A stretch of 64,000 bases of DNA. It comes from Salipiger abyssi. Its GTDB lineage: Bacteria; Pseudomonadota; Alphaproteobacteria; Rhodobacterales; Rhodobacteraceae. The stretch is taken from the NCBI RefSeq assembly GCF_017311415.1, contig NZ_JAEKIS010000002.1, forward strand, positions 62,001-126,000, read 5' to 3'. Made by a program: the position numbers and the translations under genes. Positions 1 through 64,000 of this stretch are shown here, piece by piece. Position 1 is the stretch's first letter, and each line of letters opens with the position of its first letter. The notes beneath the pieces were generated by a model. That model did not search any database and had not been told where the DNA came from. It was given only the letters and a program-made list of their open reading frames with translations.

Positions 1-533
1 TGGGCGGAGCGCAGGATCAGGTGATCCGGCCCGTGGATATGTTTGGCAAAGCCCTGCGCATGGTTGCCCCAGAGGATGAAGGCGCGGGGCTGTTCGGAAA
101 GGCTTTCGATCACTTGCGCGGTGAGTTTCGACCAGCCGAGCCTGGCATGCGCACCGGCGCTGCCGGCGGGCACGGTGAGCGCGGTGTTGAGCAGCAGCAC
201 GCCTTGCGCCGCCCAGAAGCGTAGATCGCCATTCGGCGGGCAGGCGCCGAATTCCTCGTGCAACTCCTTGTAGATATTGCTCAGCGAGCGCGGCAGCGGG
301 CGCACATCGGGCGCGACGGAAAAGGCCAGCCCATGGGCGTGGCCGGGGGTCGGGTAGGGATCCTGACCGAGGATCACCACGCGCACCGCCTCAGGCGCGC
401 AGGCGTCGAGCGCGGCAAAGATCTGCGGTGCGGGCGGCAGGATCTGGCGCCCGTCCTCGGCCAGCGCGGCCTCGATACGCGGCAGATCCTGCGTGAAGAA
501 GGGCAGATGCGCCCAGGCCGGCGGCGGGGTCAT
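1..533 (-). CDS. ung: Uracil-DNA glycosylase (family 1), 3' end beyond window
   Basis: Removes uracil from DNA to start base excision repair. The frame opens at the ATG at 533 and runs off the left edge after about 177 residues, so the C-terminus is missing. Visible family-1 motifs are the catalytic water-activating loop GQDPY at residues 56-60 (Asp58), followed by [12 protein letters not shown], and LLLNTALTV around residue 114. The residue after GQDPY is Pro where many homologues have His. The HPSPLS-type C-terminal motif lies outside the window. The start codon overlaps the trpD stop (ATGA), so the gene is probably translated by coupling from the trpGD transcript. Confidence 0.93.
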
Positions 534-1552
534 GCCGCCTGTTGCGTGGCCTCGGCCAGCGCCGCGACCTTGGCCTTTGCGGCGCCGCTGTCGATGCTCT
601 GCGTGGCCATGGCGACGCCTTCGCGCAGATCGGCGGCCTTGCCCGCCACCACCAGCGCGGCGGCGGCGTTGAGCAGCACTGCATCGCGATAGGCGGTCTT
701 GGCGCCATCGAGCAGGGCGCGGAAGGCCTCGGCGTTCTCGGCCGGAGTGCCGCCGACGATCTCCTCGAATGGGTGTTCGGGCAGGCCGGCATCCTCGGGG
801 TGCAGCTCGACCTCGCGCACCGAGCCGTCCTCTTCCAGCGACGAGACCCAGCTCATGCCGGAAATCGCCAGCTCGTCGGTGCCGTCGGAGCCGTGCACCA
901 GCCAGGCGCGTTCCGAGCCGAGCCGGCCCAGCGTCTCGGCCATGGGCCGCAGCAGGTCGCGGGAAAACGCGCCCGTAAGCTGGCGTTTCACCCCCGCCGG
1001 GTTGGTCAGCGGCCCGAGAATGTTGAAGATCGTGCGTGTGCCGAGCTCCATGCGTACCGGCGCCACATGTTTCATCGCCGGGTGATGCATCGGCGCCATC
1101 ATGAAGCAGATGCCGACCTTGTCGAGAATCGGCGCGATGGCGCTGGCGGGCAGCATGACCTCGATGCCCATCTGCCCGAGCGCATCCGCCGCGCCGGATT
1201 TCGACGACAGGTTGCGGTTGCCGTGCTTGGCGACGGTGACGCCGGCGCCGGCCACCACAAAAGCCGCGGCGGTGGAGATGTTCAACGTGCCCTTGCCGTC
1301 GCCGCCGGTGCCGACGATGTCCATGGCGCCGGCGGGGGCGGCGACCGGGTTGCACTTGGCGCGCATCACGCCGGCGGCGGCGGCGTATTCGTCCACCGTT
1401 TCGCCGCGCGTGCGCAGGGCCATCAGCAGCCCGCCCATCTGCGCCGGGGTCGCTTCGCCGTCGAACAGCACTTCAAAGGCGGCCTCGGCCTCCTCGCCGG
1501 TCAGCGGACGGGTGGCGGCGGTGCCGATCAACGGCTTCAGGCGGTCGCTCAT
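530..1552 (-). CDS. trpD: Anthranilate phosphoribosyltransferase
   Basis: Transfers phosphoribose from PRPP to anthranilate, the second step of tryptophan synthesis, in the cytoplasm. The 340 residues match the family length. The PRPP loop GTGGDGKGT is at 81-89 and the KHGNR motif at about 109-113; the N-terminal helical domain is complete. Its ATG overlaps the trpG stop by four bases (ATGA), and its own stop overlaps the ung start in the same way, giving a three-gene chain trpG-trpD-ung. trpC, which commonly follows trpD in related bacteria, is not here; its place is taken by ung. Confidence 0.97.
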
Positions 1553-2130
1553 GCGGGGACTTTCATCGTATTCAGGAAGTTCTGGATCAGCGCGTGCCCA
1601 TGCTCCGAGGCGATGCTCTCGGGGTGGAACTGCACACCGTGGATCGGCAGCTCACGGTGGCGCAGCCCCATGATGGTGCCGTCCTCGAGCCAGGCATTGA
1701 CCTCCAGCGTCTCGGGCAGAGTATCGCGGTCGACCACCAGCGAGTGATAGCGCGTCGCGTCGAAAGGCGAGGGCAGGCCGGAGAACACGCCGGTGGCGTC
1801 GTGATGCACGCGGCCCATCTTGCCATGCACGATCTCGGAATGCTGCACGACCTTGCCGCCAAAGGCCTGGCCGATGGCCTGATGGCCGAGACAGACCCCG
1901 AAGAGCGGCGTGCGCGTCTCGGCGGCGGCCTCGGTCAGCGCCAGGCAGATTCCCGCCTGATCCGGATCGCAGGGCCCGGGGCTCAGCAGGATGCCCGCCG
2001 GTTTCATCGCCATGGCCTGCTGCACATCCAGCGCGTCGTTGCGCCAAACCTGCACGTCGACGCCCAGCTCGCCCACATAGTGCACGAGGTTGTAGGTAAA
2101 GCTGTCATAGTTGTCGATGAGCAGGAGCAT
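1549..2130 (-). CDS. trpG: Anthranilate synthase component II (glutamine amidotransferase)
   Basis: Supplies ammonia from glutamine to TrpE for anthranilate synthesis. Class I amidotransferase: nucleophile in GVCLGHQ (Cys80), His169 and Glu171 in VQFHPES; the N-terminus [11 protein letters not shown] is the usual family start. An upstream in-frame ATG at 2175 would add 15 residues, but it has no Shine-Dalgarno sequence and departs from family length, so 2130 is chosen (193 aa). The partner trpE is on the same strand about 37 kb away (39292-40806). The 137 bp upstream is shared with the divergent deacetylase gene. Confidence 0.96.
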
Positions 2131-2267
2131 GGTATTCTCGGGGCTGGAAGGCAGGTCGATCTCGGGGGTATACATGCGCCCGGATACGGTGCAGCGTCAA
2201 GGGCATGCGCCGCGGCAAAGGTCCGGAAAACGGGCCGCTGGGCAGTTGGCAGAGAAGGGCAGAGGCG

Positions 2268-3803
2268 ATGGCACGAGGGTTTCTGGCAGGCGCGATCTGG
2301 GGCGTTGTGGTCTCGGCGGTCGGTGCCGGGGCGCTGTCGGTGGCGATGGGGCCGCCGGAGCGCAAGATTGCGCCGGTCGCGCCGGTGACCGAGGCGCCGC
2401 TTCCCGGGACGGAGGACGCTGACGCCGGAGACGGGGTGTCGGAGGCGGCGCCTGACGCGGACGCACCCGTATCAGAGCCCGTGCCGGAGGAAACCGGCGG
2501 GGAAGATATGGTGGCGGAAGAGGCCGCGCCCGAGCTGGAGAGCGAGGATTCGGTTGCGTTGAGCGACCCAGCGCCCGCGCCGGCCCCGATTGCGCCGTCG
2601 GAGACCGACACCGTTCTGAAACCCGAGGCTCCCGCCGGCATGGCAGAGGCGGAGGCCGAGCCCGACCCGGCGCTTCCCGAGGCGGACAACACGCCGCCAC
2701 AGGCCGCGACCGAGCTCGACACGCCCGACGCGCCGGACGCGCCAGCCGATGCGGTGCCGGTCGCCGGTGCGGAGACCAGCGACAGCCCGCAGCGCGCGGA
2801 CAGCGCGCAGCCGGATTCGCCGGCGCAGGAGGCGGCGCCGGAGGTGGAGACCAGCAGCGCCGAACCGCCGCTGCCCGCGCCCTTCGGGGAGCCAGATGAG
2901 GCCGCATCCGGGGAGCCCATGCCGGATGCCGCACCGGAGAGCGGCGCCGCGCCCAAGCCGCAGGTGACGCAGGCGGAGGACGCCGGCGAAGACGGTCAGC
3001 GTCCCGGCGTCGGCACGCCCGCCGGCTCGCTGATCGGTCGCGACGCGGTACCGACCGGGCGCCTGCCGAGCATCGCCAGCGCCGCGCCCGAGGGCGAGGC
3101 CGCGACGGCGGAGGGAGACGGTACTCCGCTGGAGCGCTTTGCCGCCGATCCCGGCGTGGTGCCCGACGGGCCGCGCATGGCGATTGTGCTCATCGACGAT
3201 GGCAGCGGCCCGCTCGGGCCCGATACGGTGGGCGAATTCCCGTTTCCGGTGAGTTTCGCACTGACGCCCTCGCATCCTGACGCAGCGGCGACGGCAGCAG
3301 CCTATCGCGCCGGCGGATTCGAGGTGCTGACCATGGCCGGTGTGCCCGAGGGCGCGCGCGCCACCGATGTCGAGGTGTCGCTCGAAGGCGCGCTCGGCGC
3401 GGTGCCCGAAGCGATCGGCGTGCTTGAGGATCCGGACCGGGGGCTTCAAGCCTCGCGCGCGGTCTCGGAGCAGGCGGCGCAGTTCCTCCAAGCGTCGGGC
3501 CACGGGCTGGTGATGCTGCCCAAGGGGCTCAATACCGGCCAGGCGCTGGCGCAGCGCGAGGGCGTGCCGGCGGTGACGGTGTTCCGCGATTTCGACGGCG
3601 AGGGGCAGGATCCGCGCGTCATGCGCCGCTTTCTCGACCAGGCCGCCTTCAAGGCGCGGCAGGAGGGTGCGGTGGTGATGCTGGGACGGCTGCGCGCCGA
3701 TACGGTCTCGGCATTGCTGCTCTGGGGGCTTCAGGACCGCGCCAGCAGCGTGGCGCTGGTGCCGGTTTCGCTAGTGCTGCAAGAGAGCGTCGCGGCGGAG
3801 TGA
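2268..3803 (+). CDS. Divergent polysaccharide deacetylase (YibQ-like) with long acidic linker
   Basis: Probably an envelope-located polysaccharide deacetylase-fold protein of the YibQ/PF04748 group. Start at 2268 is supported by AGAAGGGCAGAGG just upstream; an upstream in-frame codon at 2205 would place extra residues before the hydrophobic segment. Domains: N-terminal transmembrane/signal anchor (about residues 3-27), then roughly 270 residues rich in Ala, Pro, Glu and Asp that are likely disordered and span the periplasm, then the C-terminal NodB-like domain starting near residue 305 (MAIVLIDDGSGPLG). The substrate is unknown and members often lack full metal triads. It is transcribed away from trpG. 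Confidence 0.8.
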   Translation: MARGFLAGAIWGVVVSAVGAGALSVAMGPPERKIAPVAPVTEAPLPGTEDADAGDGVSEAAPDADAPVSEPVPEETGGEDMVAEEAAPELESEDSVALSDPAPAPAPIAPSETDTVLKPEAPAGMAEAEAEPDPALPEADNTPPQAATELDTPDAPDAPADAVPVAGAETSDSPQRADSAQPDSPAQEAAPEVETSSAEPPLPAPFGEPDEAASGEPMPDAAPESGAAPKPQVTQAEDAGEDGQRPGVGTPAGSLIGRDAVPTGRLPSIASAAPEGEAATAEGDGTPLERFAADPGVVPDGPRMAIVLIDDGSGPLGPDTVGEFPFPVSFALTPSHPDAAATAAAYRAGGFEVLTMAGVPEGARATDVEVSLEGALGAVPEAIGVLEDPDRGLQASRAVSEQAAQFLQASGHGLVMLPKGLNTGQALAQREGVPAVTVFRDFDGEGQDPRVMRRFLDQAAFKARQEGAVVMLGRLRADTVSALLLWGLQDRASSVALVPVSLVLQESVAAE

Positions 3804-3810
3804 CGCGCGC

Positions 3811-4455
3811 TCAGCGCCCATCGGCCCAGCGTGCCATGTGGGTTTCCAGGTCGCCGTAGCCGGTAAACCGGCGCTCGAAGCGCAGGCCCAGCCATGCCGC
3901 ATGCGCCTCCGCAAGCGCGGTCAGCGCAGGATTGTCGGTCTGCGCCTGATAGACCAGCGTTTCGTAATTGCCGAAATACATCTCGCGCAGCTGCGGGTGG
4001 CGGTCGAGCCCGAGCGGCTTCCAGACGAAGGCGTCGAACTGGCGCACCAGGAAATCGGTGAGATAGAAGCTCGTCGGTTCGTCATATTGCGCGAAACGGT
4101 CGAGCCCCTCGTAGAAGGCATAGCAATGCGGGCCGGGCACCATCTCAACCCCCAGCGCGTCGCAGGCCGTCTGCAAGCGCCCGCCGGTGCCGCAATCGGC
4201 ATAGACCACGCAGATGCGCGCATAATCGTTGCAATGCGCCTCGACCGCGTCGCGCACCGCATCGGTGATCTTTTCGGGGTGGTTGTGCAGGATCGCGGGC
4301 AGGCAGGTGAGATCGAGATGGTCCCAGCCGTACCGGTCGCGGAGCGCGAGAATTTCGCGGGCGAGGGCGCCGCAGGCAATCAGCAGGATACGGCCCGCAC
4401 CGGAGGCGGCGAGGCCCCGATGCGTGAGCCCCGTATCGTCAGGCGTGCCCGTCAT
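3811..4455 (-). CDS. DUF1638 domain protein linked to corrinoid methyl transfer
   Basis: 214-residue cytoplasmic protein of the DUF1638 family, whose biochemical function is not established. Family members are repeatedly found beside corrinoid proteins and methyltransferases, and here it lies downstream of a corrinoid protein on the same strand. Visible features: a Rossmann-like N-terminus (RILLIACGALAREI), a VVYADCGTGGRL segment with a conserved-looking Cys, and MVPGPHCYAFYEG. Its ATG at 4455 lies inside the 3' end of the 57-codon membrane-protein gene (17-bp overlap), suggesting translational coupling. A role in loading, reactivating or partnering the corrinoid protein is inference only. 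Confidence 0.8.
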   Translation of the reverse strand: MTGTPDDTGLTHRGLAASGAGRILLIACGALAREILALRDRYGWDHLDLTCLPAILHNHPEKITDAVRDAVEAHCNDYARICVVYADCGTGGRLQTACDALGVEMVPGPHCYAFYEGLDRFAQYDEPTSFYLTDFLVRQFDAFVWKPLGLDRHPQLREMYFGNYETLVYQAQTDNPALTALAEAHAAWLGLRFERRFTGYGDLETHMARWADGR

Positions 4456-4612
4456 CCGCGGTGACCGGTGCCATGGCCCAGCGCAACACCAGCGCCAGAA
4501 CCAGAAGCATCGGGATCACAGTACCGGCGCCCCAGGAGAGCAACGCCCAGATGGTCAGCCCGGCAAGCGCCAGAACCGCGATGATCAGGGTCACGAGATG
4601 TGTCACTGGCAT
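4439..4612 (-). CDS. Small two-helix membrane protein (57 aa)
   Basis: The short frame from ATG 4612 is preceded by a strong Shine-Dalgarno (AAAGGAG, 5-6 bases before the ATG). The protein begins MPVTHLVTLIIAVLALAGL and contains two hydrophobic helices (about 4-22 and 28-45) separated by a glycine-bearing turn, then a short polar tail. It overlaps the start of the DUF1638 gene. I do not recognise a family. Context suggests it belongs to the corrinoid/DUF1638 transcription unit, perhaps anchoring something at the membrane, but that is speculation. Confidence 0.72.
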   Translation of the reverse strand: MPVTHLVTLIIAVLALAGLTIWALLSWGAGTVIPMLLVLALVLRWAMAPVTADDGHA

Positions 4613-4801
4613 TATCGACTCCTTTGCCCCACTGAAGATAGGGGCTTGGGGCTTGAGAATAAAGCCAAATCCCTGCCGATGGGTGAATTCCGCCGAATTT
4701 CGGCAAGATGATCGGGGCAAAAGGGCTCATTTCGAAGGCAGCCGGAGCGGGTGTGCACTGCGCTAGGGGCCGGCCATGACGACCGACCCGAGTGTGTCTT
4801 T

Positions 4802-5506
4802 TCAGCCGGCAGCGCGTTGGTTGTGGCGGCGCGCGATCAGGTCCTTGGCGGTCTCCACCGCCACGGCGGCGTCGCGGCAATACGCATCGGCACCAATGGC
4901 CTTGCCGAATTCCTCGTTGAGCGGAGCGCCGCCCACCAGGACCAGGTAATCCTCGCGAATGCCCTGTTCGACCATCGCGTCGATCACCACCTTCATATAG
5001 GGCATGGTGGTGGTCAGCAGTGCCGACATGCCGATGATGTCGGGCTTTTCCGCCGCCGCCGCCTCGATATAATTCTCCACCGGGTTGTTGATGCCGAGAT
5101 CGACCACCTCGAAACCGGCGCCCTCCATCATCATGGCGACGAGGTTCTTGCCGATATCGTGGATGTCGCCCTTGACGGTGCCGATCACCATCTTGCCGAT
5201 GGTCGGCGCGCCGGTTTCGGCCAGCAGCGGTTTCAGGATCGCCATGCCGCCCTTCATCGCATTGGCGGCGAGCAGCACCTCGGGCACGAAGAGGATGCCG
5301 TCGCGGAAATCGTGGCCAACGATGGTCATGCCGCCGACCAGCGCCTCGGTCAGGATGCGGTAGGGGGCCCAGCCGCGTTCGAGCAGGATATTCACAGCCT
5401 CCTCGATCTCGTCCTTCATACCGTCATAGAGATCGTCGAACATCTGTTCGACCAGCTCTTCGTCGTTCAGTTCGCTGAGGATGATGTCGTCTTCCTGATC
5501 GGACAT
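4802..5506 (-). CDS. Corrinoid (B12-binding) methyl-carrier protein
   Basis: 234-residue methylcobalamin carrier resembling the cobalamin module of MetH and MtbC-type proteins. The helical cap spans about 15-95. The Rossmann B12 domain follows with the diagnostic DIHDIG at 114-119 (His116 is the lower cobalt ligand), SALLTT at 161-166 and VGGAPLN at 191-197. ATG 5506 is preceded by GCAGGGAA; an open frame further upstream has no start support and is rejected. With the homocysteine-binding protein at 7089-8105 and the pterin-binding protein at 8241-9308 it provides the third part of a divided methionine synthase. It shares an upstream region with the divergent radical SAM gene. Confidence 0.93.
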   Translation of the reverse strand: MSDQEDDIILSELNDEELVEQMFDDLYDGMKDEIEEAVNILLERGWAPYRILTEALVGGMTIVGHDFRDGILFVPEVLLAANAMKGGMAILKPLLAETGAPTIGKMVIGTVKGDIHDIGKNLVAMMMEGAGFEVVDLGINNPVENYIEAAAAEKPDIIGMSALLTTTMPYMKVVIDAMVEQGIREDYLVLVGGAPLNEEFGKAIGADAYCRDAAVAVETAKDLIARRHNQRAAG

Positions 5507-5633
5507 GCGCGATTCCCTGCTGCTGTCGTGGCGTGCCACGGGGGATGATCCCCAAGTCCTGCGGCCTGATCCGCCTGCGCGCTTGAGTATTTGCGACACG
5601 CGCCGCGCCGCCTGCGACCTTGGCGCGCATGTC

Positions 5634-5662
5634 TTGCGAGTGTTCATGATATGTTCTAATAT
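5634..5662 (+). promoter_or_regulatory. LexA-controlled promoter of the PA0069-type radical SAM gene
   Basis: GTTC at 5642-5645 and GTTC at 5653-5656 are separated by exactly seven bases, the alphaproteobacterial LexA box GTTC-N7-GTTC. The box fills the 17-bp spacer between a -35-like TTGCGA (5634-5639) and a -10-like TAATAT (5657-5662). Initiation 7-8 bases downstream would fall at the ATG at 5670, implying a leaderless message repressed by LexA. Confidence 0.7.
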
Positions 5663-5669
5663 TTTCTTT

Positions 5670-6755
5670 ATGACCGACAGCCCCCGATCCGTCGCGCCCG
5701 AGCACCGTCGCGCCCGTGGCGCCGCCAGCCGCGAAACCGGGCGGTTCGAACGGTTGCAGTATGAGGACACGCATGACGGATGGGAGATCGAGGAGGAACT
5801 GCCGCCGCTGCGCACCGAGATCCGCGAGGAGCGGCCGCGCAGCCTGATCAATTATGTGCGCTCGCCGGATCTGCCCTTCGACCGCACGATCAACCCCTAT
5901 CGCGGCTGCGAGCATGGCTGCATCTACTGTTTCGCGCGGCCCAGCCACGCCTATCTCGGCCTGTCGCCCGGGCTCGATTTCGAAACCCGGCTGGTGGCGC
6001 GGCCGGAGGCGCCGCAAGTGCTCGAGCGCGAGCTGCGGGCGAAGCGCTACAAGGTGGCGCCGCTCGCCATCGGCACCAATACGGACCCCTACCAGCAGGC
6101 GGAGCGCGACCGGCGCATCATGCGCGGCTGCCTGGAGGTGCTGCGGGACTTCCGCCACCCGCTGGCCATCGTCACCAAGGGCGCGCTGGTGGAACGGGAT
6201 ATCGACATTCTGGGAGAGATGGCGGCAGAGGGGCTGGTGCGGGTCGGGATCTCGGTCACCACGCTGGATGCGGATCTGGCGCGAAAGATGGAGCCGCGCG
6301 CGCCCTCGCCGCGCCGGCGGCTGGCGGCAATCCGGCGCCTCAGCGCGGCGGGGATCCCGGTGCGGGTCATGGCTTCGCCCATCGTGCCGGCGCTGAGCGA
6401 TCCCGAGCTGGAGCGCATACTGGAGGCCGGGGCAGAGGCGGGGGCGACGGCGGCGAGCTGGATCATGCTGCGGCTGCCGCTGGAAGTGGCGCCGCTCTGG
6501 CGCGCCTGGCTCGAGGAGCATTATCCGGGCCGCGCGGCGCGGGTGATGGCGCGGCTGCGCGAGATGCATGGCGGGCAGGACTATTCGGCGCGCTGGCATC
6601 ACCGGATGCGCGGCGAGGGGCCTTATGCGGAGATCGTGGCGCAGCGTTTCGACAAGGCGGCGCGGCGGCTGGGGCTGGATGCGGAACAGCCGCGTCTGCG
6701 CTGCGATCTGTTCCGGGTGCCGGCGCGGGCGGGGGATCAGCTGAGCCTGTTCTGA
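5670..6755 (+). CDS. PA0069-family radical SAM protein (spore photoproduct lyase-like)
   Basis: 361-residue radical SAM enzyme. The cluster motif CxxxCxxC is Cys80, Cys84, Cys87 in RGCEHGCIYCFARPSHAY, the arrangement typical of the PA0069 and SplB-like group, which is related to DNA photoproduct lyases; the actual substrate is not established. A longer open frame starts at 5505 but would run through the promoter, so MTDSPRSV at 5670 is chosen. The LexA box directly upstream supports a DNA-repair role. Transcribed convergently toward the small gene at 6823; two 22-bp palindromes separate them. Confidence 0.88.
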   Translation: MTDSPRSVAPEHRRARGAASRETGRFERLQYEDTHDGWEIEEELPPLRTEIREERPRSLINYVRSPDLPFDRTINPYRGCEHGCIYCFARPSHAYLGLSPGLDFETRLVARPEAPQVLERELRAKRYKVAPLAIGTNTDPYQQAERDRRIMRGCLEVLRDFRHPLAIVTKGALVERDIDILGEMAAEGLVRVGISVTTLDADLARKMEPRAPSPRRRLAAIRRLSAAGIPVRVMASPIVPALSDPELERILEAGAEAGATAASWIMLRLPLEVAPLWRAWLEEHYPGRAARVMARLREMHGGQDYSARWHHRMRGEGPYAEIVAQRFDKAARRLGLDAEQPRLRCDLFRVPARAGDQLSLF

Positions 6756-6762
6756 GGGTCGC

Positions 6763-6806
6763 CAAATCTCTTCGAAGAGATTTGCAAATTCCTTCGAAGG
6801 AATTTG
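6763..6806. repeat. Tandem pair of 22-bp TTCGAA-centred palindromes (locus 1)
   Basis: Two perfect 22-bp palindromes abut with no gap. The first (6763-6784) has arms CAAATCTC and its complement around TTCGAA; the second (6785-6806) has arms CAAATTCC and its complement around TTCGAA. The pair lies between convergent genes. The same architecture recurs at 45393-45436 with different but still self-complementary arms. It could act as a bidirectional terminator or be a REP-like repeat. Confidence 0.85.
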
Positions 6807-6822
6807 GTTCCGAGCACCGCCG

Positions 6823-7053
6823 TCAGCGCAGAATCCTCACCGTATCGCGGTTGCAGAAGACGATGATCTGCCCGGCATTCTCGACCGCGCGAAAGCCGCG
6901 CCGATCGAGCTCGGCCAGAAACCTCTCGCGCCCGACGATCCGCTCGATATCGCGGCTGTTGCGCCGCACGACACCGCCCGAGGCCGCCGCGCGCGAGGCG
7001 AAGAGATGGCCGAGCCAGCGGTCGGGGGAGATCGGAAGCGGCATGTCTGTCAT
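6823..7053 (-). CDS. Small conserved-looking basic protein (76 aa)
   Basis: The frame MTDMPLPISP... ends in ENAGQIIVFCNRDTVRIL. It lies 35 bp downstream of the homocysteine methyltransferase gene on the same strand. The protein is rich in Arg, with a helix-strand pattern (DIERIVGRERFLAELDRRGF) and no signal peptide. Homologues in this bacterial group have, as I recall, sometimes been labelled phosphoribosylanthranilate isomerase, but 76 residues without a barrel cannot be TrpF. An internal ATG at 7044 is an alternative start. The function is unknown; position suggests association with the methionine gene group. Confidence 0.65.
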   Translation of the reverse strand: MTDMPLPISPDRWLGHLFASRAAASGGVVRRNSRDIERIVGRERFLAELDRRGFRAVENAGQIIVFCNRDTVRILR

Positions 7054-7088
7054 GCCGCCAGCCTTGCACATGGATGGTAAAATAATTC

Positions 7089-8105
7089 TTACCCGCGACG
7101 CCGCCCCCGGCGCTCGCGTTTCGGCGCGCCGCTGGTATCGCCGGTGCCGTCGCTTTCCGAGCTGAACCCGCCCAGCGCTTCCGCCACGGTTTCCAGCGTC
7201 GGACGCGGGCCCTTGGGGCGGGTCTCCAGCGCGTGTCGCATGGCGCGCAGATGCTCCGGCATGGTGCCGCAGCAGCCGCCGATGATCCGCGCCCCGGCAT
7301 CGCGCGCCAGCACCGCGTATTCCCCCATCAGTTCCGGCGTGCCGTTGTAGTGGATATGCCCGTCCTCGTAGCGCGGGATGCCGGCATTGCCCTTGGCGAT
7401 GATCGGCCGTTCGGTGCCGGTGGCGGCAAAACCCAGCACCGTGCGCATCAGATCCGAAGCGCCGACGCCGCAATTGGCCCCGAAGGCGATGGGCGGGTTC
7501 GGCAGGGCCTCGACCAGATTCACAAACGCCTCCGAGGTCAGGCCCATCATCGTGCGCCCCGCCGTGTCGAAGCTCATGGTGCCGCACCAGGGCATGCCCA
7601 CATTGGCAAAGGCCTCGGCGGCGGCGCGGAACTCCTCGGGTGCCGAGATCGTCTCGACCCAGAGCACATCGGCGCCGCCTTCCCTGAGCCCGGTGGCGGT
7701 CTCCTCGAACATCTCCACCGCAGCCTCGTGGCTGAGCGTGCCGACCGCGCCCATGATCTCGCCGGTGGGGCCGACCGAGCCCGCCACCACCACCTTGCGC
7801 CCGGCGGCATCGGCGACCTCGCGGCCCAGCTCGGCGGCCATGCGCGACAGCTCGCGGGCGCGGTGGGCGGCGTCGTGCAGCTTCAGCCGCGAGGCATTGG
7901 CGCCGAAACTGTTGGTCAGGAACAGATCCGAGCCCGCCTCCACCGCGTCGCGATAGAGCTTGCGGATGCGGTCGGGGTGATCCTCGTTCCAGAATTCCGG
8001 CGCATCGCCCGAGCTCAGCCCCATATTGAAGAGGTTGGTGCCGGTCGCCCCGTCGGCCATCAGCCAGTCGCGGGTGGAGAGCATCTCGGTCAGTGCGTCG
8101 GTCAT
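7089..8105 (-). CDS. bmt: Homocysteine S-methyltransferase module (BHMT-type)
   Basis: 338-residue TIM-barrel homocysteine-binding protein. It carries the zinc ligands of the family: Cys212 in FGANCGVG and Cys278-Cys279 in GGCCGT. In context it is probably the homocysteine-accepting part of a divided methionine synthase; direct betaine-homocysteine transfer is the alternative that the name suggests. The start at 8105 follows AGAGGCAGACACG. The C-terminal tail after about residue 326 is strongly basic (KRERRGRRRG), a feature shared with the tail of the neighbouring pterin-binding protein. It lies 135 bp downstream of that gene, with a hairpin between them. Confidence 0.92.
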   Translation of the reverse strand: MTDALTEMLSTRDWLMADGATGTNLFNMGLSSGDAPEFWNEDHPDRIRKLYRDAVEAGSDLFLTNSFGANASRLKLHDAAHRARELSRMAAELGREVADAAGRKVVVAGSVGPTGEIMGAVGTLSHEAAVEMFEETATGLREGGADVLWVETISAPEEFRAAAEAFANVGMPWCGTMSFDTAGRTMMGLTSEAFVNLVEALPNPPIAFGANCGVGASDLMRTVLGFAATGTERPIIAKGNAGIPRYEDGHIHYNGTPELMGEYAVLARDAGARIIGGCCGTMPEHLRAMRHALETRPKGPRPTLETVAEALGGFSSESDGTGDTSGAPKRERRGRRRG

Positions 8106-8198
8106 CGTGTCTGCCTCTGGTCTGTTTTTCCGGCGCCGCCCGGGCGGGCCACGCCCAGCGCCGTCATACTGGCGCGGGTCTGAAGGAAAGGCAAAGAC

Positions 8199-8216
8199 GG
8201 GGCGCAGATCCGCCCC
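8199..8216 (-). terminator. Hairpin between pterin-binding and homocysteine-binding genes
   Basis: Read on the minus strand, a 6-bp GC stem GGGGCG/CGCCCC with a 6-base loop is followed by GTCTTTGCCTTT. It lies directly downstream of the gene ending at 8241. It is a weak or partial terminator, so some read-through into the next gene is likely. Confidence 0.5.
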
Positions 8217-8240
8217 GCCTCTGCGATCCTCTTGCTCTGC

Positions 8241-9308
8241 TCAGGCGCGGCGGCGGCGTCCACCGCCCCGGCGCCCGCCGCGACCGCCTGCCGCCGCCTC
8301 GCCGCCGGCCTCCAGCGCCTTGTTGAAGGCGATCCAGGCGCCGCCATGCGGATCCTGGTTGACCAGCAGGTTGGCAGCGCGGATCGCGGCCATTTCCGAG
8401 CCCGGTTTCGAGCGGGTGGAGCCCATGCCGAACAGCGTCACGAAGGTCTCGTCATCCATGTCCTCGGGCAGGATCACGCCTGCCGCCGCAACCTCTTCGC
8501 GCTTGGCGGCGATCTTGCTCTGGGCGACGGGCAGGGCGACCGGGTTCATGATCGCCGAGGTCATGCCGGCGCCGATGGCCATGGGCAGGAAGGCGTTGTT
8601 GACGCCGTGCCGGTTGGGCAGGCCGAAGGAGATGTTCGACGCGCCACAGGTGGTGTTCACCCCCAGCTCCTCGCGCAGGCGGCGCACCAGGGCAAAGACC
8701 TGCTGGCCGGCAGTCGCCATGGCGCCGATGGGCATCACCAGCGGGTCGACCACGATGTCATGCGCGGGAATGCCGAAATCGGCGGCGCGCTCGACGATCT
8801 TTTTCGACACGGCAAAGCGCACATCGGGATCTTCGGAAATGCCGGTGTCGTCGTTGGAGATCGCCACCACCGGCACATTGTATTTCTTGACCAGCGGCAG
8901 CACCAGCTCCAGCCGCTCTTCCTCGCCGGTGACCGAGTTCAGCAGCGGGCGGCCATTGGCGGCCTCGAGCCCCGCCTCCAGCGCGCCGGGCACCGAGCTG
9001 TCGATGCAGAGCGGCACATCCACGAGCCCCTGCACCAGCTCGACGATGGAGCGCATCAGCGGCGGTTCGGTCTCGTTCGGGTTGGGGTTGGAGTTGTAGA
9101 CCACGCCCGCATTGATATCGAGCACGCCGGCCCCGGCGGCGACCTGCGCCAGCGCGTCCTTTTCCACGGTCGAGAAATCGCCGGCCTCAAGCTCGGCGGC
9201 GAGTTTCTTGCGGCCGGTGGGATTGATGCGCTCGCCGATCACGCAGAACGGCTCGTCAAAGCCGATGGTGACGGTCTTGGTCTGGGACTCGAGAACGGTC
9301 CTGGTCAT
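8241..9308 (-). CDS. Methyltetrahydrofolate:corrinoid methyltransferase (pterin-binding module)
   Basis: 355-residue pterin-binding-fold protein matching the folate half of MetH: GERINPTGR at 25-33, VLDINAG at 62-68, a CIDSS strand, and NISFGLPNR near residue 225. It should move the methyl group of 5-methyl-THF to the corrinoid protein encoded at 4802-5506. Its ATG overlaps the stop of the HAD gene (ATGA). The last 20 or so residues form a Gly/Arg-rich tail (GGRGGRRGGG then RRRRA), absent from typical MeTr proteins and echoed in the neighbouring homocysteine-binding protein. Confidence 0.93.
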   Translation of the reverse strand: MTRTVLESQTKTVTIGFDEPFCVIGERINPTGRKKLAAELEAGDFSTVEKDALAQVAAGAGVLDINAGVVYNSNPNPNETEPPLMRSIVELVQGLVDVPLCIDSSVPGALEAGLEAANGRPLLNSVTGEEERLELVLPLVKKYNVPVVAISNDDTGISEDPDVRFAVSKKIVERAADFGIPAHDIVVDPLVMPIGAMATAGQQVFALVRRLREELGVNTTCGASNISFGLPNRHGVNNAFLPMAIGAGMTSAIMNPVALPVAQSKIAAKREEVAAAGVILPEDMDDETFVTLFGMGSTRSKPGSEMAAIRAANLLVNQDPHGGAWIAFNKALEAGGEAAAGGRGGRRGGGRRRRA

Positions 9309-9967
9309 GATGTGGTCTCTCCCTCAATACGTGCCAGAAGCCCCGGCAGCGCGTCATCCCTGAAATCGGTGATCGTGGTCTTTGCGCCCGCCTCGCGCAG
9401 CCGGTCGGGCGCCAGCCCCGAGCAGATGCCGATGGCGAAGGCGCCGGAGCGCGACGCGGCGCGCATGCCGCTCTGGCTGTCCTCGAAGGCGATGCAATCC
9501 TGCGGGCGCACGCCCAGCCGCCGCATCGCTTCGAGATAAGGCTCCGGATCGGGCTTGCCGCGCGCGCATTCGTCGCCGATCACGAGCACGTCGAAATAGG
9601 CGTCGAGCCCGATGGCGCGCAGCATATGCTCGGCATTGTCGCGCGGCGCATTGGTCACCACCGCCACCGCCCAGCCCTCGCGCGCCGCCCGGTCGAGCAG
9701 CTCTTTCGCGCCGGGCATCGGCGGCGTGCCGGGGCTCAGTCGGGCGCGAAACCGCGCCTCCTTTTCGGCGGCCAGCGCCTGCGCGTCCTCGCCCGGAAAG
9801 AGCTGCGGAAAAATCTCGGCATTATGCGCGCCATGGATCTTCCGGTGATAGATCTCTTCGGAATAGGGCAGGCCACGCTCGGCAAAGAACTCGCCGAACA
9901 CCGCGATATGCAGCGGATCGGAGACCAGCAGCGTGCCGTCGAGATCGAAGAGGAGCGCCCTGGTCAT
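9305..9967 (-). CDS. HAD-superfamily phosphatase (phosphoglycolate phosphatase-like)
   Basis: 220-residue haloacid dehalogenase phosphatase. Motif I is FDLDGT with Asp8 and Asp10, motif II VVTNAP, motif III Lys in ARGKPDPEPY, motif IV AFEDSQSGM. Insert residues form a C1-type helical cap. The substrate is unknown; it resembles beta-phosphoglucomutase/phosphoglycolate phosphatase-like hydrolases. It overlaps the pterin-binding gene downstream and follows metF by 21 bp, so it is part of the methionine operon. A metabolite-repair role for a side product of folate or corrinoid metabolism is conceivable but unproven. Confidence 0.85.
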   Translation of the reverse strand: MTRALLFDLDGTLLVSDPLHIAVFGEFFAERGLPYSEEIYHRKIHGAHNAEIFPQLFPGEDAQALAAEKEARFRARLSPGTPPMPGAKELLDRAAREGWAVAVVTNAPRDNAEHMLRAIGLDAYFDVLVIGDECARGKPDPEPYLEAMRRLGVRPQDCIAFEDSQSGMRAASRSGAFAIGICSGLAPDRLREAGAKTTITDFRDDALPGLLARIEGETTS

Positions 9968-9988
9968 GCCCGTCCCGCTGCCCGCCGC

Positions 9989-10912
9989 TCAGACCGCGCG
10001 CGCGGCGGGCAGGGTGGAGGCGCCGCCGTGATCCGATGCCCAGGTTGCACAGGACTTGATCCCGCCGAGCGGGAAGAGATGCGCCTGCTCGATCGGGAAA
10101 TCCGGATCGGCGGCCTTCTTCGCGGCGAGCTCGGCGGCGAGGTCGGTGGGCTCATAGGGCAGCAGCAGCTTGCCGACATCGAGCGCGCGTTTCTGGAGCA
10201 CGCGCAGCGACGGGCCGACTCCGCAGGCGACGGCGAATTTGATCAGCGTCTGAAGCTTGGCGGGGCCGGCGAGCCCGATATGGATCGGCAGGGTCACGCC
10301 CGCGTCGCGCAGCCGCTGGCCCCAGGCGAGGATCGGCTCGGCCTCGAAGGCAAATTGCGTCACCAGCGCCATGCGCGCATCGCTGCGCTCGGAGAAGTCC
10401 TGTTTCCAGCGCGCCGCCTGCATGACGGTGTCGTCGCCACCATCGGGGTCGATATCGCGGTTACCCTCGGGGTGGCCGGCCACATGCAGCCGGTCAAAGC
10501 CGGCCTTGTCGAAAAGCCCGGTCTCCAGCAACTGCATGGAGGAGTGGAAATCGCCCCTGGGGGTATCGACGCCGCCGGCGAGGATCAGCCCCTGATGCAC
10601 GCCGGCCTCGCCCTGATAGCGGGCGATCCAGTCGGCCAGCATCGCTTTGTCCGAGATGATGCGGGCGGGGAAATGCGGCATGACCTCAAAGCCTTCGCCG
10701 GCCAGACGTCTTGCGGTGTCGACCATCTCCTCGATGGGCGTGCCGTCGATATGCGCGATATAAACCCGGGTGCCCCGGGGCAGGAGGGCGCGGAAATCCT
10801 CGACCTTGGCGGCGGTGCGCGGCATCACCTCGATGGAATAGCCCGCGAGGAAGCTTTCCAGCGAGGTACCGGGCACGGCCGGTTTCGGTTTGCGGAAATT
10901 CAGAAGGGCCAT
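9989..10912 (-). CDS. metF: Methylenetetrahydrofolate reductase
   Basis: Reduces 5,10-methylene-THF to 5-methyl-THF, the methyl donor for the adjacent methionine synthase parts. The protein is a divergent flavin-dependent barrel: EVMPRTAAKVEDF opens the barrel, with HVAGHPEGN and LVTQFAFEAEPI later, both diagnostic of the MTHFR family. The start at 10912 (MALLNFRKP, 307 aa) is chosen because TAAGGAA lies about 8 bases upstream. An ATG at 10933 that would overlap the upstream stop (ATGA) is a real alternative. It sits 17-21 bp after the 'virulence factor' gene in the same operon. Confidence 0.9.
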   Translation of the reverse strand: MALLNFRKPKPAVPGTSLESFLAGYSIEVMPRTAAKVEDFRALLPRGTRVYIAHIDGTPIEEMVDTARRLAGEGFEVMPHFPARIISDKAMLADWIARYQGEAGVHQGLILAGGVDTPRGDFHSSMQLLETGLFDKAGFDRLHVAGHPEGNRDIDPDGGDDTVMQAARWKQDFSERSDARMALVTQFAFEAEPILAWGQRLRDAGVTLPIHIGLAGPAKLQTLIKFAVACGVGPSLRVLQKRALDVGKLLLPYEPTDLAAELAAKKAADPDFPIEQAHLFPLGGIKSCATWASDHGGASTLPAARAV

Positions 10913-10929
10913 CCAGCGGTTCCTTATGC

Positions 10930-11238
10930 TCATCTCGGGGCGTGCGCCCAACCGTCATTGCCGATCAGGGCCTTCAGCCGGTCCCGATCATACTCAGTGT
11001 CGATCCGTGCGGCCTCGGCCTCGGCCAGCGCCTGCGGATCGCCCTCCGCCGAAACGGGATCGCCCTTGCGCCATTCGGCGAGATAGGCGTCGGTGTCCGA
11101 CGCGCCCACCTTCATCGCCACGCGGTCGATCGCCTGCTCGAACCGTTCGGGCAGCGCGGCCTTGGCGCCCCGGCGCCCGCGGCCGACGATGACCTGCGCC
11201 GGGATATCGCGCCAGTAAACGATGGTGACCTCGGGCAT
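10930..11238 (-). CDS. 'Virulence factor' domain protein (PF13769-like)
   Basis: 102-residue protein, first gene of the metF operon. The sequence MPEVTIVYWRDIPAQVIVGRGRRGAKAAL followed by a helical region (FEQAIDRVAMKVGA, then DAYLAEWRKGDP) matches the small family named virulence factor; the name does not describe a demonstrated function. The constant company of metF and corrinoid genes suggests a role in one-carbon metabolism. No signal peptide or membrane segment. The gap upstream (11239-11383) should hold the operon promoter; I found no SAM-II or cobalamin riboswitch signature in it. Confidence 0.8.
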   Translation of the reverse strand: MPEVTIVYWRDIPAQVIVGRGRRGAKAALPERFEQAIDRVAMKVGASDTDAYLAEWRKGDPVSAEGDPQALAEAEAARIDTEYDRDRLKALIGNDGWAHAPR

Positions 11239-11383
11239 AAGCTGCGATTCCCCTGATCCGGTCTCTCCTGTTTAGCCGCGACGCGCACGGTGGCGGGGAC
11301 GGATTTCGACATTGCAGGCGCGGAGAGCGACAGTCGGGCCGGCCGCATTCGGACAATTCGCGGGATAGAGGTTTACAGTCGGT

Positions 11384-12295
11384 TCAACGGCCCTGCGCGG
11401 CAGTCGCGTACAGGGTCACCCCGGGCATGCGCGCGATGCGGTCGAGATCCTCGGCATAGCGCGCGCGCTGCGCCGCAAGCAGCGCCTCGGGCAGATCGAT
11501 GAAGGGGCGCGGGGCTGTCTTGTCCGCATGCGCCGCCAGCAGTGTCGCCAGCTCCGCGCGGTCGGGCGAGCGCCCCGCCTTATGCGCCTCGACCAGCGCG
11601 AAACAGGCGGCATCGTTTGCGCTGTGGTTGATCCGGCGTTCCGGCACGTCCCAGCCCCCGTGCGGCAGTTCGGGAAGCAGCGCCGAGAGGATCTCGGGTC
11701 GGGCGGGGCGGGCTTCGTGGCGCAGGATCACGATCTCCTCTGGGTCCAGCGCGGCACGGATGTCGGCGACAAGCTCGGGCCAGCCGCGCCGCGCCGGCCA
11801 CATCGCAGCGGCGTAGTGCTCGAAAGGTTTCAGCAGCCGGAATTCGAGCCGTTTGCGATAGACCGAAATCGCGTGACTTTCATAGCTGCGCAACACCAGT
11901 ACAACGCGGCGCACGGGCTGTGTAAGCTGCTGCCTGAGAAGGGCGAGCCGGGGCTGAGCGTGGGAATAGGGGGCCACGCCGAACGCGGCGTTAAGCGCGC
12001 CGATCAGGTTTTCCTCGGAGATCAGCACCGGTTGCGGCGCGTTGAGCCCGTTGCGGCGGACGGTCCGGGCAAGCTTGCGCCCATGCGCCGCCATCGCCTC
12101 TGTGCCGAAATCGCGCGGCGGTGGCAGTTTCAGACGCAGGGTTTCCGGCCCGGTGCCGTCGCGATTGGAGAATTTCGCCCGCACGCCGGCCGCGCCGAGC
12201 GTCGCGAGATTCGCCGCCAGGAAATCCTGAAATGCGCCGGTGCCGGTACGGTGCAGACCGAGATGGAGATAGAGGCCGGGTCTCGGATCGCTCAT
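11384..12295 (-). CDS. Sulfotransferase-like P-loop protein
   Basis: 303-residue protein. The N-terminus YLHLGLHRTGTGAFQDFL (from about residue 9) fits the 5'-phosphosulfate-binding loop of sulfotransferases. A second element, VVLVLRSYESHAIS, resembles the 3'-phosphate-binding strand and helix. The start is ATG 12295; the upstream open frame overlaps the divergent ppx gene and is not used. Substrate is unknown; roseobacter homologues are often annotated simply as hypothetical. Transcribed divergently from the exopolyphosphatase gene with a 146-bp shared upstream region. Confidence 0.65.
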   Translation of the reverse strand: MSDPRPGLYLHLGLHRTGTGAFQDFLAANLATLGAAGVRAKFSNRDGTGPETLRLKLPPPRDFGTEAMAAHGRKLARTVRRNGLNAPQPVLISEENLIGALNAAFGVAPYSHAQPRLALLRQQLTQPVRRVVLVLRSYESHAISVYRKRLEFRLLKPFEHYAAAMWPARRGWPELVADIRAALDPEEIVILRHEARPARPEILSALLPELPHGGWDVPERRINHSANDAACFALVEAHKAGRSPDRAELATLLAAHADKTAPRPFIDLPEALLAAQRARYAEDLDRIARMPGVTLYATAAQGR

Positions 12296-12441
12296 GGCGG
12301 GCTTTCGGCAAGGGGCGGGTGGCGCAAAGCCTAGCCGCTGGGCGCCGTGGCGGCAAGCGACGCAGGTGCAGCTCGGACTTGCGCGCCACCGCCGCCGGAC
12401 GTATCGTGGAGACAACTTAAAATTCGGAAAGGCGCACGGAA

Positions 12442-13554
12442 ATGGCGCCCAGGCGTCCCAGAGGTGCGGGCGCTTTCCCGAAGCCGGTAGAGAGCCCCGC
12501 GCCGCAACCGCCCGATCCAAATGCGCTCTACGCTGCGTTGGATCTGGGTACGAACAGTTGCCGCATGTTGATTGCCCAACCAAAGGGCAGTCAGTTCCAT
12601 GTGGTTGATTCGTTTTCGAAATCCGTTCAGCTCGGGCATGGCCTGGAGCGGAGCGGGCGTCTATCGCGTGCCTCGATGACACGCACCATTGGCGCGTTGC
12701 GGGTCTGTCAGCAAAAGATCAAGCGTCACAATGTGGTGCATATGCGGCTGGTGGCGACAGAGGCCTGCCGCCGGGCACAGAACGCGCGCGACTTCATCCG
12801 GCAGGTACGGCGCGAGACCGGGCTCTCGCTTGAAATCATTCAGCCCGAGGAGGAGGCGCGGCTTGCGGTGATCTCCTGCGCGCCCCTTGTCTCTACCAAG
12901 ACCGAACAGCTTCTCGTCGTGGATATCGGCGGCGGCTCGACCGAGCTGGTCTGGATCGATCTGTCGAGCGTGCCCCGGCGCGACCGTCCTGCGGCGATCA
13001 TGCGGCTGCATGCCGGGTTTCACCCGCCGGAAAGCCCGTTTCCGGCGGCCAAGGTGGTCGACTGGATCTCGGTGCCGCTGGGGGTGGCGACGCTGCGCGA
13101 TCAGTTCTCGGATGTCGAGGACGACGCCGCGCGCTACGCGCTGATGAGCTGGTTCTTCGAGGAGCAGCTGTCGGAATTCGCGCCCTACAAGGATGTGCAG
13201 GCGCGCGAGGGCTTCCAGATCGTCGGCACCAGCGGCACGGTCACCACGGTGGCGGCCTCGCATCTCGGGCTGCGGCGCTACGACCGCACCAAAGTGGATG
13301 GGCTGCGCATGTCCTCGGACCAGATCGAGGCGGTGATTCAGCGCTATCTCGACATGGGGCCGGCGGGGCGGCGGCGCGATCCGCGCATCGGTCAGGACCG
13401 TCAGGCGCTGATCATGTCGGGTGCGGCGATCCTTCAGGCGCTGCTGCGGCTCTGGCCAACAGACCGGCTCTCGGTCGCCGACCGCGGGCTGCGCGAGGGT
13501 CTGCTTTATGCCCAGATGTCCGCACATGGCGTGCTTGAGGACGGGCCGCTCTGA
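12442..13554 (+). CDS. ppx: Ppx/GppA exopolyphosphatase family protein
   Basis: 370-residue member of the ASKHA-fold exopolyphosphatase/pppGpp phosphatase family. Phosphate 1 loop AALDLGTNSCRM (DLGTNS 34-39) and phosphate 2 loop VVDIGGGSTELVW near residue 155. The protein is short, lacking the C-terminal HD-like domain of E. coli Ppx/GppA, as in many alphaproteobacteria. The first 28 residues are Pro/Arg-rich and probably disordered. Start supported by GGAAAGG upstream. Whether polyphosphate or pppGpp is the main substrate cannot be told. The common partner rlmE is not downstream; instead a terminator and convergent ssb follow. Confidence 0.9.
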   Translation: MAPRRPRGAGAFPKPVESPAPQPPDPNALYAALDLGTNSCRMLIAQPKGSQFHVVDSFSKSVQLGHGLERSGRLSRASMTRTIGALRVCQQKIKRHNVVHMRLVATEACRRAQNARDFIRQVRRETGLSLEIIQPEEEARLAVISCAPLVSTKTEQLLVVDIGGGSTELVWIDLSSVPRRDRPAAIMRLHAGFHPPESPFPAAKVVDWISVPLGVATLRDQFSDVEDDAARYALMSWFFEEQLSEFAPYKDVQAREGFQIVGTSGTVTTVAASHLGLRRYDRTKVDGLRMSSDQIEAVIQRYLDMGPAGRRRDPRIGQDRQALIMSGAAILQALLRLWPTDRLSVADRGLREGLLYAQMSAHGVLEDGPL

Positions 13555-13576
13555 GCCTTTCCGGAGCATGTCAGGC

Positions 13577-13620
13577 AAAAGAAAAGGCCCGGGCTCCATG
13601 GAGAGCGCCGGGCCATTCTT
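13577..13620. terminator. Bidirectional terminator between ppx and ssb
   Basis: A stem GGCCCGG (13586-13592)/CCGGGCC (13608-13614), with an inner GCTC/GAGC extension, is followed on the plus strand by ATTCTT. On the minus strand it is followed by TTTTCTTTT. It serves the convergent genes ppx and ssb and is stronger for ssb. Confidence 0.85.
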
Positions 13621-13642
13621 ATCTCGCCGGAGCGTGCGTGGC

Positions 13643-14155
13643 TCAGAACGGGATCTCATCGTCGAGATCGCGCGAGGGCGCGCGCGACGGGCCGGACCCG
13701 CCGCCGCCCGAATAATCGTCGCGACCGCCGCCATAACCGCCGCCGCTGCCGCCACCGCTGTAACCGCCGCCCGAGCCGCCGAAATCGCCGCCGCCACCGC
13801 CGCTGCGGCTGTCGAGCAGCGTCAGCTCGCCGCGATAGGGGCGCAGCACAACCTCGGTGCTGTAGCGGTCCTGACCGGACTGGTCCTGCCATTTGCGCGT
13901 TTCGAGCTGGCCTTCGAGATAAACCTTGGAGCCCTTGCGCAGATATTGCTCTGCGATGCGCGCCAGCGGCTCCGAGAAGATCGCCACCTGATGCCACTCG
14001 GTGCGTTCGCGCCGTTCGCCGGTGTTGCGGTCTTTCCAGTTTTCAGAGGTGGCGATGCGCAGGTTGCAGACCTTGCCGCCATTCTGGAAGGTGCGCACCT
14101 CCGGGTCCGCGCCCAGATTGCCCACCAGGATCACCTTGTTCACAGAGCCGGCCAT
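13643..14155 (-). CDS. ssb: Single-stranded DNA-binding protein
   Basis: 170-residue SSB. N-terminal OB fold begins [21 protein letters not shown] and continues through about residue 110. A Gly/Ser-rich flexible linker ([12 protein letters not shown] and similar repeats) leads to the acidic interaction tip DDEIPF that recruits repair and replication enzymes. It is stand-alone here, not paired with uvrA as in many bacteria, and no LexA box was found in its 207-bp upstream region. Confidence 0.97.
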
Positions 14156-14362
14156 GTCATCCTCGCTGTCTCGTCCGATTCTTTCCCCGCAGGGTTTCGA
14201 CGAGCCTTACACAGCCCCGTCCCGCTGCGCCACCGCATCCTGCCGGAAACTTGATTAACAAGCGGTAAGCGACGGATCGCCCGCAGTTCGGGCAAAGGCT
14301 GGCACATTTCTGCTCAGCCTGTATAGTCGCGCCCAGGGAAAAGGGACGGGACTAGGTCACTC

Positions 14363-14980
14363 ATGCGAGTTCTGCAACGTCATGCGCTGCCGGCACTGCT
14401 GTGCGCCGGGATCTTTGCCACGGCCGCACAGGCAGATACGCTCTCAACGAAGAACCGGGTCAAATTGTTCCGCAAGCAGACCAGCGTTCTCGATACGCGC
14501 GCTTCGGAACAGTATCGCAGCTCGGTGCGGCTTCAGCCGCCTTCTGTGGTCACGCCGACGAAATGGGGCCCGATGGGTGGCGACGAGGGCCGTGCGCCGG
14601 TCTATCGCGGGCGCTATGATGGGCCCTATGCCGATATGGCCCGGGTCGCGGCGCGGCGCCATGGCGTGCCCGAGGATCTCTTTTTGCGGCTGGTGAAGCA
14701 GGAATCGAATTTCAACCCGCGCGCAAAATCCCACAAGGGCGCCATCGGGCTGGCACAGCTCATGCCCTTCACCGCCCGTCAGCTCGGGGTGAATCCCAAC
14801 GATCCGGCGCAGAATCTCGAAGGCGGGGCGCGCTATCTCAAGGCGCAATATACCAAATTCGGCTCCTGGCGGCTGGCACTCGCCGCCTATAACGCGGGGC
14901 CGGGCGCGGTCGAGAAACATGGCGGCGTGCCGCCTTATCGCGAGACCCGGAACTACGTGAAAATTATCTGGGGCAGCTGA
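14363..14980 (+). CDS. Lytic transglycosylase (SLT domain), secreted
   Basis: 205-residue periplasmic murein lytic transglycosylase. Signal peptide about 1-25 (cleavage near AAQA-DT), a spacer, then an SLT domain from about residue 88. The catalytic Glu is Glu114 in [10 protein letters not shown], followed by [11 protein letters not shown] and AYNAGPGAV, all standard SLT signatures. It ends [12 protein letters not shown]. Start ATG 14363 lies after a short purine-rich stretch. It is a single transcription unit between ssb and the cytochrome c peroxidase gene. Confidence 0.92.
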
Positions 14981-15028
14981 GGCAGCGACCCGGCGCTTCA
15001 CGATTTCCGACAAAAACTCTCTGGAAAA

Positions 15029-15042
15029 TTGACCCAGGTCAA
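15029..15042 (+). promoter_or_regulatory. FNR/DNR-type box upstream of cytochrome c peroxidase
   Basis: TTGACCCAGGTCAA is a perfect TTGAC-N4-GTCAA palindrome of the FNR/FnrL/DNR class, centred about 58 bp before the start codon at 15094. Peroxidases of this family are commonly under FNR-type oxygen control. Confidence 0.7.
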
Positions 15043-15093
15043 GGAGAGGTATAGGAACGCGTGCATTCTTGCTCCCGACTTGGAGACGCATGC

Positions 15094-16242
15094 ATGAAAC
15101 CCGCCCCGATCCTCAGCCTCGCCGTTCTTGCCGCGCTTACCGCCGGGCTCAGCGCCACGGCGCTGCGCTCGACCGAGCCGGGGCCGCCGCAGAGCATCGA
15201 GGCGCTTGGCGAGGCGCTGTTCTTCGACACCGACCTCTCGGCCAACCGCACCCAGAGCTGCGCCACCTGTCACGATCCGTCCTTTGCCTTTGCCGATCCG
15301 CGCGGCGCCGCCTCGACCGGCGATGACGGCAGCTCTTTCGGCGACCGCAACGCGCCCACCGCCACCTATGCCGCTTATGCGCCCGCCTTCGGGCAGGATG
15401 AGGACGGGCAGTGGATGGGCGGGCTCTTTCACGACGGGCGTGCCGCCACGCTTGAGGATCAGGCCGGCGGGCCGCCGCTCAATCCGATCGAGATGGGCAT
15501 GGCCGACAAGGGCGCGGTGCTGGCGCGGCTGCGCGAAAAGCCTGCATACCAGGCGGCGTTTCCGGCGCTCTTCGGCGAGGGCGTGCTGGAGGATGAAGAG
15601 GCCGCCTATGACGCCATGACCCGCGCCATCGCGGCCTATGAGCGGCAGCCGGAATTTGCCGCCTTCGATTCGAAATACGACCGGTTCCTGCGCGGCGAGG
15701 CCGAGCTGACGCAGCAGGAAGAGCTGGGGCGGCTGCTGTTCTTTTCGCAGCAATTCACCAACTGCAATCTGTGCCACCAGTTGCGCCGCAGCGCCATCGA
15801 CCCGGAAGAGACGTTCTCCGATTACCATTATTACAATCTCGGCGTGCCGGAGAACACCGATCTGCGCGCGCTCAACGGGGTCGAGGCCGCCGATGCCGGG
15901 CTGCGCGCCAATCCCGGGGTGGAGGACAGGCCCGAGACGGCGGGGCGCTACCGCACGCCGACGCTGCGCAACGTCGCGGTGACGGGGCCTTACATGCATA
16001 ACGGCGTCTTCGAGGATCTGCGCACGGTGATCCTGTTCTACAACAGCTACAACACCCGCAACGAGGCGCGGAAGATCAATCCGGAGACCGGAGAGCCCTT
16101 TGCCGCGCCGGAGATCGCCGAGAACATCGCCATGGAGGAGCTCACCGAGGGGCCGGCGCTCGACGACAAGCGCATCGACGCGCTGGTGGCGTTTCTCGAA
16201 ACGCTGACGGATGCGCGCTATGAGGGGCTGCTGGAGGAGTAA
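15094..16242 (+). CDS. ccpA: Di-haem cytochrome c peroxidase, periplasmic
   Basis: 382-residue di-haem peroxidase that reduces H2O2 with electrons from cytochrome c. A signal peptide (about 1-24) precedes two haem c sites, CATCH at 56-60 and CNLCH at 224-228. The segment YRTPTLRNVAVTGPYMHNG near residue 290 is the family signature, including the Met-bearing stretch. ATG 15094 has GGAG at good spacing, so the upstream frame start at 15061 is rejected. MauG-type enzymes share this architecture, but no methylamine dehydrogenase genes are nearby. The FNR-type box upstream predicts induction under low oxygen. Confidence 0.9.
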   Translation: MKPAPILSLAVLAALTAGLSATALRSTEPGPPQSIEALGEALFFDTDLSANRTQSCATCHDPSFAFADPRGAASTGDDGSSFGDRNAPTATYAAYAPAFGQDEDGQWMGGLFHDGRAATLEDQAGGPPLNPIEMGMADKGAVLARLREKPAYQAAFPALFGEGVLEDEEAAYDAMTRAIAAYERQPEFAAFDSKYDRFLRGEAELTQQEELGRLLFFSQQFTNCNLCHQLRRSAIDPEETFSDYHYYNLGVPENTDLRALNGVEAADAGLRANPGVEDRPETAGRYRTPTLRNVAVTGPYMHNGVFEDLRTVILFYNSYNTRNEARKINPETGEPFAAPEIAENIAMEELTEGPALDDKRIDALVAFLETLTDARYEGLLEE

Positions 16243-16308
16243 GGTACCGCGAAGATCTGCGTCGTTTTCCTGGCGCGGCTCTCGCAATGACTGTGCGAGG
16301 AACTCCCC

Positions 16309-17970
16309 TCACGACAGGCCCAGCTTGTAGAGATGGATCTCGAAGGACGGGTGCATCTCGGCGCCGGTCACGCCGGGCCGGAAATGGCGGTAGAGCGAGC
16401 GCCAGTAGGGCTGCACGATCACCGCATCCTCCTGCAACAGACGCTCGATCCGCGCCATCACCTCACGGCGCGTCTCGGCATCGGCGACGGTCAGCGCCTC
16501 GGCGACCAGCGCGTCGAACGCGGGATTGGCATAGCCGCTCTCGTTCCAGGGCTCGCCGGAGCGATAGGCCAACGCCAGCACCTGAATGCCGAGCGGGCGG
16601 TGGTTCCACTCGGTGACCGAGAGCGGATAGGCCGTCCAGTCGGACCAGAAGCGTGAGCCGGGCAGCACCGTGCGGCGGACCTTGAGCCCGGCATCGCGCA
16701 GCATTGCCGCCGCCGCATCGCCGCTGCGCATGGTCAGCCCGTCGTCGAGCGTGATCAGCTCGTGTTCGAACGCTGCCAGCCCGGCCTCTTCCATCAACGG
16801 CAGGGCGGCGGCGGGGTTATATTCCGTCGGACCGATATCGGCGTAATCGGGATGCACCGGGGCAACGTGATGGTTCTGCGCCACGGTGCCGAGGCCGGCA
16901 TGGCCGAGTTCGAGGCAGATTTCATTGTCGATGGCCAGTTGCAGCGCCTTGCGGGCGCGGCGGTCGGCATAGGGCGCGCGCCCGTCCACCAGCGCGGTCT
17001 GGCTGGCGCGCAGCACCACGGTGGAGCCGGTGGAGACCTCGGAGCGCTGCCAGCCGATCTGATCGCCCAGCGCGATGAAATCGCCGATATTCTCGTAGAG
17101 CATGTCGATCTCGCCGCGCTCGGCGGCGGCGAGCCAGCTTGCCGGATCGGTGCCGTAATCGAGAAACTCAATGCGCTCCAGCGTGGCGCCGCCGAAACCC
17201 TCGGCCCGCGCGCCCCACCAGTCATGGGCGCGGTTGCGCACCAGCACCGCGCGCTCGCCGGGCCGCACGGTTTCCGGCAGGTAGGGGCCGGTGCCGATGG
17301 GGGTGTCCAGCATGGTCTCGGGGCTGTGGCTGGCATGAACCACGGCGGCGGGATAATCGGCGAGGTTCACCATCAGCGCCACATCCGGGGCGGCGAGGCG
17401 CAGGCGCAGGGTCAGCTCGTCCTCGACGGTGACCGCGCCGTCGCGCAGCTTGCCGGTCTCGCGGTCGACCAGCGCAGCCAGCCGACCGGCCATGGAATTG
17501 CCCTCGGCATCGCGGTCGCACCAGTAGTGTAACATGCGCGCGACATCGGCGGCGGTGAAGGGCTCGCCGGTGTTCCAGGTCACGCCGGGGCGGATATGCA
17601 GCCGGTATTCGGTGGCGTCGTCATTGACCTCCCAGCGCTCCAGAAGCATGCCGCGCACGCTGCCGTCGCGATTGTACTCGACGAGATATTCCAGCCAGCC
17701 CCGGGTGATATTGGCGATTTCCGACCAGTCGGCGGTGCGCGGATCCTTGAGCGGGCGCACCTCCATCTGGATCCGCAGCACCGCGTCCTCGGCCCCTTGC
17801 GGCGCCTCCTCCGCACGGGCCGGCGCCGCGAGCCCGCCCAGCGCATAGGCGCTCGCGGTCCCGAGCCCCAGCGCGGTGACCCTTGTCAGGAACTCGCGCC
17901 GGCCGAGCTTTCCCTCGGCCAGCTCGCGGGCATAAAGCGATGCGGCTGGGTGTATTCCCGATTGCGTCAT
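16309..17970 (-). CDS. Tat-exported ABC solute-binding protein (family 5)
   Basis: 553-residue extracellular solute-binding protein of the oligopeptide/nickel type (SBP_bac_5). Twin-arginine signal LGRREFL (Arg24-Arg25) with a hydrophobic stretch ending at APARA. The mature protein shows the family pattern, for example IRPGVTWNTGEPFTAADV. Start at 17970 has a strong AGGAGGG; the 17 codons upstream are dropped. No permease or ATPase is adjacent, so it is an orphan binding protein whose transporter must be elsewhere. The AraC-type gene 94 bp upstream on the same strand is a likely regulator. Ligand unknown. Confidence 0.88.
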   Translation of the reverse strand: MTQSGIHPAASLYARELAEGKLGRREFLTRVTALGLGTASAYALGGLAAPARAEEAPQGAEDAVLRIQMEVRPLKDPRTADWSEIANITRGWLEYLVEYNRDGSVRGMLLERWEVNDDATEYRLHIRPGVTWNTGEPFTAADVARMLHYWCDRDAEGNSMAGRLAALVDRETGKLRDGAVTVEDELTLRLRLAAPDVALMVNLADYPAAVVHASHSPETMLDTPIGTGPYLPETVRPGERAVLVRNRAHDWWGARAEGFGGATLERIEFLDYGTDPASWLAAAERGEIDMLYENIGDFIALGDQIGWQRSEVSTGSTVVLRASQTALVDGRAPYADRRARKALQLAIDNEICLELGHAGLGTVAQNHHVAPVHPDYADIGPTEYNPAAALPLMEEAGLAAFEHELITLDDGLTMRSGDAAAAMLRDAGLKVRRTVLPGSRFWSDWTAYPLSVTEWNHRPLGIQVLALAYRSGEPWNESGYANPAFDALVAEALTVADAETRREVMARIERLLQEDAVIVQPYWRSLYRHFRPGVTGAEMHPSFEIHLYKLGLS

Positions 17971-18063
17971 GCGGTTTCCCTCCTGGCCGCGCAGGACCGA
18001 TGTGCCACCCGCGCCGATCAAAGCCCGGAACAGGCTTTCGGGGCAAGGAATTTTGCGCGGCGC

Positions 18064-18888
18064 TCAGCGGTGCAGCGCTGCGCGACTGCCGGGCGCCCGG
18101 GTGCCGCGGCGGATCTCGGTCGGCGAGAGGCCGGTATGGCTGCGGATGAAGCGGGTGAAGTAGGGCGCGCTGTGAAAGCCCAGATCGCTGGCGATGCGGT
18201 TGACCGGCGGCGCCGGATGGCTCAGCAGCCGGTGCGCCTCGTGCAGCTTGCGCTCGGCCAGCATGGCGGCGGCGGTCATGCCGCAGGCGGCGCGGGCGGT
18301 GCGGGTGAGATGGGTCGCGGTGACACCGAGCGCCGACGCGTAATCCGAAACCCCCCGGTCGCTGCGGAACCCGGCAGAGAGCGCACCGCTGAAGAGCCGC
18401 ATCAGCCGCTGCCCGGCGCTGTCGCGCCGCGTGTCCTGGGTGCCGGCGGCGATCTGGCGGTGCAGCCAGACCGCGACCAGCCGCGCATGCGCGTCGAGCG
18501 CTTCGGCCACCATGGCGCGGCCCTGACCCGCCTCGCGCAGCATCGCGTCGAGCTCGGCTGTGAGCTCGGCCTGGGCGAATCCCTCGCGGATGCGCAGATG
18601 CAGCGGCTCGCCGGGAAAGACCCCGGTGAGGCCTGCCGGGCAATGCATCAGCATGCCGAGGCTCTGCGGCCCGGTCTCCAGCGAAAACAGCGTCCCGGCA
18701 GGCAGGAAGAGCGCGTTATGCGGCCCGAGCCCGCGCCGTGTGCCATCGACGATGACCCGGCCCTGGCCCCGGGTCAGCCAGAGCAGCGTATGCTCGGCCC
18801 GGTCGTGCAGCAGCCGGTATTGCCAGCCCGAGACCTGCCCCAGCGAGACGACGCGCGCCGGCGCCCCGGTCTGGGCAGCGGCGCTCAT
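18064..18888 (-). CDS. AraC-family transcriptional regulator
   Basis: 274 residues: N-terminal cupin-like sensor (about 1-150) and C-terminal double helix-turn-helix (about 170-265) with [25 protein letters not shown] and [27 protein letters not shown]. Its start codon overlaps the miaA stop (ATGA), so it is translated from the miaA message, an unusual pairing. The next gene downstream encodes a solitary solute-binding protein, its most likely target. Effector unknown. Confidence 0.88.
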
Positions 18889-19781
18889 GCGCCCACCTCG
18901 GCAGGGCTGAGCGCCGGCCAGCCTTTCATGCGTGCGCGGAACCAGGTGCGCTGGCGCTTGGCGAACTGCCTTGTGAGCACGGTGGCGCGGGTGGTGACCT
19001 CTTCGAGCGGGATCTCGCCGCGCAGATGCGCCATCAGCTCCGCTGCGCCGATGGCCTTGGCCGAGGGCAGGGCGGGCGACCAGTCGGGGAGGTTAGCGCG
19101 CGCCTCGTCGAGCGCGCCGCCGCGCAGCATCTTGCGGAACCGTGTCTCGATGCGCGCATCGAGCCAGTCCTTGGGCGCATCGAAGAGAATGGGCTGCGCC
19201 TTGGCGAGCGGCAGCAGCGGCGGCGGCGTCTCGGCCTGCCAGGCGGCGATGCCGCGCCCGGTGGCGCGCAGCACCTCCCAGGCGCGCTGCACGCGCATGG
19301 GGTTGGCAAGGTCGATGCGGGCGCGGGTCTCGGGATCGAGCTCGGCTACCAGCGCCGCCAGCTCGCCGACCTCGAGCCGCGCCATGGCCTCGGCGCGGAT
19401 CTCCGGCGGGGTGGCGGGGATCTCGGCCAGCCCCTCGGTCAGCGCGGTGAAATAGAGCCCGGTGCCGCCAACGATGATGAGCCGCTCCGGCCCCGCCAAC
19501 AGCGGCGTCAGATCGCGCAGCCATTCGCCCACCGAATAGGCATGATCGCCCGGCACATGACCGTAAAGCCGGTGCGGCACACGCGCTTCCTCGGCCTTCG
19601 AAGGCCGCGCGGTCAGCACGCGCCAATCGGAAAACACCTGGATCGCATCGGCATTGACGACCACGCCGCCCTGATTTTCCGCGATTTCCAGCGCAAGCGC
19701 GGACTTGCCGCTGGCGGTGGGCCCCGCGATCAGCACCGGGCGCCGCGGATCGGGCGCCAGCCGGGTCAGAATATCGGCCAC
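18885..19781 (-). CDS. miaA: tRNA dimethylallyltransferase
   Basis: Adds dimethylallyl to N6 of A37 in tRNAs reading UNN codons. 298 residues; P-loop GPTASGKS at 20-27, substrate motif [30 protein letters not shown] (the usual QxYxxLxxxTAKP element appears as [13 protein letters not shown]), and [13 protein letters not shown]-type C-terminal motif ([13 protein letters not shown]). It ends in an ATGA overlap with the AraC gene. Divergent from pyrH with 98 bp between the start codons. Confidence 0.95.
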
Positions 19782-19879
19782 CGCGCCCTCCTTTGCGCCC
19801 GCGCTGCGGCATTGCAGCCGCAGAGGTTTTCCGCCACATATGGCGCCGATCCTAGACCCCCTCGCCGATGGAGCGCAAC

Positions 19880-20605
19880 ATGACCGACACCTCGCAGACC
19901 ACCTTCAAGCGCGTGTTGCTGAAAATCTCGGGCGAGGCGCTGATGGGCGACCAGGGCTACGGGCTGCATCCGCCGACCGTCGAGCGCATCGCCCGCGAGG
20001 TGAAATCGGTGCACGACATGGGCGTCGAGATCTGCATGGTCATCGGCGGCGGCAACGTCTTTCGCGGGCTCGCGGGCTCGGCGCAGGGGATGGAACGGAC
20101 CACCGCCGACTACATGGGCATGCTGGCGACGGTGATGAACGCGCTGGCGATGCAGTCGGCGTTGGAAGAGCAGGGCGTCTTCACCCGGGTGATCTCGGCC
20201 ATTCGCATGGACGAGGTGGCCGAGCCCTATATCCGCCGCCGCGCGGTGCGCCACCTGGAGAAGAAACGGGTCTGCATCTTTGCCGCCGGCACCGGCAACC
20301 CCTATTTCACCACCGACACCGCCGCGACCCTGCGCGCCAACGAGATGGCCTGCGAGGCGATCTTCAAGGGCACCAAGGTGGACGGGGTCTATGACAAGGA
20401 CCCGATGAAGCACGCTGACGCGGTACGCTTCGACAAGATCAGCTATGACGATGTGCTGACCAAGCATCTCAAGGTCATGGATGCCTCGGCCATCGCGCTG
20501 GCGCGGGACAATCACCTGCCGATCATCGTGTTCTCGCTCGACGAGCCCGGCGGGTTCCGGGGCATTCTGGCGGGCGAGGGCACCTATACCACCGTTCACG
20601 GCTGA
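19880..20605 (+). CDS. pyrH: UMP kinase
   Basis: Phosphorylates UMP to UDP with ATP in pyrimidine synthesis. 241 residues; amino acid kinase fold with [12 protein letters not shown] near the N-terminus, the glycine loop [10 protein letters not shown], and the UMP-kinase signature [18 protein letters not shown] 19880 (MTDTSQTTF) is preferred over ATG 19868 because GGAG sits about 6 bases upstream of it. It opens the pyrH-frr-uppS-cdsA-dxr-rseP series. Confidence 0.97.
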
Positions 20606-20618
20606 TTGCCCCGGCGCG

Positions 20619-20684
20619 GAGGGGCCAGCCCCTCTGCCGCCCGGGGCGGCATTCACCCCGGGATATTTGCGGCCAATGGAAACA
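20619..20684. repeat. GC hairpins and GATATTTG-type intergenic motif between pyrH and frr
   Basis: Two hairpins, GAGGGGC/GCCCCTC (20619-20634) and CCCGGGG/CCCCGGG (20640-20662), are followed by GATATTTGCGGCCAATGG. The last part is a divergent relative of the TTTGAGTATTT motif at 32050-32079 and 58791-58819. It may be a read-through attenuator or a family-wide repeat. The rest of the 209-bp gap shows no gene. Confidence 0.5.
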
Positions 20685-20814
20685 CTGGTCGCGGCGCGAG
20701 GCCCGGCGCAGCGCGCCATCCGGCGCCGGCGCAGGGGGCAAAGCGCTATACATCCGGGCGCGCCTGTCCTAGAAAGCGGGCGGAACGAAAAACACCTGAG
20801 CGGGCAAGACCAAT

Positions 20815-21378
20815 ATGTCAGACGATTTCGAACTCGACACCGACGATCTCAAGCGCCGCATGGATGGCGCCATGTCGAACCTGCGCACGGAATTCGCCTC
20901 GCTGCGGACCGGGCGGGCCTCGGCCTCGATGCTGGAGCCGGTGATGGTCGACGCCTATGGCGCAATGACCCCGATCAACCAGGTCGGCACGGTGAACGTG
21001 CCCGAGCCGCGTATGGTGACGGTCAATGTCTGGGACAAGGGGCTGGTCGGCAAGGTCGAGAAGGCGATCCGCGAAAGCGGGCTGGGCATCAACCCGCAGC
21101 TCAACGGCACCATCATCATGCTGCCGATCCCCGAGCTGAACGAGGAGCGCCGCCGCGAATTGGGCAAAGTTGCCGGGCAATATGCCGAACACGCGCGTGT
21201 CGCGATTCGCAACGTGCGCCGCGATGGCATGGACCAGATCAAGAAGGCCAAATCCGACGGCATGTCGGAGGACGACCAGAAGTTCTGGGAGAGCGAAGTG
21301 CAGGAGCTGACCGACACCTATATCAAGAAGGTGGACGACGCGCTCGAGCACAAGCAGGAAGAGATCATGCAGGTCTGA
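20815..21378 (+). CDS. frr: Ribosome recycling factor
   Basis: 187-residue RRF that, with EF-G, splits post-termination ribosomes. The sequence covers both domains: long helices of domain I ([25 protein letters not shown], and the C-terminal helix ending [10 protein letters not shown]) and the inserted beta domain ([14 protein letters not shown]). RTGRAS is the characteristic early motif. Standard order after pyrH, separated by a 209-bp gap with hairpins, and 41 bp before uppS. Confidence 0.98.
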
Positions 21379-21419
21379 TCCGGACCGGCGGTGCCAGAAG
21401 GTAAAGGGAGGGGCGCGTT

Positions 21420-22145
21420 ATGCCCAAACCGATCCGCGATGGCGCCGGTCCGCGCCATGTGGCGATCATTATGGACGGCAACGGACGCTGGGCGCAGCGC
21501 CGGGGCCGGCCGCGTCTGTTCGGCCATCACGCCGGCGCGAAACGGGTGCGCGAGATCGTCGAGGCTTGCCCGGATAGCGGTGTGAAATATCTGACGATTT
21601 TTGCCTTCTCGACAGAGAACTGGCGCCGCACGCAATCCGAGGTGGCGGGGCTCATGAGCCTGTTTCGCCGCTATATCACCAAGGAAGCCCGCGCGCTGCG
21701 CGAAGAGAACGTGCGGGTGCGCTTTATCGGTGACCGGGTGCGGCTCGACAACAAGCTGGTGACGCTGATGGACGAGCTGGAGCTGATGACCGCCGATTGC
21801 ACCGGCGTGAATCTCACCATCGCGATCAATTACGGCGGCCGCGACGAGGTGGCACGCGCCACCAAGCGGCTGGCCGAGGACGTGGCGGCGGGCAAGCTCG
21901 ACCCGGCGTCGGTCAACGAGGAAACGCTGCCGAAATATCTCGACACCTGCGTGCTGCCCGACCCCGATCTGGTGATCCGCACCAGCGGCGAGGCGCGGAT
22001 CTCGAATTTCCTGCTCTGGCAGTCGGCCTATGCGGAATACGAGTTCGTCGATACGCTCTGGCCAGATTTCAGCGCCGGCGAATTCGGCAAGCTGGTCGGC
22101 GCCTATGGTGCGCGCGACCGCCGCTATGGGGGCGTGAAGGCATGA
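21420..22145 (+). CDS. uppS: Isoprenyl (undecaprenyl diphosphate) synthase
   Basis: cis-Prenyltransferase making the C55 carrier lipid used for peptidoglycan and O-antigen precursors. 241 residues; HVAIIMDGNGRWA places the catalytic Asp at 19, then FAFSTENW, and the C-terminal RTSGEARISNFLLWQSAYAEYEF motif is intact. Start has GGAGG upstream. The stop overlaps the cdsA ATG (ATGA). Confidence 0.97.
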   Translation: MPKPIRDGAGPRHVAIIMDGNGRWAQRRGRPRLFGHHAGAKRVREIVEACPDSGVKYLTIFAFSTENWRRTQSEVAGLMSLFRRYITKEARALREENVRVRFIGDRVRLDNKLVTLMDELELMTADCTGVNLTIAINYGGRDEVARATKRLAEDVAAGKLDPASVNEETLPKYLDTCVLPDPDLVIRTSGEARISNFLLWQSAYAEYEFVDTLWPDFSAGEFGKLVGAYGARDRRYGGVKA

Positions 22146-22930
22146 GCCCGTCGCGCTGGACGGATTTGCGGCCCCGGGTGATCTCGGCGGCGGGGCTGAT
22201 CGTCATCGGCCTCGGCGCGGTCTGGCTCGGCGGGATCTTCTGGCGCGGACTGATCGCGCTCAGCTGCGGCGTGATGGTCTGGGAACTGGTGCAGATGCTC
22301 GACACCGCACGGCACCGCTCGGCGCGCGTGCTGGCGCTGGTCGCCGGCAGCTGCGCGCTGGCGGCGATCTACCTGCCGCCGGCCCTGGCGCTGCCGCTGC
22401 TGTTGCTGCCCTCGATGGCGGGTTTCGGCCAGATGGAGCGCGGCGGGGTGACCTATTCGGTCTTTACCGCGCTGATCATGCTGGCGGGCTACGGCATCAT
22501 GGCGCTGCGCTCGGATTTCGGCCTGACCTGGATGCTGTGGATGGTGCTGGTGGTCGTGGTCACCGATGTGGCCGGCTATTTCGCCGGCCGCGCCATTGGC
22601 GGGCCGAAGCTCTGGCCGCGTGTCAGCCCGAAAAAGACCTGGTCGGGCGCCGTGGCGGGCTGGACCGGTGCCGCCGTTGTCGGGCTGCTCTTTGCCGGCA
22701 CGACGCATGCCGGGCCGGGGCTCGCGGGAGTCTCTATCGCGATCTCGATGGCCAGCCAGATCGGCGACATCGCCGAAAGCGCCATCAAGCGGCGGGCAGG
22801 GGTCAAGGACAGCTCGGCGCTGCTGCCGGGCCATGGCGGGCTGCTCGACCGGTTCGACGGCATGCTGGGCGCGGCGCTGTTCCTGCTGATTGCCGGCCAG
22901 ATCGTGGATTTCCCGCCGGGGGTGGAATGA
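22142..22930 (+). CDS. cdsA: Phosphatidate cytidylyltransferase
   Basis: Integral membrane enzyme making CDP-diacylglycerol from phosphatidate and CTP. 262 residues with about seven hydrophobic segments. The CDP-DAG synthase signature is seen as SQIGDIAESAIKRRAGVKDSSALLPGHGGLLDR near the C-terminus. The start overlaps uppS and the stop overlaps dxr, so uppS-cdsA-dxr are tightly coupled. Confidence 0.95.
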   Translation: MSPSRWTDLRPRVISAAGLIVIGLGAVWLGGIFWRGLIALSCGVMVWELVQMLDTARHRSARVLALVAGSCALAAIYLPPALALPLLLLPSMAGFGQMERGGVTYSVFTALIMLAGYGIMALRSDFGLTWMLWMVLVVVVTDVAGYFAGRAIGGPKLWPRVSPKKTWSGAVAGWTGAAVVGLLFAGTTHAGPGLAGVSIAISMASQIGDIAESAIKRRAGVKDSSALLPGHGGLLDRFDGMLGAALFLLIAGQIVDFPPGVE

Positions 22931-24093
22931 GGCGCATCAGTATTTTCGGCGCCACCGGGTCGATCGGGCAAAGCACCATCGACCTGATCGCGCGCGATCC
23001 GGACTTCTATCGTATCGTGGCGCTGACCGGCGGCAGGAACGTCGCGCAACTGGCTGATGATGCAAGGAAACTCAACGCAGAGATCGCGGTGACCGCCGAG
23101 GTGGCGCTGCTGCCCGAGCTGCGCGAGCGGCTGGCCGGCAGCGGTGTCGAGGCGGCGGCCGGAGAGGCCGCGCTGATCGAGGCGGCAAAGCGTCCGGCGG
23201 ATTGGGTGATGTCGGCCATCGTCGGCGCGGCGGGGCTGCCGCCGGGGCTCGCGGCGCTGGAGCAGGGCGCGACTCTGGCGCTGGCCAACAAGGAAAGCAT
23301 GGTCTGCGCCGGGCCGCTGGTGGTGCAGACCGCGCGCGCCCATGGTGGCGCGGTGCTGCCGGTGGACAGCGAGCATTCGGCGGTGTTCCAGGCGCTGATC
23401 GGCGAGGATATCGCCGCGGTCGAGCGGGTGATCATCACCGCCAGCGGCGGCGCCTTCCGTGACTGGCCGCTGGAAAAGCTGGCCGGGGCGACGCCGGAAG
23501 AGGCCGCCACCCATCCCAACTGGGACATGGGCCAGCGGATCACCATCGACAGCGCGTCCATGTTCAACAAGGCTCTGGAAGTCATCGAGACCAAAGAGTT
23601 TTTCGATATCGACCCGGCGCTGATCGAGGTTCTGGTACATCCCGAATCGATGATCCACGCGCTGGTCGGTTTTCGCGACGGCGCGCTCATGGCCCATGTC
23701 GGGCCGCCCGATATGCGCCACGCCATCGGATTCGCGCTGCATTACCCGGAGCGCAAGACGCTGCCGGTGGCGCGGCTCGATCTCGTTCAGCTCGGTCAGT
23801 TCACCTTCCGTGCGGCCTGCGAAACGCGCTGGCCGGCGCTGCGGCTGGCGCGCGAGGTCATGGCGACCGGCGGGCTCGCAGGGGCAGTGTTCAACGCCGC
23901 CAAGGAGCGCGCGCTCGACGCCTTCATCGCGCGGCGCATCGGGTTTCTGCGCATGGCCGAGGTTGTCGAAGAAACACTTAACCGTGTTTCGGCTCAAAGC
24001 GGCCTCATTACTGCCGGTATCACCCTTGATAACGTGCGTGCCGCAGACCATTTCGCCCGTGTAACCGCGGACGAGTTCATTAACCAGGATTGA
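22927..24093 (+). CDS. dxr: 1-deoxy-D-xylulose 5-phosphate reductoisomerase
   Basis: First committed step of the MEP isoprenoid pathway, feeding UppS. 388 residues: NADPH-binding GATGSIGQST at 8-17, LANKESMVCAG, the catalytic metal site VDSEHSAVFQ, and the flexible-loop/phosphate motif ASGGAFRDWP. It starts within the last codons of cdsA (ATGA overlap) and ends 12 bp before rseP. Confidence 0.97.
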   Translation: MRRISIFGATGSIGQSTIDLIARDPDFYRIVALTGGRNVAQLADDARKLNAEIAVTAEVALLPELRERLAGSGVEAAAGEAALIEAAKRPADWVMSAIVGAAGLPPGLAALEQGATLALANKESMVCAGPLVVQTARAHGGAVLPVDSEHSAVFQALIGEDIAAVERVIITASGGAFRDWPLEKLAGATPEEAATHPNWDMGQRITIDSASMFNKALEVIETKEFFDIDPALIEVLVHPESMIHALVGFRDGALMAHVGPPDMRHAIGFALHYPERKTLPVARLDLVQLGQFTFRAACETRWPALRLAREVMATGGLAGAVFNAAKERALDAFIARRIGFLRMAEVVEETLNRVSAQSGLITAGITLDNVRAADHFARVTADEFINQD

Positions 24094-24105
24094 GAGGCAG
24101 AGCTT

Positions 24106-25449
24106 TTGGACATCACCCAAATGATCCCGCAATTCGGTGGCGTGCTCTACACGCTGGTCGCTTTCGTGATCGCGCTTTCGATCATCGTGGCCATACATGA
24201 ATACGGTCACTACATCGTCGGCCGCTGGACCGGGATTGAGGCAGATGTCTTTTCGCTGGGCTTCGGGCCGGTGATCTGGTCGCGCTACGACAAGCGCGGC
24301 ACGAAATGGCAGATCGCGGCGCTGCCCTTTGGCGGCTATGTGAAATTTCGCGGCGATTCCAACGCCAGCGGCGGGGCCGATCTCGATGCCATGTCGCAGA
24401 TGTCGGACGAAGAGCTGCGCCATACGATGAACGGCGCACCGATCTGGGCGCGCGCGGCGACCGTCGCCGCCGGGCCGGTGTTCAACTTCATCCTCACCAT
24501 TCTGATCTTTACCGGCATCTTCATGGTGCAGGGCAAGGTGACCGAGCCCTTCACCGTGGGCGATCTGCGCGCGCTGCCAGTGGCGCAGGATCTGCGCGAG
24601 GGCGACGTGATTCTCGAGATCGGCGGCGAGCCGCTGCCCGATTTCACCGATGGCGAGGCCTTTGGCGATTTCATGGAGGCGCTGCCGCGTCAGGCGGTTC
24701 TGACTTATACGGTAGAGCGCGACGGGCAGGTGACCGAGGTCGATGGCCCCTATGTCTATCCGCCCATCGCGACGCAGATCGTGCCGCGCTCGGCGGCCTA
24801 TGAGGCCGGGCTGGAGCCGGGCGACATCATCACCGCCATCGATGGCGAAGAGGCCTATGCCTTCGATCAGCTCAAGCAAAAGGTCGAGGGATCCGAAGGC
24901 GCGCCGCTGGCGCTGACCGTTTGGCGCGACGGCGAGGAGCTGTCGGTAGAGATGACCCCCAAGCGTACCGACGAACCGCTGCCCGAGGGCGGCTATCAGA
25001 CCGTCTACCGCATCGGCATCGTCGGCGGGCTGGCCTTTGAGCCCGCGACGGGCCTGGTCGGCCCCGTCGAGGCCTTTACCGGCGGGGTGGAGCGGACCTG
25101 GTCGATCATCACCGGCTCGCTGTCGGGGCTGTGGAACATGATCGTCGGCAATATCTCTTCCTGCAACCTCTCGGGCCCCATCGGAATCGCCCAGACCTCC
25201 GGAGCGATGGCCAGCCAGGGTGGGCAGAGCTTCATCACGTTCATCGCGGTGCTCTCCACCGCCGTGGGGCTGCTCAACCTGTTCCCGGTGCCGGTGCTCG
25301 ATGGCGGGCATCTGGTGTTCCACGCCTGGGAGGCGGTGCGCGGGCGCCCGCCGTCGGACCGCGCGCTGAACGTCATGATGTCGATCGGTCTGGTTCTGAT
25401 CCTGGGGCTTATGGCCTTTGCCCTGACCAACGATCTCTTCTGTCCGTAA
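24106..25449 (+). CDS. rseP: Site-2 intramembrane metalloprotease RseP
   Basis: Inner-membrane zinc protease that cleaves anti-sigma factors and remnant signal peptides. Zinc motif HEYGH (His31, Glu32, His35) in the first helix and LDGGH near residue 398; between them two PDZ domains, with AAYEAGLEPGDIITAIDG marking one. 447 residues. The start is a TTG codon (MDITQMIP) with GAGAGG upstream; ATG at residue 6 is an alternative. Family N-termini resemble MD-IPQFG, supporting TTG. Usual position before bamA. Confidence 0.93.
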   Translation: MDITQMIPQFGGVLYTLVAFVIALSIIVAIHEYGHYIVGRWTGIEADVFSLGFGPVIWSRYDKRGTKWQIAALPFGGYVKFRGDSNASGGADLDAMSQMSDEELRHTMNGAPIWARAATVAAGPVFNFILTILIFTGIFMVQGKVTEPFTVGDLRALPVAQDLREGDVILEIGGEPLPDFTDGEAFGDFMEALPRQAVLTYTVERDGQVTEVDGPYVYPPIATQIVPRSAAYEAGLEPGDIITAIDGEEAYAFDQLKQKVEGSEGAPLALTVWRDGEELSVEMTPKRTDEPLPEGGYQTVYRIGIVGGLAFEPATGLVGPVEAFTGGVERTWSIITGSLSGLWNMIVGNISSCNLSGPIGIAQTSGAMASQGGQSFITFIAVLSTAVGLLNLFPVPVLDGGHLVFHAWEAVRGRPPSDRALNVMMSIGLVLILGLMAFALTNDLFCP

Positions 25450-25459
25450 CCGGTTCCAG

Positions 25460-25489
25460 CGCGCTGGCGAATGCCCAATTGCCAGCGCG
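25460..25489 (+). terminator. 9-bp hairpin after rseP
   Basis: CGCGCTGGC (25460-25468) pairs perfectly with GCCAGCGCG (25481-25489) across a 12-base loop. There is no U-run afterwards, so this is an attenuator or mRNA-end hairpin rather than a full intrinsic terminator. Confidence 0.5.
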
Positions 25490-25559
25490 GGGATGCCGCA
25501 ATTAAGCCACATTGGACCACTATTAGGGTCTGGAAACCACCAGCTACCAGTGTGCCAAT

Positions 25560-25685
25560 ATGCAAACGATTCAGTCCGGATACCATAGCCTCGGCCTCCT
25601 GCTCAGCATCAACTGGGACCGTCTGCTTTACGTCTTCACGATCATCGCGGCGTTGTATTTCGGTGCCTTTCTCGGATCGCTTTGA
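25560..25685 (+). CDS. Small single-span membrane protein between rseP and bamA (41 aa)
   Basis: Short frame starting MQTIQSGYHSLGLLLSINWD and ending LYFGAFLGSL. One hydrophobic helix (about residues 21-40, LLYVFTIIAALYFGAF). The frame is closed by a TGA at 25683 and sits in the gap between rseP and bamA. No clear Shine-Dalgarno precedes the ATG, which lowers confidence. The sequence looks protein-like rather than random and I recall similar short frames in roseobacters at this spot, but no function is known. A role in envelope stress or OMP assembly is a guess from position. Confidence 0.55.
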   Translation: MQTIQSGYHSLGLLLSINWDRLLYVFTIIAALYFGAFLGSL

Positions 25686-25765
25686 AGACAGGGCGCTTCG
25701 GCTTTTGACAAGCCGCGCCGATCCCGATACTCACGTTGAAAAATACGGCGGAGTGGATCGGCAGT

Positions 25766-28129
25766 ATGAGCAACGGGCTTTGGGGAAACCGTTCCCCGCG
25801 TTTTAAGCGCATTTTCAGAACCAGCACCTCTGTCGCGGCGGTTTCTGTCGCGATTACAATGGCTTTCACAGCTCTTCCGGAGCAGGCAGAAGCGCAGACC
25901 TTCTCGTTCAGCAATGTCTCGATCGAAGGCAATCAGCGCATCGAGCCGGGCACCATCCTGAGCTATGCCGGCATCGCGCGCGGCGCCCCCGTGAGCGCCG
26001 CCCAGCTCAACGATGCCTATCAGCGCATTTCGGCCTCGGGCCTGTTCGAAACGGTCGAGATCGTGCCGCAGGGCAACACGCTGGTGATCCGGGTCGTGGA
26101 ATACCCGACGATCAACCGCATCGCCTTCGAAGGCAACAGCCGTATGAAGGACGAGGATCTGGCGCAGATCGTGCGTTCGCAATCGCGCCGCGTCTACAGC
26201 CCCAGCACCGCCGAGCAGGACGCGCAGGCCATCGCCGAGGCCTACACCCAGCAGGGCCGTGTCGCCGCGCGTGTGACCCCCAAGCTGATCAAGCGCTCGG
26301 AAAACCGTGTCGATCTGGTCTATGAGATCTTCGAGGGCGGCGTGACCGAGATCGAGCGTATCGGTTTCGTCGGCAACCAGGCCTATTCCGACCGGCGCCT
26401 GCGCCGGGTGCTGGAGACCAAGCAGGCCGGCCTGCTGCGCGCGATCATCCGCTCGGATACGTTCATCGAGGACCGGATCGCCTTCGACCGCCAGCTGCTC
26501 CAGGATTTCTACGCCTCGCGCGGTTATGTCGATTTCCGCATCACCGGTGTCAATGCCGAGCTGGCCGAGGAACGCGACGGCTATTTCGTCACCTTCAATG
26601 TCGAGGAGGGGCAGCAGTTTTCCTTCGGCGACGTGTCGGTATCCTCCGATCTGCCCGAGGTCGATCCCGAGCTGTTCCAGAGCGCTGTTAAGCTGAAACC
26701 CGGCAAGACCTACTCGCCCTCTCTGGTCGAGAACGAGATCGCCCGGCTGGAGCGGCTTGCCGTGCGCGAGGGCCTGAACTTCGTGCGTGTCGATCCGCGT
26801 GTGACCCGCAATGACCGCGACCTGACGCTGGACGTGGAGTTCATGCTCACCCGCGGCCCGCGCGTCTTTGTCGAACGCATCGACATCGAGGGCAACACCA
26901 CCACGCTCGACCGCGTGGTGCGGCGCCAGTTCGACACCGCCGAGGGCGACCCGTTCAACCCGCGCGCCATCCGCGAAGCCGCCGAGCGCATCCGTGCGCT
27001 GGGGTATTTCACCGACGCCAATGTCGAGGCGCGCGAGGGCACCACACCGCAGCAGGTGATCATCGACGTGAATGTTGACGAGCAACCGACCGGCTCCATC
27101 GGCTTCGGCGGCTCCTATTCGACCACCAGCGGTTTCGGCGCGGCGATCTCCTTCCGGGAGGGCAATTTCCTCGGCCGCGGCCAGATCCTTTCGCTGGGCA
27201 TCAACACCGCGTCTTCGGCATCGAGCTACAATTTCAACTTCGTGGAACCGGCTTTCCTGGGGCGTGACGTCGCCTTCGGTCTGGCGCTCGGTTACACCGA
27301 GACCGACAACGAATATGCCGAGTTCGACACCGCCGAGGGTCAGTTCCGCCCGAGCTTCAGCTTCCCGATCTCGGAAAACGGGCGCCTGAGCCTGCGCTAC
27401 ACCGCGCGTTACACGGACATTTCCAATACCGACGACGATGATGCCGGCCAGGTGATCCGTGCCGAGGAGGACGATGGCAGCCGCATCGACAGCAGCATCG
27501 GCTATACGTTCAGCTACGACACGCGGCGTACCGGGTTGAACCCGAATGCCGGCGTGCTGCTGGAGTTCGGCCAGGATTTCGGCGGCGTCGGCGGCGACAC
27601 CAACTTCATCAAGACCAACCTGCGCGCGGTTGCGCAGACCAAGGTCTGGAACGAGGAGGTCACGCTGCGCGCCTCCTTCGAGGCCGGGGCGCTGCATTAT
27701 TCCAGTGGCGAAAGCCGGGTCACCGACCGTTTCCTGCTGAGCGATTCCACCATGCGCGGCTTCGAATACGGCGGCATCGGCCCCCGCGAATACGATTCCG
27801 CAAGCGATGTCGATGATGGCCTGGGCGGCAATTATTTCGCCGTGGCCCGGCTCGAGGCGGAATTCCCCATCGGTCTGCCGGAGGAATACGGCATCTCGGG
27901 CGGTGTCTTCTACGATATCGGCTCGGTCTGGGGCCTGTCGGACGCGACCAAGGATTCGACCACCAACAAGATCCTTTACGACGACTTCCGCGCCCGTCAG
28001 GTGGTGGGCGTCTCGGTCTTCTGGGATTCCGCCTTTGGCCCGCTTCGGCTGAACTTCTCGCGCCCGGTGCAGAAGGAAGAGCACGACCGCGACCAGAATT
28101 TCAGCCTGTCGATCTCGACCGAGTTCTGA
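25766..28129 (+). CDS. bamA: Outer membrane protein assembly factor BamA
   Basis: Omp85-family insertase of outer-membrane beta-barrel proteins. 787 residues: N-terminal signal region up to about residue 44 (AEAQ), then five POTRA repeats, the first beginning FSFSNVSIEGNQRI, and a C-terminal 16-strand barrel from about residue 430. STMRGFEYGGIGPR matches the conserved RGF loop motif, and the chain ends with aromatic STEF as expected. An in-frame TTG at 25736 would add 10 residues; MSNGLWGN at 25766 is chosen. skp follows after one base. Confidence 0.96.
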   Translation: MSNGLWGNRSPRFKRIFRTSTSVAAVSVAITMAFTALPEQAEAQTFSFSNVSIEGNQRIEPGTILSYAGIARGAPVSAAQLNDAYQRISASGLFETVEIVPQGNTLVIRVVEYPTINRIAFEGNSRMKDEDLAQIVRSQSRRVYSPSTAEQDAQAIAEAYTQQGRVAARVTPKLIKRSENRVDLVYEIFEGGVTEIERIGFVGNQAYSDRRLRRVLETKQAGLLRAIIRSDTFIEDRIAFDRQLLQDFYASRGYVDFRITGVNAELAEERDGYFVTFNVEEGQQFSFGDVSVSSDLPEVDPELFQSAVKLKPGKTYSPSLVENEIARLERLAVREGLNFVRVDPRVTRNDRDLTLDVEFMLTRGPRVFVERIDIEGNTTTLDRVVRRQFDTAEGDPFNPRAIREAAERIRALGYFTDANVEAREGTTPQQVIIDVNVDEQPTGSIGFGGSYSTTSGFGAAISFREGNFLGRGQILSLGINTASSASSYNFNFVEPAFLGRDVAFGLALGYTETDNEYAEFDTAEGQFRPSFSFPISENGRLSLRYTARYTDISNTDDDDAGQVIRAEEDDGSRIDSSIGYTFSYDTRRTGLNPNAGVLLEFGQDFGGVGGDTNFIKTNLRAVAQTKVWNEEVTLRASFEAGALHYSSGESRVTDRFLLSDSTMRGFEYGGIGPREYDSASDVDDGLGGNYFAVARLEAEFPIGLPEEYGISGGVFYDIGSVWGLSDATKDSTTNKILYDDFRARQVVGVSVFWDSAFGPLRLNFSRPVQKEEHDRDQNFSLSISTEF

Positions 28130-28130
28130 G

Positions 28131-28709
28131 GTGGCGGGACTGTTTCGGCTCTGGGCGCTGGCGCTTGGGCTGAGCTTCGCCTGCGTCGCTGCTGCGGCGC
28201 AGGACAGTGCGCAGCCCGGCGTCGTGCAAAGTCAGATATTGACGGTGGAGATCGACCGGCTGTTTGCCGAAAGCGCCTATGGCCAGCGCATCACCCAGAT
28301 GCTGGAGACCGAAGGGGCCGAGATCGCAGCGGAAAACCGACGTATCGAGGCCGAACTTACCGCCGAGGAAAAGGATCTCACCGAAAAGCGCGCAACACTG
28401 AGCCCCTCGGACTTCCGCGCATTGGCCGAAGCCTTCGACCAGAAGGTCCAGGAGCTGCGCCGCGAGCAGGACACCAAGGCACGCGCGCTCGGCAATCTCT
28501 CGGAGGAGCGCCGCCGTCAGTTTCTTTCCGCCGCCGAGCCGGTGCTGGCGCAGCTCATGCGCGAGGCCGGTGCGGCCGTCATTCTGGACAAGCGCACGGT
28601 GTTCCTCTCCGCCGGGGTGATCGACATCACCGACACAGCCATCGCCCGGATCGACGCGGCAATTGGCGACGGCGCGCCGTCCGGCGAAGCGCCCGCCGCG
28701 CAGGAATAG
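28131..28709 (+). CDS. skp: OmpH/Skp-family periplasmic chaperone
   Basis: 192-residue periplasmic chaperone for unfolded outer-membrane proteins delivered to BamA. GTG start one base after the bamA stop. Signal peptide about 1-22 (AAAA-QDS), a short strand ([11 protein letters not shown]), then long coiled-coil helices ([24 protein letters not shown]) and the returning C-terminal strand [19 protein letters not shown] typical of Skp. Confidence 0.92.
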
Positions 28710-28803
28710 CGCTGTCCAGCGTGGCGACGGACACGGCGCAGCTTGCCCCATCGTCCCGCTATTGCTAGGGACATCTGCGATAAATGGAGTTGAAAGGCCA
28801 AGA

Positions 28804-29265
28804 ATGACCGAACCCCTGCTTTCCGCGGATATCGATCTTATCCAGCGCATCCTGCCGCATCGCTACCCGTTCCTTCTGGTGGACCGGGTGGTCGATATCG
28901 ACGGCTACAAATCCGCGGTCGGCATCAAGAACGTCACGATGAACGAGCCGCATTTCCAGGGGCATTTCCCCGGGCAGCCGATCATGCCGGGCGTCACCAT
29001 CGTCGAGGCGATGGCGCAGACCACGGCGGTGATGGTGGGGGTCGCGCTGGATCTGGCCGACAAGGATCTCAAGGTCTATTTCATGTCCATCGACAAGTGC
29101 AAATTCCGCCGCATGGTGCGCCCCGGCGACCAGCTGCGCATGACGCTCAACACGCTGCGCGGGCGCCCCGGCGGCAAGATCTGGAAATTCGGCGGCGTCG
29201 CCGAGGTCGATGGCGAGATGGCCACCGAGGTCGAATTCACCGCGATGATGGACCTGCCGACGTGA
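28804..29265 (+). CDS. fabZ: 3-hydroxyacyl-ACP dehydratase
   Basis: Dehydrates beta-hydroxyacyl-ACP in fatty-acid elongation and balances the pool with lipid A synthesis. 153 residues in a hot-dog fold; catalytic His54 in [11 protein letters not shown] and Glu68 in VEAMAQ. The start at 28804 has AAAGG upstream. Its stop overlaps the GTG of lpxA (GTGA). Confidence 0.97.
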
Positions 29266-30050
29266 CCCAGCCGGAGATCCATCCCAGCGCCTGTGTCGAA
29301 GAGGGTGCGCAGATCGGCGACGGCTGCCGCATCGGCCCGTTCTGCCATATCGGTCCGCAGGCCGTCCTGGGCGAAGGCGTCGAGCTCAAGTCGCATGTGG
29401 TGGTCACCGGCGAGACCGAGATCGGCGACGAGACAGTGATCTTTCCGTTCTCGGTGATCGGTGAGATCCCGCAGGATCTCAAGTTCAAGGGCGAAAAGAC
29501 CCGTCTGGTGATCGGCAAGCGCAACCGCATCCGCGAGCATGTCACCATGAACTGCGGCACCGAGGGCGGCGGCGGCGTCACCCGCGTCGGCGATGACGGG
29601 CTGTTCATGGCCGGCTGCCATGTGGCCCATGACGCGCAGGTGGGTGACCGGGTGATCCTGGTCAACCACGCCTCGGTCGCCGGCCATTGCGTGCTCGAGG
29701 ACGACGTGATCGTCGGCGGGCTCTCCGGCGTGCACCAATGGGTGCGCATCGGGCGCGGCGCGATCATCGGCGCGGTCACCATGGTGACCAACGACGTCAT
29801 TCCCTACGGTCTGGTACAGGCGCCGCGCGGCAAGCTCGACGGGCTGAACCTCGTCGGCCTCAAGCGCAAGGGCGTGAGCCGCAGCGACATCACCGCGCTG
29901 CGCGCCGCCTTCCAGATGCTGGCGCAGGGCGAGGGCGCCTTTGCCGACCGCGCCAAACGGCTCGGCGACGAGACCCAGAGCGCCTATGTGCGCGAGATCG
30001 TCGCCTTCATCCTCGGCGACAGCGACCGCCATTTCCTGACGCCGGGCTGA
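29262..30050 (+). CDS. lpxA: UDP-N-acetylglucosamine acyltransferase
   Basis: First lipid A enzyme, acylating UDP-GlcNAc at O3. 262 residues; left-handed beta-helix hexapeptide repeats through about residue 190, then a C-terminal helical part. The catalytic His is in [11 protein letters not shown] (His123, equivalent to His125 of E. coli). GTG start overlapping the fabZ stop. Followed after 5 bp by lpxI. Confidence 0.96.
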
Positions 30051-30055
30051 GCCCG

Positions 30056-30844
30056 GTGCTGGCTCTGATCGCCGGGCAGGGCGCCCTGCCGCGCGCGGTG
30101 GCCGAGGCCGCGCCCGAGCCGCCGCTGATCTGCGCGCTGGAGCCCTACCGCCCCGAGGGGCTCGACGTGGACAAGAGCTTCCGCATCGAGCGTCTCGGCG
30201 GCTTCCTGCACTGGCTGAAGGCGCGCGGCGTCACCCGGATCTGCATGTGCGGCCGGGTGCGCCGTCCCGAGATCCGCCTCTCGCGGCTCGACTGGCGCAC
30301 GGCGCTGATGCTGCCCGCCATCCGCCGCGCGATCCGGCGCGGCGACGACGGCGCGCTGCGCATCGTCATCGGCCTGCTCGAAGAGGCGGGGTTCGAGGTG
30401 GTGGGCGCGCATGAGGTGGCACCGGCGCTGCTGATGCCGGAGGGTGTGGCGACCCGCGCGCAGCCGGGGCCGGATCTGGCGCGCGACATGGCGCTGGCCG
30501 AGCGGATCAGCGTCGATCAGGGCCGCGCCGATCTCGGCCAGGCCTGCGTGATCCGGGATGGTCGCGTGGTGGTGCAGGAGGACGATGCCGGCACCGACGC
30601 GATGCTGGCGCGCCTGCCCGAATCCGCCCCCGGCACCGGCGGCATTCTCTTCAAGGGGCCGAAATTCCGCCAGGAGCGCCGCGCCGATCTGCCGGTGATC
30701 GGGCCGAATACCGCCAAAGGCGCCATTCGCGCCGGGCTTTCCGGCATCGTCATCGACGCGCGCGGCGTCATGGTGCTCGACCGGCCCGCGCTGCTCCGCC
30801 GGCTCGACGAGGCCGATCTGTTTCTCCTGGCACGGAAGGTCTGA
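30056..30844 (+). CDS. lpxI: UDP-2,3-diacylglucosamine diphosphatase LpxI
   Basis: Hydrolyses UDP-2,3-diacylglucosamine to lipid X plus UMP, the step done by LpxH in gammaproteobacteria; LpxI (DUF1009) is the alphaproteobacterial replacement. 262 residues from a GTG. Family features: N-terminal LALIAGQGALPRAVAEAA, GGFLHWLKARGVTRICMCGRV, and the C-terminal LFKGPKFRQERRADLPVIGPNT catalytic-domain motif with its Asp. Position between lpxA and lpxB confirms the role. Confidence 0.94.
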   Translation: MLALIAGQGALPRAVAEAAPEPPLICALEPYRPEGLDVDKSFRIERLGGFLHWLKARGVTRICMCGRVRRPEIRLSRLDWRTALMLPAIRRAIRRGDDGALRIVIGLLEEAGFEVVGAHEVAPALLMPEGVATRAQPGPDLARDMALAERISVDQGRADLGQACVIRDGRVVVQEDDAGTDAMLARLPESAPGTGGILFKGPKFRQERRADLPVIGPNTAKGAIRAGLSGIVIDARGVMVLDRPALLRRLDEADLFLLARKV

Positions 30845-30847
30845 TCC

Positions 30848-32008
30848 ATGCATGTCTTCGTGATCGCGGGCGAGCCGTCGGGCGACAGGCTGGGGGCGGC
30901 GCTGATGGCCGGGCTCAGGGGCAGGGTGCCCGATATCCGCTTCACCGGCATCGGCGGCGAGCGCATGCTGGGCGAGGGGCTCGACAGCCTGTTTCCCATG
31001 GACGAGATCTCGATCATGGGCATTGCCGAGATCCTCGCGCAATACTGCCACCTCAAGCGCCGCATCCGCGAGACCGCCGAGGCGGTGATCGCCGCAAGGC
31101 CCGATGTGCTGGTGACCGTCGATCTGCCGGAGTTCTCGCTGCGCGTGGCCAAGCTGGTCAAGGCGCGCTCCGACATCCGCGTGGTGCATTACGTGGCGCC
31201 CACGGTCTGGGCCTGGCGCCCGGGGCGTGCGGCAAAGATGGCGCGGCATGTGGATCAGGTGCTGGCGCTGCTGCCGTTCGAGCCGCCCTATATGGAGGCC
31301 GCCGGCATGCGCTGCGATTTCGTCGGCCACCCGGTGGTGACCGAACCGCAGGCGAGCGCCGCCGAGGCAGCGGCCTTCCGCACCCGCCACGGGCTGGGTG
31401 AGGCGCCGCTGGCGCTGATGCTGCCGGGCTCGCGGCGCTCCGAGGTGACGCGGCTGGCACCGGTCTTCGGCGAGGTCGCCGCACGGCTGCACCGCGACCG
31501 TCCCGATCTGCGGCTGGTGCTCCCGGCGGCGGCGCCGGTGGCGGGGCTGGTGCGCGAGCTCTGCGCCGGCTGGCCGGGCGCACCGCTGATCCTCGATCCC
31601 ACGCGCCTGGGCGACGCGATGGCGGCGGAGAAACGCGCGGCCTTTGCCGCGGCGGATGTGGCGCTGGCGGCCTCCGGCACGGTCTCGCTGGAGCTGGCGG
31701 CGGCGGGCACGCCGATGGTGGTGGCCTACGATATGGGCTTTCTGTCGCGCCAGATCATCGGGCGGTTGCTGCGCGTCGACACGGTAACGCTGGTCAATCT
31801 TGTCTCGGAAACCCGCGCGGTGCCGGAATTCATCGGCGAGGCCTGCCGCCCCGATCCCATCGCGGAGGCGCTGCTACGGGTGCTCGATGCGCCGCAGGAG
31901 CAGGCCCGCGCCATGCAGCTCACCATGGAGCGGCTCGGACGCGGCGGCCCGCCACCGGGCGAACGCGCCGCCGACGCTGTGCTCTCCGGCCTCGCAGACG
32001 CGACCTGA
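30848..32008 (+). CDS. lpxB: Lipid-A-disaccharide synthase
   Basis: Condenses lipid X and UDP-diacylglucosamine into the tetraacyl disaccharide. 386 residues of GT-B/GT19 fold: HVFVIAGEPSGDRLGAALM at the N-terminus, HYVAPTVWAWRPGR, LLPGSRRSEV, and AASGTVSLELAAAGTPMVV in the UDP-binding domain. Last gene of the envelope series, converging on purU across a hairpin. Confidence 0.97.
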   Translation: MHVFVIAGEPSGDRLGAALMAGLRGRVPDIRFTGIGGERMLGEGLDSLFPMDEISIMGIAEILAQYCHLKRRIRETAEAVIAARPDVLVTVDLPEFSLRVAKLVKARSDIRVVHYVAPTVWAWRPGRAAKMARHVDQVLALLPFEPPYMEAAGMRCDFVGHPVVTEPQASAAEAAAFRTRHGLGEAPLALMLPGSRRSEVTRLAPVFGEVAARLHRDRPDLRLVLPAAAPVAGLVRELCAGWPGAPLILDPTRLGDAMAAEKRAAFAAADVALAASGTVSLELAAAGTPMVVAYDMGFLSRQIIGRLLRVDTVTLVNLVSETRAVPEFIGEACRPDPIAEALLRVLDAPQEQARAMQLTMERLGRGGPPPGERAADAVLSGLADAT

Positions 32009-32010
32009 CC

Positions 32011-32044
32011 AAAGAAAGGCGCGGCCCCTTACGAGTGCCGCGCC
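32011..32044. terminator. Terminator between convergent lpxB and purU
   Basis: The stem GGCGCGGC (32018-32025)/GCCGCGCC (32037-32044) is followed on the minus strand by TTTCTTT (complement of 32011-32017). It therefore ends purU transcription efficiently and may also act on lpxB. Confidence 0.75.
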
Positions 32045-32049
32045 CGCAT

Positions 32050-32079
32050 CTTCATCTTTCTGCAAATACTCAAACCCGG
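32050..32079 (-). repeat. TTTGAGTATTT intergenic repeat, copy A
   Basis: Minus-strand reading: CCGGGTTTGAGTATTT, then GCAGAAAGATGAAG. It agrees at nearly every position with the copy at 58791-58819, and a 12-base core (TTGAGTATTTGC) occurs at 5583-5594. It lies between convergent genes here, with no coding role. Confidence 0.6.
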
Positions 32080-32096
32080 CGCCGCAGGCGCTGCCT

Positions 32097-32981
32097 CTAG
32101 CCCATACGCTCGGAGGCGTAGGAGCCGGGCGAGGCCGGGAACACTACCGTCTTGTTGCCATTGAGGAAAACCCGCCGGTGGATATGCGCATGAATCGCGC
32201 GCGCCAGCACCGAGGCCTCCACATCGCGACCCAGCGACACGTAATCCTCGGGCGACTGCGCATGCGTCACCCGCACCGTGTCCTGCTCGATGATCGGGCC
32301 TTCGTCGAGATCGGCGGTCACGTAATGCGAGGTCGCGCCGATGAGCTTCACGCCGCGCTCAAAGGCCTGCTTGTACGGGTTCGCGCCCTTGAAAGACGGC
32401 AGGAAAGAGTGGTGAATGTTGATGATCCGCCCCGACATCTTCTGACACATCTCGTCCGAGAGGATCTGCATGTAGCGCGCCAGCACAATCAGCTCGGCGC
32501 CGGTGTCTTCCACCACATCCATGATCCGACGCTCGGCCTCGGGCTTGTTCTCCTTGGTGACCTTGATGCAGTGGAAGGGGATATCATGGTTCACCACGAC
32601 TTTCTGGTAATCCATGTGGTTCGAGATCACCGCCACGATGTCGATCGGCAGCGCGCCGATGCGCCAGCGGTAGAGCAGGTCGTTGAGACAATGGCCGAAG
32701 CGCGAGACCATGATGATCACCTTCATCTTCTCGCTCTCGTCATGGAAGGCATAATCCATGCCGAGTGTCCCGGCGACATCGGCAAAGGCGCTCTCGAGCG
32801 TAGCGAGTTCGGCGCCGGTCTCGCTCTGAAAGCTCACCCGCATGAAGAAATTGCCGGTCTCCAGATCGTCGAACTGGGCGCTGTCGGTGATATTGCAGCC
32901 CTGTTCGGCGAGGAACGTGGCGATGGCGGCCACGATGCCGCGGGTCGAAGGGCATTTGACGGTCAGGGCGTAGGAGCTCAT
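32097..32981 (-). CDS. purU: Formyltetrahydrofolate deformylase
   Basis: Hydrolyses 10-formyl-THF to formate and THF, balancing one-carbon pools; relevant here because methyl-THF is drawn off by the methionine genes upstream in the window. 294 residues: N-terminal ACT regulatory domain (about 1-75, MSSYALTVKCPSTRGIVAAI) and a formyltransferase-type catalytic domain with RFGHCLNDLLYR, NIHHSFLPSFKGANPY and VKLIGATSHYVTADLDEGPII. Start at 32981 preceded by AGGAT; an upstream frame to 33050 is not supported. Confidence 0.95.
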   Translation of the reverse strand: MSSYALTVKCPSTRGIVAAIATFLAEQGCNITDSAQFDDLETGNFFMRVSFQSETGAELATLESAFADVAGTLGMDYAFHDESEKMKVIIMVSRFGHCLNDLLYRWRIGALPIDIVAVISNHMDYQKVVVNHDIPFHCIKVTKENKPEAERRIMDVVEDTGAELIVLARYMQILSDEMCQKMSGRIINIHHSFLPSFKGANPYKQAFERGVKLIGATSHYVTADLDEGPIIEQDTVRVTHAQSPEDYVSLGRDVEASVLARAIHAHIHRRVFLNGNKTVVFPASPGSYASERMG

Positions 32982-33159
32982 CCGGCGGATCCTGTAAAAG
33001 GGTGGGTTGTCGCTGCGGGTCTGGGCGGCGCGCGCGGCGTCCGGCGTCAAGCCCGCTCTCTGCCTCTAGCCGGTATTCCGCGCAGCGCGCGGCCCGGGCG
33101 CGACCTGATCCGGTCAGCCAGCGACATGCTGCGCCACAACGGCGGGGTGCAGCGGACAT

Positions 33160-33188
33160 TTGACTTGTGAAAGCGCTTTGAACGGCTT
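33160..33188 (+). promoter_or_regulatory. LacI-type operator and promoter of the sugar phosphorylase gene
   Basis: TGAAAGCGCTTTGA (33168-33181) is a near-perfect palindrome of the LacI/GalR class with central CG. It lies just after a -35-like TTGACT (33160-33165), where a bound repressor would block initiation. The 5' untranslated stretch to the ATG at 33294 is about 110 bp. No LacI-family gene is in the window. Confidence 0.65.
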
Positions 33189-33293
33189 AACCGGAAAGGA
33201 GCGGCTTGCCGCAAAAGGGTCGCGGGGGCAAAATTCTCCGCCTCGCCGGGCCGAGCGGCCTCCGTCAGACCACCCTACGCCAAAAGAGATTTC

Positions 33294-35027
33294 ATGACCG
33301 AGAGCTCCTTCAGCGCCAGATTGTCCGAACTGCTCCGCTTTATCTATCCCGAGCTGGACGCCCATATCCTCGCCAGCCAGGTGATCGAGGCGTTCTGGCC
33401 CGAGGAGAAGCACCGCCGCAAACAGCCGCGCAAGCCGGGCAACAATCTCTGGACGCAGAACGACGCGGTGCTGATCACCTATGGCGACAGCCTGATCGAC
33501 GGGTTTCACAAGCCGCTCGACCTGATGCACGATTTCCTGCTCACCCATATGAAGGGCGTGGTGAACGGGGTGCATATCCTGCCGTTCTTTCCCTTCACCT
33601 CCGATGACGGGTTCGCCGTTACCGATTACCGCAAGGTGAACCCGCAGCTCGGCGAGTGGTCGGACATCACCCGCATCAGTTCCGAGTTCCACCTGATGTC
33701 GGATCTGGTGCTCAACCATGTCTCGAGCCAGGGCGTGTGGTTCAACGCCTACCGGCAGGGGCAGGCGCCCTACGACAAGTTCTTCTTCGAGGCCGACCCG
33801 TCCGACGATGTCTCGATGGTTGTTCGACCGCGCACCACGCCGCTCTTGCAGGAGGTCGAGACGGCCATGGGCACCCGCCATGTCTGGTGCACCTTCAGCC
33901 ACGACCAGATCGACCTGGATTTCCGCAATCCCGAGGTGCTGCTGGAGATCATCCGCATCATCCGGCTGCATATCGACATGGGGGTGCGGATCATCCGGCT
34001 GGATGCGGTGGCCTTCCTCTGGAAGCAGCTCGGCACCAACTGCATCCACCTTCCGCAGACCCATGCGGTGATCCAGCTCATGCGGCTGCTGATGGATTAC
34101 ACCACCGAGACGGTGATCCTGCTGACCGAGACCAATGTGCCCAAGGCCGAGAACCTCAGCTATTTCGGCCGGCGCAACGAGGCGCATGTGGTCTACAACT
34201 TCCCGCTGCCGCCGCTGATCCTGCACGCGATGATGTCGGGCAGCGCGAAATACCTGATCGACTGGCAGCGCACCATGCCACCGGCGCCGCTGGGCTGCGC
34301 CTATCTCAACTTCACCGCCAGCCATGACGGCATCGGCATGCGCCCCGCCGAGGGGCTGCTGCCGCCGCCCGAGATCGGCCAGGTGATCGACACGATCCGC
34401 GAAATCGGCGGGCTGGTCTCGATGCGCTCGCTGCCCGGCGGCGGCGAGGCGCCCTATGAGCTCAACTGCTCGTATTTCGAGGCGATGGGCCGCACCTTCA
34501 ATGGCGCCGACGATCATCACTTCGCGCGCTTCCTCTGCTCGCAGACAATCATGATGTCGCTGGAGGGGATTCCGGCCTTCTACATCCATTCCATGCTGGC
34601 CACGCCCAACGATCTCGAAGCGGTGGAGCGGCGCGGCATGAACCGGGCGATCAACCGCCATCGCTGGAACTATCCCGAGCTTCAGGAACGGCTCGCCGAT
34701 CCGGAGAGCCTGCATGCGCGGGTGCTGGCGGCGCTGTCCGAGCGGTTGAAGCTGCGCGCCGAGCAGCCGGGCTTTCACCCCAACGCGACGCAGTTCACGC
34801 TGAATCTCGACCAGCGTATCTTTGGCCTCTGGCGTCAGTCGCTCGACCGGGCGCAGTCGATCTTTGCGCTGCACAATGTCAGCGGCGAGACGGTCGAGAT
34901 CCCGGCGGGCGATCTCAACCTGATCGCCGATGAGCAGTGGGTCGACCTGTTGAGCGGCGAGGAGGTCACCGCGGGGGCGGTTGAGATGGCACCGTATCAG
35001 TGCCGCTGGATCACCAATCTGGTCTGA
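33294..35027 (+). CDS. GH13 sugar phosphorylase (sucrose/glucosylglycerate phosphorylase type)
   Basis: 577-residue alpha-amylase-fold enzyme of the GH13_18 phosphorylase group, cleaving an alpha-glucoside with phosphate to glucose 1-phosphate. Landmarks: LITYGDSLIDG at about 60, VHILPFFPFTSDDGFAVTDY, the catalytic Asp in RLDAVAFLWK, the acid/base Glu in LLTETNVP, and NFTASHDGIG. The group includes sucrose, glucosylglycerate and glucosylglycerol phosphorylases; sequence reading alone cannot choose among them, though a compatible-solute substrate is attractive for a marine organism. It stands alone, with a LacI-type operator upstream. Confidence 0.85.
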   Translation: MTESSFSARLSELLRFIYPELDAHILASQVIEAFWPEEKHRRKQPRKPGNNLWTQNDAVLITYGDSLIDGFHKPLDLMHDFLLTHMKGVVNGVHILPFFPFTSDDGFAVTDYRKVNPQLGEWSDITRISSEFHLMSDLVLNHVSSQGVWFNAYRQGQAPYDKFFFEADPSDDVSMVVRPRTTPLLQEVETAMGTRHVWCTFSHDQIDLDFRNPEVLLEIIRIIRLHIDMGVRIIRLDAVAFLWKQLGTNCIHLPQTHAVIQLMRLLMDYTTETVILLTETNVPKAENLSYFGRRNEAHVVYNFPLPPLILHAMMSGSAKYLIDWQRTMPPAPLGCAYLNFTASHDGIGMRPAEGLLPPPEIGQVIDTIREIGGLVSMRSLPGGGEAPYELNCSYFEAMGRTFNGADDHHFARFLCSQTIMMSLEGIPAFYIHSMLATPNDLEAVERRGMNRAINRHRWNYPELQERLADPESLHARVLAALSERLKLRAEQPGFHPNATQFTLNLDQRIFGLWRQSLDRAQSIFALHNVSGETVEIPAGDLNLIADEQWVDLLSGEEVTAGAVEMAPYQCRWITNLV

Positions 35028-35762
35028 GCGGGGCGGCGGTGCCGTGCCGCAATTCCGCCTTTTCGCGAGAACCGTCTGGGGCAGCACCCGATTCGTGCCG
35101 TTTTTTCGTCGAATGATTCGCATTTTCGGGGGTGCCGCGCCGGGTGGCTTGGTCCAATGCCTTCCGCTACGGTAGATTGATCACGGTCGCGCGACAACCG
35201 CTGCCACATTTTCCGCAAACGTGTGGGGCTCTCTGCTCGAGCACGGCGCCCCTCTCACTGTTTCGCATCAACCGACAATTTGGCCGGTTCGTCGCTGGGC
35301 GTTCGCCGCGTTCACGCCTTATTTTTCAGGCCAAAACGCCACGCCCCGTCGTTCAAAACGGAAACAATACTCTCAAAAACGCCGTAAAACGCCTTGGAAA
35401 AATTGGCGAAAAATTGCCTCTTATCCGAGGTGACCGCCCCTTTTGCGCCATTTTCCGCTTTGTGTCGCTGCGATGCCGCCTTATTAATTTCCTCAAGCCC
35501 AACTGGGGGGTGAAGACTGCTGGCCACGGGGGCGGCCGCTGAACTGTCAGGCATCCGCAAGGATGCGTAGGGATGCGCATGGGGAGAACCCCGCCGCCGC
35601 GAAGCTGCGCTTCGTCCACACAAAATGTGGGCGCGGGCGCATGATCCCAACGCAGACCTTGCAGGCATGACGAGCGAAACAACAGGCGGCGCAACGATGT
35701 GCCGTCGCCGTGGAAGCGGTTCCGGGGCCTGTCCCCGTCTGACGTAATGAGGGTCGAAAACA
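35028..35762. other. 735-bp intergenic region with a structured leader before the Hint gene
   Basis: No credible gene in either strand; the open frames here lack start signals and overlap each other. GC falls to about 55% between 35221 and 35520. From 35551 four stem-loops follow in 80 bases: GCATCC-GCAA-GGATGC (35551-35566), GGGG/CCCC (35581-35592), CGAAGC/GCTTCG (35600-35614) and CCACA/TGTGG (35616-35630). A further CGGGG/CCCCG lies at 35723-35737. The start codon at 35763 follows TGAGGGTCG. This looks like a structured 5' UTR or a small RNA. Confidence 0.55.
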
Positions 35763-37883
35763 ATGGCTGATCTGGTTCTGGATTGGAGCGCGCTTGGCGC
35801 TTACGGCACCAACCTTGACGACACCGCACCCGATGCGGTTACCACCACCGTGGAAACCGGCGGCGTCGCTGTCGACATCACCTTTACCGCACAGGATGAC
35901 GAGGCGCAGGCCTTTACCGTCACCTATGACGGTTATGTGCCTGAGGGATCAGACACCGACCCCAATTCGCATCTCAAGCTGTTCGGCACCGGCGGTGACG
36001 GCGGCGGGACCGTGTCCTCCACCTCGACCACCGTACTCGACTTCCGCGCCAGCAGCGAAGCCTATGGCGATTCGGTCGAGAACATCTCCTTCCTTCTGAA
36101 CGACGTCGACGGCGGTGACGGTGGCGATCTCGGCGACTTGTCGGAATATGCCCGCGCCGCGATGGGCGAAGGCGAAAGCTTTCAGGACAATGTGACCATT
36201 CTCGCCTACGACGCCGAGGGCAATCCGGTCGACGTAACCATGACTGCGCTCGGCGCCGGCACCAATATCAGCGGCGACACCGCCACCGGCGACGAGGTGA
36301 CCAACTTCGCCGAGCAGGATGGCACCGTGCGTGTGGATATCGCCGGCCCGGTTTCGCGGATCGAGGTCGTTTACGAGAACGGCGGCAACTCCACGCAGGG
36401 TGTGCTGATCTCCGATGTTGCCTTCTCGACCACCGATAGCGTCGACGACGTGCCGGTGGCCGTGGACGATACGGTGACAACCGACGAGGACGTGGCCGTT
36501 GTGGTCGACGTACTGGCCAATGACAGCGATCCGCAGGGCGATCCGCTGACCGTCACCGGCGCCACCGCGACCAACGGCACTGTGACCGTTAACGACGACA
36601 ACACGCTCACATTCACGCCGGATGCCGATTACAACGGCCCGGCGGAGATCACCTATACGGTCGAAGATCCCGACGGCAATACCGCCTCGGCCAATGTCGC
36701 CGTGACGGTGAATCCGGTGAACGACGCGCCGGTCGCCAATGACGACACCGCGGACACCACCGAAGGGACGCCGGTCACGCTCGACCCGACGCTGAACGAT
36801 ACCGATGTCGACGGCGATCCGCTCTCCGTGTCCGATCTCGGCGACCCCGAAAACGGCACCGTGACGCTGAACGAAGACGGCACCGTGACCTACACGCCCG
36901 ATGACGGCTTCACCGGCGAGGATACCATTCCCTACACCGTCGATGACGGCAATGGCGGCACCGACGACGGCACCATCACCGTGACCGTCGGCGACAACCC
37001 GCCGCCGCCGCCCCCGCCGGGTGGCAACACCGACCCCGACGCAGTGAACGACCTTTACGCCACCACGCAAACCTCGCCGGTCACCTTCGATCCGACCGAG
37101 AACGACAGCGATCCCGATGGCGATCCGCTGACGATCACCTCGGTTGGCGATGCGCCGAACGGCACCGTGACGCTGAACGACGACGGCACCGTGACCTTCG
37201 TCGCCGACGAGGATTTCACCGGCTATGACTCCTTCACCTACACAATCGATGACGGCAACGGCGGCAGCGACAGCGCCTTCGTCACCGTCGAAGTGCTGCC
37301 CTGCTTTACCCCGGGCACGCTGATCGCGACGCCGCAGGGCGAACGTCTGGTCGAAGATCTGGAAGTCGGCGACCGCGTGATCACCCGCGACAACGGCATT
37401 CAGGAGATCCGCTGGATCGGCCGCAAGGACCTCACTGGCCACGAGCTGGCGCGCAAGCCGCATCTGTGCCCGGTGCTGATCCAGCAGGGCTCGCTGGGCA
37501 AGAACCTGCCCGAGCACGACCTGCTCGTCTCGCCGAACCACCGCGTGCTGGTGGCCAACGACAAGACCGCGCTTTACTTCGAAGAGCGTGAGGTTCTGGC
37601 CGCGGCCAAGCACCTGACCGGGCTCGACGGGGTGGACGAGGTGGAGACGCTTGGTGTGAGCTACATCCACATGATGTTCGACAACCACGAGGTGGTGCTG
37701 TCGAACGGCGCGTGGACCGAGAGCTTCCAGCCGGGCGACCAGTCGCTGAAAGGCGTCGGCGATGCGCAGCGTCAGGAAATCTTCGAACTCTTCCCCGAGC
37801 TCGAGCATGAGGACGGCATCAAGGCCTATGGCTCTGCACGCCGCTCGCTGAAGAAGCACGAGGCGCAGCTTCTGACCAAGTAA
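35763..37883 (+). CDS. Cadherin-like tandem-repeat protein with C-terminal Hint domain
   Basis: 706 residues. About 1-225: an unassigned Asp/Gly-rich beta domain (MADLVLDWSALGAYG). About 230-510: three bacterial Ig/cadherin-like repeats, each with a VLANDSD/LNDTDVDGDPL/ENDSDPDGDPL motif and GTVT..DDGTVTF strands; the second and third are separated by a seven-proline linker. From about 518: Hint domain of the PF13403 type, opening CFTPGTLIATPQGERLVEDLEVGDRVITRDNG, with nucleophile-position Cys and HDLLVSPNHRVLV. No signal peptide or RTX nonapeptides are visible, so a non-Sec route or type I secretion is possible but unproven. Self-cleavage is inference from the family. Two terminators follow. 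Confidence 0.85.
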   Translation: MADLVLDWSALGAYGTNLDDTAPDAVTTTVETGGVAVDITFTAQDDEAQAFTVTYDGYVPEGSDTDPNSHLKLFGTGGDGGGTVSSTSTTVLDFRASSEAYGDSVENISFLLNDVDGGDGGDLGDLSEYARAAMGEGESFQDNVTILAYDAEGNPVDVTMTALGAGTNISGDTATGDEVTNFAEQDGTVRVDIAGPVSRIEVVYENGGNSTQGVLISDVAFSTTDSVDDVPVAVDDTVTTDEDVAVVVDVLANDSDPQGDPLTVTGATATNGTVTVNDDNTLTFTPDADYNGPAEITYTVEDPDGNTASANVAVTVNPVNDAPVANDDTADTTEGTPVTLDPTLNDTDVDGDPLSVSDLGDPENGTVTLNEDGTVTYTPDDGFTGEDTIPYTVDDGNGGTDDGTITVTVGDNPPPPPPPGGNTDPDAVNDLYATTQTSPVTFDPTENDSDPDGDPLTITSVGDAPNGTVTLNDDGTVTFVADEDFTGYDSFTYTIDDGNGGSDSAFVTVEVLPCFTPGTLIATPQGERLVEDLEVGDRVITRDNGIQEIRWIGRKDLTGHELARKPHLCPVLIQQGSLGKNLPEHDLLVSPNHRVLVANDKTALYFEEREVLAAAKHLTGLDGVDEVETLGVSYIHMMFDNHEVVLSNGAWTESFQPGDQSLKGVGDAQRQEIFELFPELEHEDGIKAYGSARRSLKKHEAQLLTK

Positions 37884-37892
37884 GGGCAGCCT

Positions 37893-37927
37893 CCGGAACG
37901 GAATATGCAGCTCGTTCCGGTGCTTTT
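37893..37927 (+). terminator. First terminator after the Hint gene
   Basis: CCGGAACG (37893-37900) pairs with CGTTCCGG (37913-37920) over a 12-base loop, followed by TGCTTTT. It lies 10 bp after the stop codon. Confidence 0.65.
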
Positions 37928-37955
37928 CGACCCTGCGCCGGAACGAACAGGGGAA

Positions 37956-37984
37956 ACGGGGCGGTATCTACCGCTCCGTTTTTC
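37956..37984 (+). terminator. Second, strong intrinsic terminator after the Hint gene
   Basis: A 10-bp stem (ACGGGGCGGT/ACCGCTCCGT, one G-T pair) with an ATCT loop at 37956-37979 runs directly into TTTT. This is a canonical rho-independent terminator insulating the downstream methyltransferase gene. Confidence 0.88.
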
Positions 37985-38068
37985 TGTTTAACAAACACCA
38001 CCCGCCGCGATCCGCGGACCGCCCCGGCCCTTCCTGTGGGCGCGAAAGGGAAAGAGGATGTTCTGACC

Positions 38069-38878
38069 ATGGTTGACGATACAAGGCAGGCCATCACCGC
38101 GGCGAACAAAGCCGCCTGGCAGGCCTCTGCACCGCTGCACGGGCGCGGCGCGCAGTGGCAGCGGCTTCTGGAGAACGCGGCCCGGCCCGGTTTTTCGGTA
38201 CTCGACGCGCAGCTGACGGCGACATTGAAGACGCTCGATCCGGACGGGAAATCTGCCGTACAGATCGGCTGCAACAATGCCCGCGAACTGATTTCCCTGG
38301 CCGCGCTCGGCATCCGGCCGGAGCTTGGGATCGATCAGGCAGGCGCCTTTCTGGCGCAGGGCCGGCAGCTTGCCGAGGCGGCGGGGCTCGCGCCGCGGTT
38401 GCTCGAAGCGGACATCTACGATCTGCCCGACGATCTGGGCCGGTTCGATCTGGGACTGATCACCATCGGTGTGCTCAACTGGATGCCCGATCTGGCCGGC
38501 TTCTTCCGCACGACCGCCGGGTTGCTGGCGCCGGGCGGCCATCTGGTCATCTACGAAACCCATCCGTTTCTGGAGATGTTCGACCCCGAGGAGGAGCGCC
38601 CCTTCGAACCCGCCTTCAGCTATTTCGAGCGCCGCCCGCAGAGCGTGACCGAGACGATCACCTATGACGGAAAGAGCCATGGGCAAGGCGAAACCGGCTA
38701 TTGGTTCATTCACACACTGGGCGAGATCGTCACCGCCTGCGTCCGCTCCGGGCTGGATATCGTGACGCTGGAGGAGTTCGGCCATACGATTCGTGAACCG
38801 GACTATGATATCTATGCCGGCCGCGACGCGCAGATTCCCATGAGCTATTGCCTCGTGGCCCGGAACGCGCGCGGTTAG
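38069..38878 (+). CDS. Class I SAM-dependent methyltransferase
   Basis: 269-residue methyltransferase. The SAM-binding region is SAVQIGCNNARELISLAALG (about 65-84; the usual GxGxG appears as GCNNARE), then ELGIDQAG as the acidic strand-2 motif, and FDLGLITIGVLNWMPDL as motif IV. The C-terminal half contains an aromatic YFERRPQSVTETITYDG segment. ATG 38069 is chosen over a GTG at 38036; GAGGA lies upstream. Substrate unknown. Separate unit downstream of strong terminators. Confidence 0.82.
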   Translation: MVDDTRQAITAANKAAWQASAPLHGRGAQWQRLLENAARPGFSVLDAQLTATLKTLDPDGKSAVQIGCNNARELISLAALGIRPELGIDQAGAFLAQGRQLAEAAGLAPRLLEADIYDLPDDLGRFDLGLITIGVLNWMPDLAGFFRTTAGLLAPGGHLVIYETHPFLEMFDPEEERPFEPAFSYFERRPQSVTETITYDGKSHGQGETGYWFIHTLGEIVTACVRSGLDIVTLEEFGHTIREPDYDIYAGRDAQIPMSYCLVARNARG

Positions 38879-38964
38879 CCACGGCGCGGGATCTCGCGCT
38901 GCCCGTTTCGTCGGCGCCCGGGAACGGGTAAGCTGTTGGTGAGGCAACGAACAGGAAAAACAAT

Positions 38965-39267
38965 ATGCGCGGATTCGTATTCAAGGCGCTGGCGATCGGC
39001 CTTCTTGCGACGTTGGTCCAGCCAGACCCGGCCGCCGCCGGATGGCGCGACCGTTTCGAGGTCTATGGGGTTCCCGAGGACGATATGCTGAAGATGCGCG
39101 GCGGTCCCGGCACAGGGTTCGACGTCTATGTCGGGCTGCCGAACGGCACGGTGGTGCGTCTCATCGAATGCACACAGACCGGAGGCACACGCTGGTGCAA
39201 GGTGTCGCTCGACCGGGCACGCGGCCTCAAGGGCTGGGTGTCCTGGGCCTACCTTAGAGAGCTCTGA
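38965..39267 (+). CDS. Secreted bacterial SH3-domain protein
   Basis: 100 residues. Signal peptide (about 1-25, ending PAAA-GW), then one SH3b domain: LKMRGGPGTGFDVYVGLPNGTVVRLIEC...WCKVSLDRARGLKGWVSWAYL. Two Cys residues flanking the domain core could form a disulfide in the periplasm. Such domains usually bind cell-wall peptides; the precise role is unknown. RBS AGGA before the ATG. It converges on trpE, whose stop lies 25 bp beyond. Confidence 0.85.
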   Translation: MRGFVFKALAIGLLATLVQPDPAAAGWRDRFEVYGVPEDDMLKMRGGPGTGFDVYVGLPNGTVVRLIECTQTGGTRWCKVSLDRARGLKGWVSWAYLREL

Positions 39268-39291
39268 GCGGCTCCGGACAGGGCAACGGCC

Positions 39292-40806
39292 TCAGCTATT
39301 GCCCGTCCCGGTGAACCGCGCCGCATCCGCCGCCGCACGGCGGATGGCGTTGGATTTGTGCACGGTCTCCATATATTCCGCCTCGGGGTCGCTGTCATAG
39401 ACGATGCCGCCGCCGGCCTGGATATAGAGCTTTTCGTCCTTCACTATGGCGGTGCGCAGGGCGATGCACATATCCATGTCGCCGCCCGCCGAGAAATACC
39501 CCACGCCGCCGCCATAGACGCCGCGTTTCTCGGGCTCCAGCTCGTCGATGATCTCCATCGCGCGCACCTTGGGCGCGCCCGAAACGGTGCCCGCCGGCAT
39601 GCCGGCAAAAAACGCCGACAGCGCGTCCTGATCCTCGGCCAGCTCGCCCACCACGTTCGACACGATATGCATGACGTGGGAATAGCGCTCGATGATGAAT
39701 TTCTCGGTCGGGCGCACGGTGCCGATCTTCGACACCTTGCCGGTGTCGTTGCGGCCCAGATCGAGCAGCATGAGATGCTCCGCCAGCTCTTTCTTGTCGG
39801 CCAGCAGATCGGCCTCCAGCGCGCGATCCTCCTCGGGCGTGGCGCCGCGCGGGCGGGTGCCGGCGATGGGCCGGATGGTGACCTCGCGGCCAAAGACCCG
39901 CACGAGGATCTCGGGCGAGGCGCCGATCACCTGGAAGCCGCCGAAGTTGAAATAGAACATGAAGGGCGAGGGGTTCGTCCGCCGCAGAGAGCGGTAGAGC
40001 GCGAAGGGCGGCAGCGGGAAGTCCTGCGTCCAGCGCTGCGCCGGCACCACCTGAAAGATGTCGCCCTTGCGGATATAGTCCTTGGCCTTCTCGACGGCGG
40101 CCTTGTAGCTCTCGCGGGTGAAGTTCGACACCGGCTCGCCGGTCTCATGCGCTTCGCCCAGCTCGCGGCCCGCCTGCGGCAGCGCGCGTTCGAGATCGCG
40201 CACCGCGTCCATCACGCGCTCGGCGGCCTGCGCATAGGCGGCGCGCGCCGAGAGCCCCGCATTGACCCAGGCCGGCGACACCACGGTGACCTCGCCCTTG
40301 ACCCCGTCGAGCACCGCCACGACCGAGGGCCGCAGCATCAGCGCGTCGGGCAGGCCGAGCGGATCGGGGTTCACATCCGGCAGATGCTCGACCAGCCGGA
40401 TCATGTCATAGCCGAGATAGCCGAAGAGCCCCGCCGCCGATTGCGGCAGATCGTCGGGCAGCTCGATGCGACTTTCCTCGATCAGCGCGCGCAGCGCCGT
40501 CAGCGGATCGTCCTCCAGCGGCGTGAACGCCTCAGGATCGAAGCGTGCCTGCCGGTTGATCGCGGCTTTGCTGTCGTGGCATTTCCAGACCACATCGGGC
40601 TTCATCCCGATGATCGAATAGCGCCCGCGCACCTCGCCGCCGGTCACCGATTCCAGCATGAAGGCGTCCTTGGCGGCGCCCGTCAGCTTCAGCATCAGCG
40701 ACACCGGCGTGTCGAGATCCGCCGCCAGCCGGGCATAGACCACCTGGTTCTGCCCGGCCTCATAGGCGCGGGCAAAGTCTTCGAAAGCGGGGATGAGCGT
40801 GGCCAT
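39292..40806 (-). CDS. trpE: Anthranilate synthase component I
   Basis: Converts chorismate plus TrpG-supplied ammonia to anthranilate. 504 residues: N-terminal domain with the feedback-site element FMLESVTGGE, C-terminal chorismate-binding domain with EILVRVFGREVTIRPIAGTRPRG and DLGRNDTGKVSKIGTV, and GAPKVRAMEIIDELEPEKRG. It follows ppiD by 5 bp and is thus read in one message with a periplasmic folding factor, far from trpGD. No leader peptide is possible in the 5-bp gap. Confidence 0.97.
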   Translation of the reverse strand: MATLIPAFEDFARAYEAGQNQVVYARLAADLDTPVSLMLKLTGAAKDAFMLESVTGGEVRGRYSIIGMKPDVVWKCHDSKAAINRQARFDPEAFTPLEDDPLTALRALIEESRIELPDDLPQSAAGLFGYLGYDMIRLVEHLPDVNPDPLGLPDALMLRPSVVAVLDGVKGEVTVVSPAWVNAGLSARAAYAQAAERVMDAVRDLERALPQAGRELGEAHETGEPVSNFTRESYKAAVEKAKDYIRKGDIFQVVPAQRWTQDFPLPPFALYRSLRRTNPSPFMFYFNFGGFQVIGASPEILVRVFGREVTIRPIAGTRPRGATPEEDRALEADLLADKKELAEHLMLLDLGRNDTGKVSKIGTVRPTEKFIIERYSHVMHIVSNVVGELAEDQDALSAFFAGMPAGTVSGAPKVRAMEIIDELEPEKRGVYGGGVGYFSAGGDMDMCIALRTAIVKDEKLYIQAGGGIVYDSDPEAEYMETVHKSNAIRRAAADAARFTGTGNS

Positions 40807-40811
40807 GGTCT

Positions 40812-42659
40812 TTACTGCAAATTGCTGAGGACGGCATTGACCGCCGACTGGTCGATATCGATGCCGGCGCGGGACTGGATATCGGCGTTGAGCGCGCGGA
40901 AGAGATCCTGCGCCACGCTGTTGGCGGCGCGGTCGCGCAGCAGTCCGGAGAGCTGCTGGACCTGATCGCTTTCCATATCCACCGGGCTCACGCCGTCGAG
41001 CCGTACCACCAGCGCCACACCGTCGCCGGGCAGGGCGCGCGCCTCGCCCTCTGCCATGTCGAACACTGCCTCCAGCACCGCTGCCGGCAGGTCGGCGACG
41101 CGGGCGTCGCGGGTCAGGCCGCTTTCGGCATTGGGATCGAGCCCGGCCTCTTCGAAGCTGCCGCCATCGGCCACCTGCGTGGCGAGGCTTTCGGCCTGCG
41201 CGACCAGCGCCTGCGTTGCCTGCTCCTCTTCCCAGAGCGTGGCCACGCGCTCGCGCACCTCCTCGAAGGGCTGCGGCGCCGGGGCGCGCAGCTCGTCGAG
41301 CCGCAGCGCAAAGATGCCGCCATCGCCCAGATCCTCGATCGCCGGGTAATCGTCGGCGGTGACCGCCTCCGCCGCCTCGCGGAAGGCGGCATAGCCGGCG
41401 ATGCCCACATCGCTGGTCTCGGTCCAGTCGATCTGGTCGAGCGCCATATCGGTCTCATTGGCGAGATCTTCGAGTGTGGCGCCGCCGGCAAGCTCGTCGT
41501 CGAGGCTCTGTGCCATGCCCTCGATCACCCGGCGGGCGCGGTCGAGCACCAGCGCATCGCGCAGATCCGGCACGGCCTCGTCATAAGGCACCTCATGCGC
41601 CTCCAGCACGCCGTTCACACGGTAGAGCGCCGGGCCAAGCGAAGACGGGGCCGGACCCACGACCGTGCCGACCTCGGCACCGAACACCGCGTCGCCGGCC
41701 TCGCCAAGCTCGTTCCGCGGCAGATCGCCCAGATCGGTATCGGCCAGTGCCAGCCCGCGCTCGTCCACCAGTGTCTCGAAATCCGCCTCACCCGACGCGA
41801 TCCGGTCCATCGCGGCCTGCGCCGCCGCCTCGTCGGCAAAGACCAGCCGCTCGACCAGCCGGCGCTCGGGCATGTTGAACTCCGCATGTCGCTCCTCATA
41901 AGCGGCGCGCAGCGTGTCCTCGTCGACCTCGACCGTGTCGACGATCATGTCGGGCGTCAGCCAAGCATAGCTGATGACCTTGGTCTCGGGCAGGGTGAAG
42001 AGATCGAGATTGTCGTCATACCAGGCCTGAAGCTCCTCGTCCGAGGGCACCGGCAACCCGGTGCTCAGCGCGTCGCGACCGAGCGCCGCCCAGGTAAAGG
42101 CCCGGGTCTCGCCGGCATAGCCCAGCAGCGTCTCGACATAGGTGTCGGGCAGGGCGGTGCCCGAGAGGATCGCCGCCTGAAGCAGCGAGCGGGCGCTGTC
42201 GCGGCGCAGGCTCTCCTCGAACTCGGTCTCCTGAAGCCCGGCATTCTGTAACGCATAGGCATAGGCCGAGCGGTCGAACGTGCCGTCAGAGCCGTTGAAG
42301 GCCTGGATATTGCGCAGCTCTTCGGCGACGCGTTCGTCGCCCACGGAGAGGCCGATCCGCGCCGCCTCGTCATCCATCGCGGCGCTGGTGACCACCTGCG
42401 CCAGCACCTGATCGGTGAGGCCGAGCTGGCGCGCCTGTTCCACGGTCATCGGCTGGCCGGTCTGCGCCTCATAGGCGCTCATCTCGTTGCGCAGGGCGCG
42501 GGCGTAATCGTTGGTGGAAATCTCGGTGTCGCCCACCGTGCCGATGCTGCCGACGCCGCCGGAGAAATTCACCGTCCCGAAGGCGCCGAATCCCACGAAG
42601 GAGGCAACCAGGATTGCCCAGACGATGTATTTCGTGATGCCGCCTTTGCCGCGCGCCAT
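40812..42659 (-). CDS. ppiD: Membrane-anchored peptidyl-prolyl isomerase (PpiD/SurA type)
   Basis: 615-residue periplasmic folding factor anchored by one N-terminal helix (about 8-30, KYIVWAILVASFVGFGAFG). The SurA_N-like chaperone region (about 35-200) is followed by a degenerate parvulin domain, and helices in the C-terminal half. MARGKGGITKY at 42659 with AAGGGGAAGGG upstream is the start; the open frame extending to 42908 overlaps the aminotransferase gene and is rejected. It probably shares a transcript with trpE. Confidence 0.88.
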   Translation of the reverse strand: MARGKGGITKYIVWAILVASFVGFGAFGTVNFSGGVGSIGTVGDTEISTNDYARALRNEMSAYEAQTGQPMTVEQARQLGLTDQVLAQVVTSAAMDDEAARIGLSVGDERVAEELRNIQAFNGSDGTFDRSAYAYALQNAGLQETEFEESLRRDSARSLLQAAILSGTALPDTYVETLLGYAGETRAFTWAALGRDALSTGLPVPSDEELQAWYDDNLDLFTLPETKVISYAWLTPDMIVDTVEVDEDTLRAAYEERHAEFNMPERRLVERLVFADEAAAQAAMDRIASGEADFETLVDERGLALADTDLGDLPRNELGEAGDAVFGAEVGTVVGPAPSSLGPALYRVNGVLEAHEVPYDEAVPDLRDALVLDRARRVIEGMAQSLDDELAGGATLEDLANETDMALDQIDWTETSDVGIAGYAAFREAAEAVTADDYPAIEDLGDGGIFALRLDELRAPAPQPFEEVRERVATLWEEEQATQALVAQAESLATQVADGGSFEEAGLDPNAESGLTRDARVADLPAAVLEAVFDMAEGEARALPGDGVALVVRLDGVSPVDMESDQVQQLSGLLRDRAANSVAQDLFRALNADIQSRAGIDIDQSAVNAVLSNLQ

Positions 42660-42693
42660 GACTGCCCTTCCCCTTGCTCTCTGGCGCCCGTGT

Positions 42694-43896
42694 CTACGCC
42701 GGGGCGTCCGGCCCCGCAAGGGGCCAGTCCAGCGCGGCGAGCCGGTCGAAAAGCTCGGCGATGCCGGCACGGTCGATATTGGCGAAGGCGAGGCGGAAAT
42801 GCCGCGCGCCGGCGGGGTCGGTTGCGGGCACGAACATGGTGCCGGGCAGGGCGAGCACACCGGCATCGCGCACCATGCGCGGCCCCAGAACGTCCGAGGG
42901 CTCGGCAAAGGGATGTTCGAGATAGGCGAAATAGGCGCCGAGCCCCTTCAGCCGCCAGCCCTTGGCTTCGAGCTTCGGCATCTGCTCGGCGATGGCGCGG
43001 CCGCGGTCGAGGATCTCGTCACGCTCCTGCGCCACCCATTGCGAGAGATTCTCCAGCCCCCAGAGCGCCGCGATCTGCCCGAGCTGCGGCGCGCAGATCG
43101 CCACCGTATCCTGAAATTTCTCGATCTCGCTCAAAAGCGCCGGATCGGCGAGCAGCGCGCCGACCCGGTGGCCGGTGAGACGATAGGCCTTGGAAAAGCT
43201 GTAGAGTTGGATCAGCGTCGTCTCGTGCCCCTCGCGGCTCAGCAGATCGTGCGGCGGGCCGGAGCGGCTGTCGAAATCCTTGTAGGTCTCGTCGACGATC
43301 AGTCGCAGCCCATGCTCGCGCGCCAGATCGTAAAGCGCGCCGAGGGTCTCGGCGGGATATTCCACGCCGCCGGGATTGTTGGGCGATACCAATACGATGG
43401 CGCGGGTGCGTGGGGTGATCAGCGCGCGGGCGGTCTCGGCCTCGGGCAGCAGCGCGTCATCGGTGGGCAGCGGCACGGTGACCACGCCCTGCATGTCGAG
43501 CCACATCTTGTGATTGAAATACCAGGGCGTCGGCAGCAGCACCTCGTCGCCCTCACCGCAGAGCGCCGCCAGCGTCGCGGCAAAGGCCTGGTTGCAGCCG
43601 GCGGTGATGGCCACCCGCCCGGGCGAGACCTCGGCGCCGTAATGCGCGCTCCAGTTCTTTGCCAGCGCGGCCCGCAGCGCCGGCAGGCCCAGCACCGGGC
43701 CGTAGAGATGGGTTTCCGGGCGCTCGATGGCCTCGGCCATGGCGCGGCGCAGCGCCGGCGGCGGCGGATCCACCGGCGCGGCCTGGCTGACATTGAGCAG
43801 CGGGCGCCCGGGCGGGAAGGTGACGCCCTCGATCCAGCGTTTCGCCTCCGGAACGGGCGGGGTGAAGGTGGCTTCGGTGCGGCTCTGATGAGGCAT
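42694..43896 (-). CDS. PLP-dependent class I/II aminotransferase
   Basis: 400 residues of fold-type I. AITAGCNQAFAATLAALCGEGDEVLLPTPWYFNHKMW, LVSPNNPGGVEYP and the PLP-lysine motif LYSFSKAYRLTGHRVG are all present. Start MPHQSRTEA at 43896 with GGGAG upstream. Substrate not readable from sequence; relatives act on aromatic or branched amino acids. Downstream of the HxlR-type regulator (67 bp), same strand. Confidence 0.9.
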   Translation of the reverse strand: MPHQSRTEATFTPPVPEAKRWIEGVTFPPGRPLLNVSQAAPVDPPPPALRRAMAEAIERPETHLYGPVLGLPALRAALAKNWSAHYGAEVSPGRVAITAGCNQAFAATLAALCGEGDEVLLPTPWYFNHKMWLDMQGVVTVPLPTDDALLPEAETARALITPRTRAIVLVSPNNPGGVEYPAETLGALYDLAREHGLRLIVDETYKDFDSRSGPPHDLLSREGHETTLIQLYSFSKAYRLTGHRVGALLADPALLSEIEKFQDTVAICAPQLGQIAALWGLENLSQWVAQERDEILDRGRAIAEQMPKLEAKGWRLKGLGAYFAYLEHPFAEPSDVLGPRMVRDAGVLALPGTMFVPATDPAGARHFRLAFANIDRAGIAELFDRLAALDWPLAGPDAPA

Positions 43897-43963
43897 GTGC
43901 TGGGGCTCCCGCGACAGGTCGCGGCACGCTAGCAGCATGATCCGGCGGCGAAAAGGGGCGGGC

Positions 43964-44383
43964 TCACTCCGCCGCGTCAAAGGCGGTGCGGGCGGCGCGG
44001 ATGCGGTCGTGATTGCGGTCGGCCCAGTCGGTCAGCACCGCGATCGGGTCGAGCGCCGATTGCCCCAGCTCGGTCAGCGCGTATTCCACCGAGGGTGGCT
44101 TGGTCGGGTAGACGGCGCGCGAAATCAGCCCGTCGCGTTCGAGCTGCCGCAGGCTCTGGGTCAGCATGCGTTTCGAGATATCGCCCACCTGCCGTTGCAG
44201 CGCCGAGAAGCGGCGCGGTCCGGGGGTGAGCGCGATCAGGATGAGCAGCGTCCATTTCTGCCCGACGCGGTCGAGCACGTCGCGGATCGGGCAGGCGGCG
44301 GGATTGTCCGGTGCTCCGTGCAGCGCCGCCATTTGTACGAGCGTGTCGAAGGCGGGGCGGTTACCTGACTGTGCCCTGGTCAT
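43964..44383 (-). CDS. HxlR-family redox-type transcriptional regulator
   Basis: 139-residue winged helix-turn-helix protein. Typical HxlR features: [32 protein letters not shown] with the redox-relevant Cys near residue 31, and [19 protein letters not shown]. Divergent from the quinone reductase-like gene at 44485, the same arrangement as E. coli ytfH/ytfG, implying that it regulates that gene and itself through the shared 101-bp region. Confidence 0.92.
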
Positions 44384-44416
44384 GAAAAAGTGCCTCCTTT
44401 ACGGGTTCAGCTCGGC

Positions 44417-44433
44417 GGTCTACATCTGAGACC
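44417..44433. promoter_or_regulatory. Candidate HxlR operator
   Basis: Inverted repeat GGTCT-N7-AGACC between the divergent HxlR and oxidoreductase genes. A further half-like TAGACC lies near 44447. It is the only clear dyad in the shared region. Confidence 0.5.
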
Positions 44434-44484
44434 ATATCGCGGAAATAGACCAGACAGCGACAAAAGAAAAGGAAGGAGATCCCA

Positions 44485-45354
<870 letters not shown>

Positions 45355-45360
45355 CGCAAA

Positions 45361-45391
45361 CCGCCCCGCGCCATATGTCGGCGCGGGGCGG
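45361..45391 (+). terminator. Long GC hairpin after the quinone reductase gene
   Basis: A perfect 12-bp stem, CCGCCCCGCGCC (45361-45372) and its complement (45380-45391), encloses ATATGTC. There is no U-tract, but it lies directly after the stop codon and before the tandem palindromes, between convergent genes. Confidence 0.65.
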
Positions 45392-45392
45392 G

Positions 45393-45436
45393 CAACTTCC
45401 TTCGAAGGAAGTTGCAGGAGTTTTCGAAAACTCTTG
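45393..45436. repeat. Tandem pair of 22-bp TTCGAA-centred palindromes (locus 2)
   Basis: First unit 45393-45414: arms CAACTTCC and complement around TTCGAA. Second unit 45415-45436: arms CAGGAGTT and AACTCTTG around TTCGAA, one G-T pair. Units abut with no gap, just as at 6763-6806, and again lie between convergent genes. Confidence 0.85.
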
Positions 45437-45454
45437 CGGTCTCAGAGGGTCGGG

Positions 45455-45955
45455 TCAGGTGCCGCGATAGGGCTCGACATATTGCAGCGCCATGTCCCAG
45501 GGGAAGAAGATCCAGGTGTCCTGGCTCACCTCGGTGATATAGCTGTCGACCATCGGCTTGCCCTTGGGCTTGGCATAGACCGTCGCCACATGCGCCTTGG
45601 GCAGGTGGCTGCGCACCACCTCCAGCGTGCGGCCCGTGTCCACCAGATCGTCGACGATCAGCACGCCGGTGCCGTCGCCCATCACCTCCATATCGGGGAA
45701 TTTGATGACCCGCGGTTCGCTCTGCGTCTGGTGATTGTAGCTCTTGACCGAGATCGTATCGACCATGCGGATGTCGAGCTCGCGCGCCACGATCATCGCC
45801 GGCGCCATGCCGCCCCGGGTGATCGCCACCACCGCGCGCCATTCGCCGCCCTCGTCGGGACCGTGCCCCTGAAGCCGCCAGGCCAGCGCCCGCGCATCGC
45901 GGTGCAGCTGGTCCCAGCTGACGTGAAAACCCTTCTCGTGCGGCAGCCGGTCCAT
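45455..45955 (-). CDS. gpt: Xanthine(-guanine) phosphoribosyltransferase
   Basis: Purine salvage enzyme making XMP/GMP from bases and PRPP. 166 residues; PRPP motif [13 protein letters not shown] at 98-110, the base-binding region [17 protein letters not shown] at about 45-60, and ETWIFFPWD-like C-terminal motif ([12 protein letters not shown]) that is characteristic of the Gpt group. It lies 10 bp downstream of fabI, same strand. Confidence 0.95.
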
Positions 45956-45965
45956 GCGCGCCCCC

Positions 45966-46772
45966 TCAGCCCTTGGTGATGTCGGGCGCGTCGACGGCCT
46001 TCATGCCGACAACGTGATAGCCCGCATCCACATGGTGGGTCTCGCCGGTCACGCCCGCGCCCAGATCCGACAGCAGATAGAGCGCCGATCCGCCGACATC
46101 GTCGATGGTCACGTTGCGGCGCAGCGGCGAGTTGTATTCGTTCCACTTCATGATGTAGCGGAAATCGCCGATGCCGGAGGCGGCCAGCGTCTTGATCGGG
46201 CCGGCCGAGATCGCGTTGACGCGAATGCCGTCCTTGCCCAGATCCTCGGCGAGATAGCGCACCGAGGCCTCCAGCGCCGCCTTGGCCACGCCCATCACAT
46301 TATAGTGTGGCATGATCCGCTCGGCACCGTAATAGGTGAGGGTCAGCGCCGCGCTGCCCGGGCTCATCATTTTCTCCGCACGCCGCATCACAGCGGTGAA
46401 GGAATAGACCGAGATATCCATGGTCGTGGTGAAGTTGCCGCGCGTCGTGTCGACATAGCGGCCGCGCAGCTCGTTCTTGTCGGAGAAGCCGATGGCGTGG
46501 ACGATGAAGTCCAGCCCGTCCCATTTCTCCTTGAGCGCATTGAACAATCCGTCGATGGACTCTTCGCTGCCGACATCGCAGGGCAGCACCAGATCGGAGC
46601 CCAGCTGCGCCGCCAGCGGATCGACACGCTTCTTCAGGGCGTCCCCCTGATAGGAAAAGGCAAGCTCGGCGCCTGCACCGTGCAACGCTTTTGCGATGCC
46701 CCAGGCGATCGACTTGTCGTTGGCGAGTCCCATGATCAGGCCGCGCTTGCCCGCCATCAGAGTGTTTGACAT
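45966..46772 (-). CDS. fabI: Enoyl-ACP reductase (NADH)
   Basis: Final reduction of fatty-acid elongation. 268 residues, FabI-type [23 protein letters not shown] at the N-terminus, catalytic Tyr157 and Lys164 in [13 protein letters not shown], and [12 protein letters not shown]. Start [11 protein letters not shown] at 46772. The 103 bp shared with divergent pdxH contain a long imperfect palindrome. Confidence 0.96.
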
Positions 46773-46804
46773 ACCCTTCCTCCACCCGGCATTGGTGTTT
46801 CCGA

Positions 46805-46841
46805 AACCCTTTAGGCCAAGCCCGTGGGGGCTTCAAGGGTT
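46805..46841. promoter_or_regulatory. Nested inverted repeat in the fabI-pdxH divergent promoter region
   Basis: Outer arms AACCCTT (46805-46811) and AAGGGTT (46835-46841), inner arms AAGCCC (46818-46823) and GGGCTT (46828-46833). As the flanking genes diverge, it cannot be a terminator for either; an operator is the likeliest reading. Confidence 0.45.
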
Positions 46842-46875
46842 AGCGCCTGTCATCGTGCAGCAAGGAGACACGAAC

Positions 46876-47481
46876 ATGTCCGACCGGACGGGGATTTTTG
46901 CGGGCGAGGATCCTTTCGCCCTGGCGCGTGCCTGGCTTGCCGAGGCGGAACAGGCGGAGTTGAACGACCCCAACGCCATCGCGCTCTCCACGGTCGATGC
47001 CGAGGGCATGCCGAATGTGCGCATGGTTCTGCTGAAGGAGATCGAGGACGGCGCCTTTGTCTTCTACACCAATTACGGCTCGGCCAAGGCGCAGGAGATC
47101 GAGGGCGCGGGCAAGGCCGCCTTTGTGATGCACTGGAAATCGTTGCGCCGGCAGATCCGGGTGCGCGGCACCGTCACCCGCGAAGACGGGCCGCAGGCCG
47201 ACGCTTATTACCACTCACGCTCGCTCAAATCGCGCATCGGCGCCTGGGCCTCGCAACAGTCTCAGCCGCTGTCCTCGCGTGCCTCGCTGATGGCCGATGT
47301 CGCCAAGGTTACCGCGACGCACGGACCGTCTCCCAAGCGGCCGCCGTTCTGGGGAGGGTATCGCATCACCCCAGAGGAGATCGAATTCTGGGCAGATGGC
47401 GCCTTCAGGTTGCACGATCGTTTTCGCTGGCGGCGGCGGAACCCCGCCGATCCTTGGTCTATCACACGGTTAAACCCATGA
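46876..47481 (+). CDS. pdxH: Pyridoxamine 5'-phosphate oxidase
   Basis: FMN enzyme making pyridoxal 5'-phosphate. 201 residues; split-barrel with [38 protein letters not shown], and the C-terminal signature [17 protein letters not shown] ending ITRLNP. Start at 46876 has AAGGAGA; the open frame reaching back to 46696 crosses the fabI promoter and is rejected. Confidence 0.96.
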
Positions 47482-47483
47482 AT

Positions 47484-47498
47484 TTCACGTTACGTGAA
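47484..47498. promoter_or_regulatory. 15-bp palindrome upstream of the cold-shock gene
   Basis: TTCACGT-T-ACGTGAA is a perfect palindrome 2 bp after the pdxH stop and 90 bp before the cold-shock protein start. It may be an operator for the cold-shock/DUF192 unit; it could also form an RNA hairpin. Confidence 0.45.
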
Positions 47499-47587
47499 CT
47501 GCAAACAGTCACAAAATACAGGTCACGGAGGCTTGCATTTCCTCCTCGCCTTATCGCAAGAGGGTCTGGGGATACGCTAGACGATCA

Positions 47588-48130
47588 ATGGAAACGCAGT
47601 TGACACAGCAAGACGAAGAGACGCGTCGCGTTCTCGGGAAGGTGAAGTGGTTCGATCCTGTCAAGGGGTTCGGATTCGTGATCGCTGACGAGGGCGGACC
47701 GGACATCCTGTTACACGCGAACGTTCTGCGCAATTTCGGCCAGAGTTCCGTGGCCGACGGTGCGCGGATCGAGGTGACCGTGCAGCGCACGGATCGGGGC
47801 ATTCAGGCGACCGAGGTGCATCGCATCGATCCGCCCGAGCTTCCGGCCGGCGCACCGCTTGCGGATTTCGAGGGCATCGACCCCGAAGTGATGCGGGCAG
47901 CGCCGTTGGAGCCCGCGCGGGTGAAATGGTTCGACAAGGCCAAGGGCTTTGGCTTTGCCAATGTATTCGGCCGGCCGGACGATGTGTTCATTCACATCGA
48001 GGTGCTGCGCCGCTCAGGTCTTGCCGATCTGCAACCGGGCGAGGCGCTTGCGATCCGCGTGATCAATGGCAAGCGCGGTCTGATGGCCACCGAGGTAAAC
48101 GCATGGGAAGCCGCGCTGACGCTGTCCTGA
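47588..48130 (+). CDS. Tandem cold-shock domain protein
   Basis: 180 residues with two cold-shock domains, binding single-stranded nucleic acid. CSD1 about 15-80 (GKVKWFDPVKGFGFV, ILLHANVL), CSD2 about 109-177 (ARVKWFDKAKGFGFANV, DVFIHIEVL). The double-domain layout is known in alphaproteobacteria; most Csp proteins have one. The 3' end overlaps the next gene by 28 bp. A 106-bp leader with a palindrome precedes it. Confidence 0.93.
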   Translation: METQLTQQDEETRRVLGKVKWFDPVKGFGFVIADEGGPDILLHANVLRNFGQSSVADGARIEVTVQRTDRGIQATEVHRIDPPELPAGAPLADFEGIDPEVMRAAPLEPARVKWFDKAKGFGFANVFGRPDDVFIHIEVLRRSGLADLQPGEALAIRVINGKRGLMATEVNAWEAALTLS

Positions 48131-48570
48131 TCCTGAGCGCCGCGCTTCTCGCCGGGCCCGCCGCCGCGCAATGCCGCGACGATGCGGTCTGGCTGCGCGG
48201 CGACTGGGGCAACGCGCGCTTTCGTGTGGAGGTTGCGGACGATGCCGAAGAGCGCGCCCGCGGCCTGATGTTTGTCGAGGAGATGCCCGCTTCCGCGGGC
48301 ATGCTCTTTGTCTACCCGTCTGAGCGGGCGACAGCGTTCTGGATGAAGAACACGCTGATTCCGCTGGACATGATCTTTGCCGACGCGCAGGGCCGGGTGG
48401 TGCAGGTGCATTCCCGCGCCGTGCCGCATGATACCACGCCGATACCCAGCGGCGGGCCGGTGCGATACGTGCTTGAGATCAATGGCGGTATGGCCGAGCG
48501 GCTGGGAATTGCCGCGGGCAGCGAGATGCAGCATCCGGCGATTGCGGATCCCGTCTGGCCCTGCGAGTGA
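48103..48570 (+). CDS. DUF192 secreted protein
   Basis: 155 residues. Signal peptide about 1-22 (LILSAALLAGPAAAQ), then a DUF192 domain: RFRVEVADDAEERARGLMFVEEMPASAGMLFVYPSERATAFWMKNTLIPLDMIFADAQGRVV, a highly recognisable family stretch. Periplasmic, function unknown. The start lies inside the cold-shock gene with GAGG upstream, so translation is coupled. Confidence 0.88.
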   Translation: MGSRADAVLILSAALLAGPAAAQCRDDAVWLRGDWGNARFRVEVADDAEERARGLMFVEEMPASAGMLFVYPSERATAFWMKNTLIPLDMIFADAQGRVVQVHSRAVPHDTTPIPSGGPVRYVLEINGGMAERLGIAAGSEMQHPAIADPVWPCE

Positions 48571-48615
48571 ATTGCCTCTTTTCAAACCGGGGGCCAGCTT
48601 ATATGCGAAGTCCGT

Positions 48616-48692
48616 CGGGGCGTGGCGCAGCCTGGTAGCGCGTCTGTTTTGGGTACAGAAGGTCGTGAGTTCGAATCTCGCCGCCCCGACCA
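48616..48692 (+). tRNA. tRNA-Pro (anticodon TGG)
   Basis: 77-base cloverleaf: acceptor CGGGGCG/CGCCCCG, D-loop with GCCTGGTAGC, anticodon stem TCTGT/ACAGA with loop TTTGGGT (anticodon TGG), T-arm GTGAGTTCGAATCTCGC, discriminator A, and encoded CCA at 48690-48692. Confidence 0.97.
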
Positions 48693-49373
48693 TTCCGGTA
48701 TCTCGTACATGCCTTGTCGCGCTGCACCGCGTCTCCCGCCTGTGTCCGGGCCGATGCGATCCCCGCTACGGGCATGCGCGCGTGTGCCGGTGCGGCGCGA
48801 CCTCAACACCCAGCCCGAAGCCAGGCATATGAGGGACGCGAGTCCCGCCTTCATGACAGTCCAATATCTTATGCCTGTATCTTGTGTCCCCCGCGTGTTC
48901 GCGGCGGGGCTGACAGCCCGCTATTTTGCCCGAATTTTCAGCACCGTTCCCAGAGAGCAGATTTTGTGTCTGCGCGCGGGGGAAATGCCAGGGCGGCGTT
49001 CAGCCTTTTTATGAACAGCTGTGGATAACTCTCCCTCAAACGGGCGCTTTTGCCTTTGATGTCTACCGAGATGGCGCCTCCGGCCCAATGTGGATGAATC
49101 GCGGATAAGTCATAGCCCTTGTGTCCGCCCGATGCGTCAACACAAAATATATGGGGATTTCCGAAAAAAGCCGTTGACCCTTTGGCGGATTTTGCGCCAG
49201 TTTGTGCGGGCCGGAGGGGAAACCACAACATATTGTGGCACCCGGCAGGGACACGTAAGAATTCATATCGAAATATCGGATGACGGCAGCGGGCATATCG
49301 CGTGGCTGCTCGCGACGATGATGTCCCTGCGCGCCGACACGGAATTTGGGCACCAGCTGAAGCAGAGGCAGCG
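48693..49373 (+). promoter_or_regulatory. 681-bp nrdJ upstream region with DnaA and NrdR-like boxes
   Basis: No credible gene. DnaA box TGTGGATAA at 49020-49028 (perfect TTATCCACA reversed) and a one-mismatch copy TGTGGATGA at 49089-49097. NrdR-like sites: CCACAACATATTGTGG at 49223-49238 (13 of 16 to the consensus acaCwAtATaTwGtgt), ACACAAAATATATGGG at 49140-49155 (12 of 16), and a weaker one at 49109-49124 centred exactly 31 bp from the previous. Two further partial sites ending TTGTGT are at 48872-48887 and 48954-48969. Confidence 0.65.
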
Positions 49374-52300
49374 ATGAAGATCGAAAGAAAATACACCGAG
49401 GCAGGTCAGGACGCATATGCGAATATCGAATTCGTCACCACGAGTTCGGAGATCCGCAATCCCGACGGCACCACGGTGTTCAAGCTCGACACGCTCGAAG
49501 TGCCGGCGAAGTGGAGCCAGGTCGCCTCTGACGTCATCGCGCAGAAATACTTCCGCAAGGCCGGCGTACCGACCGCGCTGAAGAAGGTCGCCGAAAAGGG
49601 CGTGCCGGAATTCCTCTGGCGCTCGGTTCCCGCCGACAAGGACACGCCCCGCACCGGCGAAACCTCTGCTAAGCAGGTCTTTGACCGTCTGGCCGGTGCC
49701 TGGGCCTATTGGGGCTGGAAGGGCGGCTACTTCTCGACCGAGGCCGATGCCCAGGCCTATTACGACGAGATGCGCCACATGCTGGCCAGCCAGACTGCTG
49801 CGCCCAACAGCCCGCAATGGTTCAACACCGGCCTGCACTGGGCCTATGGCATCGACGGCCCGGGCCAGGGCCACTATTACGTCGATTACAAGACCGGCAA
49901 GCTGACCCGCTCGAAATCCGCCTATGAGCATCCGCAGCCGCATGCCTGCTTTATCCAGTCCGTTGCCGACGATCTGGTCAGCGATGGCGGTATCATGGAT
50001 CTCTGGGTGCGTGAGGCGCGGCTGTTCAAATACGGCTCTGGCACCGGCACCAACTTCTCTTCGCTGCGCGCCGAGGGCGAGCGCCTGTCCGGCGGCGGCA
50101 AATCCTCCGGCCTGATGGGCTTTCTCAAGATCGGCGACCGCGCCGCCGGCGCCATCAAGTCCGGCGGCACCACCCGCCGCGCCGCCAAGATGGTGATCGT
50201 CGATGCCGACCACCCGGATATCGAGGATTTCATCAACTGGAAGGTCAAGGAAGAGCAGAAGGTCGCCAGCATCGTCGCCGGCTCCAAGATGCACGAAAAG
50301 ATGCTCAACGGCATCTTCGAAGCGATCCGCAACTGGGACGGTTTGGAGAGCGACGCCTATGAGGCCAATGCCAACGCGGGCCTGAAAAAGGCGATCCGCG
50401 AGGCGAAAAAGGTCGCGATCCCTGAAACTTACATCAAGCGCGTGCTGGATTACGCGAAGCAGGGCTATGCCAGCATCGAGTTCCCGACCTATGACACCGA
50501 TTGGGACAGCGAGGCCTATGCCTCGGTCTCGGGCCAGAACTCCAACAACTCGATCCGCGTCACCGATGCCTTCCTTGAGGCCGTCCGCGAAGGCAAGCCC
50601 TGGGAGCTGATCCGCCGCACCGACGGCTCGGTCGCCAAGACCGTCGACGCCAAGGAGCTCTGGGAACAGATCGGCCACGCCGCCTGGGCCTGCGCCGATC
50701 CGGGCATCCAGTTCCACGACACCGTCAACGCCTGGCACACCTGCCCGGCGGATGGCGAGATCCGCGGCTCCAACCCGTGCTCGGAATACATGTTCCTGGA
50801 CGACACCGCCTGCAACCTGGCCTCGATGAACCTGCTGACCTTCCTGCATGACGGCAAGTTCGACGCGGACAGCTATGTGCACGCCACCCGTCTGTGGACG
50901 CTGACGCTGGAAATCTCGGTGCTGATGGCGCAGTTCCCCTCCAAGGAGATCGCGCAGCTTTCTTATGATTTCCGCACCCTTGGCCTCGGCTACGCCAATA
51001 TCGGCGGGCTGCTGATGAACATGGGGTACAGCTATGACAGCGACGAGGGCCGGGCGCTCTGCGGCGCGCTGACCGCGATCCTGACCGGCGTGTCCTACGC
51101 CACCTCCGCCGAGATCGCCGGCGAGCTCGGCGCCTTCCCGGGCCACGAGCGCAATGCCGAGCATATGCTGCGCGTCATCCGCAACCACCGCAGCGCAGCC
51201 TATGGCAAGACCGAGGGCTATGAGGGCCTCGCGGTCAAGCCGGTGGCGCTCGACCATGCCAACTGCCCCGACCGCACGCTGGTCGAGCTGGCGAAATCGA
51301 GCTGGGACGAGGCGCTGCGCCTCGGCGAACGGCACGGCTACCGCAATGCGCAGGTTTCGGTCATCGCGCCCACCGGGACCATCGGTCTGGTGATGGATTG
51401 CGACACCACCGGCATCGAGCCCGATTTCGCCCTGGTGAAATTCAAGAAGCTCGCCGGCGGTGGCTATTTCAAGATCATCAACCGCTCCGTGCCCGGCGCG
51501 CTGGTCAAGCTGGGCTACAGCTCCAGCCAGATCGAAGAGATCATCAGCTATGCTGTGGGTCACGGCAGCCTCGGCAACGCGCCGGGCATCAACCACACCG
51601 CGCTGATCGGCCATGGCTTCGGCCCGGCGCAGATCGAGAAGGTCGAGCGCGCGCTCGCCACCGCCTTCGACATCCGATTTGTCTTCAACCAGTGGACGCT
51701 GGGCGAGGAGTTCTGCCGCGAAACCCTTGGTATCCCTGCGGAAAAGCTCAACGATCCGAGCTTTGACCTGCTCCGCCACCTGGGCTTTACCCGCGCCGAG
51801 ATCGAGGCCGCCAACGACCATGTCTGCGGCACCATGACCCTCGAAGGCGCACCGCATCTCAAGGACGAGCACCTGTCGATCTTCGACTGTGCCAACCCCT
51901 GCGGCAAGAAGGGCAAGCGCTTCCTCTCGGTGGAAAGCCACATCCACATGATGGCCGCCGCGCAGAGCTTTATCTCGGGCGCGATCTCCAAGACCATCAA
52001 CATGCCCAATGCCGCGACGGTCGAGGATTGCCAGAAGGCCTATGAGCTGAGCTGGTCGCTGGGGGTGAAGGCCAACGCGCTTTACCGCGACGGCTCCAAG
52101 CTCAGCCAGCCGCTGGCCGCCGCGCTGGTCGAGGACGATGACGACGCGATGGAGGTGCTGGAAAGCGGCTCGTTGCAGGAAAAGGCTCAGGTCATCGCCG
52201 AGAAGATCGTCGAGAAGGTGGTGGTCAAGGAAGTGATCCGCGCCGGCCGCACCAAGATGCCCGAGCGCCGCAAGGGCTATACCCAGAAGGCCATCGTCGG

Positions 52301-53021
52301 CGGTCACAAGGTCTATCTGCGCACCGGCGAATACGAGGACGGCAATCTCGGCGAGATCTTCATCGACATGCACAAGGAAGGCGCCGGCTTCCGCGCGATG
52401 ATGAACAACTTCGCCATCGCGGTCTCGGTCGGCCTGCAATACGGTGTGCCGCTGGAGGAGTTCGTCGATGCCTTCACCTTCACCAAGTTCGAGCCGGCGG
52501 GGATGGTGCAGGGCAATGACAGCATCAAAAACGCCACCTCGATCCTCGATTACATCTTCCGCGAACTGGCGGTGAGCTATCTCGACCGCACCGATCTGGC
52601 GCATGTGGCCCCGCAGGGCGCCACCTTCGACGATCTCGGCCGCGGCGAGGAAGAGGGCGTGTCGAACGTGCAGGAGCTGTCGGAAACCGCCGCGTCGCGC
52701 TCGCTGGAGGTGCTCAAGCAGATCTCCTCCACCGGCTATCTCCGCAAGCGTCTGCCGCAGGAGCTGGTGGTGCTGCAAGGCGGCCAGACCGGCGGCGCGC
52801 TGAGCGGGCTGATGCCCGAGACTGCCGGTGTGGCCACCGCCGAGACCACCGTCGCGACGCTGAGCACGTCGAGCTCCTCGCTGGCCATGGATGCCCGCGC
52901 CAAGGCGCGCATGCAGGGCTATGAGGGCGAGGCCTGCGGCGAATGCGGCAACTACACGCTGGTGCGCAACGGCACCTGCATGAAGTGCAACACCTGCGGC
53001 TCGACGAGCGGGTGTAGCTGA
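49374..53021 (+). CDS. nrdJ: Vitamin B12-dependent (class II) ribonucleotide reductase
   Basis: Reduces ribonucleotides using adenosylcobalamin, independent of oxygen. 1215 residues: [12 protein letters not shown] start with AGAGGCAGCG upstream. [15 protein letters not shown] near the N-terminus, the active-site region with [20 protein letters not shown], and [26 protein letters not shown]-terminal Cys-rich tail [18 protein letters not shown] with further CNTCG. These match the large alphaproteobacterial NrdJ. No other RNR is in the window. The upstream region carries DnaA and NrdR-like boxes; the downstream gap carries a structured RNA candidate and a terminator. Confidence 0.97.
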
Positions 53022-53032
53022 GGAAATACAGT

Positions 53033-53150
53033 GGGGCGCGTGGTGTCGCGCCCCGCTATGAACACGGGATGGGTGCGCTCATCCCGCGCAGACAAGGCCG
53101 CAGGCAGAGACAACGGGCGGTATCATAAGTGAGCCTTGTCGGCGAAACTA
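53033..53150 (+). ncRNA. Candidate structured RNA / 3' UTR of nrdJ
   Basis: Consecutive helices: GGGGCGCG/CGCGCCCC (53033-53054), GGGATG/CATCCC (about 53068-53087), and a long-range perfect 8-bp pairing GACAAGGC/GCCTTGTC (about 53091-53141). The intrinsic terminator at 53152-53178 follows. A -10-like TATCAT at 53121-53126 could start a short independent transcript. It may be a stable 3' UTR-derived small RNA; no family was recognised. Confidence 0.4.
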
Positions 53151-53151
53151 A

Positions 53152-53178
53152 GGGCCTCCAGTGCGGAGGCCCTTTTTT
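53152..53178 (+). terminator. Strong intrinsic terminator downstream of nrdJ
   Basis: Perfect 8-bp stem GGGCCTCC (53152-53159)/GGAGGCCC (53165-53172), 5-base loop, followed by TTTTTT. It is about 130 bp after the nrdJ stop, and on the minus strand AA-rich sequence precedes it, so it mainly serves plus-strand transcripts. Confidence 0.92.
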
Positions 53179-53210
53179 CTTGCGCAAAGCTATTTCGGGT
53201 TTTCCCGAAA

Positions 53211-54722
53211 TTACGAAAGGACGTGATCTTTCAGCGCCTTGCGGATGAGCTTTCCGTTCGGATTGCGCGGCAGCGCATCGACGCGGACAAAGGCGCGGGG
53301 CTGCTTGTAGCGCGCCAGACGCTCGACGGCGCGGGTCTTGAGCAGGTCTTCGTCCAGCTCTGTCTCGGCCACGTAGAAGGCGGCGATGACAGAGACGCCT
53401 TCCTTCACCGCCACATCGGTCACGCCAATCTCCGTCACGCCGGGCAGATCGGCCAGCGCGGCCTCGACCTCCAGCGGCGAGACGCGGTAGCCGCCGGCAT
53501 TCATCATGTCGTCGTCGCGGCCCAGATAGGCGATCTGCGCGTCCTCATCCATGATCCCCTGATCGCCGGTCAGGAACCACTCGCCGGCAAAGCGCGCCGC
53601 CGTCTCTTCGGGCGCGCCGACATAGCCCAGCATCAGCCCCGGATCGGTACGGTGCACGGCGATCATGCCCGGCATGCCGCGCGGCACCGGCTTGTGATCC
53701 TCGCCCAGCAGGGCAATGCGCCGCCCGGTCTGAGGCCGCCCCAGCGCGCCCGGCGCCGCCGGATGCGCGGGCGAGGCGGAGATGAAGGTGGAGCATTCCG
53801 ACATGCCATAGGCCTCGTAAATCGCGGTGCCGGTGACCTCGGTCCAGGCCTCGCGGATCGGGGCAGAGAGCTTTTCGCCCGCTGCCAGCCCGTGGCGCAG
53901 CTTGGGCATCGGCGGTAACGGATATTTCAGGATCTGCCGGTAAACCCCGGGGGCGGCGGCGAACACCGTCGCATCGTTGCGCTTGAGCAGCAGCGCGAGC
54001 TGCGCCGGATCGGTGCCCGCCGCCGGGATCAGCGCCGTGGCGCCCATGGTCCAGGGATCCATGAGCCCGGTGCCCAGCGTATAGGTCCAGTTGAAGGCGC
54101 CCGCATGCAGCAGCCGGTCGGAGGGCGTGAGCCCGTACCAGCCGTCCATCATCATCTGCCGCGCCCAGATCGCGCGATGCGCGTGGCCCACGGCGCGCGG
54201 CACGCCGGATGTGCCCGAGGTATAGATGATATAGGCCAGCCGCTCCGGATCGCCCATGGCGTAATCGGCGGGCGGCAATCTGTGCCAGCCCTCATAGGTC
54301 GCGCGGTCGAAAACCGGCAGCGCGGTCTCGGGGCAGGCGATGCCGTCGCCGCGCAGGATCGCCGCCGGGCGCAGATGCTCGATCATCGGTGCCACCTCGC
54401 GCGCGGTGAGCTGAGAGGAGGTCGGCACCGGCACGATCCCGGCGGCGATGGCACCGAGATAGGCGATGGGGAAATCCACCGTGTTGCCCAGCCGCATGAG
54501 CAGGATGTCCCCCGGAGTCAGCCCCGCCTGCAAGAGCCCGCTCGCGGTGCCGCACACCGCCGCTGTCAGCCGCGCGTAAGACCAGCGTTCGGCGCCCGTC
54601 GGTTTGACGATGGCGAGCGCGATCTTGTCGGGCGTGGCCGCGCCCGCTGCCAGCACATGGGCCGCGAGGTTGAAGGGCGCGGGGCAGGGCGCAAAGGCGC
54701 CATCGTCGAATTCCGAAAGCAT
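53211..54722 (-). CDS. AMP-forming acyl/aryl-CoA ligase
   Basis: 503-residue ANL-family ligase. Adenylation motif YIIYTSGTSGVPRAVGH, A5-like YEAYGMSE, A7 WFLTGDQGIMDEDAQIAYLGRDDDMMNAGGYRV, and the C-terminal A10 lysine in LPRNPNGKLIRKAL. It resembles benzoate/acyl-CoA ligases; no substrate can be named. Divergent from an XRE-cupin regulator 65 bp away, which is its likely controller. Confidence 0.88.
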   Translation of the reverse strand: MLSEFDDGAFAPCPAPFNLAAHVLAAGAATPDKIALAIVKPTGAERWSYARLTAAVCGTASGLLQAGLTPGDILLMRLGNTVDFPIAYLGAIAAGIVPVPTSSQLTAREVAPMIEHLRPAAILRGDGIACPETALPVFDRATYEGWHRLPPADYAMGDPERLAYIIYTSGTSGVPRAVGHAHRAIWARQMMMDGWYGLTPSDRLLHAGAFNWTYTLGTGLMDPWTMGATALIPAAGTDPAQLALLLKRNDATVFAAAPGVYRQILKYPLPPMPKLRHGLAAGEKLSAPIREAWTEVTGTAIYEAYGMSECSTFISASPAHPAAPGALGRPQTGRRIALLGEDHKPVPRGMPGMIAVHRTDPGLMLGYVGAPEETAARFAGEWFLTGDQGIMDEDAQIAYLGRDDDMMNAGGYRVSPLEVEAALADLPGVTEIGVTDVAVKEGVSVIAAFYVAETELDEDLLKTRAVERLARYKQPRAFVRVDALPRNPNGKLIRKALKDHVLS

Positions 54723-54756
54723 GCTCCGGGCTTAGGGCCGCACCGGCGCCATTGCA

Positions 54757-54780
54757 AGGGCCGGGCACCGGCCCTATAGC
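54757..54780 (+). promoter_or_regulatory. Operator/promoter of the XRE-cupin regulator
   Basis: The perfect palindrome AGGGCCGG-GCA-CCGGCCCT (54757-54775) directly abuts a -10-like TATAGC (54775-54780). The ATG is at 54788, so the message may be leaderless and autoregulated; the site also lies within 35 bp of the divergent ligase start. Confidence 0.5.
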
Positions 54781-54787
54781 ATTGCCC

Positions 54788-55408
54788 ATGTCGCGCGACC
54801 CGAAAACCCTGATCCGCCTGGCGCGGGAAAACGGCGAAGAGGCCTTTGCCGAACCGCTCGATCTCGGCGCGCGGGTGCGCGAGCTGCGCAAGGAACGCGA
54901 CTGGACGCTGGAAGAGGCTGCGCGCCATGCGGGGCTCGCCCGCTCGACGCTCTCGAAGATCGAGAACGGCCAGATGTCGCCCACCTATGACGCGCTGAAA
55001 AAGCTCGCCGTGGGGCTGGGGATCGGCGTGCCGCAGCTCTTCACCCCGCCGAAGCGCGAACAGATCTCGGGCCGGATGATCCACACCCGCGAGGGCGCCG
55101 GGCTGCACCAGGCCACGGTAACCTATGAGCATGAGCTGCTCGCCGAGAGCCTCACCAAGAAGAAGATGCTGCCTTATCGCGCCCGCGTGCGCGCCCGCAG
55201 CATGGAAGAGTTCGACGGCTGGGTGCGCCATGACGGCGAGGAATTCCTCTACGTCCTGACCGGCATCGTGCGGCTCTATACCGAGTTCTACGAACCCATC
55301 GAGATGAAGCGCGGCGATAGCGCCTATTACGACGCCACCATGGGTCATAACGTCGTCTCGGTGAGCCCCGAGGATGCGACGATCCTCTGGGTCACCTCGC
55401 TGGGCTAA
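54788..55408 (+). CDS. XRE-family regulator with cupin sensor domain
   Basis: 206 residues. Helix-turn-helix about 37-92 (RVRELRKERDWTLEEAARHAGLARSTLSKIENGQMSPT) and C-terminal cupin about 130-205 (VRHDGEEFLYVLTGIVRLYTEF, MKRGDSAYYDATMGH). Such regulators sense small metabolites and often control a neighbouring catabolic gene, here the divergent acyl-CoA ligase. MSRDPK at 54788 is preferred to the upstream frame start at 54752, which lies within the operator. Confidence 0.88.
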   Translation: MSRDPKTLIRLARENGEEAFAEPLDLGARVRELRKERDWTLEEAARHAGLARSTLSKIENGQMSPTYDALKKLAVGLGIGVPQLFTPPKREQISGRMIHTREGAGLHQATVTYEHELLAESLTKKKMLPYRARVRARSMEEFDGWVRHDGEEFLYVLTGIVRLYTEFYEPIEMKRGDSAYYDATMGHNVVSVSPEDATILWVTSLG

Positions 55409-55419
55409 CCCGGGTCGGG

Positions 55420-55653
55420 CTAACCGGCAGCCATGCGGCCGAGCTGGTAGGACGGGATATCGGCGAACAGCAGCATCTCCACCTCGTCGCGCGCCTCGCA
55501 CAGCGTCAACTCGTGGCGTTCCGCCACCTGGCGCGCCAGCAACTCGATCCGCGCCGGCGGGCGCCGCAGCGCCGCCGCCGACAGATGCGGAAACCGTTTC
55601 AACAGGCGATCCGAGGCCGCCTCCCAGTTGCGGGTGATTTTCGACCAATCCAT
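55420..55653 (-). CDS. CsbD-like small protein (77 aa)
   Basis: 77 residues: MDWSKITRNWEAASDRLLKRFPHLSAAALRR then RIELLARQVAERHELTLCEARDEVEMLL. The MDW..I..NW.......F..LS spacing and the following helix resemble CsbD-like stress proteins, though identity is low. No signal peptide. It follows the XRE regulator convergently (12 bp). Function unknown. Confidence 0.65.
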   Translation of the reverse strand: MDWSKITRNWEAASDRLLKRFPHLSAAALRRPPARIELLARQVAERHELTLCEARDEVEMLLFADIPSYQLGRMAAG

Positions 55654-55721
55654 CCGTTCCGTCCCTGACTCTTCGCCCCGATCACCCGCATCATGCGGCG
55701 TCAGACTTTAAGAAACGGTTA

Positions 55722-57011
55722 TCAGCGTTCCGGCAGCAGCCCGCGCGGCGCAAAGCGCAGCACCAGCAGCAGGATCACCCCCATGGTCAGCAGCCGCATA
55801 TGCTGCACGCTGTCCAGAAGATGCGCCTTGAGCCAGGAGCCCTCCGCCATGCCCGACGTTACCGCATTCATCAGCCATTGCCCGATGGGCTCCACCTGCA
55901 CCCAGAGGAACCAGATCAGGAACCCGCCCAGCACCGCGCCGAGATTGTTGCCCGAGCCGCCGACGATCACCATCACCCAGATCAGGAAGGTGTAGCGCAG
56001 CGGCTGGTAGCTCGACGGTGTGAGCTGGCCGTCCAGAGTCGTCATCATCGCCCCCGCCATGCCGCAAAGCACCGAGCCGAGGATGAAGATCTGCAAATGC
56101 CGCGCGGTCACGTCCTTGCCCATGGCCTCGGCGGCCTCCTCATTGTCTCGGATCGCCCGCATCATCCGTCCCCAGGGCGAGTTCAGCGCGAGTTGCGCCA
56201 GCACCAGCACGAGCACCAGCACGGCGGTGAACATCAGCGAATAGCCCAGCTTGACGTAAAGCGTCGAGGCGGTGGTCGGGTCGAGCCCGAGCCCGGCGGC
56301 GCGGTCGACAAAGCCCGGATCGTTCTGGAGGTCGATCTCATAGGGCAGGGGCCGGGGCAGGCCGATGACGTTCTTGACGCCGCGCGCCATCCAGTCCTCG
56401 TTCTTCATCACCGCGATGATGATCTCGGCAATGCCCAGCGTGGCAATGGCGAGGTAATCCGAGCGCAGCCCCAGTGCGGTCTTGCCGATCACCCAGGCGA
56501 CACCGGCGGCAAGCAGCCCGCCCACCGGCCAGGCCAGCACCACCGGGAGGCCGAGCCCGCCGAGAAAGCCGGTGGCGGCGGGATTCACCGCCTCCACCGC
56601 CTCGACGCCCGGGTCGAGCACCGCGCGGTAGAGGAAGAAGCCGCCGATGCTCAGCACCGCCACGGCCCAGCCGCGCCGCCCGCGCGGCAGGCGCTTCCAG
56701 GCCAGCACACAGGCCGCGATGGAGACAAAGCCCAGGACCAGCGCGCCGAGGATGCGGGTGCCGCCCGCCGCCCAGGCTTCGGGCACCGGCGCGACCGAGG
56801 TCAGCACCACCGCCAGCCCGCCAAGCGCGACAAAGCCCATGACGCCCACGTTGAAGAGCCCCGCGAGCCCCCATTGCAGGTTGACCCCCAGCGCCATGAT
56901 CGCGCTCACCAGCCCCATATTGAGGATGATCAGCGCCGAGTTCCAGCTTTGCAGAAAACCGGTGCCGAGGATCAGCACCGCCACAAGTGCAAACAGCCCG
57001 AGCGTCCTCAT
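55722..57011 (-). CDS. livM: Branched-chain amino acid ABC transporter permease LivM
   Basis: 429-residue inner-membrane permease with about ten hydrophobic segments. GVNLQWGLAGLFNVGVMGF near the N-terminus and LRSDYLAIATLGIAEII are LivM signatures; the coupling helix region is RAIRDNEEAAEAMGKD. Its ATG overlaps the livH stop (ATGA). Last gene of the liv operon; the extra hydrophobic insert around 85-165 makes it longer than E. coli LivM. Confidence 0.94.
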   Translation of the reverse strand: MRTLGLFALVAVLILGTGFLQSWNSALIILNMGLVSAIMALGVNLQWGLAGLFNVGVMGFVALGGLAVVLTSVAPVPEAWAAGGTRILGALVLGFVSIAACVLAWKRLPRGRRGWAVAVLSIGGFFLYRAVLDPGVEAVEAVNPAATGFLGGLGLPVVLAWPVGGLLAAGVAWVIGKTALGLRSDYLAIATLGIAEIIIAVMKNEDWMARGVKNVIGLPRPLPYEIDLQNDPGFVDRAAGLGLDPTTASTLYVKLGYSLMFTAVLVLVLVLAQLALNSPWGRMMRAIRDNEEAAEAMGKDVTARHLQIFILGSVLCGMAGAMMTTLDGQLTPSSYQPLRYTFLIWVMVIVGGSGNNLGAVLGGFLIWFLWVQVEPIGQWLMNAVTSGMAEGSWLKAHLLDSVQHMRLLTMGVILLLVLRFAPRGLLPER

Positions 57012-58018
57012 ACGGATTTCCCCCTGAACAGTCCGGTCGGCCGGAACAGCAGCACGATGATCAGGATCACGAAGCTGACGGCGAATTTGTAATCGGTGGA
57101 AAGAAGCTGCACGAGCCCCGACGGCTCGAGGCTCTCGGGCATCACATAGCCCAGCACCTTCTTCCAGGCATAGGTGATGCCGACCTCGGAAAAGGCGATG
57201 ATAAAGCCGCCGGCAATGGCGCCCAGCGGCGAGCCCAGACCGCCGACGATGGCGGAGGCGAAGATCGGCAGCAGAAGCTGGAAATAGGTGAAGGGCTTGA
57301 AGCTCTTGTCGAGCCCGTAAAGCGTGCCGGCCACCACCGCCAATGCGGCGACGATGATCCAGGTCACCATCACCACACGTTCGGGGTTGATGCCCGAAAG
57401 CAGCGCCAGATCCTCGTTGTCGGAATAGGCGCGCATGCTCTTGCCGGTGCGGGTGTGGTTGAGGAACCAGAAGAGCAGCGCCACCACGATCACCGCTGTG
57501 ATCACCGTGAGGCCCTGCGTCGATTTTAGCGCCAGCCCCTCGTCGAGCCCGGTCATCTCTTTGAACTCGCGCGCGGTGATCAGGAACCGCTCGCCATCGG
57601 CGAAATTCTGGTCGTCGGGCCCGATGATGAAACGGGTGACACCGTTATAGACAAACATCACCCCCATGGAGACGATGACGAGGATCACCGGCTTGGCCTT
57701 CTGCTCGCGATAGAAGCGATAGACCAGCCGATCGGTGAGCAGCACCAGCACCGCCGCCCCGGCGATGCCCGCCGGGATCGCCAGCAGCGCGGTGGGCAGC
57801 GGCCCGAGGCTGACGCCCAATGCCTGCAAGCCCCAGGTGGCGAGGATGGTGACCATGGTGCCGATCGCCATGGTGTCGCCATGGGCGAAATTGGAAAACC
57901 GCAGGATGCCATAGATCAGCGTTACCCCCAGCGCGCCAAGCGCCAGTTGGCTGCCATAGGCGATGGCAGGGATCAGCACGAAGTTGGACAGCGCAACGAG
58001 CGCGTTGAGAATCTCCAT
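57008..58018 (-). CDS. livH: Branched-chain amino acid ABC transporter permease LivH
   Basis: 336 residues with about eight membrane helices. GALGVTLIYGILRFSNFAHGDTMAIG and IVGGLGSPLGAIAGGFIIAFSE are family motifs; the coupling motif is MRAYSDNEDLALLSGINPERV. The start at 58018 overlaps the preceding small-gene stop by one base (TGATG); the upstream GTG-type extension to 58039 is not needed. Confidence 0.94.
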   Translation of the reverse strand: MEILNALVALSNFVLIPAIAYGSQLALGALGVTLIYGILRFSNFAHGDTMAIGTMVTILATWGLQALGVSLGPLPTALLAIPAGIAGAAVLVLLTDRLVYRFYREQKAKPVILVIVSMGVMFVYNGVTRFIIGPDDQNFADGERFLITAREFKEMTGLDEGLALKSTQGLTVITAVIVVALLFWFLNHTRTGKSMRAYSDNEDLALLSGINPERVVMVTWIIVAALAVVAGTLYGLDKSFKPFTYFQLLLPIFASAIVGGLGSPLGAIAGGFIIAFSEVGITYAWKKVLGYVMPESLEPSGLVQLLSTDYKFAVSFVILIIVLLFRPTGLFRGKSV

Positions 58019-58452
58019 CAGAACATCACCTGCTGGCATGTGTAGTCGGCGCGCACCCAGTCGCTGCGATGCAGCCCCGGAACCTCTCGGCCGGGTCGAT
58101 AGACATGGGCAGTCCAGTGGCCCTGTTCGTCACTGCTAAGCATCTGTGCCCGCCCGATCTCCGCCGAAGGCGCCGGCAGGCCACCAAGGCTCCAACGCCA
58201 ATCCTGTTCGAAAAACAATCCGCCACGCGCTTCAGGCACGAGCGGACCGATGCTGAAATACGGTCCGGCCGCCATACCGTCGAGCTGTGCGACGAACACA
58301 CGGGTCCGGGCCGTCACGCAGCTTCCCGCCCCATCGCATGATTGCCTCTCGCGGCACTCGTGGATGGACAGGCTGGCCGGCGGGGCCGCGAAGGCGACCC
58401 CGGCAGAGCAGAACACCAGCGCAGCCATCGTGGAAAAGAGCGCGCGCGCCAT
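58018..58452 (-). CDS. Secreted Cys-containing protein inside the liv operon (II)
   Basis: 144 residues starting MARALFSTMAALVFCSAGVAFA, a clear signal peptide. The mature N-terminus has three closely spaced Cys residues (SIHECRERQSCDGAGSC), and a fourth Cys sits at the C-terminus (DYTCQQ). A central FEQDWRWSLGG segment follows. No family recognised. Start and stop both overlap neighbouring genes by one base (TGATG), locking it into the liv message. The early Cys pattern resembles the next gene upstream, hinting at common descent. A GTG codon just upstream is an alternative start. Confidence 0.75.
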   Translation of the reverse strand: MARALFSTMAALVFCSAGVAFAAPPASLSIHECRERQSCDGAGSCVTARTRVFVAQLDGMAAGPYFSIGPLVPEARGGLFFEQDWRWSLGGLPAPSAEIGRAQMLSSDEQGHWTAHVYRPGREVPGLHRSDWVRADYTCQQVMF

Positions 58453-58796
58453 CACAGCGCCCCCTCACAGGTTCCGGAAAACCGCTTGCCCCGGTTGCCG
58501 CGATAAAGAAATGCGCCGTCTGCCTGCACCTGCATGCCGTGGCCACCGCCAAACCCCTCGACCGCCAGCTCAAGCCCGTCCGCGCCGCGCGTCACAGAGG
58601 CCGGGTACGGCCCCTGACGGTCGATCCAGAGACGCGCGCCGCCGCCCGCACGCTCGGCCTCGATGCTGAGGGTGGAGGGCGCGCACATCGCCTCCGCGTC
58701 GCCCCGGCATTGCAGCTCCGCCACGCAGGTCAGCCCCTGCGCCACGACCGGCCCGGCAAGACCGCAGGCCGTCAGCGCGGCGCAAAGCCCTTTCAT
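58452..58796 (-). CDS. Secreted Cys-containing protein inside the liv operon (I)
   Basis: 114 residues with a signal peptide (MKGLCAALTACGLAGPVVAQ). The mature part begins LTCVAELQCRGDAEAMC, three Cys residues within 15, with another Cys near the end (SGTCEG). The remainder is beta-rich (RLWIDRQGPYPASVTRGADGLELAVEG). No family recognised. Its start codon is supplied by the AAAGATGAAA end of a TTTGAGTATTT repeat copy (58791-58819). It may be a paralogue of the following gene. Confidence 0.75.
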   Translation of the reverse strand: MKGLCAALTACGLAGPVVAQGLTCVAELQCRGDAEAMCAPSTLSIEAERAGGGARLWIDRQGPYPASVTRGADGLELAVEGFGGGHGMQVQADGAFLYRGNRGKRFSGTCEGAL

Positions 58797-58819
58797 CTTT
58801 CCAGAAATACTCAAACCGG
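58791..58819 (-). repeat. TTTGAGTATTT intergenic repeat, copy B
   Basis: Minus-strand reading CCGGTTTGAGTATTT then CTGGAAAGATGAAA, nearly identical to copy A at 32050-32079. Here the ATG within the motif is the start codon of the small secreted-protein gene at 58796. Confidence 0.6.
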
Positions 58820-58833
58820 ATCTCTCCATCCGC

Positions 58834-59655
58834 TCAGCCGCCCAGGAAACTGCGCCGGACCTCGTCATCGGCCAGCAGCTCGCGTCCGGTGCCGGTATGG
58901 GCGTTGCGCCCCTGCACCAGCACATAGCCCTTGTCGGCGATCTCCAGCGCCTGACGCGCGTTCTGTTCCACCATCAGCACCGGCAGACCGGTGCGCGCCA
59001 CCTCGATGATGCGGTCGAAAAGCTCGTCCATCACGATGGGCGACACGCCCGCCGTCGGCTCGTCGAGCATCAGCACCTTGGGCCGCGTCATCAGCGCCCT
59101 GCCCACGGCAACCTGCTGGCGCTGCCCGCCCGAGAGCTCGCCCGCCGCCTGCCTGCGCTTTTCCTTGAGGATCGGGAACAGATCGTAGACCTGCGCCATC
59201 GTGTCCCGGAAATCGTCGCGCCGGATGAAGGCGCCCATCTCGAGGTTCTCCTCCACGCTCATCGAGGTGAAGATATTGTGGGTCTGCGGCACAAAGCCCA
59301 TGCCCCGGCGCACCCGCGCCTGCGGGCTGAGCTCGGTGATGTCCTCGCCATCGAGCCGCACCGCGCCCTCGCGCAGATTGAGCATGCCGAAGACCGCCTT
59401 CATCGCCGTCGACTTGCCGGCGCCGTTCGGCCCGACGATCACCGCGATCTCGCCGCGCTCCACCGCGATGGTGCAGGCATGCAGGATATCCGCGCCGCGC
59501 CCGTAGCCGCCGGTCATCGCCTCGCCGATCAGAAACGGCCCGCCGGGCGCTGCATGCGCATGACCGCCCTCATGCACCGGCTGCGCCTCGCCCATGCCCT
59601 GCGGGTTGGCGATGCTCGCATCCCGGTTGCCCCGGTCGTCATAACCGCCGCTCAT
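58834..59655 (-). CDS. livF: Branched-chain amino acid ABC transporter ATPase LivF
   Basis: 273 residues. Walker A GPNGAGKST at about 75-83, signature LSGGQRQQVAVGRALM, Walker B VLMLDEPTAG. An unusual N-terminal extension of about 45 residues, rich in Gly and His (HEGGHAHAAPGG), precedes the ABC domain; I recall similar extensions in roseobacter LivF. The start overlaps the preceding ORF's stop (ATGA). Confidence 0.95.
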   Translation of the reverse strand: MSGGYDDRGNRDASIANPQGMGEAQPVHEGGHAHAAPGGPFLIGEAMTGGYGRGADILHACTIAVERGEIAVIVGPNGAGKSTAMKAVFGMLNLREGAVRLDGEDITELSPQARVRRGMGFVPQTHNIFTSMSVEENLEMGAFIRRDDFRDTMAQVYDLFPILKEKRRQAAGELSGGQRQQVAVGRALMTRPKVLMLDEPTAGVSPIVMDELFDRIIEVARTGLPVLMVEQNARQALEIADKGYVLVQGRNAHTGTGRELLADDEVRRSFLGG

Positions 59656-60050
59656 CGGTCGCTACTCTGTATGTCGGAGAGTCTCTCCAGCTCCACGTGG
59701 GTCAGCATTTCGGCACAGGTCTCCCAGATGGTGTGGGAAAAGCTCTCGGCAGGTTTCCAGGCACCATAGTATTCAGTATGGAAAACAACACGTTCCCCCG
59801 TGACACCGCAGCTTGTCGGAAACTCGCATAACAGGCTGACCGTCTCGCCTGCATCAATAACCCTTCCAGGCACAACGTGGGGAGGGAAGTGAACGGTATC
59901 CCAAATGCTGCAATCGGTTTCTTCGAAGAGCGCCCTTCGATCCGGGGGAACGATATCCCTAGCCATGGACTGGATCAGATGTTCAGCGGCATTTTCCTTC
60001 TGAAAGCCCAGCGGTTGCCAGAAGGAAAGGTGGAGAAGGAAGAGTATCAT
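59652..60050 (-). CDS. AT-rich ORFan between livG and livF, probably secreted
   Basis: 132 residues. The hydrophobic N-terminus (MILFLLHLSFWQPLGFQ) may be a signal peptide or anchor. Cys residues occur at DCSIWD, LCEFPTSCG and ETCAEM. No family recognised. The gene is about 54% GC over its body, far below its neighbours, and uses less GC-biased codons, pointing to acquisition from elsewhere. Yet both ends overlap livG and livF in perfect ATGA junctions, so it is embedded cleanly in the operon. Product may be exported like the two other liv-operon inserts. Confidence 0.75.
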   Translation of the reverse strand: MILFLLHLSFWQPLGFQKENAAEHLIQSMARDIVPPDRRALFEETDCSIWDTVHFPPHVVPGRVIDAGETVSLLCEFPTSCGVTGERVVFHTEYYGAWKPAESFSHTIWETCAEMLTHVELERLSDIQSSDR

Positions 60051-60826
60051 CCCGCCGCCTCCTTGTTCTTGAGGCCGGTGCCGAGATAGGCCTCGATCAC
60101 CGCGTCATTCGCCTTGATCTCGTCCAGCGTGCCCTCGGCCAGCTTCTTGCCCTCGGCCATGACGATCACCGGGTCGCAGATTCGGCCGATGAAATCCATG
60201 TCGTGCTCGATCACGCAGAAGGTATAGCCGCGCTCCTTGTTCAGCCGGACGATGGTGTCGGCGATGGTGTTCAGCAGGGTGCGGTTCACGCCCGCGCCGA
60301 CCTCGTCCAGAAACACGATCTTGGCATCCACCATCATCGTGCGCCCGAGTTCCAGCAGCTTTTTCTGTCCGCCGGAGAGGTTCCCGGCCTTCTCGTTCTT
60401 GAGATGCGAAATCGTCAGGAAATCAAGCACCTCGTCGGCCTTTTTCAGAATCGCCGCCTCTTCCTGCGCAATCCGTCCGCGCCCGAACCAGGCATTCCAC
60501 AGCGTCTCGCCCGCCTGATCGCCGGGCACCATCATCAGGTTTTCGCGGCAGCTCATCGAGGAAAACTCATGCGCGATCTGAAAGGTGCGCAGCAAGCCCT
60601 TGTGAAACAAAGCATGCGGCGGCAGGCCGGTGATGTCCTCGCCATCCATTGTCACGGTGCCGCTGGTCGGCGGCAACGCGCCCGCGATCACGTTGAAGAG
60701 CGTCGTCTTGCCGGCGCCGTTCGGTCCCACCAGCCCGGTGATCGAGCCGGTAGCGATCTCAAGCGAGGCGCCGTCAACGGCACGAAACCCGCCGAAATGG
60801 CGGTGAAGGTTGTTCACCCGGATCAA
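60047..60826 (-). CDS. livG: Branched-chain amino acid ABC transporter ATPase LivG
   Basis: 259 residues. Walker A GPNGAGKTT near 34-42, LSGGQKKLLELGRTMM, Walker B IVFLDEVGAGVN and H-loop CVIEHDMDF. The Walker B region reads LDEVGAGV rather than the more common LDEPxAG, as in several LivG-like proteins. Overlaps the AT-rich ORF (ATGA). Separated from livK by hairpins. Confidence 0.95.
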   Translation of the reverse strand: MIRVNNLHRHFGGFRAVDGASLEIATGSITGLVGPNGAGKTTLFNVIAGALPPTSGTVTMDGEDITGLPPHALFHKGLLRTFQIAHEFSSMSCRENLMMVPGDQAGETLWNAWFGRGRIAQEEAAILKKADEVLDFLTISHLKNEKAGNLSGGQKKLLELGRTMMVDAKIVFLDEVGAGVNRTLLNTIADTIVRLNKERGYTFCVIEHDMDFIGRICDPVIVMAEGKKLAEGTLDEIKANDAVIEAYLGTGLKNKEAAG

Positions 60827-60841
60827 GCTGTCTATCCCCTC

Positions 60842-60899
60842 GGCGTCTTTGGCGACGCCTTTTATCTCTTTGAAGCAGCCCGGGAAGATCCCGGGCTGC
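60842..60899 (-). terminator. Two hairpins between livK and livG
   Basis: A perfect 10-bp stem GCAGCCCGGG/CCCGGGCTGC (60875-60899) and GGCGTC/GACGCC (60842-60859). Neither is followed by a U-run on the minus strand. They probably stabilise or partially terminate the message so that LivK is made in excess, as usual for binding proteins. Confidence 0.65.
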
Positions 60900-60919
60900 C
60901 TGTTCTCATGCTTCTTCGA

Positions 60920-62107
60920 TTACTTGACCGAGACGGTCTCGAACTGGCCGTCGGTGATCTCGTAATAGCGGTAGGTGCCCGAGGCCTCGCCGGGGCCCAC
61001 CAGTTCCACATTAGTGGCGCCGACATAGTCCACGTCACCGCCCTCGGCGAGGATTTCCAGCGCCTTGCCAAGCTCGCCCGGCATGATGGGCTCGCCCGGC
61101 GCATTGGCCACGTCGAGGATGTTCGCCGCAACGGAGGCCGAGGAGACCTCGCCGCCCTTCATCATCGCCAGCGCGATCAGCGCCGCCGCGTCATAGCTTT
61201 CGCGGGTATAGGCGCCCTCGCTGTTGATGCCGGCCTCTTCGGCCATCGTCATGAAGGTCTCGGCGCCTTCGCCCTCGGCCCAGGGCACCGAGCCGAAGCT
61301 ACCGTTCAGTGCCGACCCCAGATCCTCCAGCAGCGCGTCGGCATACATGCCGTCACCCAGAGCGAAGATGTCGAAGGCACCGGTGTCGAGCGCCGACTGG
61401 ATCATGCCTTTGCCGCCTTGATCGGAATAGCCCAGCACCACCAACGCATCGCCGCCGGCCGAGGCCAGTGCGCCGATCTCGGCCGAGTAGTCGCCCTTGC
61501 CGTCCTCATGTGGCGCGGTGAGGGTGATCTCGCCGCCCGCCGCCTCGAAGGCCGCGGCAAAGCTGTCGGCAAAGCCCTTGCCATAGTCGTTGTTGGTGTA
61601 AGTCACGGCGACGGAGCTGATCCCACGTTCGCCCAGGATGCCGGCCAGAACCTCGCCCTGACGCGCATCCGACGGCGAGGTGCGGAAGAACAGCCCGTTA
61701 TCCTCGACGGTCGACAGCGCCGGGGAGGTGGCCGAGGGCGACACCATCGGCACGCCGTTCGGCACCGCGACATTCGACAAGATCGCGCCGGTCACGCCGG
61801 AACAGTCGGCGCCCATGATCGCGACAATGCCGTCGGTGGTGATCAGGCGCTCGGCGGCGGCGGTGGCGGCGGCGGCATCGACACAGGTGCTGTCAGCGCG
61901 CATTGGGGTCAGCGTGACGCCGTCGAGAAAGTTGCCGCTGTCATTGACCTCTTTCATCGCCAGTTCGGCGCTGTCGGCCATGGCCGGGGTCAGCGATTCG
62001 ATGGGGCCGGTATAGCCGAGGATGACGCCGATCTTTGCCTCCTGTGCCTGCACGGCCCCGGTTGCAAGCAGCGTTGTGGCGGCGGATGCCAGAAGCCACT
62101 TTTTCAT
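60920..62107 (-). CDS. livK: Branched-chain amino acid ABC transporter substrate-binding protein
   Basis: 395 residues. Signal peptide about 1-21 (ATGAVQAQE), then the type I periplasmic binding fold of LivK/LivJ: IGVILGYTGPIESLTPAMADSAELAM, a SPSATSPALS ligand-loop motif and VTYTNNDYGKGFADSF. First gene of the liv operon and the determinant of specificity; leucine-type or other amino acids or amides are possible. Divergent from the PQQ dehydrogenase gene. Confidence 0.93.
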   Translation of the reverse strand: MKKWLLASAATTLLATGAVQAQEAKIGVILGYTGPIESLTPAMADSAELAMKEVNDSGNFLDGVTLTPMRADSTCVDAAAATAAAERLITTDGIVAIMGADCSGVTGAILSNVAVPNGVPMVSPSATSPALSTVEDNGLFFRTSPSDARQGEVLAGILGERGISSVAVTYTNNDYGKGFADSFAAAFEAAGGEITLTAPHEDGKGDYSAEIGALASAGGDALVVLGYSDQGGKGMIQSALDTGAFDIFALGDGMYADALLEDLGSALNGSFGSVPWAEGEGAETFMTMAEEAGINSEGAYTRESYDAAALIALAMMKGGEVSSASVAANILDVANAPGEPIMPGELGKALEILAEGGDVDYVGATNVELVGPGEASGTYRYYEITDGQFETVSVK

Positions 62108-62221
62108 AACAGGTTCTCCCTTGCTGGAACGCGTTGTCCTGCGCGGAGCCTATGATCGGCATCGCAAAAAGAAAAGAGTGCAGACGCGTGGTTGCCGCTG
62201 CGGCGTGCGGGCCTCTTTGGC

Positions 62222-62259
62222 TTGTCCCACAGGGCTTAGGCCCCATATCTGCGGGACAA
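62222..62259. promoter_or_regulatory. Inverted repeat in the livK-PQQ dehydrogenase divergent region
   Basis: TTGTCCCACAG (62222-62232) and CTGCGGGACAA (62249-62259) are complementary except for one mismatch, separated by 16 bp. The right arm ends about 20 bp before the start codon at 62280, a plausible operator position. Confidence 0.4.
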
Positions 62260-62279
62260 ACGTGAGACAGGAGACGACG

Positions 62280-63368
62280 ATGCGCCAGAGCCTTTTCGCC
62301 ACCCTCATCGCGCTTGCGCCCGCGGCACCGGCGCTGGCCCAGGATATCGACAGCAGCCTCGGTGCGCTTCAGGTGGCCCCCGTGATGCAGGGGCTGAACG
62401 CGCCATGGAGCTTCGGTTTCCTGCCCGGCGGCGCCGTTTTGATCACCGAGCGCGGCGGACGGCTGCTTGCGGCGACACCCGAAGGGGTGAGCGCAGTGTC
62501 AGGCCTGCCTGAGGTCTATACGCGCGGTCAGGGCGGGTTGCTCGACGTCCTCGTCCCGCGCGATTTTGCGCAGAACCGGGAGATCTTTCTGAGCTATTCG
62601 AAACGCCAGCGCGGCGGCGCCGGTACGGCGGTGCTCAAGGCGCGGCTTTCCGAGGACGGAACGCGGCTGGAAGACACCGAGACGATCTTCGAGATGGCGC
62701 CGGGCTCCAGCGGCGGACGGCATTTCGGCTCGCGGCTGGTGGAGGCGCGCGACGGCACGCTCTTTGTCACCATCGGTGAGCGCGGCGACCGGCCGGCCGC
62801 GCAGGATCTGTCGCGGCACAACGGCTCGGTGATCCGCATCGCACGGGACGGCACGGTTCCCTCCGACAACCCCTTTGCAGGCCAGTCCGGGGCGCAGCCG
62901 GAAATCTGGTCCTACGGTCACCGCAACCCGCAGGGCGCGGCGCTCGACGCGCAGGGGCAGCTCTGGGTGGCCGAGCACGGCGCCAAGGGCGGCGACGAGG
63001 TGAACCGGATCGAGAAGGGCGCCAATTACGGCTGGCCGGTGATCTCTTACGGGCGGCACTACTCGGGCGCTAAGATCGGCGAGGGCACGGAAAAACCCGG
63101 GATGGAGCAGCCGGTCTTTTACTGGGATCCCTCGATCGCACCCTCGGACATCAGCTTCCTTGCGGGCGGCGCCTGGGACGGCGACCTGCTCGTGGGCTCG
63201 CTCAAGTTCGACTACATCTCGCGGCTCTCGGGCACGCCTCTGCGCGAGGTCGAGAGGCTGGAGTCCGAGGCAACGCTGCGGGTGCGCGACGTGGATCAGG
63301 GGCCGGACGGGCAGATCTGGTTTCTCAGCGAGGTCAACGGCACGCTGTATCGCGCAACGATTCCGTGA
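62280..63368 (+). CDS. PQQ-dependent aldose sugar dehydrogenase (YliI/Asd type)
   Basis: 362 residues. Signal peptide about 1-20 (APALA-QD), then a six-bladed propeller: FGFLPGGAVLITERGGRL, GGRHFGSRLVEARDGTLFVTIGERGDR, YGHRNPQGAALDAQGQLWVAEHGAKGGDEVNRIEKGANYGWPV, the last a hallmark of soluble glucose/sorbosone-type dehydrogenases. Periplasmic oxidation of aldoses. Start with AGGAGA upstream. Divergent from livK. Confidence 0.9.
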   Translation: MRQSLFATLIALAPAAPALAQDIDSSLGALQVAPVMQGLNAPWSFGFLPGGAVLITERGGRLLAATPEGVSAVSGLPEVYTRGQGGLLDVLVPRDFAQNREIFLSYSKRQRGGAGTAVLKARLSEDGTRLEDTETIFEMAPGSSGGRHFGSRLVEARDGTLFVTIGERGDRPAAQDLSRHNGSVIRIARDGTVPSDNPFAGQSGAQPEIWSYGHRNPQGAALDAQGQLWVAEHGAKGGDEVNRIEKGANYGWPVISYGRHYSGAKIGEGTEKPGMEQPVFYWDPSIAPSDISFLAGGAWDGDLLVGSLKFDYISRLSGTPLREVERLESEATLRVRDVDQGPDGQIWFLSEVNGTLYRATIP

Positions 63369-63473
63369 TATTTTATTGCAATATTATCAGCCTATTGTAT
63401 CAGAGAGCTCACATACGACACAAAGTGTAAAGCGAGGATCAAAGACGCTTCGATAAAACATTCAAATACCTTA

Positions 63474-64000
63474 CTAAGTATCTGATTTAATATCTTTTCC
63501 CGCCTGGGAGCCGCGCTCCCGATAGGGCGTCGTCTGATAATGCGCGCGATAGCATTTCGAGAAATGCGAGGGGCTGGCGAAGCCACAGGCCAGCGCCACG
63601 TTGATCACGCTCATATCGGTCTGCATCAGCAGGTTGCGCGCCTTTTGCAGCCGCAGCTCCATGTAATAGCGCTTGGGCGAGCGGGTGAGATAGCGGCGGA
63701 ACAGCCGCTCTAGCTGCCGGGTCGACATGCCGACCTCCTTGGCCAGCAGCGCCGGCGAGATCGGCTCCTCGATATTGGCCTCCATCATCTTGATGACCTG
63801 CGCCAGCTTGGGGTGGCGCACGCCGATGCGGGTGGGGGTCGAAAGCCGCTGCGTGTCCTGGTCGGTACGGATCGCTGAATAGATCAGCTGGTCCGCCACC
63901 GCATTGGCAACCTCTTCGCCGTGATCGTCGGCGATGAGTTTCAGCATCAGGTCGATGGAGGCGGTGCCGCCGGCGGTCGACAGCCGGTTGCCATCGACCA
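63474..64000 (-). CDS. GlxA/AraC-type transcriptional regulator, 5' part beyond window
   Basis: C-terminal part of a GlxA-family regulator, open at the right edge. Translating through 64000 gives DGNRLSTAGGTASIDLMLKLIADDHGEEVANAVADQ, the end of the DJ-1/PfpI-like sensor; an internal Met at 63947 is not the true start. The double helix-turn-helix follows: ISPALLAKEVGMSTRQLERLFRRYLTRSPKRYYMELRL and INVALACGFASPSHFSKCYRAHY. Relatives control catabolism of glycine betaine, arginine or similar nitrogen compounds. The 105 bp after its stop are AT-rich (about one third GC). Confidence 0.88.
   Translation of the reverse strand, partial: VDGNRLSTAGGTASIDLMLKLIADDHGEEVANAVADQLIYSAIRTDQDTQRLSTPTRIGVRHPKLAQVIKMMEANIEEPISPALLAKEVGMSTRQLERLFRRYLTRSPKRYYMELRLQKARNLLMQTDMSVINVALACGFASPSHFSKCYRAHYQTTPYRERGSQAGKDIKSDT

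Follow-up and report, generated by a model that had tools for sequence, protein, structure and literature searches.

Several kinds of bacterial hairpin are found downstream of stop codons. In E. coli operons, PMC5927463 describes hairpins without a uridine tract at protected mRNA 3' ends in 26 of 34 cases, with 17 of 26 protective hairpins located inside the downstream coding sequence, and cites the puf hairpin of Rhodobacter capsulatus as a case of a barrier to decay. The puf and malE-malF (E. coli) hairpins are both intercistronic and lack a uridine tract (PMC5927463). In Rhodobacter sphaeroides, the stopping of PNPase by stable structures is put forward as one explanation of wild-type 3' ends (PMC7866481). 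The canonical (L-shaped) intrinsic terminator carries its U-run directly after the stem, whereas a V-shaped class, defined by two unseparated hairpins behind a stop codon, makes up 0.1% of the hairpin cases in 1060 genomes according to PMC8355165. The REP repeats and BIMEs are described as short multi-copy palindromes downstream of coding regions, between codirectional or convergent genes and rarely between divergent ones (PMC3733652, PMC2817692), and stem-loops in general are reported to favour convergent gaps and the 50 bp after stop codons (PMC1590033).

The window analysed here, a stretch of 64 kb, contains four 22-nt palindromes arranged as two pairs (A and B), together with the following neighbours:

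6763..6784, no strand: pair A unit 1, 22-nt palindrome, 9-bp stem CAAATCTCT/AGAGATTTG, loop TCGA
6785..6806, no strand: pair A unit 2, 22-nt palindrome, stem CAAATTCCT/AGGAATTTG, loop TCGA, zero spacing to unit 1
5583..6755, + strand: gene for a PA0069 family radical SAM protein, upstream of pair A and ending 7 nt from it, start codon uncertain
6823..7044, - strand: ORF converging on pair A, 73 aa if the start is 7044, stop 16 nt from the pair
45393..45414, no strand: pair B unit 1, stem CAACTTCCT/AGGAAGTTG, loop TCGA
45415..45436, no strand: pair B unit 2, stem CAGGAGTTT/AAACTCTTG, loop TCGA, one G-T pair on the + strand (A-C on the - strand)
44485..45354, + strand: NmrA-like NAD(P)-binding protein gene upstream of pair B
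45455..45955, - strand: xanthine phosphoribosyltransferase gene converging on pair B
45361..45391 (arms 45361-45372 and 45380-45391), - strand: GC-rich hairpin adjoining pair B, followed by TTTGCG on the - strand

The sequence-only reading had placed all four units at these positions, as two pairs with zero spacing, self-complementary arms and convergent neighbours; each of these points holds, three units being perfect palindromes and the fourth (45415-45436) carrying the single G-T pair. Genes were called with a small codon-model gene finder, so that starts are approximate; it missed the short ORF beside pair A, which has no family match in Pfam or NCBIfam. The pattern CA-N6-TTCGAA-N6-TG matches four times in the window, against a mean of 0.06 in 100 shuffles, none of which reaches four. 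At the curated threshold, the sole Rfam match in the whole window is a tRNA at 48616-48689, the pairs being unmatched. The hairpin at 45361-45391, which the earlier reading did not mention, is terminator-like for the xanthine phosphoribosyltransferase gene and is a neighbour outside the twin-hairpin family; it has a short T-run on the side of that gene, and longer T-runs occur in some relatives.

Pairs A and B are members of a discrete, dispersed family. The genome-wide search that the earlier reading had proposed, for zero-spaced pairs of CA-N6-TTCGAA-N6-TG, finds 22 exact pairs in the source genome (5.2 Mb, 75 contigs) and none for the pattern read backwards; exact units number 54, against 2 for the backwards control. 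A covariance model gives 70 matches over both strands in this genome, equivalent to about 35 elements. In two contiguous 400-kb stretches from two members of the genus, chosen in the knowledge that some matches lay inside, there are 11 elements, of which ten score at least 58.5 bits on both strands and one 45.5/41.2, with no match in the E-value range from 3.3e-5 to 1. Searching a plasmid collection with the pair A 44-mer gave no match.

The model matches in 12 of 20 genomes of the genus, and the exact pattern in 13 of 295 genomes of the family (Rhodobacteraceae). Salipiger mangrovisoli belongs to this genus: locus L098, from a record titled S. mangrovisoli 6D45A, aligns with locus L154 of G300, another genus member, at 100% identity over 1676 bases. 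Named carriers, among the matches listed, include Tabrizicola, Rhodobacter, Fuscovulum, Pseudogemmobacter, Salipiger and Alloyangia; the named loci are 80 of at least 116 stretches matched. A class-wide draw of 240 genomes, searched with stricter filters and 26 candidates scored per genome, gives matches in three, namely the source genome, G055 of the same family, which scores about 37 bits and has a slightly different unit spacing, and one weak match outside the family. In the samples searched the twin-hairpin family is essentially confined to the Rhodobacteraceae. The twin hairpins of G055 (L280 and L282, the same sites as L330 and L331) have an extra base between the units and other arms, hinting at a wider class. 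Tandem hairpins of other sequence and spacing are also found in Rhodobacter and Tabrizicola loci (L040 4794, L115 7198, L051 1775). Two records deserve comment: CP059262.1, titled Exiguobacterium profundum chromosome, carries Rhodobacteraceae-type pairs in three loci of 67-68% GC (L096, L105, L107), and its title looks wrong; in L110, from a contig titled Bosea sp. MAG, the pair overlaps a predicted gene end, and this is possibly a misplaced Rhodobacterales contig.

What is conserved is the fold: two 9-bp stems with 4-nt loops, no gap and an outer CA/TG. In 53 pair sequences, hand-chosen for variety from 86 collected, 99.3% of cells are paired, both partners vary in 14 of 18 base pairs, and 208 cells are changed on both sides compared with 52.9 in shuffles; sliding the partner by one column lowers pairing to 56-60%. 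The N6 arms are fully complementary in 132 of 154 units (the 77 placed pairs of the named loci and window, among the matches listed), under a search pattern that makes no demand for complementary arms. The sequence-only reading had argued for selection on folded structure, and the strong covariation, together with the matched arm differences at orthologous sites described below, bears this out. The TTCGAA centre, by contrast, which it took as the shared core, is common but not required. When the centre is left free (CAAA-N14-TTTG twice), matches occur in 11 of 149 family genomes, with loops that include TCGA, TGCA, TCCA, TGGA, TTCA, TTGA and GCAA, mostly T-N-N-A by eye; this variety rules out TTCGAA as a conserved core or as a restriction or binding site. 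The stems are weak (median pair MFE -14.95 kcal/mol in 70 distinct codirectional pairs), and inspection of the pair flanks by eye reveals no consistent pairing into an outer stem.

The units are nearly always paired, as the earlier reading had proposed: five of 261 perfect CA..TG units are isolated, in loci mostly fetched because they carry pairs, and by eye each is a degenerate or cut-off pair. The two units of a pair are never identical. None of 158 pairs has equal arms (8.2 expected), and 3 of 158 have at most one arm difference (31.5 expected; the lowest of 3000 shuffles is 16); among the 117 distinct pairs the counts are 0 for equal arms (5.2 expected) and 3 for one difference (15.8 expected). 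In predicted RNA folds of random pairings, two hairpins are kept in 0 of 79 equal-arm, 40 of 233 one-difference and 746 of 827 pairings with at least three differences. Two hairpins are predicted for 101 of the 117 observed distinct pairs, and the 16 others include all three with one arm difference. Fold classes alone were used here, the predicted energy differences being partly below zero, which is unphysical. Equal units would be expected to fuse into one long hairpin according to the predicted fold, which may explain why the units differ. Instability of equal repeats in DNA is an alternative cause, and the limit is similar with DNA parameters (two hairpins in 1 of 79 equal-arm pairings and in 109 of 117 observed pairs), so the fold rule fits RNA and DNA alike.

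The convergent-gene context given by the sequence-only reading is true of pairs A and B but does not define the family. In the named set of 83 pairs (the window and 80 loci, among the matches listed), 50 are codirectional, 25 convergent, 2 divergent and 5 at a locus edge, while 1 overlaps a predicted gene; pair-free gaps of at least 50 nt in the same set, again among the matches listed, number 179 codirectional, 32 convergent and 82 divergent. The 100 distinct elements of the genus set, which includes degenerate elements and orthologues from near species, comprise 50 codirectional, 47 convergent, 2 divergent and 1 unplaced. Convergent sites are thus enriched and divergent sites avoided, a preference that stem-loops in general share (PMC1590033); with 50 codirectional copies in each of the two sets, a convergent setting does not define the element. 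At 51 of 72 convergent sites the pair is within 40 nt of both predicted stops, and codirectional pairs follow the stop codon by a median of 7 nt (n = 57). The convergent gaps of these loci hold a pair in 29 cases, a canonical hairpin in 46 and neither in 117.

Orthologous sites show the element in several states. The neighbour gene of pair A has a long match in 19 of 20 genus genomes, and in 11 of these the same convergent neighbour follows (by eye, within 150 nt). Ten of the 11 have a twin hairpin and G306 has one hairpin (by eye); this genome is an exception in carrying one lone hairpin at each of the two orthologous sites. Among the orthologues of pair A, arm differences such as CAAATTCCT, CAACTTCCT, CACCTTCCT and CAACGTCCT are matched in the other arm, while those of G302 and G299 carry mismatches. 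In the other eight genomes the following sequence differs and no pair was seen. Of the 20 species, 3 carry pair B (G296 is unreadable there); others have a GC hairpin with a T-run, and in four there is a single AT-rich hairpin (by eye).

A number of copies lie inside likely operons. In the source genome, pairs are found between urtD and urtE (both above the NCBIfam cut-offs), between phnK and phnL (best matches, below the cut-offs) and between the genes for an acyl-CoA dehydrogenase and a 3-hydroxyisobutyryl-CoA hydrolase; these copies between genes of one transporter or pathway are 16-44 nt before the next start. Three further pairs of this genome, with wide gaps, separate genes whose products have no evident link. 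In the named loci, one pair lies between ABC ATPase and permease genes and another between an amino-acid-kinase/PUA gene and an aldehyde-dehydrogenase-family gene, read as proB-proA. Among 13 close codirectional gene pairs compared with Pfam (3 of the source genome and 10 of the 30 named pairs under 60 nt, among the matches listed), five are clearly one system, and in the other eight a shared pathway is not evident.

The urtD-urtE junction measures 9-18 nt in 7 of 20 species, where the element is absent, and 73 nt in five, 79 nt in five and 70 nt in one, where the element is intact or decayed. The fold is clear by eye in 8 of the 20 species, with junctions of 70-79 nt, so that a hairpin without a U-run occupies a probable operon, as at the known decay barriers. 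By eye, G302 and G307 have decayed copies of constant length; in G309 (L361) the junction is 46 nt, shorter by 33 than in its 79-nt relatives, with only the right arm of unit 2 remaining, and G298 has 100 nt and no recognisable pair. Gene identity and the 9-18-nt junction in seven relatives suggest that urtD and urtE belong to one operon. A full terminator at this junction would silence a transporter subunit, which speaks against full termination there.

Taken together, it is most likely that the twin hairpins mark or protect messenger RNA ends. More specifically, we give an even chance to their being an element of 3' ends and intercistronic gaps that stops mRNA decay in the 3'-to-5' direction and acts in both directions between convergent genes. 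A twin hairpin in the mRNA would be a double barrier to 3'-to-5' exonucleases, such that after cleavage, or after Rho-type termination farther downstream, the mRNA of the preceding gene would keep a defined and stabilised 3' end. Within an operon, the upstream cistron could be uncoupled in its level from the downstream cistron, as with the malE-malF and puf hairpins, and between convergent genes both strands could be served by the symmetric element. About 29 nt (median 7 + 22) separate the stop from the second hairpin; this is near the median of 26 nt for the 47 canonical terminators (GC hairpin and U-run) in codirectional gaps of the same loci, and the second hairpin could therefore stay folded while a terminating ribosome covers the first. 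The twin hairpin differs from the puf and malE-malF hairpins in being stereotyped, reused at many sites and also present between convergent genes, with a stabilising role that we infer, and from the protective hairpins of E. coli, which often lie within the downstream coding sequence (PMC5927463).

The main rival is partial termination: the pairs would be compact, bidirectional, V-shaped intrinsic or Rho-assisted terminators without a U-run, setting polarity inside operons, a reading we regard as rather unlikely. As in the V-shaped class of PMC8355165, two unseparated hairpins lie downstream of a stop, here as one dispersed, sequence-related family with fixed 22 + 22 nt, non-identical arms and bidirectional symmetry, found also inside likely operons, termination being putative. 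Pair A fills much of its convergent gap and is kept in most relatives with the same neighbour; moreover, among 97 codirectional pairs just one has a canonical terminator in the 60 nt that follow it, and the 3' arm of unit 2 is slightly richer in pyrimidine on the sense strand (p = 0.024, 70 distinct pairs). However, a U-run is missing: what follows 50 codirectional pairs is GC-rich sequence, with no A in the first three nucleotides and T at 8-16% in each of the first five, and unit 2 has no significant excess of T at its 3' end (p = 0.13; p = 0.15). The same loci carry ordinary terminators with other spacing, which in this genus have one GC-rich hairpin with A/T runs, come later after the stop and are seldom near the next start; several relatives have such a bidirectional terminator at the orthologous convergent junction of pair B (by eye). 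The next start is less than 40 nt away for 29 of 57 codirectional pairs compared with 3 of 47 canonical terminators (p = 5e-7), the latter set coming from a wider detector than the first control (n = 7). An efficient terminator inside an operon would cut off the next gene, so the copies in likely operons count against this reading. The bidirectional terminator of the sequence-only reading may hold at convergent sites, and fits poorly with the missing U-run and with the codirectional copies close to a start.

It is improbable that the pairs are DNA repeats of the REP kind, mobile or gene-converted and of little if any function, the arms of which are kept complementary by template switching during replication. 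The repertoires of unit types are genome-specific (mean match 0.14 within versus 0.047 between genomes, reached in 0 of 300 shuffles; 69 pairs from six genomes, for four of them among the matches listed), which fits gene conversion or past mobility, and the patchy distribution and the decayed copies of constant length at urtD-urtE point the same way. The location downstream of genes, which is that of the REP/BIME elements in PMC3733652 and PMC2817692, agrees with the REP-like alternative of the earlier reading; the variable arms do not. Compared with the elements described there, the pairs have no conserved body or tag, and their units abut without a spacer. The GTAG/CGTC tag is not the rule (GTAG/CTAC in 2 and CGTC/GACG in 10 of 158 pairs), and the Y1-type transposase (RAYT, PF01797) has no match in the source genome while 5 of 14 control genomes are positive. 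Also against a mobile repeat are the near-constant pairing of units that are never equal, the rarity of copies in divergent gaps and the retention of the element at an orthologous junction.

The level at which the fold acts, RNA or DNA, can be approached through strand asymmetry. For REP repeats, PMC3733652 took frequent G-T pairing as an argument for transcription. In 92 codirectional pairs read on the sense strand, G-U occupies 16 cells and A-C 17, an equality that a mobile repeat or a DNA element would also give, in a weak test that includes shifted or loop-side positions of degenerate units. The flanks are likewise strand-symmetric, with no A just downstream and little T just upstream, and both observations argue against action in RNA alone. 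In favour of the transcript are the short distance from stop codons and the order in which the units would be transcribed (AATCTT is first in 14 pairs and second in 1, AAAGTT in 2 and 10, related copies included). A DNA-level element, with twin cruciforms or single-stranded DNA hairpins serving, for example, supercoil relief or protein binding behind genes, would suit the symmetry, the mostly T-N-N-A loops and the two-hairpin limit under DNA parameters, but it is the least probable reading and a distinctly unlikely one, given copies tied to stop codons within a few nucleotides and a unit order that is polar for some types.

The decay-barrier reading may be extended, tentatively and at rather less than even confidence, to a lineage-specific mRNA boundary element that would act as a two-way double lock on 3' ends at convergent junctions and as an intercistronic divider of expression in operons, with units that must differ to avoid fusing into one long hairpin, and that would have been spread or homogenised without a known REP transposase. 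V-shaped hairpins, REP-like placement and decay barriers are known kinds; as far as searched, what is new is a stereotyped twin of two dissimilar hairpins that recurs at many sites within one family. No description of this family was recognised in the literature on tandem or bidirectional terminators and on Rhodobacter, Roseobacter or alphaproteobacterial palindromes, a survey confined largely to open-access papers; the word Rhodobacter is absent from the main text of PMC12306157 and PMC3733652. The avoidance of identity between neighbouring hairpins is a directly testable rule. Natural variants are available at the orthologous junctions, where the element is intact, degenerate, reduced to one hairpin or missing; they allow measurement of the influence of 3' hairpins on transcript ends and on cistron ratios in the Rhodobacteraceae, and knowledge of the family would improve operon and terminator prediction in these bacteria.
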